DNA of 64,000 nt from an uncultured Eubacteriales bacterium (GTDB taxonomy: Bacteria; Bacillota; Clostridia; Peptostreptococcales; Anaerovoracaceae), in contig CACYLW010000005.1 in assembly GCA_902775345.1 (NCBI GenBank), forward strand, positions 1 to 64,000, given 5' to 3'. Shown piece after piece: positions 1-64,000 of this stretch; positions within the stretch are counted from its first letter, which is position 1, and each line of letters opens with the position of its first letter. A program made the translations under genes and the position numbers. Under the pieces are notes generated by a model. That model saw only the letters and a list, made by a program, of their open reading frames with translations, searched no databases and was not told the origin of the DNA.

Positions 1-45
1 CCCATCGAGTGGGAGGAGGAAAATACCAATCCACAGCATCCTTAA
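1..45 (+). CDS. possible 3' end of an upstream gene (partial)
   Basis: Reading from base 1 gives 14 codons ending in TAA at 43-45, with an acidic composition (several Glu). The other two forward frames are also open over this stretch, so the frame cannot be decided. It lies just before the ribosome binding site region of the ThrH-like gene. Nothing can be said about function. Confidence 0.2.
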   Translation, partial: PIEWEEENTNPQHP

Positions 46-102
46 CAGCATAGCCTAAATCCTATGAAATGGCTATGACACAATAATACGAGGAGGAAAA
101 TA

Positions 103-702
103 ATGAACGTAGTATGCCTGGATATGGAAGGCGTGTTATATCCGGAGATATGGATCGCTTTCAGCGAAGAGAGCGGAATTCCTGAGCTCAAAAGAACGAC
201 AAGAGACGAACCTGATTATGACAAGCTGATGAAATGGAGGATCGGTCTCCTTAAGGAGCGCGGACTCAAGCTCAGGGACGTACAGAACACTATTGCAAAG
301 ATACATCCGCTTCCGGGCGCAAAGGAGTTTCTCGATGAGCTCCGCACTATTACACAGGTAATAATAGTAAGCGACACTTTCTCTCAGTTTGCTGAGCCTC
401 TCATGAGACAGCTCGATTGGCCTGCCATATTCTGCAACGAGCTTGTGATCGATGACGAAGGGTACATCTCTGATATCAGGATGCGCTGCGATCATACTAA
501 GCTTGCTACAGTCAGGGCGCTGCAGTCGATCGGCTACGATACCATAGCTGCCGGAGACAGCTATAACGACCTCGAGATGATAGAGGCAAGCAAGGCGGGA
601 TTCCTGTTCCGCACTACTGATCAGATAAGGAAGGATTATCCTCAGTACCACGCATTTACGGAATATGATGAATTTCTCGACGCGATCAAGGCAGCATTAT
701 AA
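103..702 (+). CDS. thrH: ThrH-type HAD phosphatase (phosphoserine phosphatase / homoserine phosphotransferase)
   Basis: A 199-residue HAD-superfamily enzyme. The first HAD motif is DMEGVL near residue 7: the usual second Asp is Glu, as in ThrH of Pseudomonas. The SDT motif and the C-terminal GDSYND motif are also present. ThrH releases phosphate from phosphoserine and can pass phosphate to homoserine, so a role in serine or threonine synthesis is likely; the length matches the family. The start is preceded by a strong AGGAGG. A hairpin follows the stop, so it may be transcribed alone or as the last gene of an upstream operon. ThrH activity rather than plain SerB is inferred from the Glu substitution and the EIWIAF segment shared with ThrH. 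Confidence 0.85.
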   Translation: MNVVCLDMEGVLYPEIWIAFSEESGIPELKRTTRDEPDYDKLMKWRIGLLKERGLKLRDVQNTIAKIHPLPGAKEFLDELRTITQVIIVSDTFSQFAEPLMRQLDWPAIFCNELVIDDEGYISDIRMRCDHTKLATVRALQSIGYDTIAAGDSYNDLEMIEASKAGFLFRTTDQIRKDYPQYHAFTEYDEFLDAIKAAL

Positions 703-727
703 AAATCCTATTAAATAAATAGGATTT
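703..727 (+). terminator. AT-rich hairpin after thrH-like gene
   Basis: A 10-bp perfect stem (703-712 with 718-727) and a 5-nt loop begin directly at the stop codon. The 3' arm ends in TTT, followed by mixed sequence rather than a clean T-run, so it is a plausible but weak intrinsic terminator. Confidence 0.5.
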
Positions 728-798
728 CTGCTTGCTTTTGGCTGTCCGGGGTTGTAGTATATGCGATGTAGAGAAATCGACGAAAGGAGTCTACTCAA

Positions 799-990
799 AT
801 GATTACAAAGGAAATGGTTATCGGAGACGTTATCAATGAGCATCCTGAACTGGTCCGCACTTTCTTTGCCAACGGCATGATGTGCATTGGCTGCCCGGCT
901 TCGCAGGGCGAGTCCATTGAGGCTGCGGCACAGGTACACGGACTTGATGCAGATCAGCTCGTTTCGGCTCTGAACGAAGCGCTTGCATAA
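799..990 (+). CDS. DUF1858 / hybrid-cluster-associated redox disulfide mini-protein
   Basis: A 63-residue protein that is essentially one DUF1858 domain. The core reads MMCIGCPASQGE and carries the CxxC pair typical of this family, followed by a helix rich in Ala. Such proteins often sit next to hybrid cluster protein or other redox enzymes and are thought to act in thiol/disulfide or metal-related chemistry; the real function is unknown. Here it stands alone between two terminators, with a GAAAGGAG ribosome binding site about 10 bases before ATG. No redox partner gene is adjacent. Confidence 0.85.
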   Translation: MITKEMVIGDVINEHPELVRTFFANGMMCIGCPASQGESIEAAAQVHGLDADQLVSALNEALA

Positions 991-1046
991 GCGGCAACAG
1001 GTCTGCAATAAGCATAAGTTTTTAAAAAATACAGACTTTTATTACA

Positions 1047-1075
1047 GTGACAAGGCATCTGCCTTGTCACTTTTT
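1047..1075 (+). terminator. intrinsic terminator after DUF1858 gene
   Basis: Perfect 11-bp stem (1047-1057 / 1060-1070), a 2-nt nominal loop (four or more in practice), followed by TTTTTC. Confidence 0.87.
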
Positions 1076-1138
1076 CTTAAATCGGATATTATAATAAAAT
1101 GAAATGAAATTTTATCGTTTCGGAAGGGACAACAGACG

Positions 1139-1900
1139 ATGTTTTATGAAGTAAGCAAAGAGGTATTTGACAAGCTGCCGAATTTCGTGGTCGGGGTAGT
1201 TGCCGTTACCGGAATAAACAATTCAAAGGAGTATCCGGCGATCGAGAAGATGCTCGAAGAGAATTCGAACGAGGTCATTCAGTACTTCGCCGAAACAGGC
1301 AATAAGGCAAAGAACGATCCATGTGTCGTTCCTTACCGCGAAGCCTTCCGCGCGCTGGGCATGAATCCGAACCGATATGCATGTGCCGCTGAAGCCTTGA
1401 TGGACCGTCTCGCTAAGGGAAAGGGACTTCCTTCGATAAACCCTGCGGTAGATCTCGGCAACGCGATCTCGCTGAAATACAAGCTGCCTATCGGTGCTCA
1501 CGACCTCTATACTTTCGTGCGTCCTGACGGCAAGGGCAGGGGCTGCGAAGATACCGGCCTCGAAGTAAGACCGGCGACAGCCGGGGACACTTTCAGACCG
1601 TTTGGCGCTGCAGAGGGCGAGTTCGATAATCCTGAACCCGGTGAGGTCGTATATGTTTCGGGCCATGAGGTAAGGACCCGCCGCTGGACATGGAGACAGA
1701 GCGAGGTCGGCAAGATGACAGAGAAGACTACGGGAGTCCTCTATCCTATAGACGGGTTTTCGGATCTGAACCTCGAAGAAGTAAAAAAGGCTATGAAGGA
1801 CTTTACAGAACTCGTTGCCAACTACTTTGCCCAGTCCGGCCGCAGCTGCACCGTCGCGACCGGGATAGTCGACAAGGATCACCCGAGATTTGAGTTTTAG
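1139..1900 (+). CDS. B3/B4 tRNA-binding domain protein
   Basis: 253 residues matching the stand-alone B3/B4 family (the editing-like domain of phenylalanyl-tRNA synthetase beta). Family-like stretches include PYREAFRALGMNP and the region around SINPAVDLGNAISLKYKLPIGAHD. Stand-alone members are suspected to act on mischarged aminoacyl-tRNA, but this has been little studied. GGAAGGG precedes the ATG. A TATAAT sequence at 1090-1095 suggests a promoter, though its -35 partner is poorly spaced. Cytidine deaminase follows 17 bases later, so the two are probably co-transcribed. Confidence 0.85.
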   Translation: MFYEVSKEVFDKLPNFVVGVVAVTGINNSKEYPAIEKMLEENSNEVIQYFAETGNKAKNDPCVVPYREAFRALGMNPNRYACAAEALMDRLAKGKGLPSINPAVDLGNAISLKYKLPIGAHDLYTFVRPDGKGRGCEDTGLEVRPATAGDTFRPFGAAEGEFDNPEPGEVVYVSGHEVRTRRWTWRQSEVGKMTEKTTGVLYPIDGFSDLNLEEVKKAMKDFTELVANYFAQSGRSCTVATGIVDKDHPRFEF

Positions 1901-1917
1901 TCTCAAGGGAGGCGCTC

Positions 1918-2355
1918 ATGTACGACAGGGATATAAGAAAAGATGGGGACATGAAGAAGCTTCTTATCGAAAAGGCGATCGGGAAGCTTCCGAACTCATA
2001 CGCGCCGTACTCACATTACAATGTAGCGGCAGCGGCTCTCTTCGATTCCGGTGAAATATATACCGGTGTCAATGTTGAGAGCGCTTCTCTCGGCATGACC
2101 ATCTGCGCCGAGAGGAACGCGATCTTTCACGCGGTAGCTGAGGGTGAGAGAAAGCTGATTGCAGTTGCTATCGTAGGCGGCACAGACGGAGAGCGCAGCA
2201 GCTACTGCGTACCGTGCGGCGCCTGCAGACAGGTTATGAGGGACTTTGGAGATAAGGACAAGATGATAGTTCTTTCCGCTAAAACGCCGGAGGATTATCA
2301 GGAAAACACTCTCGACGAGCTGCTTCCGTGCAGCTTTGGTCCTGAGAGTTTATAG
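1918..2355 (+). CDS. cdd: cytidine deaminase
   Basis: 145 residues of the homotetrameric, zinc-dependent cytidine deaminase family, which converts cytidine and deoxycytidine to uridine forms in pyrimidine salvage. The motif CAERNA supplies the zinc Cys and catalytic Glu, and PCGACRQ supplies the other two zinc Cys residues. GGGAGG lies 7 bases before the chosen ATG; a second in-frame ATG (1951, MKKLL) aligns better with typical family starts and cannot be excluded. The gene sits between the B3/B4 gene and a lipoprotein gene, very close to both. Confidence 0.95.
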   Translation: MYDRDIRKDGDMKKLLIEKAIGKLPNSYAPYSHYNVAAAALFDSGEIYTGVNVESASLGMTICAERNAIFHAVAEGERKLIAVAIVGGTDGERSSYCVPCGACRQVMRDFGDKDKMIVLSAKTPEDYQENTLDELLPCSFGPESL

Positions 2356-2380
2356 GTTATCGCCTCTGAAAGGAGAACTA

Positions 2381-2818
2381 ATGACAATTAGAAAGAGATT
2401 CGCGCTGATCGTTGCTGTTTTGGTGATGGCAATGCTGGCAATGAACGCGTGCAGCAAAAACACACTCGTTATGAACAGTGAATCTGAGAAGAGCATGACT
2501 GTCGAAGTGACTAAGGCAGCGAAAGGAGACTTTGCACTTACCGGAAGTCTGGAGGTCGCTGAAGGTGAGCAGGTAGTAATGACTCAGAACATGGAAAAAG
2601 GGGAGGTTCTGATCGAACTCTACGGCACACCGGCAGAACAGTCAGCCGAAGAGATGCCTGATATCGAAGGTGGAGAGCCTGTAATGAAACTCAATGCTGA
2701 CGGCGCAGGCTCCATGTCCGGAACACTTCCGGCAGGCAGTTACATGGTAAAAGCTACCGTTATTAAAAAGGCTACAGGCACTGTCCAGATCGATGTGACA
2801 GCAGCAGAGAGCAAGTAA
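2381..2818 (+). CDS. small lipoprotein of unknown function
   Basis: 145 residues. The start at 2381 is preferred over an upstream in-frame ATG because AGGAG lies just before it and the product then begins with a proper signal: charged MTIRKR, a hydrophobic stretch and a lipobox LAMNAC, giving a lipid-anchored Cys near residue 20. The mature part is beta-rich and Gly/Glu-rich with no motif I recognise. It lies between cdd and fruK, with 10 bases to fruK. A link to fructose uptake is possible only by position. Confidence 0.75.
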   Translation: MTIRKRFALIVAVLVMAMLAMNACSKNTLVMNSESEKSMTVEVTKAAKGDFALTGSLEVAEGEQVVMTQNMEKGEVLIELYGTPAEQSAEEMPDIEGGEPVMKLNADGAGSMSGTLPAGSYMVKATVIKKATGTVQIDVTAAESK

Positions 2819-2828
2819 GGAGGTTCAA

Positions 2829-3734
2829 ATGATCTACACAGTAACATTTAATCCTGCGATCGACTATATCGTAAGAATGGATAAGCCGCTTGATCCGGGA
2901 ATGACCAACAGGTCGGCATCCGAAGACTGCTTTTTCGGAGGAAAGGGCATCAACGTTTCCACTGTTCTCAAGAACCTCGGAATCGAAAATACAGCTCTGG
3001 GATTTGCTGCAGGCTTCACCGGAGAGGCGATCGTTGACAGCGTAAATAAGAAGGGTATAATCGCAGACTTCATCATGCTCGAGGAAGGCATCTCCAGGAT
3101 CAACGTTAAGATCAAGGGAGAAGAGGAGACTGAGATCAACGCCCAGGGTCCGAAGATCAGCGACGAGGCATATGATGAGCTGCTTCATAAGCTCGACAAA
3201 CTCGAGGAAGGAGACGTTCTTATCCTGGCAGGAAGCATTCCTAACTCACTTCCTAGCAATGTCTACGAGATCATTCTTGAAAGACTTTACGGAAAAGGCA
3301 TCATGTTCGTTGTGGATGCCACAAAGGATCTGCTCCTGAAAGTTCTTAAATACAATCCGTTCCTTATCAAACCGAACAATCATGAGCTCGGCGAAATGTT
3401 TGGAGTCGTACTTAAAACAGACGACGAGATCGAAGAATACGCCAGAAAGCTTCAGGAAATGGGCGCAAGGAATGTACTTATCTCAATGGCTAAGGACGGC
3501 GCCATGCTCATTACCGAAGACGGCCAGAGATTCCGCGTAGGAGTTCCTAAAGGGAAAGTAAAGAACTCCGTAGGCGCCGGCGATTCAATGGTGGCAGGCT
3601 TTGTTGCAGGCTACATGAAGAGCCATGATTATCGCGTTGCTCTCAACATGGGAACAGCAGCAGGAAGTGCGACAGCTTTCTCTGATGATCTCGCTACAGG
3701 AGAGCTTATAAACAGTATTTTCGAAACTCTGTGA
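2829..3734 (+). CDS. fruK: 1-phosphofructokinase
   Basis: 301 residues of the PfkB (ribokinase-like) family. The N-terminus MIYTVTFNPAIDY, the GGKGINVS motif near residue 40 and the C-terminal GAGDSMVAGF catalytic motif (Asp base) identify a fructose-1-phosphate kinase. It phosphorylates the fructose-1-phosphate made by the PTS to fructose-1,6-bisphosphate. Its partner fruA is 81 bases downstream. The usual DeoR-type fruR regulator gene is not in the window. Confidence 0.95.
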   Translation: MIYTVTFNPAIDYIVRMDKPLDPGMTNRSASEDCFFGGKGINVSTVLKNLGIENTALGFAAGFTGEAIVDSVNKKGIIADFIMLEEGISRINVKIKGEEETEINAQGPKISDEAYDELLHKLDKLEEGDVLILAGSIPNSLPSNVYEIILERLYGKGIMFVVDATKDLLLKVLKYNPFLIKPNNHELGEMFGVVLKTDDEIEEYARKLQEMGARNVLISMAKDGAMLITEDGQRFRVGVPKGKVKNSVGAGDSMVAGFVAGYMKSHDYRVALNMGTAAGSATAFSDDLATGELINSIFETL

Positions 3735-3736
3735 GC

Positions 3737-3797
3737 GTGCGCCATGCAGTTTCGTAAATAATATATGGTATGGGGGTTATCTTTATAGCATGCGCAC
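3737..3797 (+). promoter_or_regulatory. imperfect inverted repeat between fruK and fruA
   Basis: GTGCGCCATGC at 3737-3747 is complementary to GCATGCGCAC at 3788-3797 with one bulged base. The arms enclose about 40 AU-rich bases and end just before the fruA ribosome binding site (GAAAGGG). In mRNA this could form a stem between the two genes; it could also be an operator. No T-tract follows, so it is not a terminator. Confidence 0.35.
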
Positions 3798-3815
3798 AGC
3801 GCAGAAAGGGAAAAA

Positions 3816-5744
3816 ATGAAAATAACCGATTTACTTAAGAAGGAAGGAGTCCTGCTGAATCAGAATCCGGCTGATAAAGACGCCGCGATCGACATTCTGG
3901 TAGGTCTCCACGACAAGGTAGGCAACCTTAATGACAAGGCTGGCTACAAGAAGGCTATCGAAGCCAGAGAGGCTCAGGGCTCCACCGCTGTAGGCATGGG
4001 CATTGCTGTTCCTCATGCAAAGACTGATGCTGCAAAGCAGCCTGGTCTCGTTGCAATGACAGTACCTGGCGGCGTCGACTACGGATGCATCGACGGTACA
4101 GACAGCAATCTGTTCTTCATGATCGCAGCACCTGCCGGAGCTGCAGACACTCACCTTGAAGTACTGGCAAATCTCATGACAATGCTCATGGATCCGGACT
4201 TCGCAAGTGCACTCGTAGGCGCTAAGACAGTAGATGAGTTCTTAAGCCTGATCGATGACAAGGAAGCTGATCGTTTTGGCAAGGAAGAAGCAGCGCCTGC
4301 AGCAGCTGCAGCAGCGGCTCCTTCAAAGGGAACAAAGGTCGTCGGAGTCACAGCATGCCCGACAGGTATTGCGCACACCTACATGGCAGCTGAAGCTCTT
4401 GAGCAGACAGGAACTAAAAAAGGCGTTGGTGTCAAGATCGAGACTCAGGGATCAGGCGGTGCCAAGAATGTACTCACTGCAGACGATATCAAGGAAGCTG
4501 ACGTTGTAATCATCGCAGCTGACAAGAACGTTGATCTTGGACGTTTCAATGGAAAGAAGCTCATCAAGGCATCAACAGCTGACGCTATCCACCGCTCAGA
4601 AGGCCTCATCGACCGTGCTATAGCAGGAGATGCTCCTGTATATCAGCACTCAGGCGCTGTAGCAGAAAGTGATTCAGACGGTGGCGAAAGTGTAGGAAGG
4701 TTTATCTACAAGAGCCTTATGGATGGCGTTTCGCACATGCTTCCATTCGTTATCGGCGGAGGTATCATGATCGCAATAGCGTTCCTCCTGGACGATTACT
4801 CGATAGATCCGAGCAACTTCGGTTCTAACACTCCAGTCGCTGCATGGTTCAAGTCCATCGGAGGCACAGCATTCGGCTTCATGCTTCCGATTCTTGCAGG
4901 ATTCATCGCACGCAGTATCGCGGACCGTCCTGCTCTCGTAGTCGGCTTCGTAGGCGGCGCTCTCGCTGCATCGGGTTCCACATTCGCCTCGCCTGGCGGC
5001 GGTGTCCCATCCGCATTCCTCGGTGCTCTGGTTGCAGGCTTTGCAGCAGGATTCATCGTCAAAGGCATGCAGAAAGTCTGTGATAAGCTTCCTGCGTCAT
5101 TGGAAGGAATCAAGCCGGTACTCATATATCCGTTGTGCGGAACACTGATAATCGGTGTGCTGATGTGCCTGATCAACCCTATTGTTGGTGCACTTAACAG
5201 CTGGATCTCAAACGTTCTTATGGGAATGAGCTCGGGCTCCAGTGTTGTTCTGGGACTTATCCTCGGAGCCATGATGGCTACGGACATGGGTGGTCCTCTC
5301 AACAAGGCTGCATATGTATTCGGTACAGCAGCGCTCGCTAACCAGAACGAGATCGGCTATATGATCATGGCTGCAGTAATGGTCGGTGGTATGGTTCCGC
5401 CTATCGCGATCGCTATTTCCACAATGGTATCCAAGAAGAAATATACAGAAGCCGAAAGAAAGACCGGACCTGCAAACATCGTCATGGGACTCAGCTTCAT
5501 CACAGAGGGTGCTATCCCGTTCGCAGCTGCAGACCCGCTGCACGTTATCCCTGCTCTTATGGTCGGTTCCGGAATCGCCGGAGCACTCTCGATGGCATTC
5601 AAGTGCACGCTCATGGCACCTCACGGAGGAATCTTCGTATTCCCTGTAGTAGGCAACGTAGCTATGTATCTCGTAGCACTTATTGTCGGATCGGTAGTTG
5701 GAGCTCTGTTGCTCGGAGTACTCAAGAAGAACGTCGAGGAATAG
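3816..5744 (+). CDS. fruA: fructose-specific PTS transporter, EIIABC fusion
   Basis: 642 residues with the A-B-C domain order of Gram-positive FruA. EIIA (about 1-145) has the phosphorylated His67 in GIAVPHAK. An Ala-rich linker leads to EIIB (about 175-270), with the phospho-Cys in TACPTGIAHTYMA. EIIC (about 295-640) has around ten membrane segments and the motif MGGPLNKAAY. The protein imports fructose and releases fructose-1-phosphate inside the cell, the substrate of the neighbouring FruK. A terminator shared with rpsI follows. Confidence 0.97.
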   Translation: MKITDLLKKEGVLLNQNPADKDAAIDILVGLHDKVGNLNDKAGYKKAIEAREAQGSTAVGMGIAVPHAKTDAAKQPGLVAMTVPGGVDYGCIDGTDSNLFFMIAAPAGAADTHLEVLANLMTMLMDPDFASALVGAKTVDEFLSLIDDKEADRFGKEEAAPAAAAAAAPSKGTKVVGVTACPTGIAHTYMAAEALEQTGTKKGVGVKIETQGSGGAKNVLTADDIKEADVVIIAADKNVDLGRFNGKKLIKASTADAIHRSEGLIDRAIAGDAPVYQHSGAVAESDSDGGESVGRFIYKSLMDGVSHMLPFVIGGGIMIAIAFLLDDYSIDPSNFGSNTPVAAWFKSIGGTAFGFMLPILAGFIARSIADRPALVVGFVGGALAASGSTFASPGGGVPSAFLGALVAGFAAGFIVKGMQKVCDKLPASLEGIKPVLIYPLCGTLIIGVLMCLINPIVGALNSWISNVLMGMSSGSSVVLGLILGAMMATDMGGPLNKAAYVFGTAALANQNEIGYMIMAAVMVGGMVPPIAIAISTMVSKKKYTEAERKTGPANIVMGLSFITEGAIPFAAADPLHVIPALMVGSGIAGALSMAFKCTLMAPHGGIFVFPVVGNVAMYLVALIVGSVVGALLLGVLKKNVEE

Positions 5745-5780
5745 AATTTGACAGAAAAGTTCAGATGATTCTGACAATGA

Positions 5781-5809
5781 AAAAAGGAGTTCGTAATGAA
5801 CTCCTTTTT
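5781..5809. terminator. bidirectional terminator between fruA and rpsI
   Basis: 12-bp perfect stem (5781-5792 / 5798-5809) with a 5-nt loop. A-run and T-run form the outer stem ends, so it can stop transcription from both the plus-strand fru genes and the minus-strand ribosomal protein operon. Confidence 0.87.
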
Positions 5810-5837
5810 GTTTGGCTCGTTTTGTACGGGCAAGCGA

Positions 5838-6236
5838 TTATCTCTTGGAGAACTGGCTTGCTCTTCTCGCCTTTTTGAGACCCGGCTTTTTACGCTCTTT
5901 CATTCTTGGGTCTCTTGTCAGGAAACCTGCTGCCTTGAGGGCTGGTCTGTAAGCCTCTTCATCAACTTCGCAGAGTGCTCTTGCGATGCCGTGTCTGAGT
6001 GCTCCTGCCTGGCCTGTGAAACCGCCGCCGTTTACAGTAGCGATAACATCGAAGCTGCCGAGTGTTCCTGTAAGTTCGAGAGGTCTTCTGACTTCATTCT
6101 TAACGATATCTTTCTCGCCGAAGTAAGTATCGATGTCTCTCTTGTTGATGATGATGTTGCCTGCTCCAGGAAGAAGTCTAACTCTGGCTACGGATGACTT
6201 TCTTCTGCCTGTTGCCTGATACATAGTCTTTGCCAT
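5838..6236 (-). CDS. rpsI: 30S ribosomal protein S9
   Basis: 132 residues with the complete S9 signature: [14 protein letters not shown] at the N-terminus, [19 protein letters not shown] in the middle and the basic tail ending in SKR, which reaches the decoding site. It lies 16 bases after rplM on the minus strand, the standard rplM-rpsI pair. A GAAAGGAGGAG ribosome binding site precedes the start. Confidence 0.99.
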
Positions 6237-6252
6237 TGTTTACTCCTCCTTT

Positions 6253-6681
6253 CTACCAAGTCCATACTTCAGGCTTCTGAGCTGCATGTGGATGCTCAGG
6301 TCCTGCGTATACTTTGAGCTTCTTGAACATCTGGCGTCCGAGTCTGCCCTTTGGCATCATTCCGCGAACAGCGTGGAGGATGATCTCCTCAGGCTTTGTC
6401 GCTCTCATTTCGCCGAGGCTTGTCTCTCTGAGACCGCCCGGATAACCGGTGTGTCTCTTGTAGATCTTATCGGATTCCTTCTTGCCGCTGACTGCAACCT
6501 TCTCAGCATTGATCACGATGACGTAGTCGCCTGTGTCGATGTGCGGTGTGTAAGTCGGCTTTTTCTTTCCTCTCAGGAGCATTGCTGCTTCTACAGCGAG
6601 CTTACCGAGAGTCTGTCCTTCTGCATCGATAACGTACCACTTGCGGTCGATATCGGATGGCTTAGCGATGTAAGACTTCAT
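6253..6681 (-). CDS. rplM: 50S ribosomal protein L13
   Basis: 142 residues, full length for bacterial L13, with typical segments [26 protein letters not shown] and [14 protein letters not shown]. An early-assembly large-subunit protein. It is the first gene of the rplM-rpsI operon, behind a long structured leader and a consensus promoter, which suggests autogenous control. AAAGGA precedes the start. Confidence 0.99.
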
Positions 6682-6913
6682 CTTGATTCCTTTCTACCTA
6701 CTGGGATCTGCCTATGTGCTTTGCGTCTGTTTTACGGTACGACTGCCTTATTGCAGATCTTTTTTCGGTTCGCCTACTGGGAGAGACCTGTCCGCGCATT
6801 CGCGGCCCGTCTTTCTGTTTCGGCATGACTAGTAAAATAATTTATTAGTGCTTCGGCTGCCGGCCTGTTTGCCTGCCTAAGCTCGCGCCGCTGAACGCAT
6901 CCAGCGCACACGC
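6682..6913 (-). promoter_or_regulatory. structured 5' leader of rplM-rpsI (candidate L13 autoregulatory leader)
   Basis: About 230 untranslated nucleotides separate the promoter from rplM. On the plus strand one sees a GC-rich hairpin CCGCG/CGCGG (6792-6796 / 6801-6805), a 7-bp stem GATCTGC/GCAGATC (6705-6711 / 6753-6759), and an exact 10-nt repeat CCTACTGGGA at 6697-6706 and 6773-6782, one copy beside the ribosome binding site. L13 leaders are known in Bacillota; whether this one belongs to a described class cannot be judged by eye. Confidence 0.6.
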
Positions 6914-6919
6914 TCGATT

Positions 6920-6948
6920 AGTATAAGCGGTCAAAGCCTTGAAGTCAA
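6920..6948 (-). promoter_or_regulatory. sigma-A promoter of rplM-rpsI
   Basis: On the minus strand TTGACT (-35, 6943-6948) and TATACT (-10, 6920-6925) are separated by exactly 17 bases. Start of transcription is expected near 6913. The -35 overlaps the -35 of the divergent EamA promoter. Confidence 0.8.
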
Positions 6949-6967
6949 GCATTTTTCTATGTAAAAT
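6939..6967 (+). promoter_or_regulatory. promoter of the EamA gene, likely giving a leaderless mRNA
   Basis: TTGAAG (6939-6944), 17 bases, TAAAAT (6962-6967). The expected start of transcription, 6-7 bases after the -10, coincides with the ATG at 6974. No Shine-Dalgarno sequence is present upstream of that ATG. Confidence 0.55.
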
Positions 6968-6973
6968 CGACGC

Positions 6974-7867
6974 ATGAGCGATAAAAATAAAGGGAATCTA
7001 ATACTGCTCCTGACGGCCATACTCTGGGGAACAGGCTTCATATCACAGAAGCTCGGCAACAGGGTGATGCCGCCGATGACATTCAACGCGGTAAGACAGC
7101 TTATGGCGGCCCTTGTGCTGACTCCGGTCGCAATGCGCGGACTCAGGGCAAGCGGCTATCTCTCACCGAAAATCAGTACACGGGAACAGATCGACTACAG
7201 AAAAAAGAGACTGCTGAAAGCCGGCGCGCTGTGCGGGCTTTTCATGCTGATAGGAACAGCGACCCAGCAGATAGGTCTTCTTACGGTAAGCGCGGGCAAA
7301 TCAGGATTCATTTCTTCGATCTACATAGTGTTTACGCCGCTCTTCAGTGTCATCGCAGGAAGCAAGGTCAGGAGGCGCACAGTGCTGTGCATAGCGCTGG
7401 CGATGTTTGGCTTTGCGGTGATGAGCCTTAAGGGAGGTCTCGGTGGAGCTACTCAGGGTGACTGGCTGACTCTCGTGAGCGCTGCCGGATTTGCCGCTCA
7501 GATAGTTGCGGTAAACTGCTTCGTAGACAGGGACAACGCGATACTCATATCCCAGGCGCAGTTCTTTTTCTGCGGCGCGGCAGGCCTCGTGATAGCCCTG
7601 ATCGCTGAGGGACCGACCCTTGCCGCGGTACTTGCCGGAGTTCCCGTGCTTCTTTACCAGACATTCGTGCCGACTGCAGGCGGATACACTCTTCAGATAA
7701 TCGGACAGAAGTATACGGACTCTTCAACGGCGGCTCTCATCATGAGCCTCGAGGCCGTATTTGCAATGATATTCGGCGCGTTGTTCCTGCATGAGATGAT
7801 GAGCCTAAGGGAAATGGCCGGAGCCGCCATCATTTTCGGGGCAACGATACTCGGGCAGAGAGACTGA
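6974..7867 (+). CDS. EamA/DMT-superfamily transporter
   Basis: 297 residues with about ten hydrophobic segments and two EamA repeats; the N-terminal ILWGTGFISQKLG segment is typical of drug/metabolite exporters of this superfamily. Substrate unknown. A short loop of basic residues follows the third segment. The gene diverges from rplM and has no ribosome binding site before its ATG. It is followed by a terminator shared with the minus-strand genes downstream, so it is probably monocistronic. Confidence 0.88.
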   Translation: MSDKNKGNLILLLTAILWGTGFISQKLGNRVMPPMTFNAVRQLMAALVLTPVAMRGLRASGYLSPKISTREQIDYRKKRLLKAGALCGLFMLIGTATQQIGLLTVSAGKSGFISSIYIVFTPLFSVIAGSKVRRRTVLCIALAMFGFAVMSLKGGLGGATQGDWLTLVSAAGFAAQIVAVNCFVDRDNAILISQAQFFFCGAAGLVIALIAEGPTLAAVLAGVPVLLYQTFVPTAGGYTLQIIGQKYTDSSTAALIMSLEAVFAMIFGALFLHEMMSLREMAGAAIIFGATILGQRD

Positions 7868-7900
7868 TCAAGCCTGCCGGGATCCTTTTTACGCAATACA

Positions 7901-7927
7901 AAAGGCAGCCTTTTTAAAGGCTGCCTT
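7901..7927. terminator. bidirectional terminator between EamA gene and the minus-strand pair
   Basis: Palindrome with arms 7904-7913 and 7916-7925 (GGCAGCC core), flanked by A-run and T-run; a few central T/A bases form the loop. Suited to terminate from both sides. Confidence 0.8.
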
Positions 7928-7939
7928 ACCTGTTTCTTA

Positions 7940-8239
7940 TCAGATGCTGTGGTTTTCTTTCTGCTGCTTCTTGTAATTATACCCTCCGTATGTGATAAGT
8001 CCGTCATCCAGAAGGTCTGTGATTATTTCCTGCGCCAGAACCTGATAATTGTATGAGTGCTTATAGGATTCGACTCTTTTGCGCAGAGCCTCGTTTATAC
8101 TGTCCATGTCAGCGACCTTGAAACGGTAAAGGTTGTGCCCCTTATATCCGAGCGAGCCTTCACCGTTAGGAGGATAATCGTACTGCATCGTGAGGACCTG
8201 AGCGAGCCCGTTTCTGATTTCTTCTATACTAGCGTTCAT
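7940..8239 (-). CDS. hypothetical protein
   Basis: 99 residues, no family recognised. It is soluble and mixed-charge, with Tyr-rich segments (for instance MQYDYPPNGEG and YGGYNYKK) and no signal peptide or membrane segment. GGGAGG before the start supports translation. It follows the amidohydrolase gene by 18 bases on the same strand and is probably co-transcribed with it. No function can be proposed. Confidence 0.7.
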   Translation of the reverse strand: MNASIEEIRNGLAQVLTMQYDYPPNGEGSLGYKGHNLYRFKVADMDSINEALRKRVESYKHSYNYQVLAQEIITDLLDDGLITYGGYNYKKQQKENHSI

Positions 8240-8257
8240 ATCACTGCCTCCCGCTTT

Positions 8258-9532
8258 CTATTTGCTTTTGTAGCGAAGAACTTCTTCGCCGTCCTTAATG
8301 ATCATGTCCATGTTGTCGACGTTGATGTCGTAGATGCTCTTCAGCGGATCACCGTTGATGACCAGCAGATCGGCATTTTTGCCCCTGGTGATGGAACCGG
8401 TGATATGATAGCATCCCAAAGCTCTTGCTCCATTGGCTGTTCCTGCTATGATCGCATCCATCTCACTCATTCCGCAGGAGTCTACGAATCTGTGGATCTC
8501 GCCGATGGCTGTTATGCCGTAAGGCGTTGAATCCGAGTTGAAGCTGTCGGAGCCCACTGTGATTATGACGCCCATTTTGTATGCTTTATTGACGTTGTCG
8601 TAGAGTCTGGCGAGTTCTTTGTCTATAAGCGTCTTGCCTTCATATTTGTCGTGCACTCCCGGAATGTACTGAGGAGGATAAGTCGACAGCCATGCCGGCA
8701 GGAAGTTTATGGTAGGGCAGAAGTAGATGCCTTTATCGTACATTTTCTCCATATCCGGCTCGTCGATCTCGAATCCGTGGATGATGAAATCCACTCCGGC
8801 CTCTACGGATGGTTTTGTTGCGCCGTAGGTGTGTGACCAGACAGGGATACCTCTCATGGCTGATTCCTCGACGACCGCCTTGATTTCCTCAAATGTGTAG
8901 TGATGATCGCGGGAAGTATCCCACCTGTAGATGCCTCCGCCTGTAGCCCAGATCTTGATCGCGTCAGGACACTCTCTGAGTCTGCGCCTTACGGCTTTGC
9001 GAAGCTCCCACGGACCGTCCACTGCCTCTGCCCACGGATGGCTTGCATAGACCTCCTCTATTGAGCAGTTGTGTGAATCTCCGTGCGATGCCGTTGCACA
9101 GAAGCCCCTGCCGCTCGCGATGACCCTTGGGCCCTGCATCTGGTTTGTGTTGATCATGTCTCTGATCGGGATACCGAATCTCGATATCTCGCCTACTGTG
9201 GTGAGACCGTTTTCAAGGCACTCATGCGCCTGCTGTACGGCCATTACCTGTTTCTGAAGGAGAGGCTCTCTGACCCAGTCTGAATCGTTGTCGTTAAGGT
9301 TTCCGCTGAAGTGCAGATGTGTGTCTATAAGACCAGGCATGATGGTCTTTCCTGTGGCATCCACGATATCGTAGCCGTCAAGACTTGGCGCCATATCATA
9401 ATTGCGTTCCCCGGCATAGATGATGCCGCCATTGTCGATCATTACGAGCGAATCCTGAATGGCATTTTTATGTCTTCCGGTGATCAGCTGTGCTCCGACG
9501 AACGCGGTTTTAAGATAATGTCTCTTTCTCAT
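8258..9532 (-). CDS. amidohydrolase-superfamily metalloenzyme (imidazolonepropionase-like)
   Basis: 424 residues of the metal-dependent amidohydrolase barrel. Seen in order: DTHLHF (metal His pair, about residue 70), AIKIWATGG (the Lys that is often carboxylated), SHTYG and HGFEI (metal His residues) and VGSDS (metal Asp). The flanking N- and C-terminal segments form the usual small beta domain, ending in GKNADLLVINGDPL. The subgroup includes prolidase-like and imidazolonepropionase-like enzymes, so hydrolysis of a cyclic or peptide-type amide is likely, but the substrate is not predictable. GGGGAT precedes the start. Confidence 0.88.
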   Translation of the reverse strand: MRKRHYLKTAFVGAQLITGRHKNAIQDSLVMIDNGGIIYAGERNYDMAPSLDGYDIVDATGKTIMPGLIDTHLHFSGNLNDNDSDWVREPLLQKQVMAVQQAHECLENGLTTVGEISRFGIPIRDMINTNQMQGPRVIASGRGFCATASHGDSHNCSIEEVYASHPWAEAVDGPWELRKAVRRRLRECPDAIKIWATGGGIYRWDTSRDHHYTFEEIKAVVEESAMRGIPVWSHTYGATKPSVEAGVDFIIHGFEIDEPDMEKMYDKGIYFCPTINFLPAWLSTYPPQYIPGVHDKYEGKTLIDKELARLYDNVNKAYKMGVIITVGSDSFNSDSTPYGITAIGEIHRFVDSCGMSEMDAIIAGTANGARALGCYHITGSITRGKNADLLVINGDPLKSIYDINVDNMDMIIKDGEEVLRYKSK

Positions 9533-9696
9533 AAAAGATCCCCCGTAAACCTGTATATCAGCACGCAGATCCGGCGTTGATTCTCATATTTCGCCGGCCT
9601 AAAATATAATTATCAATGAAATTATAGCATGGTGCTTTTTCATTTGCATAGATATAATGCGTACATATCATGATGTGCAGCACTTGCGCTGCGGTG

Positions 9697-9702
9697 TATA
9701 AT
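9697..9702 (+). promoter_or_regulatory. possible -10 box of the AIM24-like gene
   Basis: A perfect TATAAT lies 35 bases before the ATG at 9737, but the hexamer 17 bases upstream (TGTGCA) is a poor -35. Confidence 0.4.
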
Positions 9703-9736
9703 ATCTGAGAAAAACCGAAAGGAGACATAGATACTT

Positions 9737-10411
9737 ATGAAATATGAAATCAAGAATCAGCCTTTCACGGTACTGACGCTGCACATGGAGCAGGGTGAGA
9801 GCATAAAGTGCCAGAGCGGAGCCATGGCATGGATGAGCCCGGGGATCCAGATGGAAACAAGAACAGGCGGCCTCGGCGGAATGTTCAAAAAGGCGATCGT
9901 AGGTGAATCGCTTGCGCTAAATCACTATACTGCTGCGCAGGCGGGCGAACTCACTCTTGCCAAACACAGCCCGGGAGACATCCTGATCTTCAACATCAGC
10001 GAGATGCCTGTCATTGCGCAGAAGACATCGTTCCTTGCTGCTACCGAAGGTGTCAACATGGATGTTTACCTGCAGCAGAGAGCTGCAACGGGATTTTTCG
10101 GCGGAGAGGGCTTCCTCATGCAGAGATATTCGGGCAGCGGATATGCGTGGCTTGAGATCGACGGCTCGGTACAGGAAAGAGTGCTTGCTGCCGGAGAAAA
10201 GCTCATAGTCGACAGCGGATATGTGGCAGCCATGGAAGCTACATGCAGCATGGATATCCAGACGGTCAAAGGCTTTACGAACGTTCTTCTCGGCGGAGAA
10301 GGCCTGTTCAACACGGTAGTGACCGGACCGGGAAAAGTGTGGCTGCAGACCATGCCTGTCAACGCGCTGGCAATGAACCTCTATGCATACATGCCGCATC
10401 CGAGCAACTGA
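9737..10411 (+). CDS. TIGR00266 / AIM24-family protein
   Basis: 224 residues of the AIM24 (TIGR00266) family, an all-beta protein of unknown biochemical role found from bacteria to mitochondria. Typical features are the N-terminal [14 protein letters not shown], the Gly-rich stretch [10 protein letters not shown], and the C-terminal [29 protein letters not shown] precedes the ATG. The SEC-C gene follows closely. Confidence 0.9.
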
Positions 10412-10419
10412 ACTTAAAA

Positions 10420-11433
10420 ATGAAAGACGGCTATAATCAGATGAACTATACAGAATCCTTTGAAAACAGACTCACTGCGCTCAGTGAAAGCGAGATGGCG
10501 ATGTTCCGCTTTCTCCTCGACAAACCGGCCGGAGTCATCCTGACCGTTGAGACTGACAAGATACTCGCGCAGCTCCTTGAGCGTGAAGGCCTTGCGCTCT
10601 GCGAACCGGGCGACAAGGTGATCATTCCGGAAGAAGTGCGCAATACGTATGAAGAGGTCCGTTCTGATGAACTGATCCTCAGATGGCGTAAGCGGAACTG
10701 GATGTACAAGTGCATAGAAGCGGGCAAATACCTTTATGGCGTCATGACATATGAAGCGCTCAGAGATCTTTTCGCGCTCAGATATCCCGGAGCCGGAATG
10801 GCAGAGATAATGGAACTGTTCGATTCCACACCTTTGTATTACCAGTGGTTTACCGAAAGGGATGGAAAACTGGTGCTGAACGGATTTGAAAAGGACGATT
10901 ACTACAAATACCTTGAGCAGCAGATCCAGGGTGATGTACCGTTCTATGTGCCGACTGCAGAGGAAGTCGAGGAGTTATACGACCAGGGCAGTCTCATAAG
11001 CCGCGAGTCCCATCAGAAGATCAGGGCATTCATGGAAGACAACCTGAGGCTTGATGCGGATACCGCTTCCATCAAAGTGCATGACCTTTACGAGACTGTC
11101 AACAACCACGTGCGCGTGAACGACGCGATCGAAGCGTTTGCGGCAGGAGGAGAAGGCGGCCCTGCGATAGAATTCCCGTCTGATGAGATCCGGTTCAGAT
11201 TCACCGAACTTTATATAGAGATGAGCCGGGAATGCCGCATCAGAGATAACCGCGGCCATGACTATTATGAAATGGTTGCGATAATGTCTCTGAAAGGCCG
11301 CGGCGCCGGAAGTGGCGCGGACGGCGCTTCTGTGAAGAACGGCGCGCCGGTAAGGAGGGTAAAGATCGGCAGGAACGATCCATGCCCTTGCGGAAGCGGC
11401 AAAAAGTATAAGAACTGCTGCGGAAAAAACTGA
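10420..11433 (+). CDS. protein of unknown function with C-terminal SEC-C zinc motif
   Basis: 337 residues. The last 22 residues, [19 protein letters not shown], form a SEC-C zinc-binding motif almost identical to the SecA tail encoded at 49.1 kb. The remainder is helical and acidic with no recognised fold. SEC-C motifs in SecA bind SecB and ribosomes, and stand-alone SEC-C proteins may share chaperone or ribosome contacts. The start is uncertain: neither ATG 10420 nor ATG 10441 has a good ribosome binding site. It follows the AIM24-family gene by 8 bases, so translational coupling is likely. A terminator follows. Confidence 0.8.
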
Positions 11434-11459
11434 TCAGACGATCAGACATGACAAATTGT

Positions 11460-11489
11460 CGCATGGCGGGCGACCATGCGGCTTTTTTT
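11460..11489 (+). terminator. intrinsic terminator after SEC-C gene
   Basis: Stem CGCATGG/CCATGCG (11460-11466 / 11474-11480), 7-nt loop, then GC and seven T. Confidence 0.82.
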
Positions 11490-11572
11490 ATTTTCTAATA
11501 TTTAGATGCAGACAGGGAAATGCATGAGCAAGTGATCCGGATCAGCAGACCGGTATTAAAGGAGGAGTCAGA

Positions 11573-12226
11573 ATGAGCAATAAGAAAGAAAAAGTAGAAG
11601 TCGTTTTCATCATGGACAGGAGCGGATCGATGGGCGGTCTTGAGGCGGATACGATCGGGGGCTTCAATGCGATGCTCGCGAAACAGAAGGAAGAGTCGAA
11701 CGATATCATCTGGTCGACGGTTCTTTTCGACCACATATCTGAGGTGATCCACGACAGGCTGCCGGTGGATGAGGTAAGGGAACTCGATGATGATACATAC
11801 TACGTCAGAGGCAGCACGGCGCTTCTGGATGCAGTCGGGGGAGCGATCCATCATATAGGCAATGTGCACAAGTACGCGAGAGAAGAGGACAGGCCGTCGA
11901 AGACACTCGTTGTTATCACGACTGACGGAATGGAGAATGCCAGCGTGATCTTCGATTACAGGCGCGTAAAGCGAATGATAGAAAGACAGCAGAAGAAGTA
12001 CGGGTGGGAGTTCATTTTCCTGGGGGCCAATATGGATGCTGTCAGTGTGGCGGGCCGCATGGGCATCGCGCCTGAAAGATCGGCCAGATTCCATAACGAC
12101 AGGATCGGGATCGCCAGGAATTTCTCGGTGATATCCGAGTCGATGGTAAAGATGTCGAAGGGTTACACGCTTGCCGACGGCGAGCTTGATGCCATACGTG
12201 AGGATTACGCATGCAGATCAAAATAA
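11573..12226 (+). CDS. von Willebrand factor A domain protein
   Basis: 217 residues, one cytosolic vWA domain. The MIDAS metal site is intact: DRSGS (Asp15) near the start, the Thr-bearing loop RGSTALLDAVGG, and TTDGMEN in the second half. There is no signal peptide. Small vWA proteins of this kind resemble TerY of tellurite-type stress clusters. A very strong AAAGGAGGAG site precedes the ATG. The macro-domain gene follows after 95 bases with its own -10 box, so the two may be expressed separately or together. Confidence 0.85.
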   Translation: MSNKKEKVEVVFIMDRSGSMGGLEADTIGGFNAMLAKQKEESNDIIWSTVLFDHISEVIHDRLPVDEVRELDDDTYYVRGSTALLDAVGGAIHHIGNVHKYAREEDRPSKTLVVITTDGMENASVIFDYRRVKRMIERQQKKYGWEFIFLGANMDAVSVAGRMGIAPERSARFHNDRIGIARNFSVISESMVKMSKGYTLADGELDAIREDYACRSK

Positions 12227-12265
12227 GGCTCTTACAAAATGGATATTGTGTATACGGTAATAGTG

Positions 12266-12302
12266 TATAATATAGGCAGCGTGCCCGCTTAGGTACGCTG
12301 CC
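12266..12302 (+). promoter_or_regulatory. TATAAT box and hairpin before the macro-domain gene
   Basis: TATAAT at 12266-12271 is followed at once by a perfect 8-bp hairpin (12275-12282 / 12295-12302, 12-nt loop). The hairpin would lie at the extreme 5' end of an mRNA begun here, 5 bases before AAGGAGG. It has no T-tract, so a role in mRNA stability or regulation is likelier than termination. No good -35 is seen. Confidence 0.45.
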
Positions 12303-12321
12303 TTATCTGCAAGGAGGAAAA

Positions 12322-13488
12322 ATGGCACTTCAGATAATTCGGAACAACATAGTATGTGTAGAGGCTGACGCGATCGTCAATACGGCGAATCCTGCGGCAG
12401 GTGTCGGAAGAGGCGTTGATCAGGCCATATATGAGGCCGCCGGCTGGGACAGGCTCCTCGAGGCCAGGAAAAAAATCGGTGCGATGTCTCCGGGAGAGGC
12501 GGCATGGACGCCGGCATTTGACCTGCGCGCTAAGTACATTATCCACACGGTGGGTCCGGCCTGGCGCGGAGGCAGCTTTGGCGAGCGCGAAACAGTGGCC
12601 GAATGCTACAGAAACTCGCTGAAACTGGCATCAGAGCTTGGTTGCGAGTCGATAGCGTTTCCTCTTATTGCTACCGGAACGTACGGGTTCCCGAAGGACG
12701 AGGCTCTCAGGATCGCAATGGCGGAGATCAGCAGCTTCCTGCTTGGGAATGAGATGGAAGTGCTGCTGGTGGTCTACGATAAGGAATCTTTCGAGGTATC
12801 GGGCAAGCTCTTTTCGGATATAAAATCATTCATCGGGGACAGAGAAGCGAGGTATGACGCGCTGTACAGGTCATACAGCTCGATAGAAACATCAGGCCGC
12901 GATATGGCTGAAACATCTTCACGGGTCTCGTCCTTACCGTCACGCCGGCGAAGGGTCCATGGCATTTTTAAAAGAAAGAAGAAGGCTGAAGAGCGGACGC
13001 TGATGGAAGAGGCGCCGCCCATAGAAGAGGATTATGATCTTCTGGCTGATGAAGACTCTGCAACCTGCAAGGCTTCCTGTCCTTCACCATCATACGTGCC
13101 GGCATTTCCAACGGAAGAGGCATCGCTTGATGAGCGGCTGAAACATCTGGATAAAACATTTCAGCAATACTTATTCATGCTGATAGACCGCAGGGGAATG
13201 ACTGACCCCGAGGTATATAGAAAGGCAAATATAGACAGAAAGCATTTCTCCAAGATAAGGAGCAACGCAGAATATACTCCGAGCAAAAAAACAGCGCTGG
13301 CGCTTGCGATAGCGCTCGAACTGAACATCGATGAGACAAGGGACCTGCTTGCTCGCGCGGGGCTCGCGCTATCGCCGAGCATGATGTCTGACCGGATAAT
13401 CGAATACTGCATAGAGACGTCAAATTACGATATATATGAGATAAACTGCATACTGTTCAAGTATGATCAGCCGACACTGGGCGCCTAA
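12322..13488 (+). CDS. macro domain fused to a C-terminal helix-turn-helix-like region
   Basis: 388 residues in three parts. Residues 1-170 are a macro domain: DAIVNTANP near 16-24, GRGVDQAIYEAAG, and the ADP-ribose-loop ATGTYGFPKDEA. A linker of about 80 residues is basic, then acidic (RRRRVHGIFKRKKK). The C-terminal 110 residues contain DRKHFSKIRSNAEYTPSKKTALALAIAL, resembling a XRE-type helix-turn-helix and helical tail. Macro domains bind or hydrolyse ADP-ribose modifications; the C-terminal part may bind nucleic acid. Pairing with a vWA gene suggests a stress-response role, by inference. Confidence 0.85.
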   Translation: MALQIIRNNIVCVEADAIVNTANPAAGVGRGVDQAIYEAAGWDRLLEARKKIGAMSPGEAAWTPAFDLRAKYIIHTVGPAWRGGSFGERETVAECYRNSLKLASELGCESIAFPLIATGTYGFPKDEALRIAMAEISSFLLGNEMEVLLVVYDKESFEVSGKLFSDIKSFIGDREARYDALYRSYSSIETSGRDMAETSSRVSSLPSRRRRVHGIFKRKKKAEERTLMEEAPPIEEDYDLLADEDSATCKASCPSPSYVPAFPTEEASLDERLKHLDKTFQQYLFMLIDRRGMTDPEVYRKANIDRKHFSKIRSNAEYTPSKKTALALAIALELNIDETRDLLARAGLALSPSMMSDRIIEYCIETSNYDIYEINCILFKYDQPTLGA

Positions 13489-13503
13489 TGAAAGGAGAAG
13501 GCG

Positions 13504-13788
13504 ATGGAGATACTGAATGTGACATACAAGTGTAAAGAGGGAATGAGAGAGAAATTCCTCGAGGCAATCAAGGCCGAAGGTCTCGACAAAGCCAGCCGCG
13601 CGGAAGCAGGCAATATAAAATACGATTTCTACTTTGCAGATGAGGATCCGGATGAGCTCTTCCTCTTTGAAAAGTGGCGCGATGAAGAGGCTGTCAAAAG
13701 CCACAACGCAGAGCCTCATTTCAAACGCTTCGGTGAACTGAAGGCGGAGTTTGTGCGCGAAACTGAACTTGAGCGGTATTCAAAGTAA
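13504..13788 (+). CDS. antibiotic-biosynthesis-monooxygenase (ABM/YgiN) domain protein
   Basis: 94 residues, a single ferredoxin-like ABM domain. It has the usual features FLFEKWRDEEAVKSHNAEPHFKRF and the short N-terminal beta strand VTYKCKEGM. Members include quinol monooxygenases and heme-degrading enzymes; the substrate is unpredictable. AAAGGAG precedes the ATG, 16 bases after the macro gene stop, and it is probably in the same operon. Confidence 0.82.
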   Translation: MEILNVTYKCKEGMREKFLEAIKAEGLDKASRAEAGNIKYDFYFADEDPDELFLFEKWRDEEAVKSHNAEPHFKRFGELKAEFVRETELERYSK

Positions 13789-13817
13789 TAAAGGGAAATC
13801 AAAGCAGAGAACGTCTG

Positions 13818-14234
13818 ATGTACAGATCGATAAAAGTCGTTGCGGCAATAATAATTGAAGACGGCAGGTTCTTCGCGACCCAGCGCGGTTACGGAGCATG
13901 GAAGGACTGGTGGGAATTTCCCGGCGGCAAGGTAGAGGCCGGGGAGACAGCTGAGGATGCTCTTGTCAGAGAGATAAAGGAGGAGCTGGATACGCTGGTT
14001 TTCGTCGATGAATTTTTCATGACCGTGGAGTATGATTATCCTGAATTTCATATATCCATGGATTGTTTCCTTTGCAGCGTGATCAGCGGCGAGCTGACGC
14101 TGCTTGAGCACGAGTCGGCGAGGTGGCTTCCTCTCGATGATCCGTGGCAGGTCAGGTGGCTGCCTTCGGATATAGAAGTGATCAGGAAGCTCACAGGGGA
14201 CGTTAAGGAGAGGAACGGAAAGTGCAATTCATAA
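13818..14234 (+). CDS. Nudix hydrolase, MutT type
   Basis: 138 residues with the Nudix box GGKVEAGETAEDALVREIKE followed by EL, including the REIKEE metal ligands. The sequence around TQRGYGAWKDWWEFPGGK resembles the (8-oxo)-dGTP pyrophosphatase (CTP pyrophosphohydrolase NudG/MutT) group, which sanitises oxidised nucleotides. No clear Shine-Dalgarno (GCAGAGAACG) lies near the ATG. Its 3' end overlaps the following gene by 13 bases. Confidence 0.88.
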   Translation: MYRSIKVVAAIIIEDGRFFATQRGYGAWKDWWEFPGGKVEAGETAEDALVREIKEELDTLVFVDEFFMTVEYDYPEFHISMDCFLCSVISGELTLLEHESARWLPLDDPWQVRWLPSDIEVIRKLTGDVKERNGKCNS

Positions 14235-14737
14235 ACAACGAACCGGAACAAATCGAAATAAGAAAGGCGCGGAACACTCTCATCGTTGTGGGCTCCGGAA
14301 CAGTTCTGTTCAGCGCATGGACCGCGGTCAAAATACTGAGCATAATTATCCTGCTCAGAAAAGAGATCGTAGACGCGGTCTTCAAACTCTTAGGACCGGT
14401 AGAAGACCTGCCTGAGAATGTGGTGTTCTGGATAGTTATCCTGCTGATCAGTATTATTATGGCAGTGATCCTGGGCGTGAGGATGTATGTAGGCCTGTCG
14501 GCAATAGCCGTAGGGCGGGGCAGAAGACGCCGCCTGCTGTTCATTTTAATAGCTGTCATCATGATAATCGGCAATATCTGGGCTTTCATCAGTGGCTTTT
14601 TCGCTACTGAAGCACCGGAGCAGTTAGGCGTACTGACAGAGAACCATTCGCTCTCTGCTTTCATCATAGATGCGACTTCAGTATTAATGCTGACCCAGAT
14701 GGTGATATCCGCGATAAAGATCAGGAAGCTGACATAG
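14222..14737 (+). CDS. hypothetical membrane protein (four TM segments)
   Basis: 171 residues starting at GTG inside the end of the Nudix gene; AAGGAGAGG lies 7-15 bases upstream, which supports this start and translational coupling. Four hydrophobic segments are seen at about 19-44, 66-90, 103-124 and 145-165, with an Arg-rich loop (GRGRRRR) between the second and third. No family recognised. Confidence 0.72.
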   Translation: MQFINNEPEQIEIRKARNTLIVVGSGTVLFSAWTAVKILSIIILLRKEIVDAVFKLLGPVEDLPENVVFWIVILLISIIMAVILGVRMYVGLSAIAVGRGRRRRLLFILIAVIMIIGNIWAFISGFFATEAPEQLGVLTENHSLSAFIIDATSVLMLTQMVISAIKIRKLT

Positions 14738-14750
14738 ACGGGGAAGGAAG

Positions 14751-15854
14751 ATGGCAAACATATTCGATTATCTTGAATGGAGAGGGGATGTGCCTCTTAC
14801 GGCAGACCCATTCAACGAGGTGGACAATCTTGTTCTTTCCGAACTGGCATACTCCGATTTTGACGGCATACTTAATGACACTTTCAGGAAGGTCAGCCTG
14901 AAAACCACGAATGACAGGTACTTCAGAATGCATTCCCGCGATGAAGCGGAAAAGAGCAGCAACTATATGGTGAGAGCGCCTCTGCTCATGGAGCGCATGC
15001 TGAAAGGCAGACGCTTCTGCGACATGAAGTTCATCAAATACGTTGATGTAATCAATGAAGACAAGGACATGCAGATCTCTGCGGTGACCTGCCTTCTGAA
15101 TGACGGCAGCGCGTTCGTTTCGTTCAGAGGGACCGGCAGCGAAGTTGTCGGCTGGAAGGAAGACTTCAAGATGAGCTATATGCCGGATACGGAGGGACAG
15201 CTGAGTGCGGTGCGATACCTCAACGAGGTCGGCTCGAAGATCGACGGACCGCTTCGCGTGGGAGGGCACTCCAAGGGCGGCAATTTCGCAGTGTACGCGT
15301 CGGCCTTCTGCGACAGAAAGATCCAGGATCGCATAATTACTGTGTACACTAATGACGGTCCGGGTTTCCGTCACGAGGTCATGTCACGTGAGGGATATAC
15401 GCGCATACTTCCGAAGGTTGTGAGCATAGTTCCTGATACATGCATCATAGGCATGCTGCTTACAAGCAAAGTCAAACATATAGTTGTGAAAAGCAGTGAA
15501 AAGGGCATCTGGCAGCATCTGGCTGCGTCGTGGCAGGTCGACCGCAACAGATTCGTGGTAACAGAGCCGTCAGCCCTCGGTACGTTCATCAGGAAGTCCC
15601 AGAAAGAATGGCTGAGAAAGGTAGATGATGAGGCGCGGGAGATGTTCGTCAATACGCTGTTCTCTCTGTTTGAGGCTACAGGAATGGATACGTTCGGAGA
15701 AATGAAGATCAACAAGTTCAAAGCCGCGGAGAGGATATATGCGACACTGAAAGAGATGCCGAAGGAAAAGCAGAAGGAGCTTCTGGGGATAATAGACCTG
15801 CTTCTGCAGAGCGGAACAAAGGCGGCTAAGGACAAATTGTCAGATATGATATAA
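14751..15854 (+). CDS. DUF2974 (Mbeg1-like) alpha/beta hydrolase, copy A
   Basis: 367 residues of a lipase-like alpha/beta hydrolase family. The nucleophile elbow is GHSKGGN with Ser174. The upstream ALLNDGSAFVSFRGTG-like strand (FVSFRGTGS) and downstream NDGPGF match the family; some members are called YqiA/Mbeg1-like hydrolases, with unknown substrates. There is no signal peptide, so it is probably cytosolic or membrane-associated. A close paralogue is encoded at 20526-21662. GGGGAAGGAAG precedes the start, 13 bases after the previous stop. Confidence 0.87.
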   Translation: MANIFDYLEWRGDVPLTADPFNEVDNLVLSELAYSDFDGILNDTFRKVSLKTTNDRYFRMHSRDEAEKSSNYMVRAPLLMERMLKGRRFCDMKFIKYVDVINEDKDMQISAVTCLLNDGSAFVSFRGTGSEVVGWKEDFKMSYMPDTEGQLSAVRYLNEVGSKIDGPLRVGGHSKGGNFAVYASAFCDRKIQDRIITVYTNDGPGFRHEVMSREGYTRILPKVVSIVPDTCIIGMLLTSKVKHIVVKSSEKGIWQHLAASWQVDRNRFVVTEPSALGTFIRKSQKEWLRKVDDEAREMFVNTLFSLFEATGMDTFGEMKINKFKAAERIYATLKEMPKEKQKELLGIIDLLLQSGTKAAKDKLSDMI

Positions 15855-15886
15855 TCAATATCCTACCGGACATCAAGGAGGGCAAA

Positions 15887-16660
15887 ATGGGCGAGACTAA
15901 CGACAAGGAAATGAAACAGGCTCTCAAAAGGGCCGAGCGGAAAGGAAGGCGCAAGGGCTGGTTCGCCAGGATACGCACGTTTTTCTTCGGCATAATCATA
16001 GGCATGCTGCTTCTTACGGTCTTCACGGCATACATGCACGGCCTCGCGGTGAAGGATGCTTTCAGGTCTCTTTTTACCACGGAGACTGCCGTTGAGGATC
16101 ACGATCTCACGCTTATCAATCACAGGATATTCGGTTACAAGGTCGCGGATTTTGCCGAGGCTGTGCTCGGTGATGAGGAACAGCTCAAGAAGCTCGAGGT
16201 TTATTCGAGAGATGTATCTGATGTTGCTACACTGACGCAGGCGGGTCTCTTTAAGATCAAGGCGTTTTCCAAATACCAGCTCATCACTTACAACGGCAAG
16301 GCGGTATACACTGTCGACCTGAGCGGCCTTACGGCGGATGATATCACGCTCGATGAGGAAACAAAGACGGTGACCATGACAGTGCCTGAGCCTCAGCTTG
16401 AACCTATCAACATCCCGAGTGAGAACATCCAGTTCGGTGATGTCGAAAAGGAGGCTTTCGCGTTTGGCAATATAAAGCTGACGCCTGAACAGCAGGCAGA
16501 GGTCGAAACGCAGGCTAAGGCAAGGATGCTCGAAAAGCTTGAAAAAGAAAAAGTTTCTGAAGACGCAAAGGCGGCGGCTCAGCATTCGATCTGGGAGATC
16601 TTCCAGCCGATGATCTCAAACCTGTCCTCAAAGTACACACTGAAGGTCGAATTCAAGTAG
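15887..16660 (+). CDS. DUF4230 single-pass membrane protein
   Basis: 257 residues. A basic N-terminus (RAERKGRRKGW) precedes one transmembrane helix at about 30-50. The extracytoplasmic part carries the DUF4230 features: LYSRDVSDVATLTQAGLFK-like region (SRDVSDVATL), the beta strand YTVDLSGL, and an Ala/Glu-rich C-terminal helix. Function unknown. AAGGAGGG precedes the ATG. Confidence 0.8.
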   Translation: MGETNDKEMKQALKRAERKGRRKGWFARIRTFFFGIIIGMLLLTVFTAYMHGLAVKDAFRSLFTTETAVEDHDLTLINHRIFGYKVADFAEAVLGDEEQLKKLEVYSRDVSDVATLTQAGLFKIKAFSKYQLITYNGKAVYTVDLSGLTADDITLDEETKTVTMTVPEPQLEPINIPSENIQFGDVEKEAFAFGNIKLTPEQQAEVETQAKARMLEKLEKEKVSEDAKAAAQHSIWEIFQPMISNLSSKYTLKVEFK

Positions 16661-16688
16661 GGTCAGACCGGCCGCAAGGGGTATCGAT

Positions 16689-17666
16689 ATGAAGAAATGC
16701 TACGCGATATGTGACTTCCTGTCAGAAGCAAATAAACAGCAGATGAGCTCCGTCGCCGGGGAATGCGGATTTGAGATGGGCTTTTTTGACAGCAGCGAAG
16801 AGGCTGCCGGAAAGATAAGCGATGCTGAGGCGGTCTACTGCGATGATGGTGAGCTCCTCAGTGAGATGCCGGATATCAGGTGGTGCCACTCGGTCTCGGC
16901 AGGTGTAGGCCACTTCCTGAAAAGCGGAACGTTCGACCGTGGAGATGTCCTGCTGACGAACAGCTCGGGAGCGTATGGCCTGGCTATATCGGAGCACATT
17001 ATAATGGTGACCCTGATGCTGATGAGACGCATGCCTGAATATTTAAAAGTCGTTGCGGAGCGCGGATGGACGAGAGATCTAGTGATAAGATCTGTCAAGG
17101 GAAGCGTGATCGCGATAGTCGGCACGGGAAATCTGGGGCAGAATGCAGCAAAAAGATTCAAGGCTCTGGGAGCTAAGAAGGTGATTGGCTTCAGCCGGAG
17201 CGGTAACAGCCGTGACTTCTTTGACGCGGTGTTCAGGGCCGACGACTTTGAGAGCGTTATGAGCGGCCGCAGCAAGGATGATGAGATAGATGTCCTGGTG
17301 CTCTGCGTGCCGGGAACTTCAGACAGCGAGGGCCTTCTTAGCGCTGAACGCATCGCGCTTCTGCCGGAGAAAGCCTTTGTAATAAATGTCGGCCGCGGCA
17401 CTGTCATTGATCAGGCGGCTCTTACAGCTGCGCTGAATGAAGGCCGTCTGGCCGGTGCTGCTCTGGATGTGATGTACCCTGAGCCTCTGCCTGCGGATCA
17501 TCCGCTGTGGACGGCAAGAAACTGCATAATAACGCCGCATATCTCGGGCGACATGGGGCTTCCCGAAACCATTGACATCACAGTGGACATATTCTGTGAA
17601 AACCTGAGACGCTATGCGGAAGGAAAAGAACTTACAAATCTGGTAGATATAAACACGGGATACTGA
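16689..17666 (+). CDS. D-isomer-specific 2-hydroxyacid dehydrogenase family protein
   Basis: 325 residues. The NAD-binding loop is GTGNLGQNAAK (about 140-150). The catalytic Arg lies in the CVPGT...LLPEKAFVINVGRGTVID region, the Glu in LDVMYPEPLP and the His in TPHISGD. Such enzymes reduce 2-keto acids to D-2-hydroxy acids; related members act on glyoxylate/hydroxypyruvate or phosphoglycerate. Substrate not predictable from sequence. It lies in a same-strand run of unrelated genes. Confidence 0.9.
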   Translation: MKKCYAICDFLSEANKQQMSSVAGECGFEMGFFDSSEEAAGKISDAEAVYCDDGELLSEMPDIRWCHSVSAGVGHFLKSGTFDRGDVLLTNSSGAYGLAISEHIIMVTLMLMRRMPEYLKVVAERGWTRDLVIRSVKGSVIAIVGTGNLGQNAAKRFKALGAKKVIGFSRSGNSRDFFDAVFRADDFESVMSGRSKDDEIDVLVLCVPGTSDSEGLLSAERIALLPEKAFVINVGRGTVIDQAALTAALNEGRLAGAALDVMYPEPLPADHPLWTARNCIITPHISGDMGLPETIDITVDIFCENLRRYAEGKELTNLVDINTGY

Positions 17667-17699
17667 TCCTGTTACAGCATAATGAAAGGAACCTGTAAT

Positions 17700-18494
17700 A
17701 TGTGGGACCGAAAGGAACTGAAAGCAAAGGGAAAAGCGGCTTATAATGCCAATAAGATAGCCTGCATAATCGCGGCGCTCATACTGATGATAGCCGGCGG
17801 GATAGGAAGCGGATCTACGGCTTCGCCATCTGTTACGACGAGACATTACCTGAACGGCAGCGATCAGGCGGTGGAATCATATGAGGATTCTCAGGACGGA
17901 GAAGACGCAGTTACGATAGAGGTCAACGGAGAGGATGTCAACATGGGCGAACTGAAAAACAACGTCGCTCCGGTGGCCATATTCTCGTCTGTTGTCTTTT
18001 ATCTGGCCCTTATTGCCGGTACAGTAGGACTGATGGTAGTGGCACTCGTGCTTAACCCTCTGCATGTTGGCGCACGGAAATTCTTCATACAGAATGCGTC
18101 AGATCCTGAGACGAAAGTTGACGGCCTGAATGTCGGCTCCGCGTTCGGAAGAAGCTACAGGGACATAGTGCTAGCCATGTTCAGCACTCAGATGATCAAC
18201 CTGCTGTGGATCTTTCTCCTCATCGTTCCGGGCATATACAAGGCGTACTGCTGGAGACTTGTTCCGTTCATCATAGCCGATGACCCCGGTATCTCGGGTA
18301 AGGAGGCCAGGAATAAGTCCGCTGCCATGATGAACGGCAGCAAGTGGGCATCATTTGTACTCGACCTTTCCTTTATCGGGTGGAAGCTGGTCGGAGCGGT
18401 CACGTTCGGGATCGTCAATATAGTATTCACGAATCCATATGAAGCTGCGACTGATGCCGAACTTTATCTGGCTCTCAAAGACGGGGCTGAGTAA
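17700..18494 (+). CDS. DUF975 integral membrane protein
   Basis: 264 residues. The start at 17700 (MWDRKELKAKGKAAYN) is chosen over ATG 17682 because GAAAGGA lies between the two and DUF975 proteins typically begin MW.RKELK. Five or so hydrophobic segments with the family signature around LLIVPGIYKAYCW and ISGKEARNKSAAMMNG. The family is widespread in Clostridia; its function is unknown. Confidence 0.87.
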   Translation: MWDRKELKAKGKAAYNANKIACIIAALILMIAGGIGSGSTASPSVTTRHYLNGSDQAVESYEDSQDGEDAVTIEVNGEDVNMGELKNNVAPVAIFSSVVFYLALIAGTVGLMVVALVLNPLHVGARKFFIQNASDPETKVDGLNVGSAFGRSYRDIVLAMFSTQMINLLWIFLLIVPGIYKAYCWRLVPFIIADDPGISGKEARNKSAAMMNGSKWASFVLDLSFIGWKLVGAVTFGIVNIVFTNPYEAATDAELYLALKDGAE

Positions 18495-18512
18495 AAGGAC
18501 AAGGGATAATCA

Positions 18513-18791
18513 ATGAACAACAAAACATTTTTAACTGTAATAAAACTGATACCGGTGATCTCGGCCGCCGTATCTTTCATACTCATATTCGGATCTTACA
18601 GCGCGGCGTGGATCAGCAAGGTGTCGGGAGTGACGGTTATTCTTGCTTTTCTGGGCTTTGCGTTTTTCTTCATCGGACGCAGGTCCGCGAAGGATGATAG
18701 GATCATAAAGATACTTGGCATACTGGACATTTTTTCAACGGTATCTATAGTCGTGCTTTATGCGCTGGCTGTCTTCAGTTTCGGATTATAA
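18513..18791 (+). CDS. small hypothetical membrane protein
   Basis: 92 residues with three predicted membrane segments (about 10-27, 34-52, 66-90) and a central basic loop (GRRSAKDDR). No family recognised. The ribosome binding site is weak (AAGGACAAGGG). It sits 18 bases after the DUF975 gene and 10 bases before the next gene, consistent with one operon. Confidence 0.65.
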   Translation: MNNKTFLTVIKLIPVISAAVSFILIFGSYSAAWISKVSGVTVILAFLGFAFFFIGRRSAKDDRIIKILGILDIFSTVSIVVLYALAVFSFGL

Positions 18792-18801
18792 GGAATAACA
18801 T

Positions 18802-19971
18802 ATGCAGCTGGATTTTCATTATTATGCGACATATTGCGCAGCGGTCATCGCAGGTTACACTCATGATGAGAGCCTGCGAATCGCTTATAGTGACCAGTTT
18901 ACGGACTGCTGCTCAAGGACCCTTCTGCAGAAGCTGAACGGTCCGCTCAGTGCTGCGACCACTCAGCTGCAGCTTGAGCTGATGGACGCGCGTACTGATC
19001 CGACAGGTCTGCAGGATATCACGAGGATATGGGCTTCGTTCCACTTCCTTCCGGGGGATCTTAACGCAAAGGCAGGGAGATTCTGCGGCAGAAGATACCT
19101 GCATAAATACAGGCTCATCTGCAATACGAACAGCGAGCTTCTCAAGGACACAGTAGAACTGGCGCGGGGCAGAAGCCTGCAGGCTGCGGGTCTGGCGATG
19201 CACGTGCTTTCCGATACATGGGCGCACCGCTATTTTGCCGGAACACCTACACTTGTTATCAACAATGTGAATTATTACTTCTACGAACTCGTGCCTGACG
19301 GCGACGGCTTCAGGGAGGTTCAGATAAGATTCAACCACGATCCGGGCAGCACTGACGATCCTGAAAAGGGTGTATATACAAACAGCCTTTATCAGAGTTA
19401 TGAGAATTCGATAATGAATCTGGGGCACGGCCGGGCAGGACACTTCCCGGACTATGGATTTGCCCGCTACAAATACCTCCCGGCGTGGGGCGGCTATAAG
19501 GAAATACTGAAGGATAACCCTTCTGACTATTATCATGCCTTCTGTCAGATGACATTTGCTCTCAGATGTCTCAGGACCGGTGAGGAGTTCGAGACCGGCG
19601 TCTATGACTTTGATGCGGTCAGACCGTGGGAGGATGACATAAAGAGCCTGCTCGAAAAGCGCCAGATAAATGCATCGGCAGACTGGAAGGCTCTTGCGGA
19701 AAGGATATCCGGCTGTGAAATCGAAGACTTTGATATTGATAAGTATCAGAACGAATACATGACTGCTGACGAAGAATCCAGGGACGGCACGTTTCTCGGC
19801 AGGTTCATTATTGCCGCGCTTGCGCAGAAGAGCATGGTGACGAACCGGATCTTCACGTCGGGGAACCCGATAGCAGGCGTTTCCGTTGACTTTGAAAAAC
19901 AGGGCTTCAGCGGGATAAAGGATTTCCAGAAGCTCGCGAAGGAATACGGGAGGAGGCAGATCGATGTCTAG
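18802..19971 (+). CDS. DUF6765-like protein (phospholipase C/HD-like helical fold suspected)
   Basis: 389 residues. It begins MQLDFHYYATYCAA and contains HVLSDTWAHRYFAGTP near residue 134. Conserved His/Asp residues spaced this way suggest a metal site, as in zinc-dependent phospholipase C-like or HD-like proteins. I believe it belongs to the family labelled DUF6765, but this rests on recall. No signal peptide. Its last 8 bases overlap the next gene, indicating translational coupling. Confidence 0.65.
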   Translation: MQLDFHYYATYCAAVIAGYTHDESLRIAYSDQFTDCCSRTLLQKLNGPLSAATTQLQLELMDARTDPTGLQDITRIWASFHFLPGDLNAKAGRFCGRRYLHKYRLICNTNSELLKDTVELARGRSLQAAGLAMHVLSDTWAHRYFAGTPTLVINNVNYYFYELVPDGDGFREVQIRFNHDPGSTDDPEKGVYTNSLYQSYENSIMNLGHGRAGHFPDYGFARYKYLPAWGGYKEILKDNPSDYYHAFCQMTFALRCLRTGEEFETGVYDFDAVRPWEDDIKSLLEKRQINASADWKALAERISGCEIEDFDIDKYQNEYMTADEESRDGTFLGRFIIAALAQKSMVTNRIFTSGNPIAGVSVDFEKQGFSGIKDFQKLAKEYGRRQIDV

Positions 19972-20506
19972 ATTCGGAAGGATACTGAACGCGATAGGTT
20001 CCCTGTTCATGATAGCCGTAGCTGTTATCATGTTCTTTATGGATGCTGAACACGGGCTGAAATTAGTACTGCTGATCATACAGACGGGTGTTACCCTGAG
20101 GGGACTGCAGGCTGTTATCTATTACTTTTCCATGGCCAGGCATATGGTAGGCGGAATGAACGTGCTTTTCAGGGGAATGATCTTTCTTGACCTGGGCGTA
20201 CTTGCGGGCACGATATTTGAGCATCCGGCGGTATATACCCTTATATACATTTCAGCTCTGCATATTTTCACCGGAGTTGTATCCTCGCTGAGGGCAAATG
20301 AATCCAGACGGATAGGGACGTCCTGGAGACTGAAAATGACATATGGCATAACGAACATACTGCTCGCGGTAGTCGTTCTGACATGCGGTATCGCATTCGG
20401 CAGGCTCGGGATCGCGGTCTGGGTATACAGCATAGGACTTATTTATTCTTCAGTCCTGAACATAGCTTCGTCGTTCAGGCAGACTAAGATAGTATATATC
20501 CAGTAG
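19964..20506 (+). CDS. DUF308/HdeD-like membrane protein
   Basis: 180 residues with six hydrophobic segments in three hairpins and short loops, the pattern of HdeD-like (DUF308) proteins. The assignment is by topology and general resemblance, not by a sharp motif. The start ATG lies inside the end of the preceding gene (overlap of 8 bases), after GGGAGGAGG. Confidence 0.62.
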   Translation: MSRFGRILNAIGSLFMIAVAVIMFFMDAEHGLKLVLLIIQTGVTLRGLQAVIYYFSMARHMVGGMNVLFRGMIFLDLGVLAGTIFEHPAVYTLIYISALHIFTGVVSSLRANESRRIGTSWRLKMTYGITNILLAVVVLTCGIAFGRLGIAVWVYSIGLIYSSVLNIASSFRQTKIVYIQ

Positions 20507-20525
20507 GGTCAATAATCAGAAAATC

Positions 20526-21662
20526 ATGGCGGACATATTCGGTTATCTTAAAAGAAGAGGCGGCATATCTTTTGCGGAGGATCCGTTCAACGAGGTGGAC
20601 AATCTTGTCCTCGCTGTATTGTCGTATACGGATCTCAACGGCATAGTGGACGACAGTTTCAATAAGGTCGACCTTGAGACGGCAGACCGGGAATACTTTG
20701 AAAAGCATTCCCGGAGAAAGGCAAGGAAAAGCATCTTTCATTTCGTCCGGGCGCCGCTGCTCATGGACTACATGCTGAAAGGCGGGCGCTTCCGCGATAC
20801 ACTGCTTACCAAATACGTGGACATAGTCAACAGTGACAAGGACATGCAGATGGCGGCAGTGACATTTCTGCTGAGCGACGGCAGCGCGTATGTAGCCTTC
20901 AGAGGAACCGACACTACGGTCACCGGGTGGAAGGAAGACTTCAAGATGAGCTACCTGCCTGAAACGGAAGGACAGCTGAGCGCAGTGCGCTATCTGAATG
21001 AGGTCGGTAAGGAGATACCGGGACCGATACGGGTCGGAGGGCATTCGAAGGGCGGTAATTTCGCCGTATACGCCGCAGCCTTCTGTGACAGGGAGATACA
21101 GGACCGCATAATTACCGTGTACACTAATGATGGCCCGGGCTTCCGCAGCGAGGTGATGGAGCGTGATGCGTATAAGCGCATACTTCCAAAGGTGGTAAGC
21201 ATAATTCCGGATACTTCTGTCGTCGGCATGCTGCTTACCAGCAACGTTGGACCCATAGTAGTAAAAAGCAAAGATATAGGACTTATGCAGCATGACGCCA
21301 TGACGTGGATGATAAGGCGGAACAGATTCATGCAGACGAAACAGTCCGCAGCCGGATCATTCATCAGCAGCTCACAGAAAGAATGGCTCAGCAATTTAGA
21401 CGACGAATCGAGAGAGATGTTCGTAAACACGCTGTTTTCTTTCTTTGAAGCGACCGGCATGTCCACCTTCGGCGAGATCATAGTCAACGGGCGGACATCA
21501 ACAAAAAAGATGCTGGTTACAATGAAGAACCTGCCTAAGGAAAAACAGGCAGTAATGGTATCTGTCATGGGAGGGCTGCTGCAGAGCAGCAGGCACGTGG
21601 CTGCAGGACGTATCAGAATAATCAGAAACAGGTACCGGAGAACTGACAGACGGAAGAAATAA
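20526..21662 (+). CDS. DUF2974 (Mbeg1-like) alpha/beta hydrolase, copy B
   Basis: 378 residues, a clear paralogue of the protein at 14751-15854: both share DPFNEVDNLVL near the start, WKEDFKMSY, the elbow GGHSKGGNFAVYA and YTNDGPGF. The C-terminus differs, ending in a basic tail (RIRIIRNRYRRTDRRKK). There is no signal peptide. Weak ribosome binding site (AGGGTCAATAATCAGAAA). It is the last gene of the run and is followed by a strong terminator. Confidence 0.87.
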   Translation: MADIFGYLKRRGGISFAEDPFNEVDNLVLAVLSYTDLNGIVDDSFNKVDLETADREYFEKHSRRKARKSIFHFVRAPLLMDYMLKGGRFRDTLLTKYVDIVNSDKDMQMAAVTFLLSDGSAYVAFRGTDTTVTGWKEDFKMSYLPETEGQLSAVRYLNEVGKEIPGPIRVGGHSKGGNFAVYAAAFCDREIQDRIITVYTNDGPGFRSEVMERDAYKRILPKVVSIIPDTSVVGMLLTSNVGPIVVKSKDIGLMQHDAMTWMIRRNRFMQTKQSAAGSFISSSQKEWLSNLDDESREMFVNTLFSFFEATGMSTFGEIIVNGRTSTKKMLVTMKNLPKEKQAVMVSVMGGLLQSSRHVAAGRIRIIRNRYRRTDRRKK

Positions 21663-21686
21663 ATGACAATACTGTCAAACAAAAAC

Positions 21687-21727
21687 AGACCCGCTTGAAT
21701 GCGTTGATTCAAGCGGGTCTTTCGTTT
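21687..21727 (+). terminator. strong intrinsic terminator after DUF2974 copy B
   Basis: 14-bp perfect stem (21687-21700 / 21707-21720), 6-nt loop, then TTCGTTT. Confidence 0.88.
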
Positions 21728-21852
21728 GATCATGCAGCAAAAAGCCGGCAGATAATAATTGTTATCGAGGCTAAACTATGTAGGTTTACAAACGAAGTGT
21801 GATTGAATACATCTGAAACCGGTAATAAAACAGGCGAAGAAAAAGTGGTTGT

Positions 21853-23763
21853 ATGAGCAGCTGGATGAAAAAACAGACAAATAGATTTAAAAGATTGTTC
21901 CGGGGAGGACTCCAGGGCAAAGTTTTCAGGCTGTGCCTTGTTGTTATTGCTGCAGCGATATGTTTGTTTGTTGTTATCGACATGATCCAGCTTCAGTTAC
22001 TGTGGAAGACAGAGCGTGAAAACAGCGCTGCGGAGGCAGAAGCGATCAGGGAGCAGTCTTCGGATTCGCTGGAAAAGAGCACGGAAGCAAACCTTACGCA
22101 AACAGCAATACAGGCTGCGGATAATACTGACTGGGAACTGAATATACTTCGTCACGATACTGCTGTTCTTGCAGAACAGACTGAGAAGATCCTCAGGGAA
22201 CCGTGGAGATACTCCGAATATGATATATCTCCTCCGAAAAAAGAGAACGGGGGCAAATATACCCTTCAGTTCCTGACCTCCGATGATGCGGATGTTTCAG
22301 ATGAAGACCTGAAGCTGGCTCGCAGACTTGCCGGTCTTGGACATCTGATGGAGGCGATGATAGCGGACAATGAATACCATACACAGGATATGGCGATAAA
22401 TCTTCCTAACGGCATAACGCTCCTGATGGATTCCTGCTCCGATCAGAAGTTTGATGACAACGGCAATGTGGTGTCTCTTGACGCAAAAGAGCGTCCCTGG
22501 TGGAAGGGAGCGGTTGAAACCGGAGATATATATTTTGCTCCTGTCAATTTCAGTGCAACAAACAAGACCGCAGAGTTCGAGATCGGTATACCGATCTATA
22601 TTGACGGAGAGCTTGCTGCTGTGGTGGAGGCTGCCATGCAGCTTGAAACACTGCAGGAGATCGTTTCAAAGGTTACTTATGGAGAAAACGGTTTTTCTGT
22701 CATAGTCAGCGGTGACAGACAGGTGATCTATTCGCCGAGAAAAGAAGGCGACCTGAAAATGGATGGCGTCTATTCCACCGACATCCGCAATTCCGGCAAC
22801 AAAGAACTTACCGGGATCGTCGAAACAGCCCTGAAAGGTGAAACCGGCTATACACAGGTGAAGATCGACGGTGAGGACTATTATGTCGCGTATGCACCGA
22901 TGGACACCGTCAACTGGACCGAGATGATGTTTGTCAGCAAGAACGAACTCGAGGCGCCGACCAATGCCCTGCTCCGAAGGATGGATGAGACAGCTCAGGC
23001 TGCTTTCTCGCATTATCAGAGCAATTATATGTTTATATTGCTGGTATCATCGCTGCTTATGTTCATTTTAGTGTGGGCCACTGCTGTTCTGGCACGGACG
23101 ATGTCGCTCCGGCTTACCGGTCCGATCAACCATATGATAGCGACTTTGGGTAATATAACGAAAGAAAGTTTTTCTTTCGAGATGGAAGACACCTATCGCA
23201 CGGGGGATGAGATCGAGGTGCTTGCGGAGACGTTTGATGAACTGTCAGAAAGGACACGCCGGTACATTCAGGAGATCACCGAGATCACTGCGGAAAAAGA
23301 GAGGATCGGCGCGGAACTGGATGTGGCGACCCGTATTCAGGAGGACATGCTTCCAAACGACTTTCCGGCATTCCCTGACATGGATGAATTTGAGCTCTAT
23401 GCGAGCATGACACCTGCCAGGGAAGTCGGAGGAGATTTCTACGATTTCTTCCTGGTCGATGATGATCATCTGGCACTTGCCGCCATGGAGGGGATATCTT
23501 TCCGCGAGCACGAATTCCGGCTCGATCCGGGAGACTACCTCTTTGTATATACTGATGGCGTGCCGGAAGCGACGAATAAAAACGGGAAACTGTTTGGTAC
23601 GGAACGGATGGTGCAGGCGCTGAACGAAAAAGAAGATGCTGCTCCGGATGAGCTGCTTCCGCATGTCAAGACGCGGGTGGACGAGTTTGTGGGTGATGCG
23701 CCGCAGTTCGATGACCTGACCATGCTGGGCATAAAATGGTTAGGTAAAACCGGGATAAACTAA
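21853..23763 (+). CDS. dCache-HAMP sensor with SpoIIE/RsbU-type phosphatase domain lacking its core
   Basis: 636 residues. Membrane helix at about 20-40, an extracytoplasmic double-Cache sensor (about 45-375, including RPWWKGAVETGDIYFAP), a second helix at about 390-415, HAMP (about 415-470), a coiled linker and a PP2C-like domain. The PP2C part starts normally (VATRIQEDMLP, GGDFYDFF at about 526) and ends normally (LFVYTDGVPEATN, PQFDDLTML), but jumps from DDDHLALA straight to AMEGISF at about residue 543. The usual 80-90 residues between, which carry the metal-binding D.SGKG motif, are absent while the frame is kept. Enzyme activity is therefore unlikely. No good ribosome binding site precedes the ATG. 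Confidence 0.85.
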   Translation: MSSWMKKQTNRFKRLFRGGLQGKVFRLCLVVIAAAICLFVVIDMIQLQLLWKTERENSAAEAEAIREQSSDSLEKSTEANLTQTAIQAADNTDWELNILRHDTAVLAEQTEKILREPWRYSEYDISPPKKENGGKYTLQFLTSDDADVSDEDLKLARRLAGLGHLMEAMIADNEYHTQDMAINLPNGITLLMDSCSDQKFDDNGNVVSLDAKERPWWKGAVETGDIYFAPVNFSATNKTAEFEIGIPIYIDGELAAVVEAAMQLETLQEIVSKVTYGENGFSVIVSGDRQVIYSPRKEGDLKMDGVYSTDIRNSGNKELTGIVETALKGETGYTQVKIDGEDYYVAYAPMDTVNWTEMMFVSKNELEAPTNALLRRMDETAQAAFSHYQSNYMFILLVSSLLMFILVWATAVLARTMSLRLTGPINHMIATLGNITKESFSFEMEDTYRTGDEIEVLAETFDELSERTRRYIQEITEITAEKERIGAELDVATRIQEDMLPNDFPAFPDMDEFELYASMTPAREVGGDFYDFFLVDDDHLALAAMEGISFREHEFRLDPGDYLFVYTDGVPEATNKNGKLFGTERMVQALNEKEDAAPDELLPHVKTRVDEFVGDAPQFDDLTMLGIKWLGKTGIN

Positions 23764-23780
23764 AACGGAGAACGGGAATG

Positions 23781-23814
23781 AGAGCGTTACATAGAAGTAA
23801 CGCTCTTTTGTTTT
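23781..23814 (+). terminator. intrinsic terminator after sensor gene
   Basis: 10-bp stem AGAGCGTTAC/GTAACGCTCT (23781-23790 / 23797-23806), 6-nt loop, then TTTGTTTT. Confidence 0.87.
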
Positions 23815-23924
23815 GCCATACGGAAAATGTATCGTACCACCAATGATATACGAATGATAAACAGAGCCGAAACAGAGTTAATATGAAATATAAGGCATTA
23901 AAACATTAAGGGAGACTGGCAGAT

Positions 23925-26900
23925 ATGAAAAACCGTGAATTGCTGCGGCAGGAACTTACAAGATCCTATTGTGACATGGGATGGCTCAGACTTACCGGAG
24001 CAAGCAAAAATGAAGTAATGGATTCTGTATGGGTACTCGCTGCGGCTGCCGACAGCCTTATTGAGCGTGCAGATGAAAACGGAAGGATCGATTCAAAGGA
24101 TATCCTTGAGGTGTGGAGCAGAACTGCAGGAAATTTTTTCGACAGTACAGACTGCAGTGAGCCGGATGAAGGCTGGCTGATGCATTTATATGCCTGGCTT
24201 CGAAATAAACTCTTTCCTCATCTTGAAGCGCCTGCAGACAGTAGGAAGTATGAGCTGAAGAGGCTTAATCTTCTGAGATTCATGCGTGGTGTATATGAGT
24301 ATGAAAGGAAGTGCTGTCCCTTTGATCCGACCAGAGATATAGATCTTCTGTCTGATGAGGAGATAAATAACAACGGCTTCATGCGTGAATATCTGAAAAT
24401 GAAGAAACTTGTCGATGAGTTCTTTGTATATGAGTTCATGCGTATAGGAGCTGAGATCACGCCGTTCAATACACTCGGGCATATCAGCGGAGTGCATTAC
24501 ACAGCTATGTATGTGGCAAGACAGCTTCACAGATCAGGCATCCCGGTGGATCTCGGACTGATCTCTGCAGCTGCAGCCAGCCATGACATCGGCAAATACG
24601 GGTGCCGTAAGCATGAGGAGAGAAGGGTCCCTTACCTCCACTATTATTATACAGACCGCTGTCTGGCACAGTTTGGCCTGACCAGGGTTGCTCATATTGC
24701 TGCCAATCATTCCACATGGGATCTTGAGCTGGACAATCTTTCTGTCGAATCGCTTCTGTTGATATATGCTGATTTCAGGACTAAGAGTACACGTGATGCC
24801 GGAAAGGAGATCATCCATTTCTATACGCTTGATGAGGCGTTTGAAGTAATACTCAACAAGCTTGACAACGTAGATGAAGCAAAGCGTCACAGATATGAAA
24901 GGGTATACAGAAAACTCAAAGACTTTGAAGGTTACATGACAGAGCACGGCGTAAGCACTGTTATTGAGGATCTTGCTGAAAGTTATCCCCGTGAGTATGG
25001 CGGCGAGATCACCCCTGTAAAGCGTGAGACTGCATTTTTGCCCGGAGACGAAATTGTCCGTCAGCTGTCATACAGAGCTATAGATCACAACATCAGAGTC
25101 ATGAGCAGATTCGGTGATGACAGACAGTTCGGAAGCCTTCTTGAATCTGCGCGCAGTGAACCCGACTCGAAAAATGTCCGTACATATATAAATATACTTA
25201 AACGGTATTCCACTTATATGACAGACGGGCAGAAGGGCATGACCCTGAGATTCCTGTATGAAATGCTGGCGCATCATGAAAGCGATATACGTGAGCAGGC
25301 AGCTGATGCGATGGGATACATAGTGGCGAGATACCGGAAAGAATACAAAAAAGAACTGCCTGCCGATATACCTGTTCCGGATGATAATGTGACTAATCTG
25401 AGTATGTTCAGGCAGTACATCGAACTGCTGCTCAATCCTGATCATAAATATACTGACATACACCGCAAGTGGATATCTGACTGCACGGACTACTTTGTGC
25501 GTTCAGTCGTGGACAACTGCCGGGCGTCCTGCAGGCACAAGTATCTGGATATCCTTACAGAGCATTTCTCGCTTGATAATTGTGACGAAGAGAGGCTGAC
25601 TGTCCTTATGATAACCGCCTTGAGCATCGACCGGGAGAAGCGCAGTCCGGAGTTTTCTGATGCTGTCAGAGAATTCTGCGGCGAAGCGGCCGGACGGTTC
25701 GGAAAAGGTGCTGATCTGCTTACACTGGAAGCCGGGAGGGCGTACGATATTCCGGGCAGCGGGGAATACGAGACAGAGAAGAGAAGGTTGCTGGGCATAG
25801 GCGAAGGCATGCTTACAGATGAGCAGCTGTCGTCGCTGTTCCTTGATGATCTTAAGCTGCATATACCATGGGCTGTCAAAGCTGCAAATATCTCAGTATT
25901 GAGACAGACGGCACTGTGCAATCCCGGGCACGGCACGCTGATGCAGATAGCAACTCATTATTCCAACATGATAAAGGTAAGTGAAACAGTAACAGTGCGT
26001 AAGGCGGCAGGTGAAGCGCTTCTGGAGATCGTAAAGAAGATGAGCCCCGACCAGATAAATGAACTTGTTATTGAGTTGTTTAATGGGCTGGAGATAGAGG
26101 ATTATCAGTTTTCGGGTTATATTCCGGACTATCTCGGTGCCGTCATGCTGTATCTGCCTCCCGGAGAACTCGACGAGACTATCGGAGAATTTGAGAGATT
26201 GTTCAATTCGGGAAGTGAAAGGACGGCAGCGGCTGCCCTTGATACTATCGCTGTTCTGACAGAGAACTACGGATCCTACGGATTTGAAGAAAGCACAGAC
26301 TCAAGGATCAGAAGAAGAGACAGGATGCTCGGATTGCTGATGAAAGGATGTGCATATTACAAAAAAAGCATTGCCAGAGAAGCTGTCATGACTACCTCAG
26401 AGCATATTTTTGAAAGCAGCAGGCTTTCTTCGGATGAAAAGGCAGAAATAGCAGCCGTATGCTTCAAGAGGATCCTTTCATTCCTGCCTGATGCTTCCGG
26501 ATCTGATGAGCTGGATTTCTACAACAATGCCTCGGCGCTGGGCCATATTTACAGTTTTATATCGGAATACAGAACAGAAAACAGGGAGATGGAGGTCAGA
26601 CCGGAAAGACCGGCAGCTTTCTTCCCGGGAACATTTGACCCTTTCAGCCTCGGACACAAAGCGATCGCAACGACGATACGGGATATGGGGTTCGATGTAT
26701 ATCTGGCTATTGACGAATTTTCGTGGTCAAAGAAGACACTGCCGCACATGGTGCGGAGGAATATCCTTGCCATGTCTGCCGCCGATGAGGAGGGCTTGTA
26801 CATATTCCCTGACGATATTTCCGTGAACATAGCTAATCCTGCTGACCTCGGACATCTGCGGGCGCTTTTCGGCGGAAGGGAGCTCTATATTGCAGTAGGA

Positions 26901-28796
26901 TCAGATGTTGTGCTGAACGCATCCGCGTATAAGGTAAAACCGCAGGAGAATTCGATCCATTCTTTCAATCACATCATATTTGCCCGTGAGGCAGAAAAAA
27001 TCGATGCTGACGGGGATGGTTTTCCTGTAACTGCTGATGTGAATCAGCTTGAGCTTGGCAAATACTATGAGGATATCAGTTCTACCAGGATCCGGGAAAA
27101 CGTAGATCTCGGCAGAGATGTATCAAGTCTTGTGGATCCCGTAGTGCAGAATTACATATATGACATGAACCTGTACGTCAGGGAGCCTGCCGATAAGTAT
27201 GTTTTGCAGGCAAGAGAACTGAATATCAGGGCTTATGAACCGGGCGAGCTGACATCACCGGATTACTTCAGACCGGAGATCCCGGAGAGGGGGGAGATGT
27301 CTGAAAAACTGATAGAGTACCTGTCCGGAACTGATTTAAGAAAAGTGATCATAGAAGCAGCAGATCACAGACTGTCCGCCGCGGCAGGTGCAAGACGCCT
27401 GAAGACGAGTGATCTCCTCGACGAATTCGGAGATATCGAGGTCGCATCCTTCATAAGAAGCCATGCCGGAGGAGAGATAGCCATTATCGGGGCATTTTAT
27501 GTTTCGGAAGGTGAGAAAGTATCCAATATACGTCAGATACTTCTGACAGAGCTTCTTACCGCCCTTGCTGCAAAAGATTACACATACGCTGTCTTCCATC
27601 CTGTGTGCGGAATGGCAGAAGATCCTTATGCAATACCTACAATGGTGGATCAGGGATTCATTAATATCGCTTCGGGTGATGAACCCGTATACGCAGTCGA
27701 CATGAGGAATCCGATAGCTCTTTTCCGTGACGCTGATACAGTTGTCAAGGCGCCTTTCAACAAGGATCCGGTAGTGCAGAGAGCTTTTGATAAAGCTCAT
27801 GACAACCTACTGAGAACATTCAGGGAAATATATCCCGGAAAATTGCTGCTCTCATTCAACACGAGTGCCGTGTACAGCAAGATAATAGATCTCGTTGTAG
27901 GGGAGAACGGAGTATCGGTAATGCCTGATCCCGGAAGAAAAAGAGGGCCATACATGGCTGTGCCGTTCGGCAAAGCACTGGCGGATATAGCGGTGCCTAA
28001 TACAGTAACAAAAGCCATGAGGACAGAAAAGTATTTTCGCAACGATCTGATGGGATTTGATGTCAGGGAAGCCAGGGGATACCAGACACTGGATGATCAG
28101 GCACGTACTATAAAGTCCTTTGCAAGACCGGCAATACTGATCGATGACCTGCTCCACTCGGGCCAGAGACTCAATAAAATCGATCCTATCCTCAGGAGAC
28201 ACGGAGTCGAGGTGCAGAAAATCATAGTAGGACTGCTTACAGGCAGAGCCTTCGACAGCATGCGTCTGGCCGGAAGAGAGGTCTGCGGCGCATATTACAT
28301 TCCGTCAATAAGTATGTGGCTGAATGAACGTGACTGCTATCCGTTTATAGGAGGTGACAGCATAGACAATCCTGAGAACGACAGTGATATCAGTCAGAGT
28401 GCGGGCGGATACATATCTGACGGGGCTGCAAGTGCAGGCTGGTGCGGCATGAAGAGAAGGCCGGATGCTCCCGCAAAGGAAGGAAATGCTTCCGTTAATC
28501 TCATCCTGCCGTATACAGGATTCAGCTTTATCGGAGAAGGAGATCCGGAGAGCATTTACAAATACTCCATAACATGTCTTGAGAATACTGTGGATATCCT
28601 GCACGTTCTTGAGCAGCAGTATCAAAAGACTTTCGAAAAGAAACTGACCGTAAGAAGACTCGGTGCAGTCATTGCCAATCCGCGCAGGCCGGTGCTCGGG
28701 TTTGGCCTGCAGTACGATGACCATATAGCGCCGTCGGTATACGTTGAAAACGAACTGCGCAGAACAAGGAGAATGTTCCTGTTCAAAACAAAATAA
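23925..28796 (+). CDS. giant multidomain protein: HD, HEAT-like, NMN-adenylyltransferase-like, PRTase-like
   Basis: 1623 residues, soluble. An HD phosphohydrolase-like domain lies at about 185-330, with SHDIGK (His220, Asp221). HEAT-like helices fill about 420-880 (for example HESDIREQAADAMGYIVARY). A nucleotidyltransferase domain at about 897-1085 has GTFDPFSLGH (902-911) and ISSTRIR (1051-1057), the two signatures of nicotinate/nicotinamide mononucleotide adenylyltransferases. A further alpha/beta region at about 1150-1260 may be acetyltransferase-like. A phosphoribosyltransferase-like region follows, with AILIDDLLHSG around 1403-1413 resembling a PRPP-binding loop. The combination suggests assembly or turnover of an NAD-type dinucleotide; this is inference. 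AAGGGAG precedes the start and two redox-enzyme homologues follow in the same operon. Confidence 0.82.
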   Translation: MKNRELLRQELTRSYCDMGWLRLTGASKNEVMDSVWVLAAAADSLIERADENGRIDSKDILEVWSRTAGNFFDSTDCSEPDEGWLMHLYAWLRNKLFPHLEAPADSRKYELKRLNLLRFMRGVYEYERKCCPFDPTRDIDLLSDEEINNNGFMREYLKMKKLVDEFFVYEFMRIGAEITPFNTLGHISGVHYTAMYVARQLHRSGIPVDLGLISAAAASHDIGKYGCRKHEERRVPYLHYYYTDRCLAQFGLTRVAHIAANHSTWDLELDNLSVESLLLIYADFRTKSTRDAGKEIIHFYTLDEAFEVILNKLDNVDEAKRHRYERVYRKLKDFEGYMTEHGVSTVIEDLAESYPREYGGEITPVKRETAFLPGDEIVRQLSYRAIDHNIRVMSRFGDDRQFGSLLESARSEPDSKNVRTYINILKRYSTYMTDGQKGMTLRFLYEMLAHHESDIREQAADAMGYIVARYRKEYKKELPADIPVPDDNVTNLSMFRQYIELLLNPDHKYTDIHRKWISDCTDYFVRSVVDNCRASCRHKYLDILTEHFSLDNCDEERLTVLMITALSIDREKRSPEFSDAVREFCGEAAGRFGKGADLLTLEAGRAYDIPGSGEYETEKRRLLGIGEGMLTDEQLSSLFLDDLKLHIPWAVKAANISVLRQTALCNPGHGTLMQIATHYSNMIKVSETVTVRKAAGEALLEIVKKMSPDQINELVIELFNGLEIEDYQFSGYIPDYLGAVMLYLPPGELDETIGEFERLFNSGSERTAAAALDTIAVLTENYGSYGFEESTDSRIRRRDRMLGLLMKGCAYYKKSIAREAVMTTSEHIFESSRLSSDEKAEIAAVCFKRILSFLPDASGSDELDFYNNASALGHIYSFISEYRTENREMEVRPERPAAFFPGTFDPFSLGHKAIATTIRDMGFDVYLAIDEFSWSKKTLPHMVRRNILAMSAADEEGLYIFPDDISVNIANPADLGHLRALFGGRELYIAVGSDVVLNASAYKVKPQENSIHSFNHIIFAREAEKIDADGDGFPVTADVNQLELGKYYEDISSTRIRENVDLGRDVSSLVDPVVQNYIYDMNLYVREPADKYVLQARELNIRAYEPGELTSPDYFRPEIPERGEMSEKLIEYLSGTDLRKVIIEAADHRLSAAAGARRLKTSDLLDEFGDIEVASFIRSHAGGEIAIIGAFYVSEGEKVSNIRQILLTELLTALAAKDYTYAVFHPVCGMAEDPYAIPTMVDQGFINIASGDEPVYAVDMRNPIALFRDADTVVKAPFNKDPVVQRAFDKAHDNLLRTFREIYPGKLLLSFNTSAVYSKIIDLVVGENGVSVMPDPGRKRGPYMAVPFGKALADIAVPNTVTKAMRTEKYFRNDLMGFDVREARGYQTLDDQARTIKSFARPAILIDDLLHSGQRLNKIDPILRRHGVEVQKIIVGLLTGRAFDSMRLAGREVCGAYYIPSISMWLNERDCYPFIGGDSIDNPENDSDISQSAGGYISDGAASAGWCGMKRRPDAPAKEGNASVNLILPYTGFSFIGEGDPESIYKYSITCLENTVDILHVLEQQYQKTFEKKLTVRRLGAVIANPRRPVLGFGLQYDDHIAPSVYVENELRRTRRMFLFKTK

Positions 28797-28818
28797 TATG
28801 CATAAGAGGAAAGACGAA

Positions 28819-29808
28819 ATGAGATACATACACGAGCTTATAGAAGATGTCGGCATTAAAAACATACTGCCGCTGAACGGCTGTCCGGTCAGGCTTCATG
28901 AAAAAAACAAGGTGAATATCATCGCGCTGGGCGATGTCGGTACTACTATGCTGACCGGCCTGAGACTGCTCGGCAGTGATCTGATCTTAGAAATAGGAAT
29001 AATCGATCTGAACAGGAATAATCTTGAACGTCTTGAGATGGAGATAAATCAGATAGGGTATCCCTTTGGTATGAAGGATCTGCCTCCTGTCCATATCGTT
29101 GAAGAGGATGAACTGTTCAACTGCGACCTGGTGATCTTCTGCGCAAGCAAGGGAGTGCCTCCGGTACAGTCCGGATATTCTGATGTGCGCATGGCTCAGC
29201 TGGATGCAAACAGAGAGATCATAGCGCACTATGCCGGACTTGCCCGGAAGGCGGAGTTCAAGGGAATGATCGCTGTAGTCAGCGATCCCGTTGATAATCT
29301 GGCTGCTGCTTTTCTTGATGCTTCGGGGCTGGAACCATGGCAGATACAGGGCTATGGACTTGGTGTCATGAACAAGAGAGCGGAGTATTATGCTGCAAAG
29401 CTAGCCTCACAGGGGAATGCGGAAGCTGCTCTCTACAAAAGTGAGGGCAGAGCTTTCGGCCCTCATGGCAGAGATCTGGTCATTGCCAACAGCATTGAAC
29501 ATTATGACGATGAGATATCGAGACTGCTCACTGATCTTACGGTCGACTCGAATGTAAGAGTGAGGGAACTGGGATTTAAACCATACATAGCGCCTGCGAT
29601 GTCATCCGCAGCCATATCGATCCTGCTGACACTCAGCGGAGACTGGCATTATGGGTCCTTATATATCGGCACAGGAAAGAAAGGGGCCTTTCTCGGAGTG
29701 AAAAACCGGCTTACCTGGAGAGGCTTCGAATATGAGGATCTCCCACTGCCTGAGCCGCTGTATGAGAGGATACTCGAGGCTTATAAAAGGCTGTGCGATA
29801 TAAGGTGA
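28819..29808 (+). CDS. lactate/malate dehydrogenase-like NAD-binding protein
   Basis: 330 residues. The start at 28819 (MRYIHEL) follows AGAGGAAAGA; longer versions would run back into the previous gene. A Rossmann fold is seen at NIIALGDVGTTMLTGLRLLG (GxxGxxxxxxL pattern), with IGIIDLN at the next strand and VVSDPVDNLAAAFLDASG in the place of the dehydrogenase catalytic-loop region. This resembles the lactate/malate dehydrogenase superfamily, yet the usual Arg/His catalytic signature (for example the H in the G.HG segment, here EGRAFGPHGRD) is only partly conserved, so substrate and activity are open. 22 bases separate it from the giant gene. Confidence 0.75.
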   Translation: MRYIHELIEDVGIKNILPLNGCPVRLHEKNKVNIIALGDVGTTMLTGLRLLGSDLILEIGIIDLNRNNLERLEMEINQIGYPFGMKDLPPVHIVEEDELFNCDLVIFCASKGVPPVQSGYSDVRMAQLDANREIIAHYAGLARKAEFKGMIAVVSDPVDNLAAAFLDASGLEPWQIQGYGLGVMNKRAEYYAAKLASQGNAEAALYKSEGRAFGPHGRDLVIANSIEHYDDEISRLLTDLTVDSNVRVRELGFKPYIAPAMSSAAISILLTLSGDWHYGSLYIGTGKKGAFLGVKNRLTWRGFEYEDLPLPEPLYERILEAYKRLCDIR

Positions 29809-29840
29809 CAATGACAGGCTTGGGATAAGGGACAGAGAAA

Positions 29841-30923
29841 ATGAAAAATCTTGTTGTAGTGCGGCCTCTTTGCGAACTGAATGGCAGTGGAAGGCTGGAA
29901 AACATACTTTCGGACATACTCGGGACTCTTGAGAACGAAGGTGTCACTATAGAATCAATAGCAAAGGCATCGGAGTTTGAAAACATCGACATGAGGAACC
30001 GGCATGTTCTGTTTGCCGTAAGCCTGACTGAGGCAGGTGTCAATATAGAATACTACAGGATGCTTGAGTATTTCAGGTCGAGTCCTGACTGCCTCGAAGG
30101 ATCTGTGGGCGGAATAATCGTAGACGGACAGAGTGAGCTTTTTACAAAAGCACTTGCCAGAAGGCTGGCTTTCTCGGCAAACGCCGCAGGCTGCACCTTT
30201 CCCGGCAAACCGCTTGTTGAAGCTACAGGTGACCTCGGGAATTTTCATGTGCTGTCGGGAGTAAGAGGCGTAGATCCTATGACCGTTTATGTTCAGCAAG
30301 TGGAAGGGCTTGTCCGGAAAGTGATCGAGTCATATCCCTGTTACAGCAGCCCTGAACAAAAGAACCTGAACATACTGGCTGTTCATGCGAGTTCAAGAAA
30401 GACATCCAACACACTTCTTCTGTGGGATAAGGTCAAGAGAAACCTTGAGAATCAGGCGGAAATCAGAGAGATATCTCTAAGGGACGGAGCAATACAGGAA
30501 TGTATAGGGTGCCGGTATGAAGACTGCCTGCATTACGGAGAGCAGGGCAGGTGCTTTTACGGCGGAATAATAACGGAACAGGTGTATCCTGCGATACTAA
30601 GCTGCGATGTGCTGATAATGATATGTCCGAACTACAACGATGCCCTGAATGCCAATTTCACGGCTTTTATAAACAGGCTCACGGCTCTCTTCAGAGTGCA
30701 TGATTTCAGCAGAAAAAGGGTATATGCCATTGTTGTTTCGGGCTACAGCGGAGGGGATCTGGTATCAGAGCAGATCATCGGTGCGCTGAACTTCAACAAG
30801 GGATTCATACTGCCCGGCAGATTTGCGATGGTCGAGACAGCAAATGATCCGTTCAGCATACTGGAAGTCCCGGACATAGACAACAAAGCCGGGACGTTTG
30901 CAGAGGGGATATTACTATCGTAG
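29841..30923 (+). CDS. flavodoxin-fold NAD(P)H-dependent FMN reductase-like protein
   Basis: 360 residues. The C-terminal two thirds (from about 175) begin NILAVHASSRKTSNT, the FMN phosphate loop of NADPH-dependent FMN reductase/flavodoxin-fold oxidoreductases, followed by a four-Cys stretch ECIGCRYEDCLHYGEQGRC, typical of iron-sulfur flavoprotein-like members. The N-terminal 170 residues form an extra alpha/beta domain that I do not recognise. AAGGGA precedes the ATG; it is the third gene of the operon headed by the 1623-residue protein. Confidence 0.78.
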   Translation: MKNLVVVRPLCELNGSGRLENILSDILGTLENEGVTIESIAKASEFENIDMRNRHVLFAVSLTEAGVNIEYYRMLEYFRSSPDCLEGSVGGIIVDGQSELFTKALARRLAFSANAAGCTFPGKPLVEATGDLGNFHVLSGVRGVDPMTVYVQQVEGLVRKVIESYPCYSSPEQKNLNILAVHASSRKTSNTLLLWDKVKRNLENQAEIREISLRDGAIQECIGCRYEDCLHYGEQGRCFYGGIITEQVYPAILSCDVLIMICPNYNDALNANFTAFINRLTALFRVHDFSRKRVYAIVVSGYSGGDLVSEQIIGALNFNKGFILPGRFAMVETANDPFSILEVPDIDNKAGTFAEGILLS

Positions 30924-31042
30924 ATACCTATTCTCAATGCTTACAGGCTCTTTTCCGGAAAATGAGTTTTGAGTTATACTATGCAAAGGCCGATCTGTAT
31001 TTCAAGATGGAGTTTGTGATGAGCCGGAGAGGGGACAGGATC

Positions 31043-32995
31043 GTGGAGAAATTTGCTAAGAAAACATACGCCGCACTGAGAAAAGCGGCTGTTGTTGCAG
31101 TACTCTTATTATGTTTGATTGCGTGTCAAACGGTATCCTTTCGCGCATTTGCCGATGACTCATACCGAACTACGGCCTTCAATGTGGATATAAGCGCTTC
31201 AGAGGACAATTCTTTTAGCGTAAATGAAACAATAGATGTGAATTTCACTTATCCACATCATGGGATATACAGGCACATCCCGCTAAACGGTATTCGCGTC
31301 TCTGATATCAGTGTTCCGGGATATAGATCCGATGTCAGTACCAGGGATGGACATAAGGTGATAAAGATCGGAGACGGAGACATCTCTCTGACCGGGCCGC
31401 AGACCTATGAAATCGGCTATAAAATGGCATTTTATGACGATGAGGACGAGTCCCTTGACAGGTTTGCGCTGAATGTTATTCCGACGGGCTGGGAAACTCC
31501 GATAGATCATGCCTCTGCTACGATCACCCTGCCAAAGGAAGCAGACCTAAGCAAGGTACAGTTGTATTCCGGAGGATACGGAGACACGGGAAATACGGAC
31601 AACGTAAAACTTACCGCTGCTGATGACGGTAAAACTATCCGGATAGACGCAGATGACCTGCCGGCGTATCACGGTGTGACGGTCATACTCGAACTTCCGG
31701 AGGGCTATTGGGTAGGTGAGACGGAATATGGCGCTGTCTCGCCGCTGTTCTGGTTCTTGTTTCTTATGGGACCTCTGGGGGCTCTGATACTGTGGTACTT
31801 ATACGGAAGAGATCCTAAGCTGATCAGGACCCTTGAATTCTATCCGCCGGATGGATTGACTCCGGGAGAGATAGGCTATCTGTACGATGAGAACGTAGAC
31901 AAGCGGGATATAGTTTCGACGATAGTTTATCTTGCGGATAAAGGGTACATCAGCATAGAGCAGGAGAGCAGAAAAGATTTCCTCCTCACAGGCATCGAAG
32001 AACCGTCATCTGAGGAGCCTGAACATGTAAAAACTATATATGAAGGGCTTTTCGGCGACAGAGTCAAAAACCGTGTCCGCACAAGCTCGCTGGGCTCTTT
32101 CTTCGGCATGAGATATCAGATGGCAAAGGCACAGATCCCTGACGGGATCAAGATCGGGACCTTCACGACGAAGACCTCCTGGACAGCGAGAAGTCTTGGA
32201 GTCGCTGCCAGTGCAATGCCGATGATAGTGTTCTCGATATGGGAGTTAAAGAACGGTTCAACCAACGGGGTGTTAGGACTTCTGTGGGGCGCGATCCTTA
32301 TCTGGCTCGCGGCAGCGACGCTTTGCTATGCAGCCGACTCCGTGCGCAAAGCAAATAAATTCAAGACCGCACTCTGGTTCTGCCTGGGTCTTTTGCTTAC
32401 CCTTCTGGGGGTCACACCGCCACTTGCGGTATCTGACATGCTTGACAGTGTCAGTGAAGTAAAGGCTGTTATACTGGTCCTTCTGGTCATATTCGGTACC
32501 GGGGTGACAATGTTCCTTGCTATAATCTCCAGCGCAAGATCGCCGAAATATGTAGAATTACTCGGGAGAATATCAGGATTCAGGGACTTCATCAGGACGG
32601 CAGAACTGGACAAGATCGATGAGCTGGTCGAAGAGGATCCTGAATACTTCTACCACATAATTCCATATGCATACGTATTCGGTCTGACGAACAGATGGAT
32701 AAAGAAATTCGAAGATATAGATATAGTTCAGCCTGAATGGATCAAAACCAGTGCAAGTGACAGCAGTGACAGCTTCGATGCGTATATGATGGGAAGGATG
32801 ATGAGCGACTGCAATGCCAGTGTCAGCCACAATATCCAGCTGCATCAACCATCAGAGTCAGTCACCGGACACGGAGATTCATCGGGAAGCTCATCCGGTG
32901 GTTCATCAAGCCATGACAGCTGGAGCGGAGGAGGATTCTCCGGTGGCGGATACTCCGGCGGCGGAGGCGGCGGAGGCGGCGGAGGCGCCTGGTAA
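31043..32995 (+). CDS. DUF2207 membrane protein, copy 1
   Basis: 650 residues from a GTG start at 31043, chosen because GAGAGGGG lies 9 bases upstream and the length then matches the 651-residue paralogue at 49479. In-frame ATGs at 30962 and 31019 are alternatives. Signal peptide (about 1-38, ending AFA), an extracytoplasmic DUF2207 beta domain (PHHGIYRHIPL), a membrane helix at about 220-240, a cytosolic part starting TLEFYPPDGLTPGEIGYL, three further helices at about 370-500 and a Gly/Ser-rich tail ending GGGGGGAW. Family function unknown. A shared terminator follows. Confidence 0.85.
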   Translation: MEKFAKKTYAALRKAAVVAVLLLCLIACQTVSFRAFADDSYRTTAFNVDISASEDNSFSVNETIDVNFTYPHHGIYRHIPLNGIRVSDISVPGYRSDVSTRDGHKVIKIGDGDISLTGPQTYEIGYKMAFYDDEDESLDRFALNVIPTGWETPIDHASATITLPKEADLSKVQLYSGGYGDTGNTDNVKLTAADDGKTIRIDADDLPAYHGVTVILELPEGYWVGETEYGAVSPLFWFLFLMGPLGALILWYLYGRDPKLIRTLEFYPPDGLTPGEIGYLYDENVDKRDIVSTIVYLADKGYISIEQESRKDFLLTGIEEPSSEEPEHVKTIYEGLFGDRVKNRVRTSSLGSFFGMRYQMAKAQIPDGIKIGTFTTKTSWTARSLGVAASAMPMIVFSIWELKNGSTNGVLGLLWGAILIWLAAATLCYAADSVRKANKFKTALWFCLGLLLTLLGVTPPLAVSDMLDSVSEVKAVILVLLVIFGTGVTMFLAIISSARSPKYVELLGRISGFRDFIRTAELDKIDELVEEDPEYFYHIIPYAYVFGLTNRWIKKFEDIDIVQPEWIKTSASDSSDSFDAYMMGRMMSDCNASVSHNIQLHQPSESVTGHGDSSGSSSGGSSSHDSWSGGGFSGGGYSGGGGGGGGGGAW

Positions 32996-33032
32996 ACACC
33001 GCACAATCACCCAAACAAGTCGCAAGTATAAC

Positions 33033-33063
33033 AAAACCGGACACCGCGAGGGTGTCCGGTTTT
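33033..33063. terminator. bidirectional terminator between DUF2207 copy 1 and tRNA-Arg
   Basis: 13-bp perfect stem (33033-33045 / 33051-33063) with 5-nt loop; A-run and T-run at the outer ends serve both strands. Confidence 0.87.
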
Positions 33064-33067
33064 GCTA

Positions 33068-33143
33068 TGGTGCGCCCGGCGGGGATCGAACCCGCGGCCT
33101 TCTCATTCGGAGTGAGACACTCTATCCACTGAGCTACGAGCGC
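33068..33143 (-). tRNA. tRNA-Arg (anticodon CCG)
   Basis: 76 nt on the minus strand. The acceptor stem GCGCTCG pairs with CGGGCGC, with discriminator A and an encoded CCA. The D arm (GCTC...GAGT), the anticodon stem TCTCA/TGAGA with loop CTCCGAA and the T arm with GGTTCGATCCC are all complete. Anticodon CCG reads CGG. It lies alone between a DUF2207 gene and gpsA. Confidence 0.95.
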
Positions 33144-33150
33144 ATATGTA

Positions 33151-33173
33151 CGCCGGGCATGAGCCCGGCGTTT
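33151..33173. terminator. GC-rich hairpin between gpsA and tRNA-Arg
   Basis: Perfect 8-bp stem CGCCGGGC/GCCCGGCG (33151-33158 / 33163-33170), 4-nt loop. TTTC follows on the plus strand; on the minus strand, downstream of gpsA, no T-tract is present. Its role as a gpsA terminator is therefore uncertain. Confidence 0.4.
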
Positions 33174-33202
33174 CTCATTATATTTGATTGTTATGGAATG
33201 GT

Positions 33203-34204
33203 CTAGAGGTAATCTCTCTCATAACCGATAGGTCTCAGCATGAGGTCGTCCATTGCGTCTTTTACAGTTATGTTTCCGTTGATGACATCATAGATCGCCA
33301 TGAAGATAGGCATTTCAACACCTGTCGATTCGGCCAGTTCCTTTACTACCTCGGCGGTGTACATTCCCTCAGAGACCATGCCGATCTCTTTTATGGCGTC
33401 TTCAGGCTTATAGCCCTGGCCGATCAGTCTGCCGCAGCGGAAGTTTCTGGAGTGGATGCTGGTGCAGGTTACGATCATGTCGCCGATGCCTGCCAGGCCG
33501 AAGAAAGTCGAAGGTCTTGCTCCCAGAACAACGCCGAGTGATGTTGCTTCAGCGCAGCCTATCGTGAGCATCGCGGCCAGGGTGTTGTCTCCGTAGCCGG
33601 CTCCGTTTGCAATTCCCGAGCCTACTGCAAGAACGTTCTTAAGCGAGGCGGCAAGCTCCATGCCCATCATATCGTCGTTTAAGTATACTCTGAATTTATT
33701 AGTGCTGAGGAGCTCTGCGAGAGCTATGGCGGTCGATTCCTTCTTCGATGACATTGCCACTACCGTAGGGACGCCGATGCCTAATTCCTCTGCGTGTGAA
33801 GGACCGCTCATGCAGACGTATCTGTCGAGGTCGAAGTATTCACCTATTACTTCAGACATCCTCTTGTGCGTTTTCTGCTCGAGGCCTTTGGAAATACATG
33901 TGATGATGGCGTCTTCGCGGATATATGGGACCGCCGCTTTTATGGCGCTCCTTACATGCTGTGCCGGAAGAGCGAATACGACGAATTCAGCTTCTTTCAG
34001 AGCTTCTTCATTTGTCTTGCAGAAGTGATAGTCACCTTCGAGCTTTACGCCCGGAAGATAGTCCTTGTTCTCCATGTCTGCCGCCATGCGTGCCAGGTGG
34101 TCCTGGTCGATGTCGTACATGTTGATCCTGCATCCCTTGCCTGCGAGTACTGTTGAGAGAGCTGTGCCGAAGCTTCCTCCGCCGATAAATGCAACTGTCT
34201 TCAT
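33203..34204 (-). CDS. gpsA: NAD(P)-dependent glycerol-3-phosphate dehydrogenase
   Basis: 333 residues. GGGSFGTALS is the N-terminal dinucleotide loop; FALPAQHVRS, CISKGLEQKT, MSGPSHAEE and the catalytic Lys in ELAASLKNVLAVGSGIANG follow in family order, as does AGIGDMIVTC. The enzyme reduces dihydroxyacetone phosphate to sn-glycerol-3-phosphate for phospholipid synthesis. GAAGGGA precedes the start. A minus-strand TATAAT at 34270-34275 is a likely -10 with a weak -35. Confidence 0.97.
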   Translation of the reverse strand: MKTVAFIGGGSFGTALSTVLAGKGCRINMYDIDQDHLARMAADMENKDYLPGVKLEGDYHFCKTNEEALKEAEFVVFALPAQHVRSAIKAAVPYIREDAIITCISKGLEQKTHKRMSEVIGEYFDLDRYVCMSGPSHAEELGIGVPTVVAMSSKKESTAIALAELLSTNKFRVYLNDDMMGMELAASLKNVLAVGSGIANGAGYGDNTLAAMLTIGCAEATSLGVVLGARPSTFFGLAGIGDMIVTCTSIHSRNFRCGRLIGQGYKPEDAIKEIGMVSEGMYTAEVVKELAESTGVEMPIFMAIYDVINGNITVKDAMDDLMLRPIGYERDYL

Positions 34205-34316
34205 GTTTTTATCCCTTCTCTGTGAGTATCCGTAAGTAATGCAATTGCCCTGACGGGTCCAGACAAGTAATTATACAGTTTTTGGACTTAAATTAAAACC
34301 ACGGGAGCCTCTTGTG

Positions 34317-34325
34317 TGGTATACT
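34317..34325 (+). promoter_or_regulatory. extended -10 promoter of the YcxB-like gene
   Basis: TGGTATACT fits an extended -10 (TGnTATAAT-like) 52 bases before the ATG at 34377. No -35 match is needed or seen. Confidence 0.5.
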
Positions 34326-34376
34326 GTTAACCATGAAAATGCGCCGGACGTTATGCGCCGGCAAAAGGAGACAGAA

Positions 34377-34952
34377 ATGGCGACAAAAAAGAATCCCAGA
34401 GTGATCAAATTCGTGCTCAACGACGATGATTTTGCTGCATTCGGACGCTACCGCATACTCTACACGGCGGGTGGACGCAAACTGGTAAACAGACAGAGAC
34501 TGACGTATTTAATAAGCGGAATCTGCATCGCGGCGCTTTTTACCTTGTTCCATGCAGACCATCAGTTCACCATGATCGCTTATGCGGTCGCGGCTGTAAT
34601 CGGAATCGGCGGCCCTATCTTTTCTGAGCGGATATTACTAAGACAGCAGGATAAAGCGATCAGGAATTCGACGGACACCATAGAGAGAGTACATTCCGTG
34701 GAAAACATTGTCACTATCGGTGACGATGCTCTCACCACGGATGCGGGCGAAGATCATCAGTCGTTTGACTATAAGGACATCCAGCTTGTCGACCTTACCG
34801 AGGAAGCGATCTATGTATGGATGAGTGAAACCATGATAATGCCGATCCCTCTGCACGCCTTTGCGGGAATGCCTGAAATGAAAGAAGCCTATAAGCTGAT
34901 CAGGCAGAAGATCAAGGAAGCAGGCGGAACCGCCGGCGACGACGGAAAGTAA
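34377..34952 (+). CDS. YcxB-like membrane protein
   Basis: 191 residues. The start at 34377 (MATKKN) is chosen because AAAAGGAGA lies just upstream. The arrangement is that of YcxB-like proteins: short cytosolic start, two adjacent membrane helices (about 48-66 and 72-90), then a C-terminal beta domain with DYKDIQLVDLTEEAIYVW and IPLHAFAG. Function unknown. Confidence 0.77.
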   Translation: MATKKNPRVIKFVLNDDDFAAFGRYRILYTAGGRKLVNRQRLTYLISGICIAALFTLFHADHQFTMIAYAVAAVIGIGGPIFSERILLRQQDKAIRNSTDTIERVHSVENIVTIGDDALTTDAGEDHQSFDYKDIQLVDLTEEAIYVWMSETMIMPIPLHAFAGMPEMKEAYKLIRQKIKEAGGTAGDDGK

Positions 34953-34994
34953 ATGCATTTTGTGAAAAACAACAAAATATTGCGGGATTGTTAG

Positions 34995-35023
34995 TTGACA
35001 ACACAAGCAAACGTTGCTATATT
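34995..35023 (+). promoter_or_regulatory. consensus promoter of the methionine-uptake operon
   Basis: TTGACA (34995-35000), 17 bases, TATATT (35018-35023). Transcription should begin near 35030, giving a leader of about 210 nt before metN. Confidence 0.82.
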
Positions 35024-35028
35024 AGCAA
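35014..35028 (+). promoter_or_regulatory. candidate operator: palindrome over the -10 box
   Basis: TTGCTA-TAT-TAGCAA is a perfect 6-3-6 palindrome that covers the -10. An overlapping shorter palindrome GCAA-ACG-TTGC lies at 35007-35017. A repressor bound here would block RNA polymerase. The regulator is unknown and is not encoded nearby. Confidence 0.5.
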
Positions 35029-35060
35029 ATGAACTTATTCTATGAAAGGAGCACATTCAC

Positions 35061-35126
35061 ATGACAAGAAACATGATGATGGAAATGGGAATGATGGGCA
35101 TGTGCATGTGCAGAGCCGATGAATAG
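35061..35126 (+). CDS. 21-residue Met/Cys-rich leader peptide
   Basis: ATG at 35061, stop TAG at 35124-35126, with a near-perfect GAAAGGAG site 9 bases upstream and a consensus promoter 40 bases before. Nine of 21 codons are ATG (positions 1, 5, 6, 7, 9, 11, 12, 14, 16) and two are Cys (15, 17); the end is polar, RADE. The ORF precedes an intrinsic terminator that stands before metN. This arrangement is that of a ribosome-stalling attenuator sensing charged tRNA-Met, with Cys as a possible second input. A working Met-rich microprotein (for example metal-binding) is the alternative. Confidence 0.72.
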   Translation: MTRNMMMEMGMMGMCMCRADE

Positions 35127-35187
35127 CATAGGATAAGGTCATAACGAATCCAGAAACTGTGTATATTTTCTCATGTGTGTGAGATGC

Positions 35188-35225
35188 CGGGGCAGGTCGT
35201 TAAGACCTGCCCCGTATTATTTTTC
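35188..35225 (+). terminator. attenuator terminator before metN
   Basis: 11-bp GC-rich stem (35188-35198 / 35204-35214), 5-nt loop GTTAA, then TATTATTTTTC. It ends 14 bases before the metN ATG and inside the transcript begun at about 35030, so metN expression requires read-through or a competing fold. Confidence 0.85.
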
Positions 35226-35239
35226 AGGAAAGGAACGGG

Positions 35240-36280
35240 ATGGCAGAACACATCATTAGACTCCAGGGGGTAACGAAGGAATTCGATACCAAGGGCGGCA
35301 AGGTGATCGCGCTGAAAGACATAAACCTGGACATAGAAAGAGGAGATTCATACGGAATAATCGGACTCTCCGGAGCAGGCAAGTCGACTCTTGTCAGAAC
35401 GATAAACCTTCTCGAGCAGCCAACTGAAGGTAAAGTCATCTTCAATGACAGCGCGCTGACAGGCCTGGGAAGCAAGGACCTTAATCGTCACAGGCGCAAG
35501 ATATCGATGATATTCCAGCAGTTCAATCTGTTGATGCAGAGAGATGCTCTGGGCAACGTGCTCTTCCCGCTGGAGATAGCGGGAGTGCCGAAGCAGGAAG
35601 CGCTGAAGAAAGCACAGGAGCTTCTGAAGGTGGTAGATCTTGAAGAAAGAGCCCATTCGTATCCGTCGCAGCTGTCAGGAGGGCAGAAGCAGAGGATAGC
35701 AATAGCCAGGGCGCTCGCGTCAGATCCGGAGGTCATACTTTGCGACGAGGCTACATCGGCTCTTGACCCCAAGACCACAAGATCGATCCTCGGTCTGCTC
35801 AGAAAGATAAACGAGGAACGCGGCATCACGCTGGTAGTGATAACCCATGAGATGGAAGTTATCAAACAGCTCTGCAACAAGGTGGCGGTCATAGAGAACG
35901 GCGAGATCGTGGAGAGAGGCGAAGTGCAGGAGGTCTTCAAAAAACCTAAAACGAAGGCAGCCAGAAAGCTCTTCTTCCCTGACGGTCAGAGCCGTGAAAA
36001 ACCGCTTGTAAAGACCTCAACGAAGAGAAGAGTAAGGCTCGTATTTGACGAGGCTACCGCAGGCGAACCGATAATCGCCAACATGATAATGGAACTCGGA
36101 GCTCCGGTGAACTTCCTTTATGCCAATCTGGACGTCCTGGGCGGATCCCAGAAAGGCCAGATGGTGATATGCCTGGCAGCCGACAGGGAAACCGCTGAAA
36201 AGCAGAAGGAGTACCTCAAGGCAAAAGGCGTGGAGTTCACAGAGATCGAAGAGGATGATGATTACGGAGAGGAGGAATAG
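35240..36280 (+). CDS. metN: methionine ABC transporter ATP-binding protein
   Basis: 346 residues. The ABC domain has Walker A GLSGAGKST, Q-loop FQQFNLL, signature LSGGQKQR and Walker B VILCDEATSALD. The C-terminal 80 residues (RRVRLVFDEATAGEPIIANM...) form the NIL domain that senses cytosolic methionine and inhibits transport in MetNI. Its mRNA starts behind a Met-rich leader ORF and terminator. AGGAAAGGAACGGG precedes the ATG. Confidence 0.96.
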   Translation: MAEHIIRLQGVTKEFDTKGGKVIALKDINLDIERGDSYGIIGLSGAGKSTLVRTINLLEQPTEGKVIFNDSALTGLGSKDLNRHRRKISMIFQQFNLLMQRDALGNVLFPLEIAGVPKQEALKKAQELLKVVDLEERAHSYPSQLSGGQKQRIAIARALASDPEVILCDEATSALDPKTTRSILGLLRKINEERGITLVVITHEMEVIKQLCNKVAVIENGEIVERGEVQEVFKKPKTKAARKLFFPDGQSREKPLVKTSTKRRVRLVFDEATAGEPIIANMIMELGAPVNFLYANLDVLGGSQKGQMVICLAADRETAEKQKEYLKAKGVEFTEIEEDDDYGEEE

Positions 36281-36284
36281 CTTG

Positions 36285-36947
36285 ATGGATACACATACAT
36301 TGCTTAATCTTCTCGGCGAGGGCACCGTTCAGACCCTGATAATGACACTTATAGGAACCCTGGTCTCGTACATCATAGGCCTGCCTGTAGGAGTCTCGCT
36401 GATAGTTACCGGACCTAACGGGATACATCCTCTGCCTGCGTACAATAAGGTCATGGGTTTCATAGTAAATGTCATCAGGTCGGTACCGTTCCTGATACTG
36501 ATGATAGCCCTGACGCCTTACATAAGGATGGTGATCGGAACAGGCATCGGCACACCGGCTACGACTGCGGCGCTCATACTGGCAGCATGGCCGTTCGTGG
36601 CAAGGATGGTCGAGCAGAGCCTTCTGGAAGTAGACGCGGGAGTCATAGAAGCTGCACAGGCCATGGGAGCGAGCAACATGCAGATAATACGCAAAGTCCT
36701 GCTGCTTGAGGCAAGACCTTCTCTCCTTAACGGAGCTGCCGTGGCGACTATTACGATTCTCGGTTATTCAGCAATGGCGGGAACGCTCGGCGGAGGCGGC
36801 CTGGGAGACATTGCAATAAGATTCGGACATTACAGATTCCAGCCGACTATCATGTGGATCACCATCATAATCCTGATAATCTTGGTACAGGTGATGCAGG
36901 AAATCGGCATCAAACTCGCGGCAAAGATGGATAACCGCCTTAATTAG
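36285..36947 (+). CDS. metI: methionine ABC transporter permease
   Basis: 220 residues; start at 36285 (MDTHTLL) after GGAGAGGAGG that lies in the end of metN. Five membrane segments and the EAAxxxG coupling motif EAAQAMGASNMQIIRKVLL, which docks on MetN. Family-typical NVIRSVPFLILMIAL near the start. 4 bases separate it from metN. Confidence 0.95.
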   Translation: MDTHTLLNLLGEGTVQTLIMTLIGTLVSYIIGLPVGVSLIVTGPNGIHPLPAYNKVMGFIVNVIRSVPFLILMIALTPYIRMVIGTGIGTPATTAALILAAWPFVARMVEQSLLEVDAGVIEAAQAMGASNMQIIRKVLLLEARPSLLNGAAVATITILGYSAMAGTLGGGGLGDIAIRFGHYRFQPTIMWITIIILIILVQVMQEIGIKLAAKMDNRLN

Positions 36948-37020
36948 TTAAAAACCCGGAAGGGTCAAAAAACAGATACAAAATACACATAATATCTAAC
37001 AGGAAAGAAAGGGGTATAAC

Positions 37021-37845
37021 ATGAAGAACATCAGGAAAAACATTATTCTGGCAGCAATTCTTGTACTTGCACTCAGCATCCTTGCTGCATGCGGAGGCGG
37101 CGGCTCTGACGATGCGGATAAGACCATAAAGGTTGCAGCATCACCTACACCTCATGCAGAGATCCTCAACTCTGTTGCCGACAAGCTTGCAGAAGAGGGA
37201 TGGACTCTCGAAGTTGTCGAATTCGATGACTATGTTCAGCCAAATGTTGCTACGACCGACGGCGACGTGGATGCCAACTACTTCCAGCACGTTCCTTATC
37301 TTGATTCGTACAATGAGGAAAACGGTACTGACCTTGTTTCCGTAGCAGGGATCCACTATGAGCCGATGACAGTACATGCAGGCACAAAGAAGAGCTTCGA
37401 TGATCTCGAAAAGGGCGACAAGATCGGTGTTCCTAACGACACGACAAATGAAGCAAGAGCCCTGCTTCTCCTCGAGGCAAACGGAGTCCTTACTCTTAAG
37501 GAAGGCGCCGGAGTAAATGCTACAAAGGAAGACATCGTAGATAACCCTAAGGAAATCGAGATCGTTGAACTCGAAGCAGCTTCGATCCCTGGATCGCTGC
37601 CTGACCTCGCTATCGGCGTGATCAACGCAAACTATGCTATCGGTGCAGGTCTCCAGAATGCTGATGCTCTTGCTGTAGAGGCACCGGACTCACTCGCTGC
37701 TGACACATATGTAAACATCATCGTTGTAAACAAGGGTAATGAAGAGACCGAAAAGACAAAGGCTCTCGTAGCAGCACTCCAGACTGACGAAGTAAAACAG
37801 TTCATCGAGGAGAAGTACAACGGCGCAGTTGTTGCGAAGTTCTAG
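37021..37845 (+). CDS. metQ: methionine-binding lipoprotein
   Basis: 274 residues: lipoprotein signal with lipobox LAAC (Cys about 24), a Gly-rich spacer, then an NlpA-family domain (VAASPTPHAEIL, DANYFQHVPYLD, GVPNDTTNEARALLLLE, NANYAIGAGL). The extracytoplasmic receptor that delivers methionine to MetNI. GAAAGAAAGGGG precedes the start. 73 bases separate it from metI. Confidence 0.95.
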   Translation: MKNIRKNIILAAILVLALSILAACGGGGSDDADKTIKVAASPTPHAEILNSVADKLAEEGWTLEVVEFDDYVQPNVATTDGDVDANYFQHVPYLDSYNEENGTDLVSVAGIHYEPMTVHAGTKKSFDDLEKGDKIGVPNDTTNEARALLLLEANGVLTLKEGAGVNATKEDIVDNPKEIEIVELEAASIPGSLPDLAIGVINANYAIGAGLQNADALAVEAPDSLAADTYVNIIVVNKGNEETEKTKALVAALQTDEVKQFIEEKYNGAVVAKF

Positions 37846-37849
37846 ATCA

Positions 37850-38554
37850 ATGAATGACAAAAGACAGGTTGCTGTAATTGCCGGTACGCCGGTAGACACT
37901 CAGATGGGTGCAGAATGCATTGAAAGAAAAACGCGTGAAGCCGGCCTTGTGCCCGGCTTCATGCCGTTGAACTGTCCGGCTTCGGCTGACTGCGACGAGC
38001 AGGTCAGATTCCAGTATTCGGATAATGACGGAAAGCGTGCGGTCATGGACAACATCTTTGATCCGGCCATTGAGGACGGTGTCAGGGACTTTTTCGTATA
38101 CTGCAACTCGCTGTCCGGAGCGTTTGATTTTGACGCCTACGCCCTGCGCAAGTCGATAGAGTCAGGGGCGGATATAAGGATCTACACACCGCTGCAGGTG
38201 TACAGGGAGCTTGGGCGGGCATATGAGCGTGTCGGGGTCATGGCCGCAAATAATCTCTCAGCACACGCGATCGAGGAGGCGCTGATGGCGTCCAATCCTG
38301 ACATTTACATGATCGGTACGGGCAACATGGCCATAGTCCGCGCGATAGAGGACGGTCTTTCTCCCGGAGAGATAGTGGAAAAATGCGGTCTGGCTCATCT
38401 GGTGAAATACCTGGAAGCGTGCGGAGCTGAAGCTCTCGTGCTCGGATGCACCCACTTCCCGTACATAAAGGAAGAGATCGGAAAACTGACTGACCTTCCT
38501 GTGGTCGATCCGGCAGATGAAATGTTTAAGGCTCTTATGGAAGCAGCCTGTTGA
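37850..38554 (+). CDS. aspartate/glutamate-racemase superfamily protein
   Basis: 234 residues starting at 37850 (MNDKRQVAVIAGTP), 4 bases after the metQ stop and without a clear ribosome binding site, so coupled translation is likely. The two halves carry the catalytic Cys motifs of PLP-independent racemases: VYCNSLSGA and VLGCTHFPYI. Substrate unknown. Its place as the last gene of a methionine-uptake operon raises the possibility that it acts on D- or L-methionine or a related amino acid; this is inference from position only. Confidence 0.82.
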   Translation: MNDKRQVAVIAGTPVDTQMGAECIERKTREAGLVPGFMPLNCPASADCDEQVRFQYSDNDGKRAVMDNIFDPAIEDGVRDFFVYCNSLSGAFDFDAYALRKSIESGADIRIYTPLQVYRELGRAYERVGVMAANNLSAHAIEEALMASNPDIYMIGTGNMAIVRAIEDGLSPGEIVEKCGLAHLVKYLEACGAEALVLGCTHFPYIKEEIGKLTDLPVVDPADEMFKALMEAAC

Positions 38555-38575
38555 ACAAACGGTAACAGAAAACAG

Positions 38576-38617
38576 AGATCCGCAGATCTTAAATCGATCT
38601 GCGGATTTCTTTATTTT
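38576..38617 (+). terminator. terminator of the methionine-uptake operon
   Basis: 11-bp stem ATCCGCAGATC/GATCTGCGGAT (38578-38588 / 38596-38606), 7-nt loop, then TTCTTTATTTT. Confidence 0.8.
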
Positions 38618-38632
38618 GCGCGGATAATTTAG

Positions 38633-38638
38633 TATAAT
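38633..38638 (+). promoter_or_regulatory. possible -10 box before the MBG-repeat gene
   Basis: TATAAT at 38633-38638, 73 bases before the ATG; the -35 position (TTTATT) is weak. Confidence 0.4.
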
Positions 38639-38710
38639 CTACTATGTATGATTATGTGCTAAAGAAGACACGAAAACATATAACACTGAAGATAAAAAAG
38701 GACAGAAAAA

Positions 38711-41700
38711 ATGGCAGGCAACTTTAAAAAAGTAGGCAAATGGGGCGAATGCCTCTGGGGGATAGACGAGAACGGAAACCTCATCATAGACAATGGACAG
38801 GCTGCGGATCTGGGTGCTGAAGGATCCCCGTGGAAGGGCTTTGAAGACACGGTCAAATCAGTTGTTGCAACTCGTGACGTGAGCTTCCCTGACGGCGCAT
38901 CGCTTGCAGGACTGTTCAAGGGATTCAGAAAACTGGTCAAGGCGGATCTGAGCGGATTCGACACTTCAAATGTCACTCGCATGGACTCGATGTTCGAGGG
39001 CTGTGCGAACCTTTGCGAACTCGACCTCTCATCCTTCGACACGCGCCGGTGCTCTGATCTGAGCAGAATGTTCGGGCAGTGCGCAAAGCTTGACGACATA
39101 CTGCTGGGTGAGAACTTCAATACCGAAGGCGACGGCAGCACTGACTGCGGAAGACTTGCGGTGAAGGAGTACGGCAAGTACAAAAAGGCAAAACCGATCG
39201 CGGTAGAGGGATTCAGGGTGGCATACCACAGCAACTTCGACGGCGAGGGTGCAGAGGTGACCGAAGAGAGACGCACCATCCCGAACGCGCCGTACCTGAT
39301 CGAGGCGCCTATGTTCAGCACACCTGATGAAAGCTGGGCTTTCAAATCGTGGAACTCCCGTCCTGACGGAAGCGGAGCGAACATCCCGGCCGGTACCGAG
39401 ATCCATTCGATCGACAGGGACCTCGAACTGTACGCGGTGTGGGGACACGCACCGAAGATCGGCGAGGTCACAGAACCTGCGGCCTTCTGCTTCGGCGAGA
39501 CCATCCCGTTCGAGCTTCCTGAGATCATCTCGGTCAATGACCCTGAAGTTACGGGCTATCTTGAGATAAGTGAAACAGGCGAAGAGGGCACATGGAAAGC
39601 GATCAATCACAACGCCATCCTGCCTGTATCATGTGACGGAAATTTCATCAGACTCCATGCTGCAAACAGCGTAGGCGAGGCGGTTTCGAATATCGTGAAG
39701 CTGAGCATCAAAAAGGCTAACATTGATGTGTCCGCCGTCCGCTGGGCAGAAGAGGACGACATGACATATGACGGCAGCGTCAAGCGTGTATGGCTCGAGG
39801 GACTCCCTACCGGTGTCGTGCCTAGATACATTGGCAATGAAGGCGTTGAGGCCGGTACTTATACATCGACGATCAGCTTTGATTTCGATCAGGACAACTT
39901 CAATGAACCTCTCATAGTGCGCGAGCATGAGTGGACCATCCGTAAGGGTGCTTATGACATGTCGCAGGTCAAATGGAACTATGAGGGTCCGTTCGTATAT
40001 GACGGCAGCAGCCACGGCGTAGAGCTCAGGGGACTGCCTGAAGGAGTAACTGCTCATTATGAGGATAATAACGCGCTGAGGGCCGGAGTCTATACTGCAA
40101 AGGCGAAGTTTGAATATGACAGCGCCAATTACGAGAAGCCTCAGGATGTGGCTCCTTGCGTCTGGGAGATCAAGAAAGTAGGTATCGAAGCATCCGGCCT
40201 TGAGTGGTCAGGCTGCGAAGACTTCGTATACGACGGTTCTCCTAAGAAAGTGTTCATCAGGAATCTTCCTGAGGATGTCGAAGTCGAATACGACGGAGCT
40301 GAGGAGACACAGGCCGGCAAGTACCTCGCGAGGGCAACTGTCAGCGGAAACTACTGCTTCATGGGCCCGGCGGAATACGAATGGGAGATCGCAAAGGCTT
40401 CCTATGATATGTCCGGCACGGCGTGGAGTGAAAAGACAGACTTCGAATACGACGGAGAGGCACACAGCGTACAGCTGGCTTCTTATCCGGAGGAGCTCGG
40501 AGTAAGATACAGCGGAAATGAAGGAAGAAGAGCCGGAGAATACAAAGCCCGTGTATCCTTCATCAATCCTGATACACACAACTACAATACACCGGACGAC
40601 ATGACCATCGGATGGAGGATCGGAAAGAAGAACCTCGACATGTCCGCCGTCAGGTGGAATTACGATGGAGCTTTCACATACGACGGAGAGCTCAAGAAGG
40701 TGGAACTCACAGGGCTTCCTGAGGGTGTCTATGCTGAATATGAGAATGCTTCGGCATATGACGCGGGCATCTACAATGCGCACGCGAACCTCAGATTCGA
40801 CGGAGACAACCTGGAAGTTGCGTCCCCTGCGGACTGCAGCTGGAGGATCACAAAGAAAAGAATAGATATCTCGGATGTACACTGGGATTACTCTGAACCG
40901 TTCGAATACGACGGAAACGAGCACGGCATCTATCTTGTCAATGTTCCTGAGGGAGTCGATGTAGAGTACAGCGGCAACACACGCATCGAGGCGGGCAAGT
41001 ACGCGGCGAGCGCAGTGCTGGTACCGGCTGATGCGAACAACTACGAAGTTCCTGAGGTCAACGGCTGCGCATGGTCGATCGACAAGGCGGAGTACAGGCT
41101 GCCTCAGCTCTCATGGACAGACTCATCGTCTTTCATTTATGACGGAAGCGAAAAATCCGTAGGCATTATAAACGACCTCGGAGATGCTGTCAGGGTCGAT
41201 TACACAGGCAACAGCGCAAAAGGCGCCGGCAGATACTTCGCGAAGGCGGTATTCTCGCCTGTCGACAGCGACAACTACAGCGCACCGGATCCGCAGGGCT
41301 ATTCGTGGAGCATCGGCAAGGCTCAGTTCGACATGAGCGGAGCTTACTGGGATTACAGCGAACCGTTCATTTATGACGGCAGCCCTAAGACAGTGAAGGT
41401 CGCAGGCCTTCCTGACGGAGTATCGGCTGAATACTTCAACGCCTCGGCCACGGATGCCGGCGCGTACACTTCGACTGCGAAGTTCAGGGTCATGGATGCT
41501 GACAATTACGAAGACAACATTCCTGACATGATGCTCGACTGGCGCATCGACAAGGCATCGTTCGACATGAGCGCAGTCAGGTGGCAGGATAACAGGGAAT
41601 TCTCGTACGACGGCGAAGTCAAGGGCGTCAGACTGACAGGCCTGCCTGAAGGACTCACTCCTGAGTATGAAGGCAGCTCGGCTTCGGAAGCCGGTGAATA

Positions 41701-44700
41701 TACAGCCAGAGCCGGATTCGAATACGATGAGAGAAACTACAGAAAGCCTGAAGTGCCGACCTGCCACTGGGTCATCGAGAGGACTCCTGTAGACATCTCT
41801 GCAGTGAACTGGGATTATGAAGAGGCATTCGTATACGATGGCTCCGAAAAGACAGTCGCTGCCAGGAACATACCGGAAGGCACAACGGTCAAATACAACA
41901 ATGCCAGGGCGATACAGGCGGGCACATACGTAGCAGCTGCCGAGATCATCCCTGATGACATGGATAACCTCACAAAAACCAGACTCGAGAACCTCACATG
42001 GAGGATCGACAAGGGCAATTACGACATGAGTCATGCCCGCTGGGATTATGATAAGCCTTTCACATATGACGGAAGCGAGTTCAGGGTAATACTGAAGGGA
42101 CTCCCTGAAGGCGTTCTGCCTACATACAGGGGCAATACGGCGCGCGATGCCGGAACATATAAGGCAAGCGTTTCCTTCACAGCCGTGGACGGCCGCAACT
42201 TCAACACGCCTGAACCGATGGAACTCGAATGGACCATCAGGAAGGCTGAATACGACATGTCCGGAGCTTCATGGGATTATGAGGGCGAGTTCATTTATAA
42301 CGGAAGGATGCATGAAGTATCGCTCAGGGGACTTCCTGACGGAGTCAGAGCGGTATATTCAGGCAACGCTGCAGCTGATACAGGCTCATATGAGGCAGCT
42401 GCGGAGCTGATCCCGTACGATTCGTACAACTACAACCAGCCGTTCATCGAAAGCTGCAAATGGCAGATCGTGAAAGCTGACTATGACATGTCCGCAGTCA
42501 GATGGGATTACAGCAGTCCGAAAGTTTACAACGGAAGAGAGCAGAGCGTAATGCTCGAACAGCTCCCGAACGGCATCCAGGCCAGCTATTCGGGCAACGA
42601 GGGCAAGGAAGCCGGAAAATATACAGCAAAAGCAGTTCTTACGGTTTCCGATCCTGCAAACTACAACACACCGTCTGTAGCAGACTGCGACTGGGAGATC
42701 GAAAAGGCTGAATACGACCTGTCGGCAGCTGACTGGGGCTACAGGCCGGGATGCTTCGTATATGATGGAGGCAGAAAGACCATCGAACTCAAGGGCCTGC
42801 CTGAGAATGTAACAGCTGAATATAACGAGAACAGCGCTGACAAAGCCGGAAAATACACGGCTACGGCAAGCTTCACTACATCTGACAGCAACTTCAGGGC
42901 TCCGGATCCGATCCGTATCGACTGGAGCATCGACAAAGCTGACTATGACATGAGCAAGGCTGCGTGGGACTATGACGGAAGCTATGTATTTGACGGAACA
43001 CCGAAGAGGATACAGCTTACCGGCATCCCTGAAGGTGTAAGCGTAAGCTATGAAGGCAACACTGCAGTAAATGCGGGAGACTATACGGCTGTCGCGAGAT
43101 TCGGGATCGATACTTCGGACTTCAATGTGCCTGAAGAGATGATCTGTGAATGGACGATCGAAAAAGCTGATCCTGACATCCGCAGCCTAAGATGGGATTA
43201 CTCACGCGCATATACTTATGACGGCAGGGAAAAGTCCGTAAGGCTCGAGGGCATCCCTGGGTCTCTTGACGTAGAGTATACGGGCAACGCGGCAAGTGAG
43301 GCCGGACTTTACACAGCTCACGCGATCCTCACGCCAAAGGATCCTGACAACTACAACGGCACATCAATAAGAGACTGTGAGTGGCGCATCGTAAAGGCCA
43401 CTTACGACATGTCAGGTGCGAGATGGGAAGGCGAGTTCGAATCCGTATATGACGGAAGCGAAAAGTCGGTATATGTTGCGGGACTCCCTGAAGGAATCAC
43501 ACCTGTATACCACGGAAATACCGCCGTGAACGTAGGAGAGTACAGCGCTTCAGTCGACCTGAAATACGACGCTGTCAACTACCACACACCGGAAATGGGC
43601 GGATGCACCTGGAAGATCAGCAAGGCTTCATATGATTTGTCGAAGACCGCATGGCAGGGTGTCACGGGATTCACATTTGACGGAAGTCCGAAGACTGTCG
43701 AACTCACAGGGCTCCCTGAGGGCATCACACCGGTATACTCCGGCAACACAGCGACTGACGCAGGCTCGTACGAAGCGTCTGTAAGTCTGGAATACGATGC
43801 TGAAAACTATGAACAGCCTACTTTCGGAGGCTGCAGCTGGAGCATAGCTCCTGCCGCGGTCGATGTGGATACCAAGGCGGTCGAATGGGTATACGAAGGC
43901 CCGTATGTCTATGACGGTACGCCTAAGAGCGTCTGCATAGCTACAAAGACACGCCAGCTCGGATTCTTTGAGAAGCTGCGCGGCGTAGTGCCGGAATCAT
44001 ACCTCACGGGTATACCTGAAGGCTTCGACGTGGTCTACGACGGAGAGACAGCGACCGACGCCGGCGTATACTATACGACTGCCAAACTGATCAACAGAGA
44101 GCCGGGCAATTACACTGAGCGCGAGCTTCCTCCGTTCAAGTGGGAGATACTGAAGGCGCCTATCGACATGAGCGGCGTTCACTGGAACTACGAGGGACCA
44201 TTCACGTTTGACGGCGAAGAGAAGTGCATCGAGCTCGTCGGCCTTCCTGATACAGTCAAGGTCACATATACAGACAACAGAGCCATGAACTCAGGCGAGT
44301 ACGAGGCAATGGCTGTCGTAGAGGCGAAGGACCCGGTCAACTACGAAACCCCTGCTCCTGTAAGCGGATGCTGGTGGCATATCGACAAGGCAAGCTACGA
44401 CATGTCGCAGGTAAGATGGGACTACGATGATGAGTTCGTATACAACGGCAAGGAAAAGAGCGTAAGGCTGACCGGCCTGCCGGAAGGTGTCAGAGTAGAG
44501 GCGTATGTAGGCAACAAGGGTGTCGACGCAGGCGGATATACCGCTGAGGCTAAGCTCAGATACAAGCATAAAGAGAACTTTGAAGCGCCGTCCGTACCTG
44601 AACTCAGGTGGAGGATCGCCAAGAAGCCGATCGATCTTTCGGAAGTGAAGTGGAACTACAGCGATGAAACGGTCTTCGTATATGACGAAAAGGCGAAGGA

Positions 44701-45097
44701 AGTAAAGCTTGAAGGCGTTCCTGAAGACATCGAGGTCGTTTACACCGACAATTCCAAGATCAACGCAGGCACTTACACTGCAAGGGCAAGGCTCATCTAC
44801 GACACACGCAACTGTGAGGCGGTAGAGATCCCTGACCTCAAGTGGAGGATCCTCAGAGCCAGATATGACACCTCGGCAGCTCACTGGGATTATGAGGAGC
44901 CGTTCGAATACGATGGCACTGAAAAGCACATCACGCTGAAGAACGTTCCGTGGCAGATCGCAGTCAGATACAGAGACAACAGAGCTGTCGCTCCTGGCAA
45001 ATATACCGCAAAGGCATATCTGACATACGACAACGAAAACTATGAGGCTCCTGAGATCGATACTACGATCGACTGGGAGATCACCGGAAAGGAATAA
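38711..45097 (+). CDS. 2128-residue protein with 23 MBG-like repeats, no signal peptide
   Basis: Residues 1-60 resemble the N-terminal module of BspA-like proteins (CLWGIDENGNLIIDNG). Next come DUF285 (BspA-type) repeats at about 62-135 (GFDTSNVTRMDSMFEGC), an InlB-type B-repeat at about 165-245 (FKSWNSRPDGSG, LYAVWG) and an Ig-like stretch. From residue 337 there are 23 tandem repeats of about 77 residues with the pattern YDMS...W.Y...F.YDG..K.V.L.GLPEGV...Y.GN.A..AG.YTA...NY..P....C.W.I.KA. Repeat 19 carries an insertion of about 22 residues (43945-44010). No signal peptide and no LPXTG or SLH anchor is present, and an in-frame stop at 38660 excludes an upstream extension. AAAAAAGGA precedes the ATG. 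The stop overlaps the CNNM start. Confidence 0.88.
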   Translation: MAGNFKKVGKWGECLWGIDENGNLIIDNGQAADLGAEGSPWKGFEDTVKSVVATRDVSFPDGASLAGLFKGFRKLVKADLSGFDTSNVTRMDSMFEGCANLCELDLSSFDTRRCSDLSRMFGQCAKLDDILLGENFNTEGDGSTDCGRLAVKEYGKYKKAKPIAVEGFRVAYHSNFDGEGAEVTEERRTIPNAPYLIEAPMFSTPDESWAFKSWNSRPDGSGANIPAGTEIHSIDRDLELYAVWGHAPKIGEVTEPAAFCFGETIPFELPEIISVNDPEVTGYLEISETGEEGTWKAINHNAILPVSCDGNFIRLHAANSVGEAVSNIVKLSIKKANIDVSAVRWAEEDDMTYDGSVKRVWLEGLPTGVVPRYIGNEGVEAGTYTSTISFDFDQDNFNEPLIVREHEWTIRKGAYDMSQVKWNYEGPFVYDGSSHGVELRGLPEGVTAHYEDNNALRAGVYTAKAKFEYDSANYEKPQDVAPCVWEIKKVGIEASGLEWSGCEDFVYDGSPKKVFIRNLPEDVEVEYDGAEETQAGKYLARATVSGNYCFMGPAEYEWEIAKASYDMSGTAWSEKTDFEYDGEAHSVQLASYPEELGVRYSGNEGRRAGEYKARVSFINPDTHNYNTPDDMTIGWRIGKKNLDMSAVRWNYDGAFTYDGELKKVELTGLPEGVYAEYENASAYDAGIYNAHANLRFDGDNLEVASPADCSWRITKKRIDISDVHWDYSEPFEYDGNEHGIYLVNVPEGVDVEYSGNTRIEAGKYAASAVLVPADANNYEVPEVNGCAWSIDKAEYRLPQLSWTDSSSFIYDGSEKSVGIINDLGDAVRVDYTGNSAKGAGRYFAKAVFSPVDSDNYSAPDPQGYSWSIGKAQFDMSGAYWDYSEPFIYDGSPKTVKVAGLPDGVSAEYFNASATDAGAYTSTAKFRVMDADNYEDNIPDMMLDWRIDKASFDMSAVRWQDNREFSYDGEVKGVRLTGLPEGLTPEYEGSSASEAGEYTARAGFEYDERNYRKPEVPTCHWVIERTPVDISAVNWDYEEAFVYDGSEKTVAARNIPEGTTVKYNNARAIQAGTYVAAAEIIPDDMDNLTKTRLENLTWRIDKGNYDMSHARWDYDKPFTYDGSEFRVILKGLPEGVLPTYRGNTARDAGTYKASVSFTAVDGRNFNTPEPMELEWTIRKAEYDMSGASWDYEGEFIYNGRMHEVSLRGLPDGVRAVYSGNAAADTGSYEAAAELIPYDSYNYNQPFIESCKWQIVKADYDMSAVRWDYSSPKVYNGREQSVMLEQLPNGIQASYSGNEGKEAGKYTAKAVLTVSDPANYNTPSVADCDWEIEKAEYDLSAADWGYRPGCFVYDGGRKTIELKGLPENVTAEYNENSADKAGKYTATASFTTSDSNFRAPDPIRIDWSIDKADYDMSKAAWDYDGSYVFDGTPKRIQLTGIPEGVSVSYEGNTAVNAGDYTAVARFGIDTSDFNVPEEMICEWTIEKADPDIRSLRWDYSRAYTYDGREKSVRLEGIPGSLDVEYTGNAASEAGLYTAHAILTPKDPDNYNGTSIRDCEWRIVKATYDMSGARWEGEFESVYDGSEKSVYVAGLPEGITPVYHGNTAVNVGEYSASVDLKYDAVNYHTPEMGGCTWKISKASYDLSKTAWQGVTGFTFDGSPKTVELTGLPEGITPVYSGNTATDAGSYEASVSLEYDAENYEQPTFGGCSWSIAPAAVDVDTKAVEWVYEGPYVYDGTPKSVCIATKTRQLGFFEKLRGVVPESYLTGIPEGFDVVYDGETATDAGVYYTTAKLINREPGNYTERELPPFKWEILKAPIDMSGVHWNYEGPFTFDGEEKCIELVGLPDTVKVTYTDNRAMNSGEYEAMAVVEAKDPVNYETPAPVSGCWWHIDKASYDMSQVRWDYDDEFVYNGKEKSVRLTGLPEGVRVEAYVGNKGVDAGGYTAEAKLRYKHKENFEAPSVPELRWRIAKKPIDLSEVKWNYSDETVFVYDEKAKEVKLEGVPEDIEVVYTDNSKINAGTYTARARLIYDTRNCEAVEIPDLKWRILRARYDTSAAHWDYEEPFEYDGTEKHITLKNVPWQIAVRYRDNRAVAPGKYTAKAYLTYDNENYEAPEIDTTIDWEITGKE
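39719..45094 (+). repeat. 23 tandem MBG-like protein repeats (about 230 bp each)
   Basis: Coding repeats of about 225-235 bp, each starting at a codon run for YDMS or similar and ending at a Lys-Ala pair. They are diverged at the DNA level, so recent slippage is unlikely; repeats 17 and 18 share GLPEGITPVY and are the closest neighbours. The period is one extracellular-type beta domain per unit. Confidence 0.9.
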
Positions 45098-46356
45098 TGA
45101 ACGGATATCTTATAGCAATAATACTTCTTACGCTGAGCTCCACGTTCTTCTCGGCTACCGAGACGGCGTTCAGCTCTGCGAACAAGATAAAGCTCAAGAA
45201 CCTCGCTGCCGACGACAACAAGCGCGCGGCTTACGCTCTCAGGCTCTGCGAGGATTTCGACAGGCTTATCACCGCGGTGCTGGTCGGAAACACCATATCC
45301 AACATCACCATGACTTCCGTTGCAACGGTATACGGGATCATGACATGGGGATCGAAGATAGGTCCGACCATCGCCACCATCATGGTCACTTTTCTTGTAC
45401 TCGTGCTGGGCGAGATATCACCGAAAATACTCGCCAGGGAGTACGCGGAGGAGATCGCGCTCTTCCTGACTCCTTTTGTCAGGGCGCTCATTTTCATACT
45501 GACACCGCTGACATTCATCTTCAACGGACTCAAGATCTTTCTTAAAAAAGCTTTCGGCAAGAACGATGAGCCGGAGTTCAGCGAGGATGAACTGCTGACA
45601 ATAGTCGAAGTGGCTGAGGCGGGAGGCGCCATCGGTGAAGAGCAGAGCGAGCTCATCGCCAACGCGATCGAGTTCAATGACATAGAAGCCATCGATATCC
45701 TTACACCGAGGGTGGACATCGTCGCGGTCGAAAGAGGAACTCCTGTTGCGGAGATCAAGAATGTCTTCAAGGAATCCGGTCTTTCGAGGCTTCCTGTGTA
45801 TGAGGACGACCTTGACAACATCATCGGTGTCATCAACCAGAAGGATCTTTACAACAACAATGTGAAGACCATAAAGGACACCGAAAAGATCATCAAGCCG
45901 GTGGCTTACGTGGCAGAGACCCTCAAGGCGGCTGTTCTTCTCAAGAAGATGCAGGCCAAGAGGACTCATATCGCCATAGTTGTCGACGAGTACGGCGGCA
46001 CTACGGGACTGGTCACACTCGAAGACATCATCGAAGAGATCGTAGGCGATATCTATGATGAGCACGATGCGGTCACATCGAGAGATGTCAGACCGGCGGG
46101 CGATGATAAATACATGGTAGCCGGAGGAGCGAACCTTGAGGACTTCTTTGAGATGTTCGACGAGGAGATCGAAGCCGACGCCACCACGATCAACGGATGG
46201 GTGATGATAGAACTCGACAGGCTGCCTAAGGTGGGCGACGAGTTTGATTATGAATCAAGACACAAACTGTTCCACGTCGAGGTAACCAAGGCTGACGCAA
46301 GGCGCGCTCTCATGACGCGCATAACAGTCAAGGACAGACCGGAAGACGAGGACTGA
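45097..46356 (+). CDS. CNNM/HlyC-CorC family protein (DUF21 + CBS pair)
   Basis: 419 residues. DUF21 membrane domain (about 1-180) with STFFSATETAFSSANK and GNTISN, then two CBS domains (about 205-335; TPRVDIVAV, GLVTLEDIIEEIVGDI) and a C-terminal CorC_HlyC domain (INGWVMIELDRLPKVGDEF). Bacterial members are Mg2+/Co2+ transporters or efflux regulators. Its ATG shares one base with the stop of the 2128-residue gene (TAATG), so translation is coupled; GGAAAGGA lies just upstream. Confidence 0.93.
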   Translation: MNGYLIAIILLTLSSTFFSATETAFSSANKIKLKNLAADDNKRAAYALRLCEDFDRLITAVLVGNTISNITMTSVATVYGIMTWGSKIGPTIATIMVTFLVLVLGEISPKILAREYAEEIALFLTPFVRALIFILTPLTFIFNGLKIFLKKAFGKNDEPEFSEDELLTIVEVAEAGGAIGEEQSELIANAIEFNDIEAIDILTPRVDIVAVERGTPVAEIKNVFKESGLSRLPVYEDDLDNIIGVINQKDLYNNNVKTIKDTEKIIKPVAYVAETLKAAVLLKKMQAKRTHIAIVVDEYGGTTGLVTLEDIIEEIVGDIYDEHDAVTSRDVRPAGDDKYMVAGGANLEDFFEMFDEEIEADATTINGWVMIELDRLPKVGDEFDYESRHKLFHVEVTKADARRALMTRITVKDRPEDED

Positions 46357-46377
46357 TACGAAAGGAAACACATTACT

Positions 46378-49143
46378 ATGGGTTTAATGGAGAAGATCTT
46401 TGGAGATCTTAATGCAAAAGAAGTCAGAAAAGTCGAGAAGATCGTAGACGTAATAGAGTCGTACGATCAGGAAATGCAGGGCCTTTCTGACGACGAGCTG
46501 AGAAATAAAACCGTGGAGTTCAGGGCAAGGCTTGCCGAAGGGGAGACCCTTGACGACATATTGCCTGAAGCGTTCGCCGTATGCCGTGAGGCGGCATGGC
46601 GTTCACTGGGAATGAAGCATTTCAGAGTACAGCTCATAGGAGGCGTAGTACTCCATCAGGGCCGCATCTCGGAGATGAAGACAGGTGAAGGTAAGACTCT
46701 GGTGGCGACCCTGCCGGCATATCTCAACGCACTTGAGGGACGCGGCGTGCATGTCGTCACAGTCAACGACTATCTGGCCAAGCGTGACGCGGAGTGGATG
46801 GGAAAACTCTATTCATTCCTTGGCCTCAAGGTCGGCTGCGTGATACACGCGGTCGAAGGCCCTGCCAGACACGAACAGTACATGGCTGACATCACATACG
46901 GCACAAACAATGAGTTCGGTTTCGACTACCTCCGTGACAACATGGTCACTTACAAGGAGGAACTGACACAGAGAGAACTCAACTATGCCATCGTCGACGA
47001 GGTGGACTCGATCCTCATCGATGAGGCCAGGACACCGCTCATCATTTCCGGCAGAGGCGTTGACTCAAGCGTGATGTACAGAAATGCCAACACCTTTGTA
47101 AAGACCCTCAACGAAGGAACGGACTACAAGGTGGAGGAGAAAGACAATCAGGTGTCGCTGACTGACGACGGAGTCAAGCTCTGCGAGTCGTACTTCAAGA
47201 TCGACAACTTCTCGGATCCTGACAACATGGAACTCAACCATTACGTGCATCAGGCTCTCCGCGCGAACTTCCTCATGAAGAAAGACGTCGACTACATTGT
47301 CAAGGACGGAGAGATCCTCATCGTAGATGAGTTTACCGGACGTCTGATGTACGGAAGACGCTTCAGCAACGGTCTGCATCAGGCTATCGAGGCAAAGGAA
47401 GGCGTGAAGGTCAGGTCTGAGTCGAGGACACTCGCAACCATCACTCTCCAGAACTACTTCAGGATGTACAACAAGCTCGCCGGAATGACTGGTACTGCAA
47501 AGACCGAAGAAGACGAGTTCCGCGACATATATAACATGGACGTAGTCGTCATACCGACCAATAAACCTGTTATCAGGGAAGATAAGCAGGATTCGGTATA
47601 CGCGCATCAGAAAGCAAAGTACAAGGCGATAGTCAACAGAGTAGTGGAAGCCCACGAGACAGGACAGCCTGTGCTGGTCGGTACGATCTCGATCGAGATA
47701 TCCGAACTCATCAGCGGCATGCTTAAGAAACGCGGCGTAAAACATAACGTGCTGAACGCGAAGCACCACGAACAGGAGGCTGAGATCGTCGCCGAAGCCG
47801 GCAGGCTCGGAGCGGTCACGATCGCGACCAACATGGCCGGCCGTGGTACGGATATCATCCTGGGCGGCAACCCGGACTTCGAGGCGCGCAAGCAGATGCG
47901 CAAGGAAGGATATACGCCTGAGCAGATCTCATTCGCGACCGGCTTTGAGAAGACGGACGATCCTGAAATGCTTGAAGCACGCGCAAAATACAATGAGCTC
48001 CACGAGCAGATCAAGAAGGAGAGAGCTCCGGAGCAGGAGAAGGTAAAAGAACTCGGCGGACTCTGCATTGTAGGTACCGAGCGTCATGAATCCAGACGTA
48101 TCGACAACCAGCTCAGAGGACGTTCCGGACGTCAGGGCGACCCAGGCAACACGCAGTTCTTCATCGCGCTCGAAGACGACCTGATGAGGCTCTTCGGAGG
48201 AGAAAGGATGCAGGGCATACTCCAGAGAGTAGGCATGGATGAGGACGAGCCGCTCGAAGCCGGCATGCTGTCGAGATCGATCGAGAGCGCGCAGAAAAAA
48301 GTCGAGGGCAAGAACTTCGGAATACGTAAATACGTTCTGCAGTACGACAACGTAATGAACAAGCAGCGTGAGATCATCTATGATCAGAGACGCATGGTAC
48401 TGAACGGCGAGGACGTCTCGGAGTACATCAGGAACATGACATACGAACTGATCGACGGCATAGTCGACCCGGTAGTCATGGAATCCAAGTATTCAGAGGA
48501 GTGGGACATCAAGAGGATCACGGACGGCCTCGAGCAGATCACGCCTAACTTCAGGGGAAGATTCAGGGCTGACGAGGATTACCTCAGCGGCCTCGATGAG
48601 CAGCAGCTCAAGGATGACATCAAGCGGATCTTCGACGAGATGTACGCTGAGAAGGAAGCAGAGATCGGCGAAGAACAGATGAGAGAAGTCGAGCGCATGA
48701 TCCTTCTGAGAGTAGTAGACAACCGCTGGATGGATCACATCGACGCGATGGATCAGCTGAAAGACGGTATCGGACTCAGAGGTATCGGCCAGCAGGATCC
48801 TGCAGTGGCCTATGCGCAGGAAGGTTTCGCGATGTTCGACGAGATGATCGCTGACATCAGAGAGGAGACCGTCAAGTTCTGCTACAACGTGACAGTGACC
48901 ACAAAGACAGAGAGACGCAATGTTGTAAGCGGAAGAACATCTGCCGCAAAGGAAGAATACAAGGACGACACTGCAGCCCAGGCTAACGGAAAGGGAGGCA
49001 GCATGCCTTCAGCAGCTCCTAAGGCAGATAAGACGGGCAAGCAGGAGACCATAAGGCGCGACATGCCTAAGGTGGGCAGAAACGATCCTTGCCCTTGCGG
49101 AAGCGGTAAAAAGTACAAAAACTGCTGTGGACGCAACGCGTGA
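46378..49143 (+). CDS. secA: preprotein translocase ATPase SecA
   Basis: 921 residues, full length. Walker [19 protein letters not shown]-type [16 protein letters not shown], the preprotein cross-linking domain after it, [17 protein letters not shown] and [18 protein letters not shown] of the second motor domain, helical scaffold with [22 protein letters not shown], and the zinc-binding SEC-C tail. It drives protein export through SecYEG. It follows the CNNM gene by 21 bases, after GAAAGG. secA is more often next to prfB; here prfB lies 5.5 kb downstream, after inserted genes. Confidence 0.98.
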
Positions 49144-49182
49144 TACACGGCAGCTGATCATAAGTAATGAAAGGAGTCCGGC

Positions 49183-49464
49183 ATGCTGACATTTGTTATT
49201 ATTCTGGTGATAGTAGTTGCAGTTTTCTTTGCACTCACCTACAACTCGCTGACGAAGGACAAGAACCGCATCGAACTCGCGGAGGTCGAGCTTCGCAAGT
49301 ATGAGGAGGCGGGAAATCCCGAGGACATCAGCAACGCAAAGAAATACTACAACGCCGTGCTTCGCGACTATAACACAAAGGTCGAGAGTTTTCCGACCAG
49401 CCTTGTCGCGAACATGTTCAACTTTCCTAAGATGCACACTGAGGAATTCGATGAAGGCCTCTAG
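49183..49464 (+). CDS. shortened LemA-family membrane protein
   Basis: 93 residues, while LemA proteins are normally about 180-200. The N-terminal membrane helix (1-20) and the start of LemA (TYNSLTKDKNRIE) are joined to the C-terminal LemA segment NAKKYYNAVLRDYNTKVESFP...LVANMFNF; the central helical part is missing. The reading frame is intact and AAGGAG precedes the ATG, so it seems to be an expressed short form and not debris. The DUF2207 gene, a usual LemA neighbour, follows after 14 bases. Confidence 0.8.
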   Translation: MLTFVIILVIVVAVFFALTYNSLTKDKNRIELAEVELRKYEEAGNPEDISNAKKYYNAVLRDYNTKVESFPTSLVANMFNFPKMHTEEFDEGL

Positions 49465-49478
49465 AGGGGGATACTGTA

Positions 49479-51434
49479 ATGACAACTATCAAAACTCGCA
49501 GTAAGCGCATACTGAAAAGGGCGGCTGCGGTGCTGGCGATCGCGGCTGTCGCGGTCATGATGATTCCGTTCATGACCGGCGGCGCGGGAACATATGCCAG
49601 CGACAACACGATGTACACCACCAACTATGATGTCACCGTCGATGTCGCGGAAAACAATTCATATGATTATCATGAGCATCTTGACATGTACTATGTCACT
49701 GCTCACCACGGCATCTACAGATTCCTGCCTATGCAGGGACAGAAGATCTCACACATAAAGGTGCCGGGCTATGATTACGAAACATACAATCAGTCAGGCT
49801 ACCAGGTAATAAAGATCGGAAGCGGCAGCTACACTCTCACCGGAGAGAATCCTTACGACATCTTCTACAACATCGCGATGTACGAGGATGAAAATAACGA
49901 GAAGGACATGCTGCTCCTCAACCTTATACCGACAGACTGGGAGACCGACATAATGTCGAGCAAATGCGTGGTCAACCTTCCGAAAGAGGCCGATCTCAGC
50001 AAGGCGAAGATCTACTCCGGTTCATACGGTACCGATTCGAACGAAGACAATGCCGTCCTTGAGACCAGTGAAGACGGAATGACCATGACTGTAACTGCGT
50101 CGGATATACCCGCGCATCACGGCGTGACGCTTCAGCTCGAACTTCCTCAGGGATACTGGGAAGGTGCTCCGCAGTTCGGAAAACTCAGCATTGCCAACAT
50201 GTTCCTGTTCCTGCTCGGACCTGTCGGAGCGATCCTGCTCTGGTATCTCTACGGCAGAGACAAACATATGGTAAAGACACTTGAGTTCTATCCGCCGGAC
50301 GGCCTTACTCCGGGTGAGATAGGTTACCTCGCAGACGGCAGAGCCGACAAACAGGATGTGATCTCCACTATCGTTTACCTCGCGGATCAGGGGTATATCG
50401 AGATCGAAGAGATAGACAGAAAGAAGTTCAGGTTCATAGGACTGAAAGAACCGGGTGCGGAAGTTCCGGAGTATGTGCGCACTATCTACAGAGGCATATT
50501 CCCGGGCGAAAAGAACGTCAGGACGAGCACGCAGATGGCATCTTCGTCAACGTTCGGAAAGAAGTATCTGAAGTCCAAGGAACAGCTCGAGGACATGTTC
50601 AGCGGCAGCAGCGCGATCATAAGACCGGATTCACGCGTGGCGAGAGCGGCCTGCATGGTAGCGGCCATCATGCCGTCTGCGGCATATGTAACCTGGGCAG
50701 GGATCAACGGAGACGAGATGGGCGTCTTCATGCTGGGATGGGCAGCCGTTCATATCCTGATCTCCGTATATCTCATGTGCTCTGTTTACGATAACATCCG
50801 TTCCACTTCGAAAGTGAAAACGGTTCTCAAGAGCCTTGGCGCGATATGGTTCTTCACGATGGGGGTCGGCATACTTCCGCTGGCTTCGGACGCGCTGAGC
50901 CTGCTCGCAAGACCTAAGGCTATAGCACTGGTAATGTATCTGGTGATCGGCACGCTGATAAGCATGTTCTTTGCTGTCATAGCGGTCGCAAAGACAGACA
51001 GCTATACAGACCTGCTCGGCAGAGTGCTCGGATTCAGAGACTTTATAAAGACGGCCGAACTCGATAAGCTCAACGAACTCGTCGAGGAAGACCCGGGATA
51101 TTTCTATCATATAATGCCATATGCTTATGTATTTGGTCTGAGCAACAAGTGGATAAAGAACTTCGAGGATCTTCCTGTGTTTGCTCCTGACTGGTACCGC
51201 AGCCCGCGCGGCTTCGATAGCTTTGATTACTACATGATGGGAAGAATGATGAGCGACTGCAACGCCAGCGTGCGGGACAGCATAGTGATCCCGTCTCAAT
51301 CGTACGGCGGATCCGGCGGATCCGGCGGTGGCTGGAGCAGCGGAGGCGGCGGAAGCTGGAGCGGCGGAGGCGGTTTCAGCGGAGGCGGCTTCAGCGGCGG
51401 AGGTGCCGGCGGAGGCGGAGGCGGAGGCTGGTAG
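49479..51434 (+). CDS. DUF2207 membrane protein, copy 2
   Basis: 651 residues. Signal peptide (about 1-42, ending TYA), DUF2207 beta domain (AHHGIYRFLPM), membrane helix at about 226-246 followed by TLEFYPPDGLTPGEIGYLADG, further helices at about 385-500, then GRVLGFRDFIKTAELDKLNELVEEDPGYFYHIMPYA-type cytosolic segment and a Gly/Ser-rich tail ending GGGGGGGW. Paralogue of the protein at 31043. Probably anchored with the short LemA in one membrane complex (inference from the usual pairing). GAGGGG precedes the ATG. Confidence 0.88.
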   Translation: MTTIKTRSKRILKRAAAVLAIAAVAVMMIPFMTGGAGTYASDNTMYTTNYDVTVDVAENNSYDYHEHLDMYYVTAHHGIYRFLPMQGQKISHIKVPGYDYETYNQSGYQVIKIGSGSYTLTGENPYDIFYNIAMYEDENNEKDMLLLNLIPTDWETDIMSSKCVVNLPKEADLSKAKIYSGSYGTDSNEDNAVLETSEDGMTMTVTASDIPAHHGVTLQLELPQGYWEGAPQFGKLSIANMFLFLLGPVGAILLWYLYGRDKHMVKTLEFYPPDGLTPGEIGYLADGRADKQDVISTIVYLADQGYIEIEEIDRKKFRFIGLKEPGAEVPEYVRTIYRGIFPGEKNVRTSTQMASSSTFGKKYLKSKEQLEDMFSGSSAIIRPDSRVARAACMVAAIMPSAAYVTWAGINGDEMGVFMLGWAAVHILISVYLMCSVYDNIRSTSKVKTVLKSLGAIWFFTMGVGILPLASDALSLLARPKAIALVMYLVIGTLISMFFAVIAVAKTDSYTDLLGRVLGFRDFIKTAELDKLNELVEEDPGYFYHIMPYAYVFGLSNKWIKNFEDLPVFAPDWYRSPRGFDSFDYYMMGRMMSDCNASVRDSIVIPSQSYGGSGGSGGGWSSGGGGSWSGGGGFSGGGFSGGGAGGGGGGGW

Positions 51435-51439
51435 AGCTC

Positions 51440-51629
51440 GCAGCTATCCGCGAGAAGTGTACGGCTCTCGCCTCGCTGCGGCTTAACGCAGCGGACGCTA
51501 AGCTCTGTCTTCGCAGCCGGCAGAGCAAAATAACTTAAATAGCTGCTCGCCAATCGCTAAGCGCCGGCTACCGCAGAGCCACTTCTCGCGGATAGCTGCT
51601 CGCTGACAGTGTACGGCTCTCGCATCGCT
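51440..51629. repeat. nested palindromic intergenic element
   Basis: A perfect 20-bp inverted repeat (51440-51459 with 51580-51599) encloses two smaller perfect hairpins: GCTGCG/CGCAGC (51475-51480 / 51487-51492) and GCTCTG/CAGAGC (51502-51507 / 51521-51526). A direct repeat of 22 bases with one mismatch (51456-51477 and 51608-51629) overlaps the left arm and lies beyond the right arm. It occupies nearly all of the gap between the DUF2207 and HAD genes. No ORF or T-tract is present. Confidence 0.8.
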
Positions 51630-51643
51630 TACTATAAGATTTG

Positions 51644-52336
51644 ATGGATAAGAAATATATTATATTCGATTTTGACGGCACTCTTGCCAATACAAACGAC
51701 ATAATCATCGCGTCATGGAAGGCGACCTTTGAGCGGTACCTGGGATACTCTCCTGCGGTCAGGGAGATCGAGGCGACTTTCGGGGAAATTCTCGTGGATA
51801 CGATCGGCAGGCTGATACCTGACGCTCCTGTTAATGAAGTCGTAGACTTTTACCGGGCCTATCAGGATTCACATCAGCAGGATTACGAGGTATATGTCTT
51901 TGAAGGTGTTAAGGAGACTCTCAGACAGCTGAGGATGCGCGGTTGCATCATCGGCGTCGGTACGTCCAGAACTTCCTTCAGCTTCTGGAATTACATGAAA
52001 AAGCTTGGGATGGAACATCTGGTGGACGAGGTCGTCACAATGAATGACGTGACTTCGCACAAGCCTGATCCTGAGACCATAGATGCTGTATTGATAAAGA
52101 TGATGACTAATGCAGGTGAGGCATATGATCCCGGCTACGGGATACCCGACAAGGTGCATGATGCCGCACTGATGGTAGGCGATACGAAATACGACATAGG
52201 CTGCGCCAACAACGCAGGAGTAGACAGCGTTATGGTCGGCTGGAGCCACTATGTCGATGAAGAGGCAATGCTGGCTGACGGCTTTGTGCCGACATATCAC
52301 ATAGATAAACCTGAGCAGTTGCTGGAACTGATATGA
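51644..52336 (+). CDS. HAD-superfamily hydrolase (phosphoglycolate phosphatase-like)
   Basis: 230 residues from ATG 51644 (a TTG precedes it directly). Motif I DFDGTLANT, motif II VGTSRTS, Lys in SHKPDPETID, and motif IV MVGDTKYDIGCANNAG. A cap of the PGP/PpaX/beta-phosphoglucomutase class lies between motifs I and II. The substrate is open: a sugar phosphate or phosphoglycolate is likely. There is no ribosome binding site; TATAAG at 51633-51638 at the border of the palindromic element could start a leaderless mRNA. Confidence 0.87.
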   Translation: MDKKYIIFDFDGTLANTNDIIIASWKATFERYLGYSPAVREIEATFGEILVDTIGRLIPDAPVNEVVDFYRAYQDSHQQDYEVYVFEGVKETLRQLRMRGCIIGVGTSRTSFSFWNYMKKLGMEHLVDEVVTMNDVTSHKPDPETIDAVLIKMMTNAGEAYDPGYGIPDKVHDAALMVGDTKYDIGCANNAGVDSVMVGWSHYVDEEAMLADGFVPTYHIDKPEQLLELI

Positions 52337-52343
52337 ACTGAAA

Positions 52344-54638
52344 ATGAATCTGGTAACATTCCTGCACGTAATTCTTGAATCCGGATTTGCGCTGTTCTGC
52401 CTGCTGTCAGTGCTCTCTGTCCGCATGTACGACAAAGGCGACCGCAAGGCGGCAAAGGTTTTAGTCGCAACGCTGATCACGAACGCGGTGATCAATATTG
52501 CTGATGCGCTTGCATATGTTTACCGCGGAGATCCGACAAGCCTCGGTTATAACATGGTAAGAATAAGCAACTTTGTTGTTTTTACCGGCATGTTTGTGCT
52601 GCTCGCATTCGGCAACAGGCTGCTTGACACACTGCTTGAAGAGAAAGGCGCCGGAGAAGACAAGAGACCGTACAAGGCGGTCTACGGCCTGTGCGGTGCC
52701 GGAGTGGCACTGGTTATCCTTTCTGCAATGTTCGGCTTTCTCTACAGCTTCGATGATCAGAACTATTATCACAGAGGAATCCTTTTCCCTGTGCTCCCGG
52801 TACTTGCCGCTGTAGCTGTTGTCATCCTGCTCGTGAGGACGCTTAATGAACGGGATGCCCTGCCTGAAGGAGAGTACCGCGCGCTGATGTGCATCTGGGT
52901 GCTTCCTGTCATGGGAATGGCTGCCCAGACGCTGTATTACGGCATCTCGCTTTCAAACATCTGCAATTCCATAGCTGTCATTATCATGACAACAGTGTTC
53001 ATCCGTGAGACCATCGACTCCATCTCGGTAAGAAGAAGCTTCATCCTCAGCGGTGAAAGTGTAGAGCGCATCTCTGACGATCTTGAAGCTTTTCTCAGGG
53101 GCACCGGAACAGAGAGACAGAACCGCATCAGGATACGCTTTACTGTCGAAGAAGCGCTGCTCAGCATATGGGAGCGCTTTGGGGAACTGAATATGGTAAA
53201 GGTCATCGCGAGCATACGGTTCGGACGGCCTTCGATCAGGATCGAGCATGTAGGAGATGCATATAATCCTTTCAGCAAAACGAAATCGACTGTTGAAGAA
53301 TGGAGCCGCGGGCTGCTTTCTTCAGCGGGCATCAGCCCTACCTACAGCTATTCACACGGTACAAATATAATGAAGATTCCGATGCGCAGGATGAGTGTGA
53401 ATCCTGTCATCGTAGTGATATTTTCAATCATTTTCGGCATTATTGCAGGCAGCGTTGCCATGGTCGCACTGACCGAGGGCGATGCTCAGTTCGTGACAGA
53501 CGGACTTCTGATGCCGGTATATGACCTGTGGAACAACATACTCTACAGTGTGTCCGCGCCGGCGATGCTCATTATAGTCATGTCCACCATGCTCGATACC
53601 CGTGAAGTATCGGAGCAGGGCGGAAACGCAGGCATAATCACAGGCAGATATTTCATAATAAGCCTTGTGCTGGGCGTGGTCCCTATAGCGGCAGCCGTGC
53701 TGATATCAGGGCACCGCTTCTCATACAACGGGTTCTCGAGAGATACGCTCTCCGACCTGATAAGAAGCTTATTCAGCGTGATCCCTGAGAACATGCTTGA
53801 CCCTATAAGGGATTTCAACACAGCACAGCTCATACTGATGGGAATCATATTCGCGTATGCAGCCATGGCGGTAGGTCAGGGGGCGAGCGGGATCGTCTCT
53901 CTCATACATGAGCTGAACCTGATATGCACGCAGCTGGCGCAGTGGATCTCTGTACTGATGCCCGGGTTTACGGTCTTCCTGACGGCACAGCTCATCATAA
54001 GCCGCAATGCCCAGCTGCTCACATCGCTTCTGGTAGTGATACCGTTTGCGATAATAGTTTCAATACTGATAATGATAAATACACTGCTGCTTGTATGCGG
54101 CAGACTTGGGGTAAACACCGGTGTGATGGTAAGGAAACTATGGCCGTCATTCATACTTACCCTCAGGACCGGCCTTGATGCTGACTCATACGCGCTTTCC
54201 GAAAAGATATGCGTAAAAAGCCTCGGCATACAGAAAATATTTACGAACAAGGTGCTTCCGCTTGGGCTGGTGCTCTACATGCCTGCAAGCATAGTAGGAA
54301 TGATATCGTTCGTAATATTCGCCGCGCTGAGCAGCGGTGTGGCGATAACGCCGGTATGGATACTTAAGGCGATAGTCTTCGCGCTGATACTGCTCGTGGC
54401 AGCGCCCCCTATCCCGGGAGTAAACCTGCTGTCGTATGTAGTCATAATCGGACAGCTCGGCATAGGAAAGGAATACGTGATCGCGGCAATGGTATTCGAT
54501 ATATTGTTCAACGCTTTCGGAGCTGCCGCCAATCAGATGATGCTGCACCTTGATATGATCCTGCAGGCAGAACACATGGGGCTTCTCAGCCATGCTGCCC
54601 TGAGAAGCGACCGTATTGAGGACAGCGCTGCCCGATGA
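52344..54638 (+). CDS. 7TM sensor - ATPase-like - dicarboxylate symporter fusion
   Basis: 764 residues. Residues 1-225 hold about seven membrane helices like the sensor part of some histidine kinases. Residues 235-345 form a soluble domain with RFTVEEALLSIWERFG, resembling the HATPase fold of anti-sigma factors without clear G-boxes. From about 350 a second set of helices matches the cation:dicarboxylate (DctA/GltP) symporter family, including AAPPIPGVNLLSYV and FGAAANQMMLHLD. This is a regulated-transporter architecture that I know only loosely from Clostridia. It starts 7 bases after the HAD gene without a strong ribosome binding site. Confidence 0.75.
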   Translation: MNLVTFLHVILESGFALFCLLSVLSVRMYDKGDRKAAKVLVATLITNAVINIADALAYVYRGDPTSLGYNMVRISNFVVFTGMFVLLAFGNRLLDTLLEEKGAGEDKRPYKAVYGLCGAGVALVILSAMFGFLYSFDDQNYYHRGILFPVLPVLAAVAVVILLVRTLNERDALPEGEYRALMCIWVLPVMGMAAQTLYYGISLSNICNSIAVIIMTTVFIRETIDSISVRRSFILSGESVERISDDLEAFLRGTGTERQNRIRIRFTVEEALLSIWERFGELNMVKVIASIRFGRPSIRIEHVGDAYNPFSKTKSTVEEWSRGLLSSAGISPTYSYSHGTNIMKIPMRRMSVNPVIVVIFSIIFGIIAGSVAMVALTEGDAQFVTDGLLMPVYDLWNNILYSVSAPAMLIIVMSTMLDTREVSEQGGNAGIITGRYFIISLVLGVVPIAAAVLISGHRFSYNGFSRDTLSDLIRSLFSVIPENMLDPIRDFNTAQLILMGIIFAYAAMAVGQGASGIVSLIHELNLICTQLAQWISVLMPGFTVFLTAQLIISRNAQLLTSLLVVIPFAIIVSILIMINTLLLVCGRLGVNTGVMVRKLWPSFILTLRTGLDADSYALSEKICVKSLGIQKIFTNKVLPLGLVLYMPASIVGMISFVIFAALSSGVAITPVWILKAIVFALILLVAAPPIPGVNLLSYVVIIGQLGIGKEYVIAAMVFDILFNAFGAAANQMMLHLDMILQAEHMGLLSHAALRSDRIEDSAAR

Positions 54639-54662
54639 TATATATTCGTAATTGGAGGAAGA

Positions 54663-55779
54663 ATGTTACAGCTTGATGAAATAAGAAGCCAGCTTCCGGC
54701 TCTCAAGGAGCAGATAGCGGAAGTGGGAGGCTATCTTTGACCCGGAGGGTCTGAAGAAAAGAATAAAAGAACTTGAGGACGAGAGCCTCAAGGAAGGCTT
54801 CTGGAATGATCAGAAGAACGCCCAGAAAGTTCTCAAGGAGAAGAAGTCTCTTGAGGACAAGCTTGGTCTGTATGAAAGACTGGCTTCCGAGGCGGATGAA
54901 CTTCCTGAACTTATAGATATAGCGGAAGAACTTGAGGACGAGGATGAAGCAAAAAGCGTCATCGCAGGTTTTGATAAGCTTTCAGATGAACTGGAAGATC
55001 TCAAGACCAATATGCTGCTGTCCGGAAAATACGACAGCAAAGACTGTATACTTAGCATACATTCAGGCACGGGCGGTGTCGATGCCAACGACTGGGCGGA
55101 GATGCTCGAGAGGATGTACCTCAGATACTGCGAAAAGAAGGGCTTTAAAACCAGGATCCTTGACAGACAGGATGACGTTGATTACGGCATAAAAAGCTCG
55201 ACCATAGAGGTAAGCGGTGACAACGCTTACGGGCTGCTGAAATCTGAGAACGGCGTGCACAGGCTCGTGCGCATCTCGCCGTTCAACGCGATGGGAAAGA
55301 GACAGACGTCATTCGCTGCGGTGGAGGTCGTTCCCGACATCGGAGACGAGATAGAGGTGAACATCGATCCGAATGACCTGAAGATAGATACATACAGATC
55401 GGGCGGTGCCGGAGGTCAGCATGTAAACACGACTGATTCGGCCGTAAGGATCACACATATCCCTACCGGCATAGTGGTTACGTGCCAGAATGAGCGCTCG
55501 CAGATAATGAATCGTGAGGTCGCCATGAAGATCCTCATATCCAAACTGACAAGGATAGCAGAGGAAGCTCATAAGGAGAACCTCAACGAGATAAAGGGCG
55601 ACCAGTCCATGGCGACATGGGGATCACAGATAAGAAACTATGTGTTCCAGCCGTATACCATGGTCAAGGACACCCGCACCGGAGCCGAGGTCGGCAATGT
55701 GGAGGCTGTGATGGACGGGGACCTTGATGTGTTCGTCCGCGCAAAACTCTCGCAGGATGCGGCTAAGGCAAACGGATAG
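54663..55779 (+). CDS. prfB: peptide chain release factor 2, with programmed +1 frameshift
   Basis: Read as 25 codons from ATG 54663 to an in-frame TGA at 54738-54740, then +1 to GAC (54739) and on to 55779, giving about 371 residues, the normal RF2 size. The slip site is TAT CTT TGA C with the Shine-Dalgarno-like GGGAGG at 54725-54730, as in Escherichia coli. RF2 reads UGA, so low RF2 favours the shift and restores the factor. The body has RISPFNAMGKRQT, the SPF-containing recognition region (RRSPF-type codon contacts) and the catalytic RSGGAGGQHVNTTDSAVRITH region. GGAGGA precedes the ATG. Confidence 0.97.
54725..54741 (+). promoter_or_regulatory. prfB +1 frameshift signal
   Basis: GGGAGG, CTAT spacer, CTT slippery codon, TGA stop, C. 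The codon before the stop and the base after it agree with the RF2 autoregulation site. Confidence 0.95.
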
Positions 55780-55792
55780 ATAACGGTAACAG

Positions 55793-58700
55793 ATGCTGAG
55801 AATATTTGCAGGCAGAGAGAATATCGATAAGGAGCGTTTCATCTATGACCGTGTAAATGAACACGGAGGTGAGACGCTTGTTTTGGTGCCCGATCAGTAC
55901 ACTCTGGTAGCGGAGGAGCAGGCGCTGAAGTATCTCGGAACTGACTGCCTGTTCAATGTTGAGATAACATCGATGAACCGTCTCGGACTCAGAGTCCTCA
56001 GGGAGCAGGGGACAGAGTCGGTCAGGATGATCGACAAGTACGGCCGCTTCATGCTGCTGTCGATGCTCATCCGGGAGCATCAGGAAGATTTCGATATCTT
56101 CAGCAGGGTGGCAGGCAAACTGACTTTCACTTCGATGCTCAACGATTTTATTTCTGAATTCAAACAGCAGGACTGCACTCTCGAAAAGCTCCGGGAGATG
56201 AGCGGCGATGCCGGCGGAGATCCTATACTCGAAGCAAAGCTCAGGGAACTAAGCGGAGTCATAACTGCTTATGAAAAGGCCATCGAGGGCAGATACACTG
56301 ACTCAGAAGACTACATAGCCATGTATGTCGGTGCGATCAGAGACTCGAAACTGGTCCGCGGCAAAGCGATATGGATATACGGCTATGACAGCATCACTCC
56401 GAAATTCGCTGACGCGGCGATGGAACTTGCGAAGACCGCAGAGTCAGTTAACTTTATCGTCAACAGGAGTGACTTCGGGCTTGACGGCAGACTGACTGCC
56501 TCGCTTATCAGACTTGGCGCGGACAATAACGTGGATGTCAGCTGTGAAGATATACCTGCCTCATATGAGCTGCAGAAGAGCGAAACGGTTAAACGCATGG
56601 AGAGGTATCTCTGGAAGGATGTCCTCAGTCCTGCACAAAGAGCTGAAAACGCCGGCTTCGTACCGGAAGACCTCACTGTAGTGTGCGCGGCAAATCCGTA
56701 TTACGAAGCGGAGAGCGCAGCCGCTTATGTGTGGCACCTGATACGCGACCTCGGTTACAAAATGAGGGAGATCCAGCTTATAGCCAATGACGAAGGCACG
56801 ATGCAGCCTATCATCAGGAGGGTCTTTGCGGAATACGGACTGCCGGTCTTTGCCGATACTTCACGCGACATCACCGACAGCGCAGCTGTAGGATTCATAG
56901 TCAACATGCTGGACTTCATGGTCCACCGTAAGTCGTCGCAGTACCTTTTTGCGATGCTTAAGACCGGACTCACAGGCATGGAAGACGGTGACATAGAAGA
57001 CCTCGAGAACTACGCGAGGGAATACCGCATCAAAGGCTCCATGTGGGACAGGCCTTTCAAATACGGCAGGGAAAGTCTCGGTGAAAAAGCATTTGACAGG
57101 CTGGAGTCCATGAGGTCGACTCTCTCAGATTCACTGTCCGGACTGGCTGAGATCTCAAAATGCGGAACAGTCTCGGAATTCATCAGGGCATTCAGATCAT
57201 ACCTTGATGATGAGTGGAAACTGGCTGACAGGGTCGCAGAAGCCGCTGCCGCGCAGGATGAAGCGGGGCTGCACGATGAGGCTCAGCGCACGACACAGAG
57301 CTTTGCAAAGGCCATGGATCTGCTCGAACAGATCGACGGAATAATGGGCAGCTCCGGGATGGATCTTGCGGAGTTCACTGACATATATGTGGCGGGACTG
57401 TCGGATGTTGAGGTAGGGGTGATCCCGCCGTCTGTTGACGGGCTTTCAATGGGCACCATGATAAGGACCAGGCCGCGTCAGATGAAGGCCGCCGTGATTC
57501 TCGGAGCCTGCGAGGGCGTATTGCCGCTTTCGCCTCAGACAGAAGGCCTGTTCTCAGTAGATGAGAAGGAGTTCTTCAAGACGAAGGGCTTTGCTCTCGG
57601 AAGCCTTGATGACATAAAAATGGATGAGGAAAATGCCGCCATGTATCGCATGATGGCAAGACCTTCTGAAAAGATATACATAAGCTGGGCCATGACAGAT
57701 TCTGAGGGCAGGGACACTAGTCCGTCGCCTGTCATCGATTCGCTCAGGATGCTGTTCCCGCGTATTGACGCAGATGGCCTTATCCGCAAAGACATAATAA
57801 GCATGGGCTGCGGAGAGACTCTTGAAGCAGGCGGGACAGACAGGATCAACACCGCGGGAGACGGCATGCGGCATCTCATAAACCGCATAAAAGACCCGAA
57901 TGCTCCTGATGAGCCAGATGCCCTCACGAAGGCCTTGCTTCACTGGTATGCGGACAACCGCAGGGAAGAACTTGACACAATGCTGAAAGCGGCAGCTTAC
58001 GACAACGTACAGCGCCCTCTCGGACGAAGCACGGCAAAAGACCTCTTCTGCAGGAGAGACGGAAGTCTGTCGCTGAGCGCTTCATCCATAGGCAGTTACA
58101 TCGACTGCCCGTTCAGGTACTTCATAGACAGGGGCCTGAGACCTAAGGAGGAGAGGACCTTCGCGAGTGACGCACGCTCTGTGGGCGATGTGTACCACGA
58201 ATGTCTCATGGCAGTCGCAAGACAGATAATGAAAGCGGATGAGATCCCTGACGATGATTCCCTCGAGGATCTGGTTACGGCCGCTCTTGACGAGCTGTCA
58301 GAGAACTACATGGGAGGACTCTTCATATCCACCGGCTGCGAAGAATACCGCATGAGCCGCATACGCGAGATCTGCGCCGCGGCTGCAAAGGCGATGGCCA
58401 CGCAGCTGGCAGCCGGATCCGTGGTGAGCGCTGCGTTCGAGGAACCGTTCGGAAGAAACGCGGAAATCGGACCGCTGAAAATAAGCGCCGGCGACAGCGA
58501 GGTATATGTTGAAGGAAAGATAGACCGCGCCGACATTATGGACATCGATGGTGAAAAGCGGGTCCGCATAATAGACTACAAGACAGGCAGCGACAAGCTC
58601 GATCTCTGGAAGATGCGCCAGGGATACAAGATGCAGCTCATGATCTACCTGATCTCCGCTTCGTCGGGTGATCTGACCCCTGCGGGGATGTTCTACTTCA

Positions 58701-59095
58701 ACATCAAGGATCCGATCGAATCGATGAACGACAAGAGCGCGAACCAGATAGATACGCTTCTCGCAAAGGAAGCGGAAGACGAGTTCAAACTGAAGGGAGC
58801 GTTCATCAACGAAGAGGGCGTGCTGAGAGCCATGCCTGAAAAGGTGCTCTCTTCAGTAAAAAAAGGAGCAATCAGCCGGGAAGAGTATGATGATGTACGC
58901 AGCGAAGTGATCGCCCGCATAGAAGAAACAGCAGAAGGGATACTCGGCGGAAAGATAGGCATCAATCCGCTCAGAGTCGACAGCAGACTTGCCTGCGGCT
59001 ACTGCAGCTACAGGCCGGTATGCAGACGTGACCGCGGATATGTGAAGAACTCATACCGCCCTATCAAACCGAGACCGAAAGAAAAGAATGATTGA
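55793..59095 (+). CDS. addB: AddB-like subunit of the AddAB helicase-nuclease
   Basis: 1100 residues. The start LVLVPDQYTLVAEEQAL and RVLREQG match AddB. The nuclease end holds the four-Cys iron-sulfur pattern (SSIGSYIDCPFRYFI and CGYCSYRPVCRRD) and the PD-(D/E)XK core (YVEGKIDRAD, IIDYKTG, QGYKMQLMIYL). The Walker A loop near the start, GRSGSGKT-like in Bacillus, is replaced by GRENIDKE. The complex repairs double-strand breaks and degrades linear DNA. addA, its usual neighbour, is not next to it. It begins 13 bases after prfB; the last 8 bases overlap walJ. Confidence 0.88.
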   Translation: MLRIFAGRENIDKERFIYDRVNEHGGETLVLVPDQYTLVAEEQALKYLGTDCLFNVEITSMNRLGLRVLREQGTESVRMIDKYGRFMLLSMLIREHQEDFDIFSRVAGKLTFTSMLNDFISEFKQQDCTLEKLREMSGDAGGDPILEAKLRELSGVITAYEKAIEGRYTDSEDYIAMYVGAIRDSKLVRGKAIWIYGYDSITPKFADAAMELAKTAESVNFIVNRSDFGLDGRLTASLIRLGADNNVDVSCEDIPASYELQKSETVKRMERYLWKDVLSPAQRAENAGFVPEDLTVVCAANPYYEAESAAAYVWHLIRDLGYKMREIQLIANDEGTMQPIIRRVFAEYGLPVFADTSRDITDSAAVGFIVNMLDFMVHRKSSQYLFAMLKTGLTGMEDGDIEDLENYAREYRIKGSMWDRPFKYGRESLGEKAFDRLESMRSTLSDSLSGLAEISKCGTVSEFIRAFRSYLDDEWKLADRVAEAAAAQDEAGLHDEAQRTTQSFAKAMDLLEQIDGIMGSSGMDLAEFTDIYVAGLSDVEVGVIPPSVDGLSMGTMIRTRPRQMKAAVILGACEGVLPLSPQTEGLFSVDEKEFFKTKGFALGSLDDIKMDEENAAMYRMMARPSEKIYISWAMTDSEGRDTSPSPVIDSLRMLFPRIDADGLIRKDIISMGCGETLEAGGTDRINTAGDGMRHLINRIKDPNAPDEPDALTKALLHWYADNRREELDTMLKAAAYDNVQRPLGRSTAKDLFCRRDGSLSLSASSIGSYIDCPFRYFIDRGLRPKEERTFASDARSVGDVYHECLMAVARQIMKADEIPDDDSLEDLVTAALDELSENYMGGLFISTGCEEYRMSRIREICAAAAKAMATQLAAGSVVSAAFEEPFGRNAEIGPLKISAGDSEVYVEGKIDRADIMDIDGEKRVRIIDYKTGSDKLDLWKMRQGYKMQLMIYLISASSGDLTPAGMFYFNIKDPIESMNDKSANQIDTLLAKEAEDEFKLKGAFINEEGVLRAMPEKVLSSVKKGAISREEYDDVRSEVIARIEETAEGILGGKIGINPLRVDSRLACGYCSYRPVCRRDRGYVKNSYRPIKPRPKEKND

Positions 59096-59909
59096 AATAG
59101 TATCAGTAGGGAGCAGCAGCTCCGGAAATTCATATATAGTAATGACGGAAGGCCGGACGCTCATTATTGACGTAGGCCTCCCGGCCAAGAAGATAATCGG
59201 CGCTCTTGAGCATCTGGGGACAGATCCTGCGGATGTCGATGCCGTTCTCATCACCCATGAGCATGTCGACCATGTAAAAAGCGTGAGGGCGATATCACGC
59301 AAGTGCTGCAACGCGTTCTTCTACGCCAGCCGCGGCACGGTGGAAAACACGGACAGCTTCCGTTATGTGCCTGATGAGAGGATAGTGCTGTTATCGGCGG
59401 GAGAGATCGTCAGAATAGATAATGACGATGACATGGAGATCGGCGCGTTCCCGTTAAGCCACGACGCGGCAGAGCCGCTGGGCTTTACCGTCACGTCCCG
59501 CGGAGAAAAACTGGCGGTCGTGACGGATACCGGAGTGGTAAGCGAAGAGATATATGCTGCCATCAGGGACGCCGGACTGCTTGTCTTTGAAGCTAATCAT
59601 GATGTGGACATGCTGATGTTCGGAGAGTATCCTTACCCTGTGAAGGTGAGGATAAAGGGCGATAAAGGCCATTTGTCGAACGATTATGCAGGCCAGGTCC
59701 TCGCATACCTGCTTTCAGAAAGAAAGGCAGGCGGAGCGCAGAGCCCGCTGAGGGTGATGCTGGCACATCTGAGCTTCCACAACAACGCCCCTCTGTTTGC
59801 CCGGCAGACAGTTGAAGAAGCTCTCGGTGCGGCCGGATTCCACAAAGGAGAAGATTATCTTCTTGATGTAGCCGCCAGAGAAGGCTTCACATTTATGCCG
59901 GAGCTTTAG
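59088..59909 (+). CDS. MBL-fold metallohydrolase, WalJ/YycJ-like
   Basis: 273 residues. The metallo-beta-lactamase ligands are seen in THEHVDHVKSV, the GSSSSGNSYIV N-terminal loop and VVTDTGVV, with LVFEANHDVDML and HLSFHNN later: the YycJ/WalJ subgroup, suspected 5'-exonuclease or nucleotide hydrolase working with the WalRK system in some Bacillota. No walRK genes are in the window. Its start overlaps the addB end by 8 bases, so translation is coupled. Confidence 0.88.
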   Translation: MIEIVSVGSSSSGNSYIVMTEGRTLIIDVGLPAKKIIGALEHLGTDPADVDAVLITHEHVDHVKSVRAISRKCCNAFFYASRGTVENTDSFRYVPDERIVLLSAGEIVRIDNDDDMEIGAFPLSHDAAEPLGFTVTSRGEKLAVVTDTGVVSEEIYAAIRDAGLLVFEANHDVDMLMFGEYPYPVKVRIKGDKGHLSNDYAGQVLAYLLSERKAGGAQSPLRVMLAHLSFHNNAPLFARQTVEEALGAAGFHKGEDYLLDVAAREGFTFMPEL

Positions 59910-59931
59910 AAACTATTGAAACAGTCCCAAA

Positions 59932-60411
59932 ATGCTGAATATTAAAATCATCTGTGTAGGAAAATTCAAGGAGAAATATTGGGAAGCCGCCTCGGCTGAG
60001 TACATGAAAAGGCTCGGCGCCTATTGCAATGTCTCTGTTATTGAGGTAAAAGAAGAGAGGCTGCCCGCTCATGCCTCACGCGCAGACGAAGAGAACGTTA
60101 TAATAAAAGAAGGAAAGTCGATCCTCGACAAGACGGGAGCGGGAGACTATGTCATAGCCCTCGATATAGGAGGACGGGAGCTCTCATCGGAAGATCTGGC
60201 CGCTAAGATATCAGATATATCTTTTACAAACTCCACGATCGATTTTGTGATAGGCGGCAGCCTCGGCCTGAGCAGGGAAGTGAAATCGCGCGCTGCGCTG
60301 AGACTGAGCTTCGGAAGGATCACGCTTCCGCACCAGCTCGCACGCATTGTTCTGCTCGAGCAGATATACAGAGCATTCAAGATAAACGCGGGAGAAACAT
60401 ATCATAAGTAA
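59932..60411 (+). CDS. rlmH: 23S rRNA (pseudouridine-1915-N3)-methyltransferase RlmH
   Basis: 159 residues, normal size for the family. ICVGKFKEKYWEAASAEYMKRL at the N-terminus, FVIGGSLGLSREVK (SPOUT knot with SAM site) and the C-terminal LPHQLARIVLLEQIYRAFKI are diagnostic. It methylates pseudouridine 1915 in the intersubunit helix 69 of 23S rRNA. It lies 22 bases after walJ, a frequent pairing. The start has no strong ribosome binding site. Confidence 0.97.
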   Translation: MLNIKIICVGKFKEKYWEAASAEYMKRLGAYCNVSVIEVKEERLPAHASRADEENVIIKEGKSILDKTGAGDYVIALDIGGRELSSEDLAAKISDISFTNSTIDFVIGGSLGLSREVKSRAALRLSFGRITLPHQLARIVLLEQIYRAFKINAGETYHK

Positions 60412-60449
60412 AAAGCCGCAATGCCGGCATGTCGGAAAGGGATAAAGAA

Positions 60450-60614
60450 ATGGCAAATAACAGCAGAAAAAGCAGCAGCTCAAACAAGACGATGAAGGAT
60501 TACGAGGACCGCAGAAAGCGCCTCAACACCGGCGCGAAGATAATGGCGCTGGTACTTGTGGCCGCGATGGTAGTTTTTTACGTGATCTCTGCAGGGATGT
60601 TTTTATGGAACTGA
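60450..60614 (+). CDS. small single-TM hypothetical protein
   Basis: 54 residues from ATG 60450, preferred over ATG 60429 because GAAAGGGA lies between them. Ser/Lys/Arg-rich cytosolic part (NNSRKSSSSNKT) and one C-terminal membrane helix (about 32-50). No family recognised. It follows rlmH by 38 bases. Confidence 0.62.
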   Translation: MANNSRKSSSSNKTMKDYEDRRKRLNTGAKIMALVLVAAMVVFYVISAGMFLWN

Positions 60615-60636
60615 TTAAATGACAAAAGTTTCCGCT

Positions 60637-60660
60637 GAAGCCTGCTGAGGCGTTCTTTTT
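60637..60660 (+). terminator. weak hairpin with T-run after the small TM gene
   Basis: Stem GAAGCCT/AGGCGTTC with one bulge around a GCTG loop (60637-60655) followed by TTTTT. Short, but well placed. Confidence 0.45.
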
Positions 60661-60686
60661 GCAGCCATATTGTTTTTTTGTGTATT

Positions 60687-60709
60687 GAACCCGGAAGGGT
60701 TCTTTTTTT
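60687..60709 (+). terminator. intrinsic terminator, second
   Basis: Stem GAACCC/GGGTTC (60687-60692 / 60697-60702) with a GGAA tetraloop, then seven T. Confidence 0.85.
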
Positions 60710-60764
60710 AAGCCTTGCAATGCCTGCGTTAAAAGATTATCAAGGGAAATTAATTATGTTTTAT

Positions 60765-60793
60765 TTGAAGTGCATCTGTGATGCCGTTATAAT
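60765..60793 (+). promoter_or_regulatory. promoter of the V-type ATPase operon
   Basis: TTGAAG (60765-60770), 17 bases, TATAAT (60788-60793). It gives a leader of about 93 nt. The leader can form a nested hairpin: CCCC with GGGG around GAAG/CTTC, 60813-60838. No ORF of credible quality is in the leader. Confidence 0.75.
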
Positions 60794-60892
60794 TAACATA
60801 GGAGAAACTGTGCCCCGAAGTATTCGCTTCAAAGGGGTACTACCATAAGTTTTCGGTGATGAAGGTTGTTGATTCAAAATCAGGAGGTGCCT

Positions 60893-61456
60893 ATGGAATT
60901 ACAGATTCAAGACCTTGTCTCCTCTATCCGTAAAGAGGGTATAGAGGCGGCAAATGCCGAAGCGGAATCTATTATTGCAGAAGCAAAAAAGAAAGCCGAA
61001 TCAATCGTTGCCGGGGCAAAGTCTGAGGCACAGCAGTACAAAGATGCAGCTGAGAAGGAAATCTCCATTCTCAGAGAAAGTGCCGCAGTCAGTGCCGAGC
61101 AGGCAAAGCGTGATGCTGTCCTGGCATTCAAGACTGAGATCCAGGGAGAGTTCGAGAAGATCCTCTCTGCTGATATCGGAAAAGAGCTTTCTGGTGCAGC
61201 GCTTGGCAAATTGATCCGCGCGGCCGTTGCCGGTGAAAATGTTGCAGATTACGCAGCAGAAGTATCCGAGGTCGGCGATACTCTTAAGAAAGAGCTCGCA
61301 GAGGAAATCAAAAAAGGACTGGAAATCAGACCGACAAAGGATGTTCAGCAGGGATTCCGTCTTGCAGCAAAGGACGGTTCCGGTTATTTCGACTGCTCAG
61401 ACGACGGAATAATGGAAATGCTGATGCCTTACTTCAGAGACCTTGACTTCCAGTAA
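60893..61456 (+). CDS. V-type ATP synthase subunit E
   Basis: 187 residues from ATG 60893, chosen over ATG 60866 because AGGAGGTG lies just before it. A long Ala/Glu/Lys heptad-rich helix at about 15-95 (SIIAEAKKKAESIVAGAK) is the peripheral stalk, followed by a compact C-terminal domain. First gene of the operon that encodes a rotary V/A-type ATPase; in anaerobes this usually pumps H+ or Na+. Confidence 0.9.
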   Translation: MELQIQDLVSSIRKEGIEAANAEAESIIAEAKKKAESIVAGAKSEAQQYKDAAEKEISILRESAAVSAEQAKRDAVLAFKTEIQGEFEKILSADIGKELSGAALGKLIRAAVAGENVADYAAEVSEVGDTLKKELAEEIKKGLEIRPTKDVQQGFRLAAKDGSGYFDCSDDGIMEMLMPYFRDLDFQ

Positions 61457-61471
61457 AAAAGGAGGAGCGGT

Positions 61472-61993
61472 ATGGCTTCGTATTATTATCTGATAGCAAG
61501 CCTTCCTGACCTCAGAGCAGACGGAGATATGCCGATAACATACGACGAATTTCTGTCATGCTGCCAGTCAAATGTGAGTGATGCAAAATATCAGCTGCTT
61601 GAAGACCTCACGCTATCTTCCACGGAAGGGCCGCTTGTAGATGAGTGGGCAAAATTCTACGGGATGCTGACCAAAGAACTGAATTATCAGAGAAGCATGA
61701 ATCTCGGCAAGAGTTATTCATCAGCCTTTGATAAGGACGGTCAGATCGCACAGGTAGTTGCTGCCGCACTGTCCGCAAAGAATCCGCTTGAAGCGGAGAA
61801 GGTACTTCTGGAGTATGAGTTTGAGGCTCTTGACTCACTGGTCGGACTGCATATGTTTGATGATCATGTGCTGTTCGGATATGCGATCAAGTTGAAATTG
61901 CTGGAGCGCCAGAACTGCTTCGAGGATACGAAGGGCAAGGCTGAATTCAAATCTCTATTCGACGGGATACAGCAGCGCGTATACAGTTTGTAA
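61472..61993 (+). CDS. DUF2764 family V-type ATPase accessory protein
   Basis: 173 residues beginning MASYYYLIASLPDL, the hallmark of DUF2764 (a family seen between subunits E and A in V-ATPase operons of Bacteroidetes, Spirochaetes and some Clostridia). It probably takes the place of archaeal-type subunit C as a central-stalk connector; this is inferred from position and the YYYLIASLP-type start shared with subunit C relatives. AAGGAGGAG precedes the ATG. Confidence 0.85.
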   Translation: MASYYYLIASLPDLRADGDMPITYDEFLSCCQSNVSDAKYQLLEDLTLSSTEGPLVDEWAKFYGMLTKELNYQRSMNLGKSYSSAFDKDGQIAQVVAAALSAKNPLEAEKVLLEYEFEALDSLVGLHMFDDHVLFGYAIKLKLLERQNCFEDTKGKAEFKSLFDGIQQRVYSL

Positions 61994-62005
61994 CAGGAGT
62001 GCTAT

Positions 62006-63736
62006 ATGAAAACACAAACAGGATTTGTAGCCGGAGTCAACGGCAACCTTATTAAGGTAGATTTCGATGGCTCCGTTCGAAAGAATGAAGTAGGTTACAT
62101 CCTCGTTGACGATAAGCGCCTCAAAGGAGAGGTTATCCGTATCAACAACGGGGAAGTAAGCATGCAGATCTACGAAATGACCAACGGCATCAAAGTCGGT
62201 GACAAGGTAGAGTTCACCGGCGAGCTGATGAGCGTAGATCTGGGTCCGGGACTGCTGACACAGGTCTTCGACGGCCTGCAGAATCCTCTGCCTAAACTGG
62301 CGGAGCAGTGCGGCTTCTTCCTGGACAGAGGAGTATATCTTGACGCGATCCCTGATCGTGACTGGGACTTCACGCCGGTAGCAAGCGTCGGTGACAGTGT
62401 GAAAGCGGGCAGCACAATCGGTACCGTACCTGAAGGTCTGTTCACACACCACATCATGGTGCCTTTCACACTCAGAGGCAGTGACTGGACTGTGAAGTCG
62501 ATCAACAAAGCAGGTTCATACAATGTAAGATCAACGATCTGCACGATCGAAAACGCAAAGGGCGAAACAAAGGATCTCAGCATGGTCTTCACACAGCCTA
62601 TCAAGCAGGCGGTAAAGTGCTACGCTGAAAAGCTGCGCCCTACAGAACCGCTCGTAACAAAGATCCGCTGCATCGACTCGTTCCTTCCTGTAGCCAAGGG
62701 CGGAACATTCTGCACACCGGGACCTTTCGGAGCTGGCAAAACCGTACTTCAGCACATGCAGGCGAAGAACTCTGAGGCAGACGTTGTAATCGTAGCTGCC
62801 TGCGGAGAGCGTGCCGGCGAGGTAGTAGAAGTACTGAAAGAGTTCCCTGAACTGATCGACCCTAAGACAGGCCGTTCACTGATGGAAAGAACCATTATCA
62901 TCTGTAACACATCGTCCATGCCGGTTGCTGCCCGTGAAGCTTCCTGCTACACAGCGGTAACACTGGCTGAGTATTATAGACAGATGGGACTCGACGTCCT
63001 GCTGCTCGCTGACTCCACAAGCCGCTGGGCTCAGGCGATGCGTGAGATGAGCGGACGTCTTGAGGAGATCCCTGGCGAGGAAGCGTTCCCTGCTTACCTC
63101 GAGTCAACGATCGCTGCGTTCTATGAAAGAGCCGGAAGAGTACGTCTTGATGACGGACAGATCGCTTCCATCACTATCGGCGGTACGGTATCACCTGCCG
63201 GCGGTAACTTCGAGGAACCTGTAACACAGGCGACCCTGAAGGTAGTAGGAGCGTTCCACGGACTCGCAAGAGAGCGTTCGGATGCGCGTAAGTATCCGGC
63301 GATCCACCCGGTTGATTCCTGGTCGAAGTACAAAGGTGTTGTCGACATGGATCTTGTAAACAAGGCCCGCGGCATCCTCATCAGAAGTACGGAAGTAAAC
63401 CAGATGATGAAGGTAGTCGGTGAGGAAGGTACCTCATCTGAAGACTATATCATCTATCAGAAGGGTGAACTTCTCGACGCGGTATATCTGCAGCAGAACT
63501 CATTCGACCCTATCGATGAGGCCTGCGTACCTGAGAGACAGCGCAGGGAATTCAACAGACTCTATGATGCGTTGACAAAGAAATACGATATCACAGACAA
63601 GAGAGAGATCCGTGCATTCTTCAACCAGCTCAGACAGGAATTCCTTGACTGGCACGGCACAGTATTCGAGACACCTGAGTTCGAAGCACAGGAGAAAAAG
63701 ATCTCAGACTTTTACATGGCAAAGGTCGTAGAGTAG
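62006..63736 (+). CDS. V-type ATP synthase catalytic subunit A
   Basis: 576 residues, standard length. N-terminal beta barrel, the bulge region (about 110-190), Walker A GPFGAGKTVLQHM (about 234), Walker B VLLLADSTSRWAQAMREMSGRLEEIPGEE, and the C-terminal helical domain. The ATP-hydrolysing/synthesising subunit. AGGAG precedes the ATG, 12 bases after the DUF2764 gene. Confidence 0.98.
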   Translation: MKTQTGFVAGVNGNLIKVDFDGSVRKNEVGYILVDDKRLKGEVIRINNGEVSMQIYEMTNGIKVGDKVEFTGELMSVDLGPGLLTQVFDGLQNPLPKLAEQCGFFLDRGVYLDAIPDRDWDFTPVASVGDSVKAGSTIGTVPEGLFTHHIMVPFTLRGSDWTVKSINKAGSYNVRSTICTIENAKGETKDLSMVFTQPIKQAVKCYAEKLRPTEPLVTKIRCIDSFLPVAKGGTFCTPGPFGAGKTVLQHMQAKNSEADVVIVAACGERAGEVVEVLKEFPELIDPKTGRSLMERTIIICNTSSMPVAAREASCYTAVTLAEYYRQMGLDVLLLADSTSRWAQAMREMSGRLEEIPGEEAFPAYLESTIAAFYERAGRVRLDDGQIASITIGGTVSPAGGNFEEPVTQATLKVVGAFHGLARERSDARKYPAIHPVDSWSKYKGVVDMDLVNKARGILIRSTEVNQMMKVVGEEGTSSEDYIIYQKGELLDAVYLQQNSFDPIDEACVPERQRREFNRLYDALTKKYDITDKREIRAFFNQLRQEFLDWHGTVFETPEFEAQEKKISDFYMAKVVE

Positions 63737-63748
63737 GAGGTCGAAAAA

Positions 63749-64000
63749 ATGCAAAAAGTATATACAAAAATAGAATCGATAGTCGGTAACGTAGTCACCG
63801 TACGTGCGCCGGGCGTCAAGAACGGCGACCTTGCTCTCGTAGGCGACAGTTACGCGAACGTTATCAAACTGGATAAAGACATAGTCTCGCTCCAGGTATT
63901 CGCCGGCGCGCAGGGCGTCAGCACAACTGACCCTGTACGTTTCCTCGGCAGACCTATGATGGTCTCGTTCTCAGACCACCTGCTCGGACGTATCTTCGAT
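63749..64000 (+). CDS. V-type ATP synthase subunit B, 5' part (partial)
   Basis: 84 codons up to the window edge. [18 protein letters not shown] and [18 protein letters not shown] are typical of subunit B, the non-catalytic nucleotide-binding subunit. TAGGAGG precedes the ATG, 12 bases after subunit A. The rest of the gene lies outside the window. Confidence 0.96.

Follow-up and report, generated by a model that had tools for sequence, protein, structure and literature searches.

What controls the metNIQ methionine transporter operon of this uncultured bacterium of the Anaerovoracaceae, in which a short ORF rich in Met and Cys codons and an intrinsic terminator precede metN? In Bacillota, control of methionine genes is generally attributed to SAM riboswitches, T-boxes and repressors, and the classical ribosome-mediated attenuators are those of the trp, his, leu, thr and ilv operons of enterobacteria. 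An earlier note on this DNA had suggested a methionine attenuator, and this interpretation gained support in our analysis from the conserved Met-rich ORF, from two-sided changes in the stems and from a candidate antiterminator. We consider it likely that the metNIQ leader is a ribosome-mediated leader-peptide transcription attenuator; judging from sequence comparison, it would sense shortage of Met and probably of Cys too. The evidence bears directly on the parts of the leader, on their conservation and on two-sided base-pair changes in three helices within the genus.

The window, that is, the whole 64,000-nt stretch analysed, contains the parts given in Table 1. The promoter, the ribosome binding site (RBS), the 21-codon ORF (nine Met, start counted, and two Cys) and the 11-bp terminator before metNIQ, all listed in the earlier note, were confirmed in the sequence. 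The RNA start is predicted near 35030 from the promoter-like TTGACA-17-TATATT. The terminator stem ends 25 nt before the metN ATG (35240) and its T-rich tail about 14 nt before it, which agrees with the 14 bases given earlier for the U-tract. The folding z of 35030-35239 was -3.76. A stop-free stretch of 21 residues with at least 8 Met and at least 10 Met plus Cys, a criterion chosen after the ORF was seen, occurred once in the window and in none of 40 simulated first-order 64-kb windows. Downstream, metN (NIL domain), metI and metQ had Pfam matches above the cut-offs, and their best NCBIfam matches were MetN, MetI and MetQ, all below the NCBIfam curated cut-offs.

Table 1 Parts of the metNIQ leader and operon, in window positions
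Feature	Position	Strand	Basis and remarks
Putative sigma-70-type promoter, TTGACA-17-TATATT	34995-35023	+	Consensus match alone, 11/12
Region 1, CUUAUUCUAUG	35034-35044	+	Predicted RNA 5' end; partner 35127-35137; MFE fold, pair counts
Leader RBS, AAAGGAG	35045-35051	+	Sequence; 9 nt 5' of leader ATG
Leader ORF, 21 codons, MTRNMMMEMGMMGMCMCRADE	35061-35126 (stop included)	+	Sequence; conserved in relatives
RBS/start helix arm	35051-35063	+	35051-56:35106-111 and 35058-63:35099-104; pair counts
Met-Cys codon helix arm, CAUGUGCAUGUGC	35099-35111	+	Pairs with RBS/start arm; pair counts
Region 2a, CAUAGGAUAAG	35127-35137	+	Partner region 1 or (first 5 bases) region 2c
Region 2b, GGUCAUAACGA	35137-35147	+	Candidate antiterminator 5' half; CC 35150-35151 extends it in one fold
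Region 2c, CUGUG	35157-35161	+	Alternative partner of 35127-35131; CUAUG in most relatives
Candidate antiterminator 3' half, GG + UCGUUAAGACC	35195-35207	+	Spans terminator loop plus part of each arm
Intrinsic terminator stem-loop	35188-35214	+	11 pairs, 9 G-C, loop 5; T-rich tail to ~35225
metN, methionine ABC transporter ATPase with C-terminal NIL domain	35240-36280	+	
metI, permease	36255-36947	+	
metQ, NlpA-family lipoprotein	37021-37845	+	

The regulators usual for such genes were searched for with Rfam. The scan of the window gave a single match, a tRNA, and no riboswitch, and no riboswitch was matched in 36 related loci. The SAM riboswitch model (RF00162) had no match at the metN leader; the single SAM riboswitch of this genome is on contig C12, upstream of metK, and SAM riboswitches were found in 44/47 genomes of the genus. 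Likewise, the T-box model (RF00230) had no match at metN (contig C5), and the two T-box matches of the genome, from the genus scan at E<=0.001 and both below the Rfam cut-off, were on contigs C7 and C11. The earlier statement that neither an S-box nor a T-box is apparent before metN therefore held. Since the sole SAM riboswitch lies before metK and the T-box matches lie on other contigs, metNIQ and metK appear to be under different control. Among clostridial MetQ loci surveyed (Rfam covered 80 of 86; L303-L308 were left out), a SAM riboswitch was found in 27/80 and a T-box in 5/80.

To see how far the leader extends, peptide profiles were used; they contain peptides from several of the matched genomes, and their E-values are not independent. 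In 349 Anaerovoracaceae genomes, a 14-peptide profile found the leader in 44/47 genomes of the genus at E<0.002, the threshold for counting a match as real; in the remaining genus genomes, G407 matched at E=1 only and G400 and G418 had no match. At E<=1 the same profile matched 81/349 genomes. With the window's 21-residue peptide as query, 11/297 genomes of the order were matched at E<=0.1, ten in the same genus, counting the window's own genome, and one in a different genus, and a 19-peptide profile matched 25/297 at E<=0.05, all in Anaerovoracaceae. In a class-level sample of 392 genomes, the 19-peptide profile matched the genome of the window only, and more distant leaders were therefore looked for at MetQ loci. 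A lack of conservation of the ORF or its Met codons, which the earlier note had named as one refuting outcome, is contradicted: the Met-rich ORF occurs in these 44 genomes of the genus and in nine genera besides, so that ten Anaerovoracaceae genera carry the leader (g1, g66, g35, g37, g83, g82, g72, g86, g78 and g20). Its presence in the other genera is independently supported, because those ORFs were found by looking upstream of metN. Where metN was within the stretch (placed by tblastn), the Met/Cys-rich ORF lay 60-283 nt upstream of it; the contig of L085 ends before metN. By script criteria, which left out L012 with a weaker Met-rich ORF, 13/30 metN loci first examined (L002-L031; L031 had only 60 nt upstream available) and 1/13 further loci (L097-L109, from 22 remaining metN places; L107 was short) carried such an ORF. 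A pattern scan of named genomes matched 90 stretches, and in 44 of the 80 examined a same-strand metN lay no more than 500 nt away, one of these 44 (L145) holding a degenerate leader copy; L190 and L200 are two more genus leaders, too close to the stretch end for a metN call. Genus-type leaders were found in records titled, for example, Mogibacterium sp., Candidatus Crickella or uncultured Clostridiales and in Alterileibacterium massiliense, and both Crickella and Alterileibacterium are Anaerovoracaceae.

Among the 45 genus loci, the RBS AAAGGAG was present in 43, the region 1 string UUAUUCUAU in 36, the GGA codon in 44 and the GGC codon in all 45, and Cys15 was replaced by Arg in 3. The peptide core MGMMGMCM is nearly invariant in the genus, and a related core is common to the family. 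Such a core would also suit regulatory nascent-peptide arrest, in which the Met/Cys-rich chain would stall the ribosome with a small molecule (Met, SAM or other) and not at hungry codons, as with TnaC or plant CGS1. We regard this as unlikely, because composition and not sequence is kept between lineages and the base conservation in the genus, including the glycine codons GGA and GGC, is partly explained by pairing. Five genus loci (L050, L055, L066, L067 and L073) keep the Met-rich ORF but have lost one part or another of the leader (the promoter and RBS, region 1, region 2, or the 3' arm of the terminator); these natural deletion variants may represent alleles that are uninducible or constitutive, or they may stem from assembly errors. 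In L077 (~782-832), a second, partial Met/Cys leader copy without an RBS (MMMELRMMDMCMCAPK) stands in tandem before metN.

Met/Cys-rich leaders were also found in other Clostridia. A leader with a terminator lies before metQ-metN-metI in L189 (the same leader occurs in L191, L144 and L165, the last cut off), before metQ in L148 and, in L142, in front of a metN of 54% identity. A survey of 86 loci chosen from MetQ matches, nearly all from other clostridial families, gave five with a Met/Cys-rich ORF and an RBS (L261, L284, L295, L296 and L301) under criteria (RBS, Met/Cys density, 10-65 aa) that miss weaker leaders, and no other ORF in these five stretches passed the same filters. The gene after the leader was metN in L261, L295 and L296 (best match TIGR02314, below cut-off), an NlpA-domain gene in L284 and metY, for O-acetylhomoserine sulfhydrylase (TIGR01326 above cut-off), in L301 (G673). 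A terminator was found by script after the leader in 30/34 leaders tried, the four without one being L036, L093, L301 and L296. Across these lineages the sequence differs and the Met/Cys make-up is kept, which is what codon sensing predicts. As Met/Cys-rich peptides are able to bind Cu(I), the ORF might instead encode a small metal- or redox-binding protein that lies before metNIQ by chance, but we find this extremely improbable, given that the leader sits before metN, metQ or metY with a terminator usually following, that its sequence drifts between genera and that RNA helices covary across the ORF and its flanks. Two further observations come from the survey loci: L301 places a Met/Cys leader before a methionine biosynthesis gene, beyond the transporters, and the post-leader gene of L284 (2-1237, minus strand) fuses a family-3 solute-binding domain to the NlpA domain.

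The helices were compared in an alignment of 39 distinct genus leaders out of the 45 loci; the six left out were L050, which has lost its promoter and RBS, L066 and L067, which have lost the post-stop region, L073, which has lost the 3' arm of the terminator, L078, which lies at a contig end, and L063, a duplicate. The earlier note had found no convincing antiterminator, but a candidate exists: 35137-35147 can pair with 35197-35207 in the terminator loop and 3' arm. In the second helix, the RNA 5' end (region 1) pairs with the bases just 3' of the leader stop (2a), and in the third, which was missing from the earlier note, the leader RBS and start pair with the leader Met-Cys codons. The short pairings proposed earlier, GGCAT with ATGCC and CACATGA with TCATGTG, differ from these conserved helices. 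Counting 35137-140:35204-207 plus 35142-147:35197-202 for the antiterminator, 35035-44:35127-36 for region 1:2a and 35051-63:35099-111 for the RBS/start helix, 95.3% of cells were paired over the 39 sequences vs 23.6-54.1% when the partners were slid by 1-3 columns, a control that favours a structure read off these same sequences. Both-side changes were seen in 9 cells (reached in 0/500 shuffles) and 5 pairs (8/500), and the covariation score was reached by 19/500 shuffles, which ignore relatedness.

The two-sided changes were then placed on a metN tree containing 38/39 aligned leaders. At pair 35059:35103, G-C has taken the place of A-U twice, once in the L079/L083 branch and once in L090; the same change makes Cys15 Arg, so pairing in the RNA is preserved at the cost of the residue. 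In the L079/L083 branch, G-U and A-U replace G-C at 35146:35198, and region 1:2a has two-sided changes in L068 and L084. Within the genus, these changes support all three predicted helices, in line with the check for covarying stems suggested at the outset, and the candidate antiterminator, which would be exclusive with the terminator, is supported by this comparison inside the genus and rests mainly on it. A competing fourth helix (2a:2c, 35127-31:35157-61) can form in 39/39 aligned sequences, which gives 2a two partners, both of the form CURUG, that exclude each other. The antiterminator duplex of the window was calculated at -15.4 kcal/mol vs -7.5 in shuffled leaders (z -3.6, p 0.003). This duplex test, from which 4 leaders without a script-found terminator and 3 with too short a segment were excluded, gave p<0.05 in 2/7 genus leaders (L002 and L083; the window's included) and in 2/20 others (L015 and L142).

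Covarying helices and strong base-level conservation might equally mark a ligand- or tRNA-binding riboswitch of a new class, with the ORF secondary. We think this very unlikely, since Rfam matched no riboswitch here or in the related loci, though genus scans detect SAM- and T-box-like elements elsewhere in the genome, and since the other genera have a similar peptide make-up and no evident common fold. Against the attenuator reading it also counts that the helix between the RBS and the codons can alone explain the base conservation of the MCMC codons.

For the attenuator, we infer leader translation, stalling as the signal, a contribution of Cys and the ribosome positions, and we propose the following order of events. 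The transcript would start with region 1, and the leader gene would come next. With ample charged tRNA-Met (and probably tRNA-Cys), ribosomes would pass the Met/Cys codons, reach the stop and mask region 2a, which would disfavour the antiterminator, so that the terminator forms and metNIQ is off. When Met is short, a ribosome would stall at the Met codons and leave region 1 to pair with 2a; the adjoining 2b would then pair with the emerging terminator loop and 3' arm, the terminator would close too late, and polymerase would read into metNIQ. Of the Met/Cys leader described earlier, the Met-rich ORF stands; as a signal, Cys figured there in the title alone, and it seems a likely co-signal. The Cys codons may act as sensors or be structural: in the genus they lie in a helix, but leaders of differing sequence in other Clostridia are Cys-rich too.

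This scheme was examined with an equilibrium folding model, in which the RNA ended in the terminator loop, before the 3' arm, and ribosome footprints were masked. The folded set was 40 genus leaders, including the duplicate L063 and the terminator-less L073; L050, L078 and the natural deletions L055, L066 and L067 were left out. Mean antiterminator probability over the 40 leaders was 0.82 with no ribosome and 0.80-0.82 when a ribosome stood at the first Met codon, a middle one or the last. It was 0.71 with one ribosome at the last Met plus one initiating, 0.57 with one initiating ribosome alone, 0.53 with a ribosome at the stop and 0.38 with ribosomes at the stop and initiating, and masking region 1 gave 0.43. 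A drop of more than 0.05 was seen in 28/40 leaders with a ribosome at the stop and in 32/40 when another was initiating, so the effect was partial and in the expected direction. The drops with a stop ribosome or a masked region 1 suggest, within this model, that the 5'-end helix helps the antiterminator and that a finishing ribosome would remove this help. In full-length RNA the terminator was always favoured at equilibrium (0.96-0.99), so the switch must be kinetic. The early-branching L004, L052 and L082 have no good region 1 and depart from the model, and L068 fits it partly, as masking region 1 raises and does not lower its antiterminator probability.

A leader peptide needs initiation, which Met shortage also hampers, and this counts against the attenuator reading as well. 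One version of the attenuator would deal with it: the leader may be ON by default when untranslated, with termination solely via ribosomes that reach the stop. We put this forward tentatively and hold it to be somewhat doubtful. The region 1:2a helix adjoins antiterminator 2b:3, with one base in common, and could stack on it, with 2c competing for 2a. Since the region 1 helix adjoins the antiterminator rather than excluding it, untranslated RNA is predicted to read through, and failed initiation (no fMet-tRNA) and stalling at Met codons would both lead to read-through. In trp attenuation, lack of translation leads to termination. If true, the default-ON version would reverse this logic and solve the difficulty that methionine serves as initiator too, which tryptophan does not.

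With classical attenuators the window leader shares a short ORF rich in the regulated residue, an intrinsic terminator and a mutually exclusive antiterminator; unlike them, it has Met/Cys codons, stands before a transporter operon and has a region 1 that precedes the ORF at the RNA 5' end, with a helix that adjoins and does not exclude the antiterminator. For hisS in bacilli, PMC2965389 describes a histidine leader; it states that, with the exception of ermC, no such leader had been demonstrated outside Proteobacteria and Actinobacteria. A full-text literature search, thin on subscription journals, gave a sole methionine-leader precedent at metNIQ, metL of Streptomyces lividans TK24, a predicted leader peptide containing CMC and MC (PMC8079986). 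Like the window leader, metL is a Met and Cys peptide before the same operon, but it is a leaderless 29-aa peptide of Actinobacteria that has 3 Met, counting the start, and 3 Cys, and is known as a prediction, with no comparative support given in the part of that text available. A metL-type leader, being leaderless and, per its authors, without a typical intrinsic terminator, does not describe the window leader, which has an RBS and a terminator. At actinobacterial cys operons, Cys-rich leader peptides also have codon runs for a sulfur amino acid before sulfur genes, but these are Cys only and without a conserved terminator, and no conserved RNA structures were reported upstream of methionine operons in Actinobacteria (PMC1262725). 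The Met T-box of the Lactococcus lactis met operon is predicted to sense uncharged tRNA-Met and controls a methionine transporter by termination (PMC7058034); there the tRNA binds the RNA directly, whereas the window has no T-box match. The SAM riboswitch (RF00162) differs in sensing SAM, and the one match in this genome is the one upstream of metK.

What would be new is a Met/Cys-codon attenuator in Bacillota, at a transporter operon, with a helix at the RNA 5' end that may turn the default state around. Comparison lends support to another RNA-level route to methionine genes, in which ribosomes would read Met/Cys codons; the evidence for it comes from a family of Clostridia mostly of gut origin and from scattered places elsewhere in the class. 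How a leader peptide senses the amino acid that each ribosome needs to start becomes a concrete, testable question, and the defined RNA segments are available as mutational targets.

Some minor observations concern the transporter genes and their neighbours. An in-frame TGA in metN of G011 and G095 was rejected, since it lies 5' of the start codon. In MetQ-like lipoproteins (e.g. G645, G597, G541, G011, G004 and L189 1390-2244), the best match to NlpA begins at profile position 96-99, an apparent circular permutation; in L189 the match falls in two stretches, C-terminal half first. In the window, an Asp/Glu-racemase family gene (37853-38551, plus strand) lies directly 3' of metQ, possibly in the same operon, and is followed by a 2128-aa ORF (38711-45097, plus strand) with many tandem repeats YDG...GLPEGV..Y.GN...AGxYTA, perhaps a surface protein.
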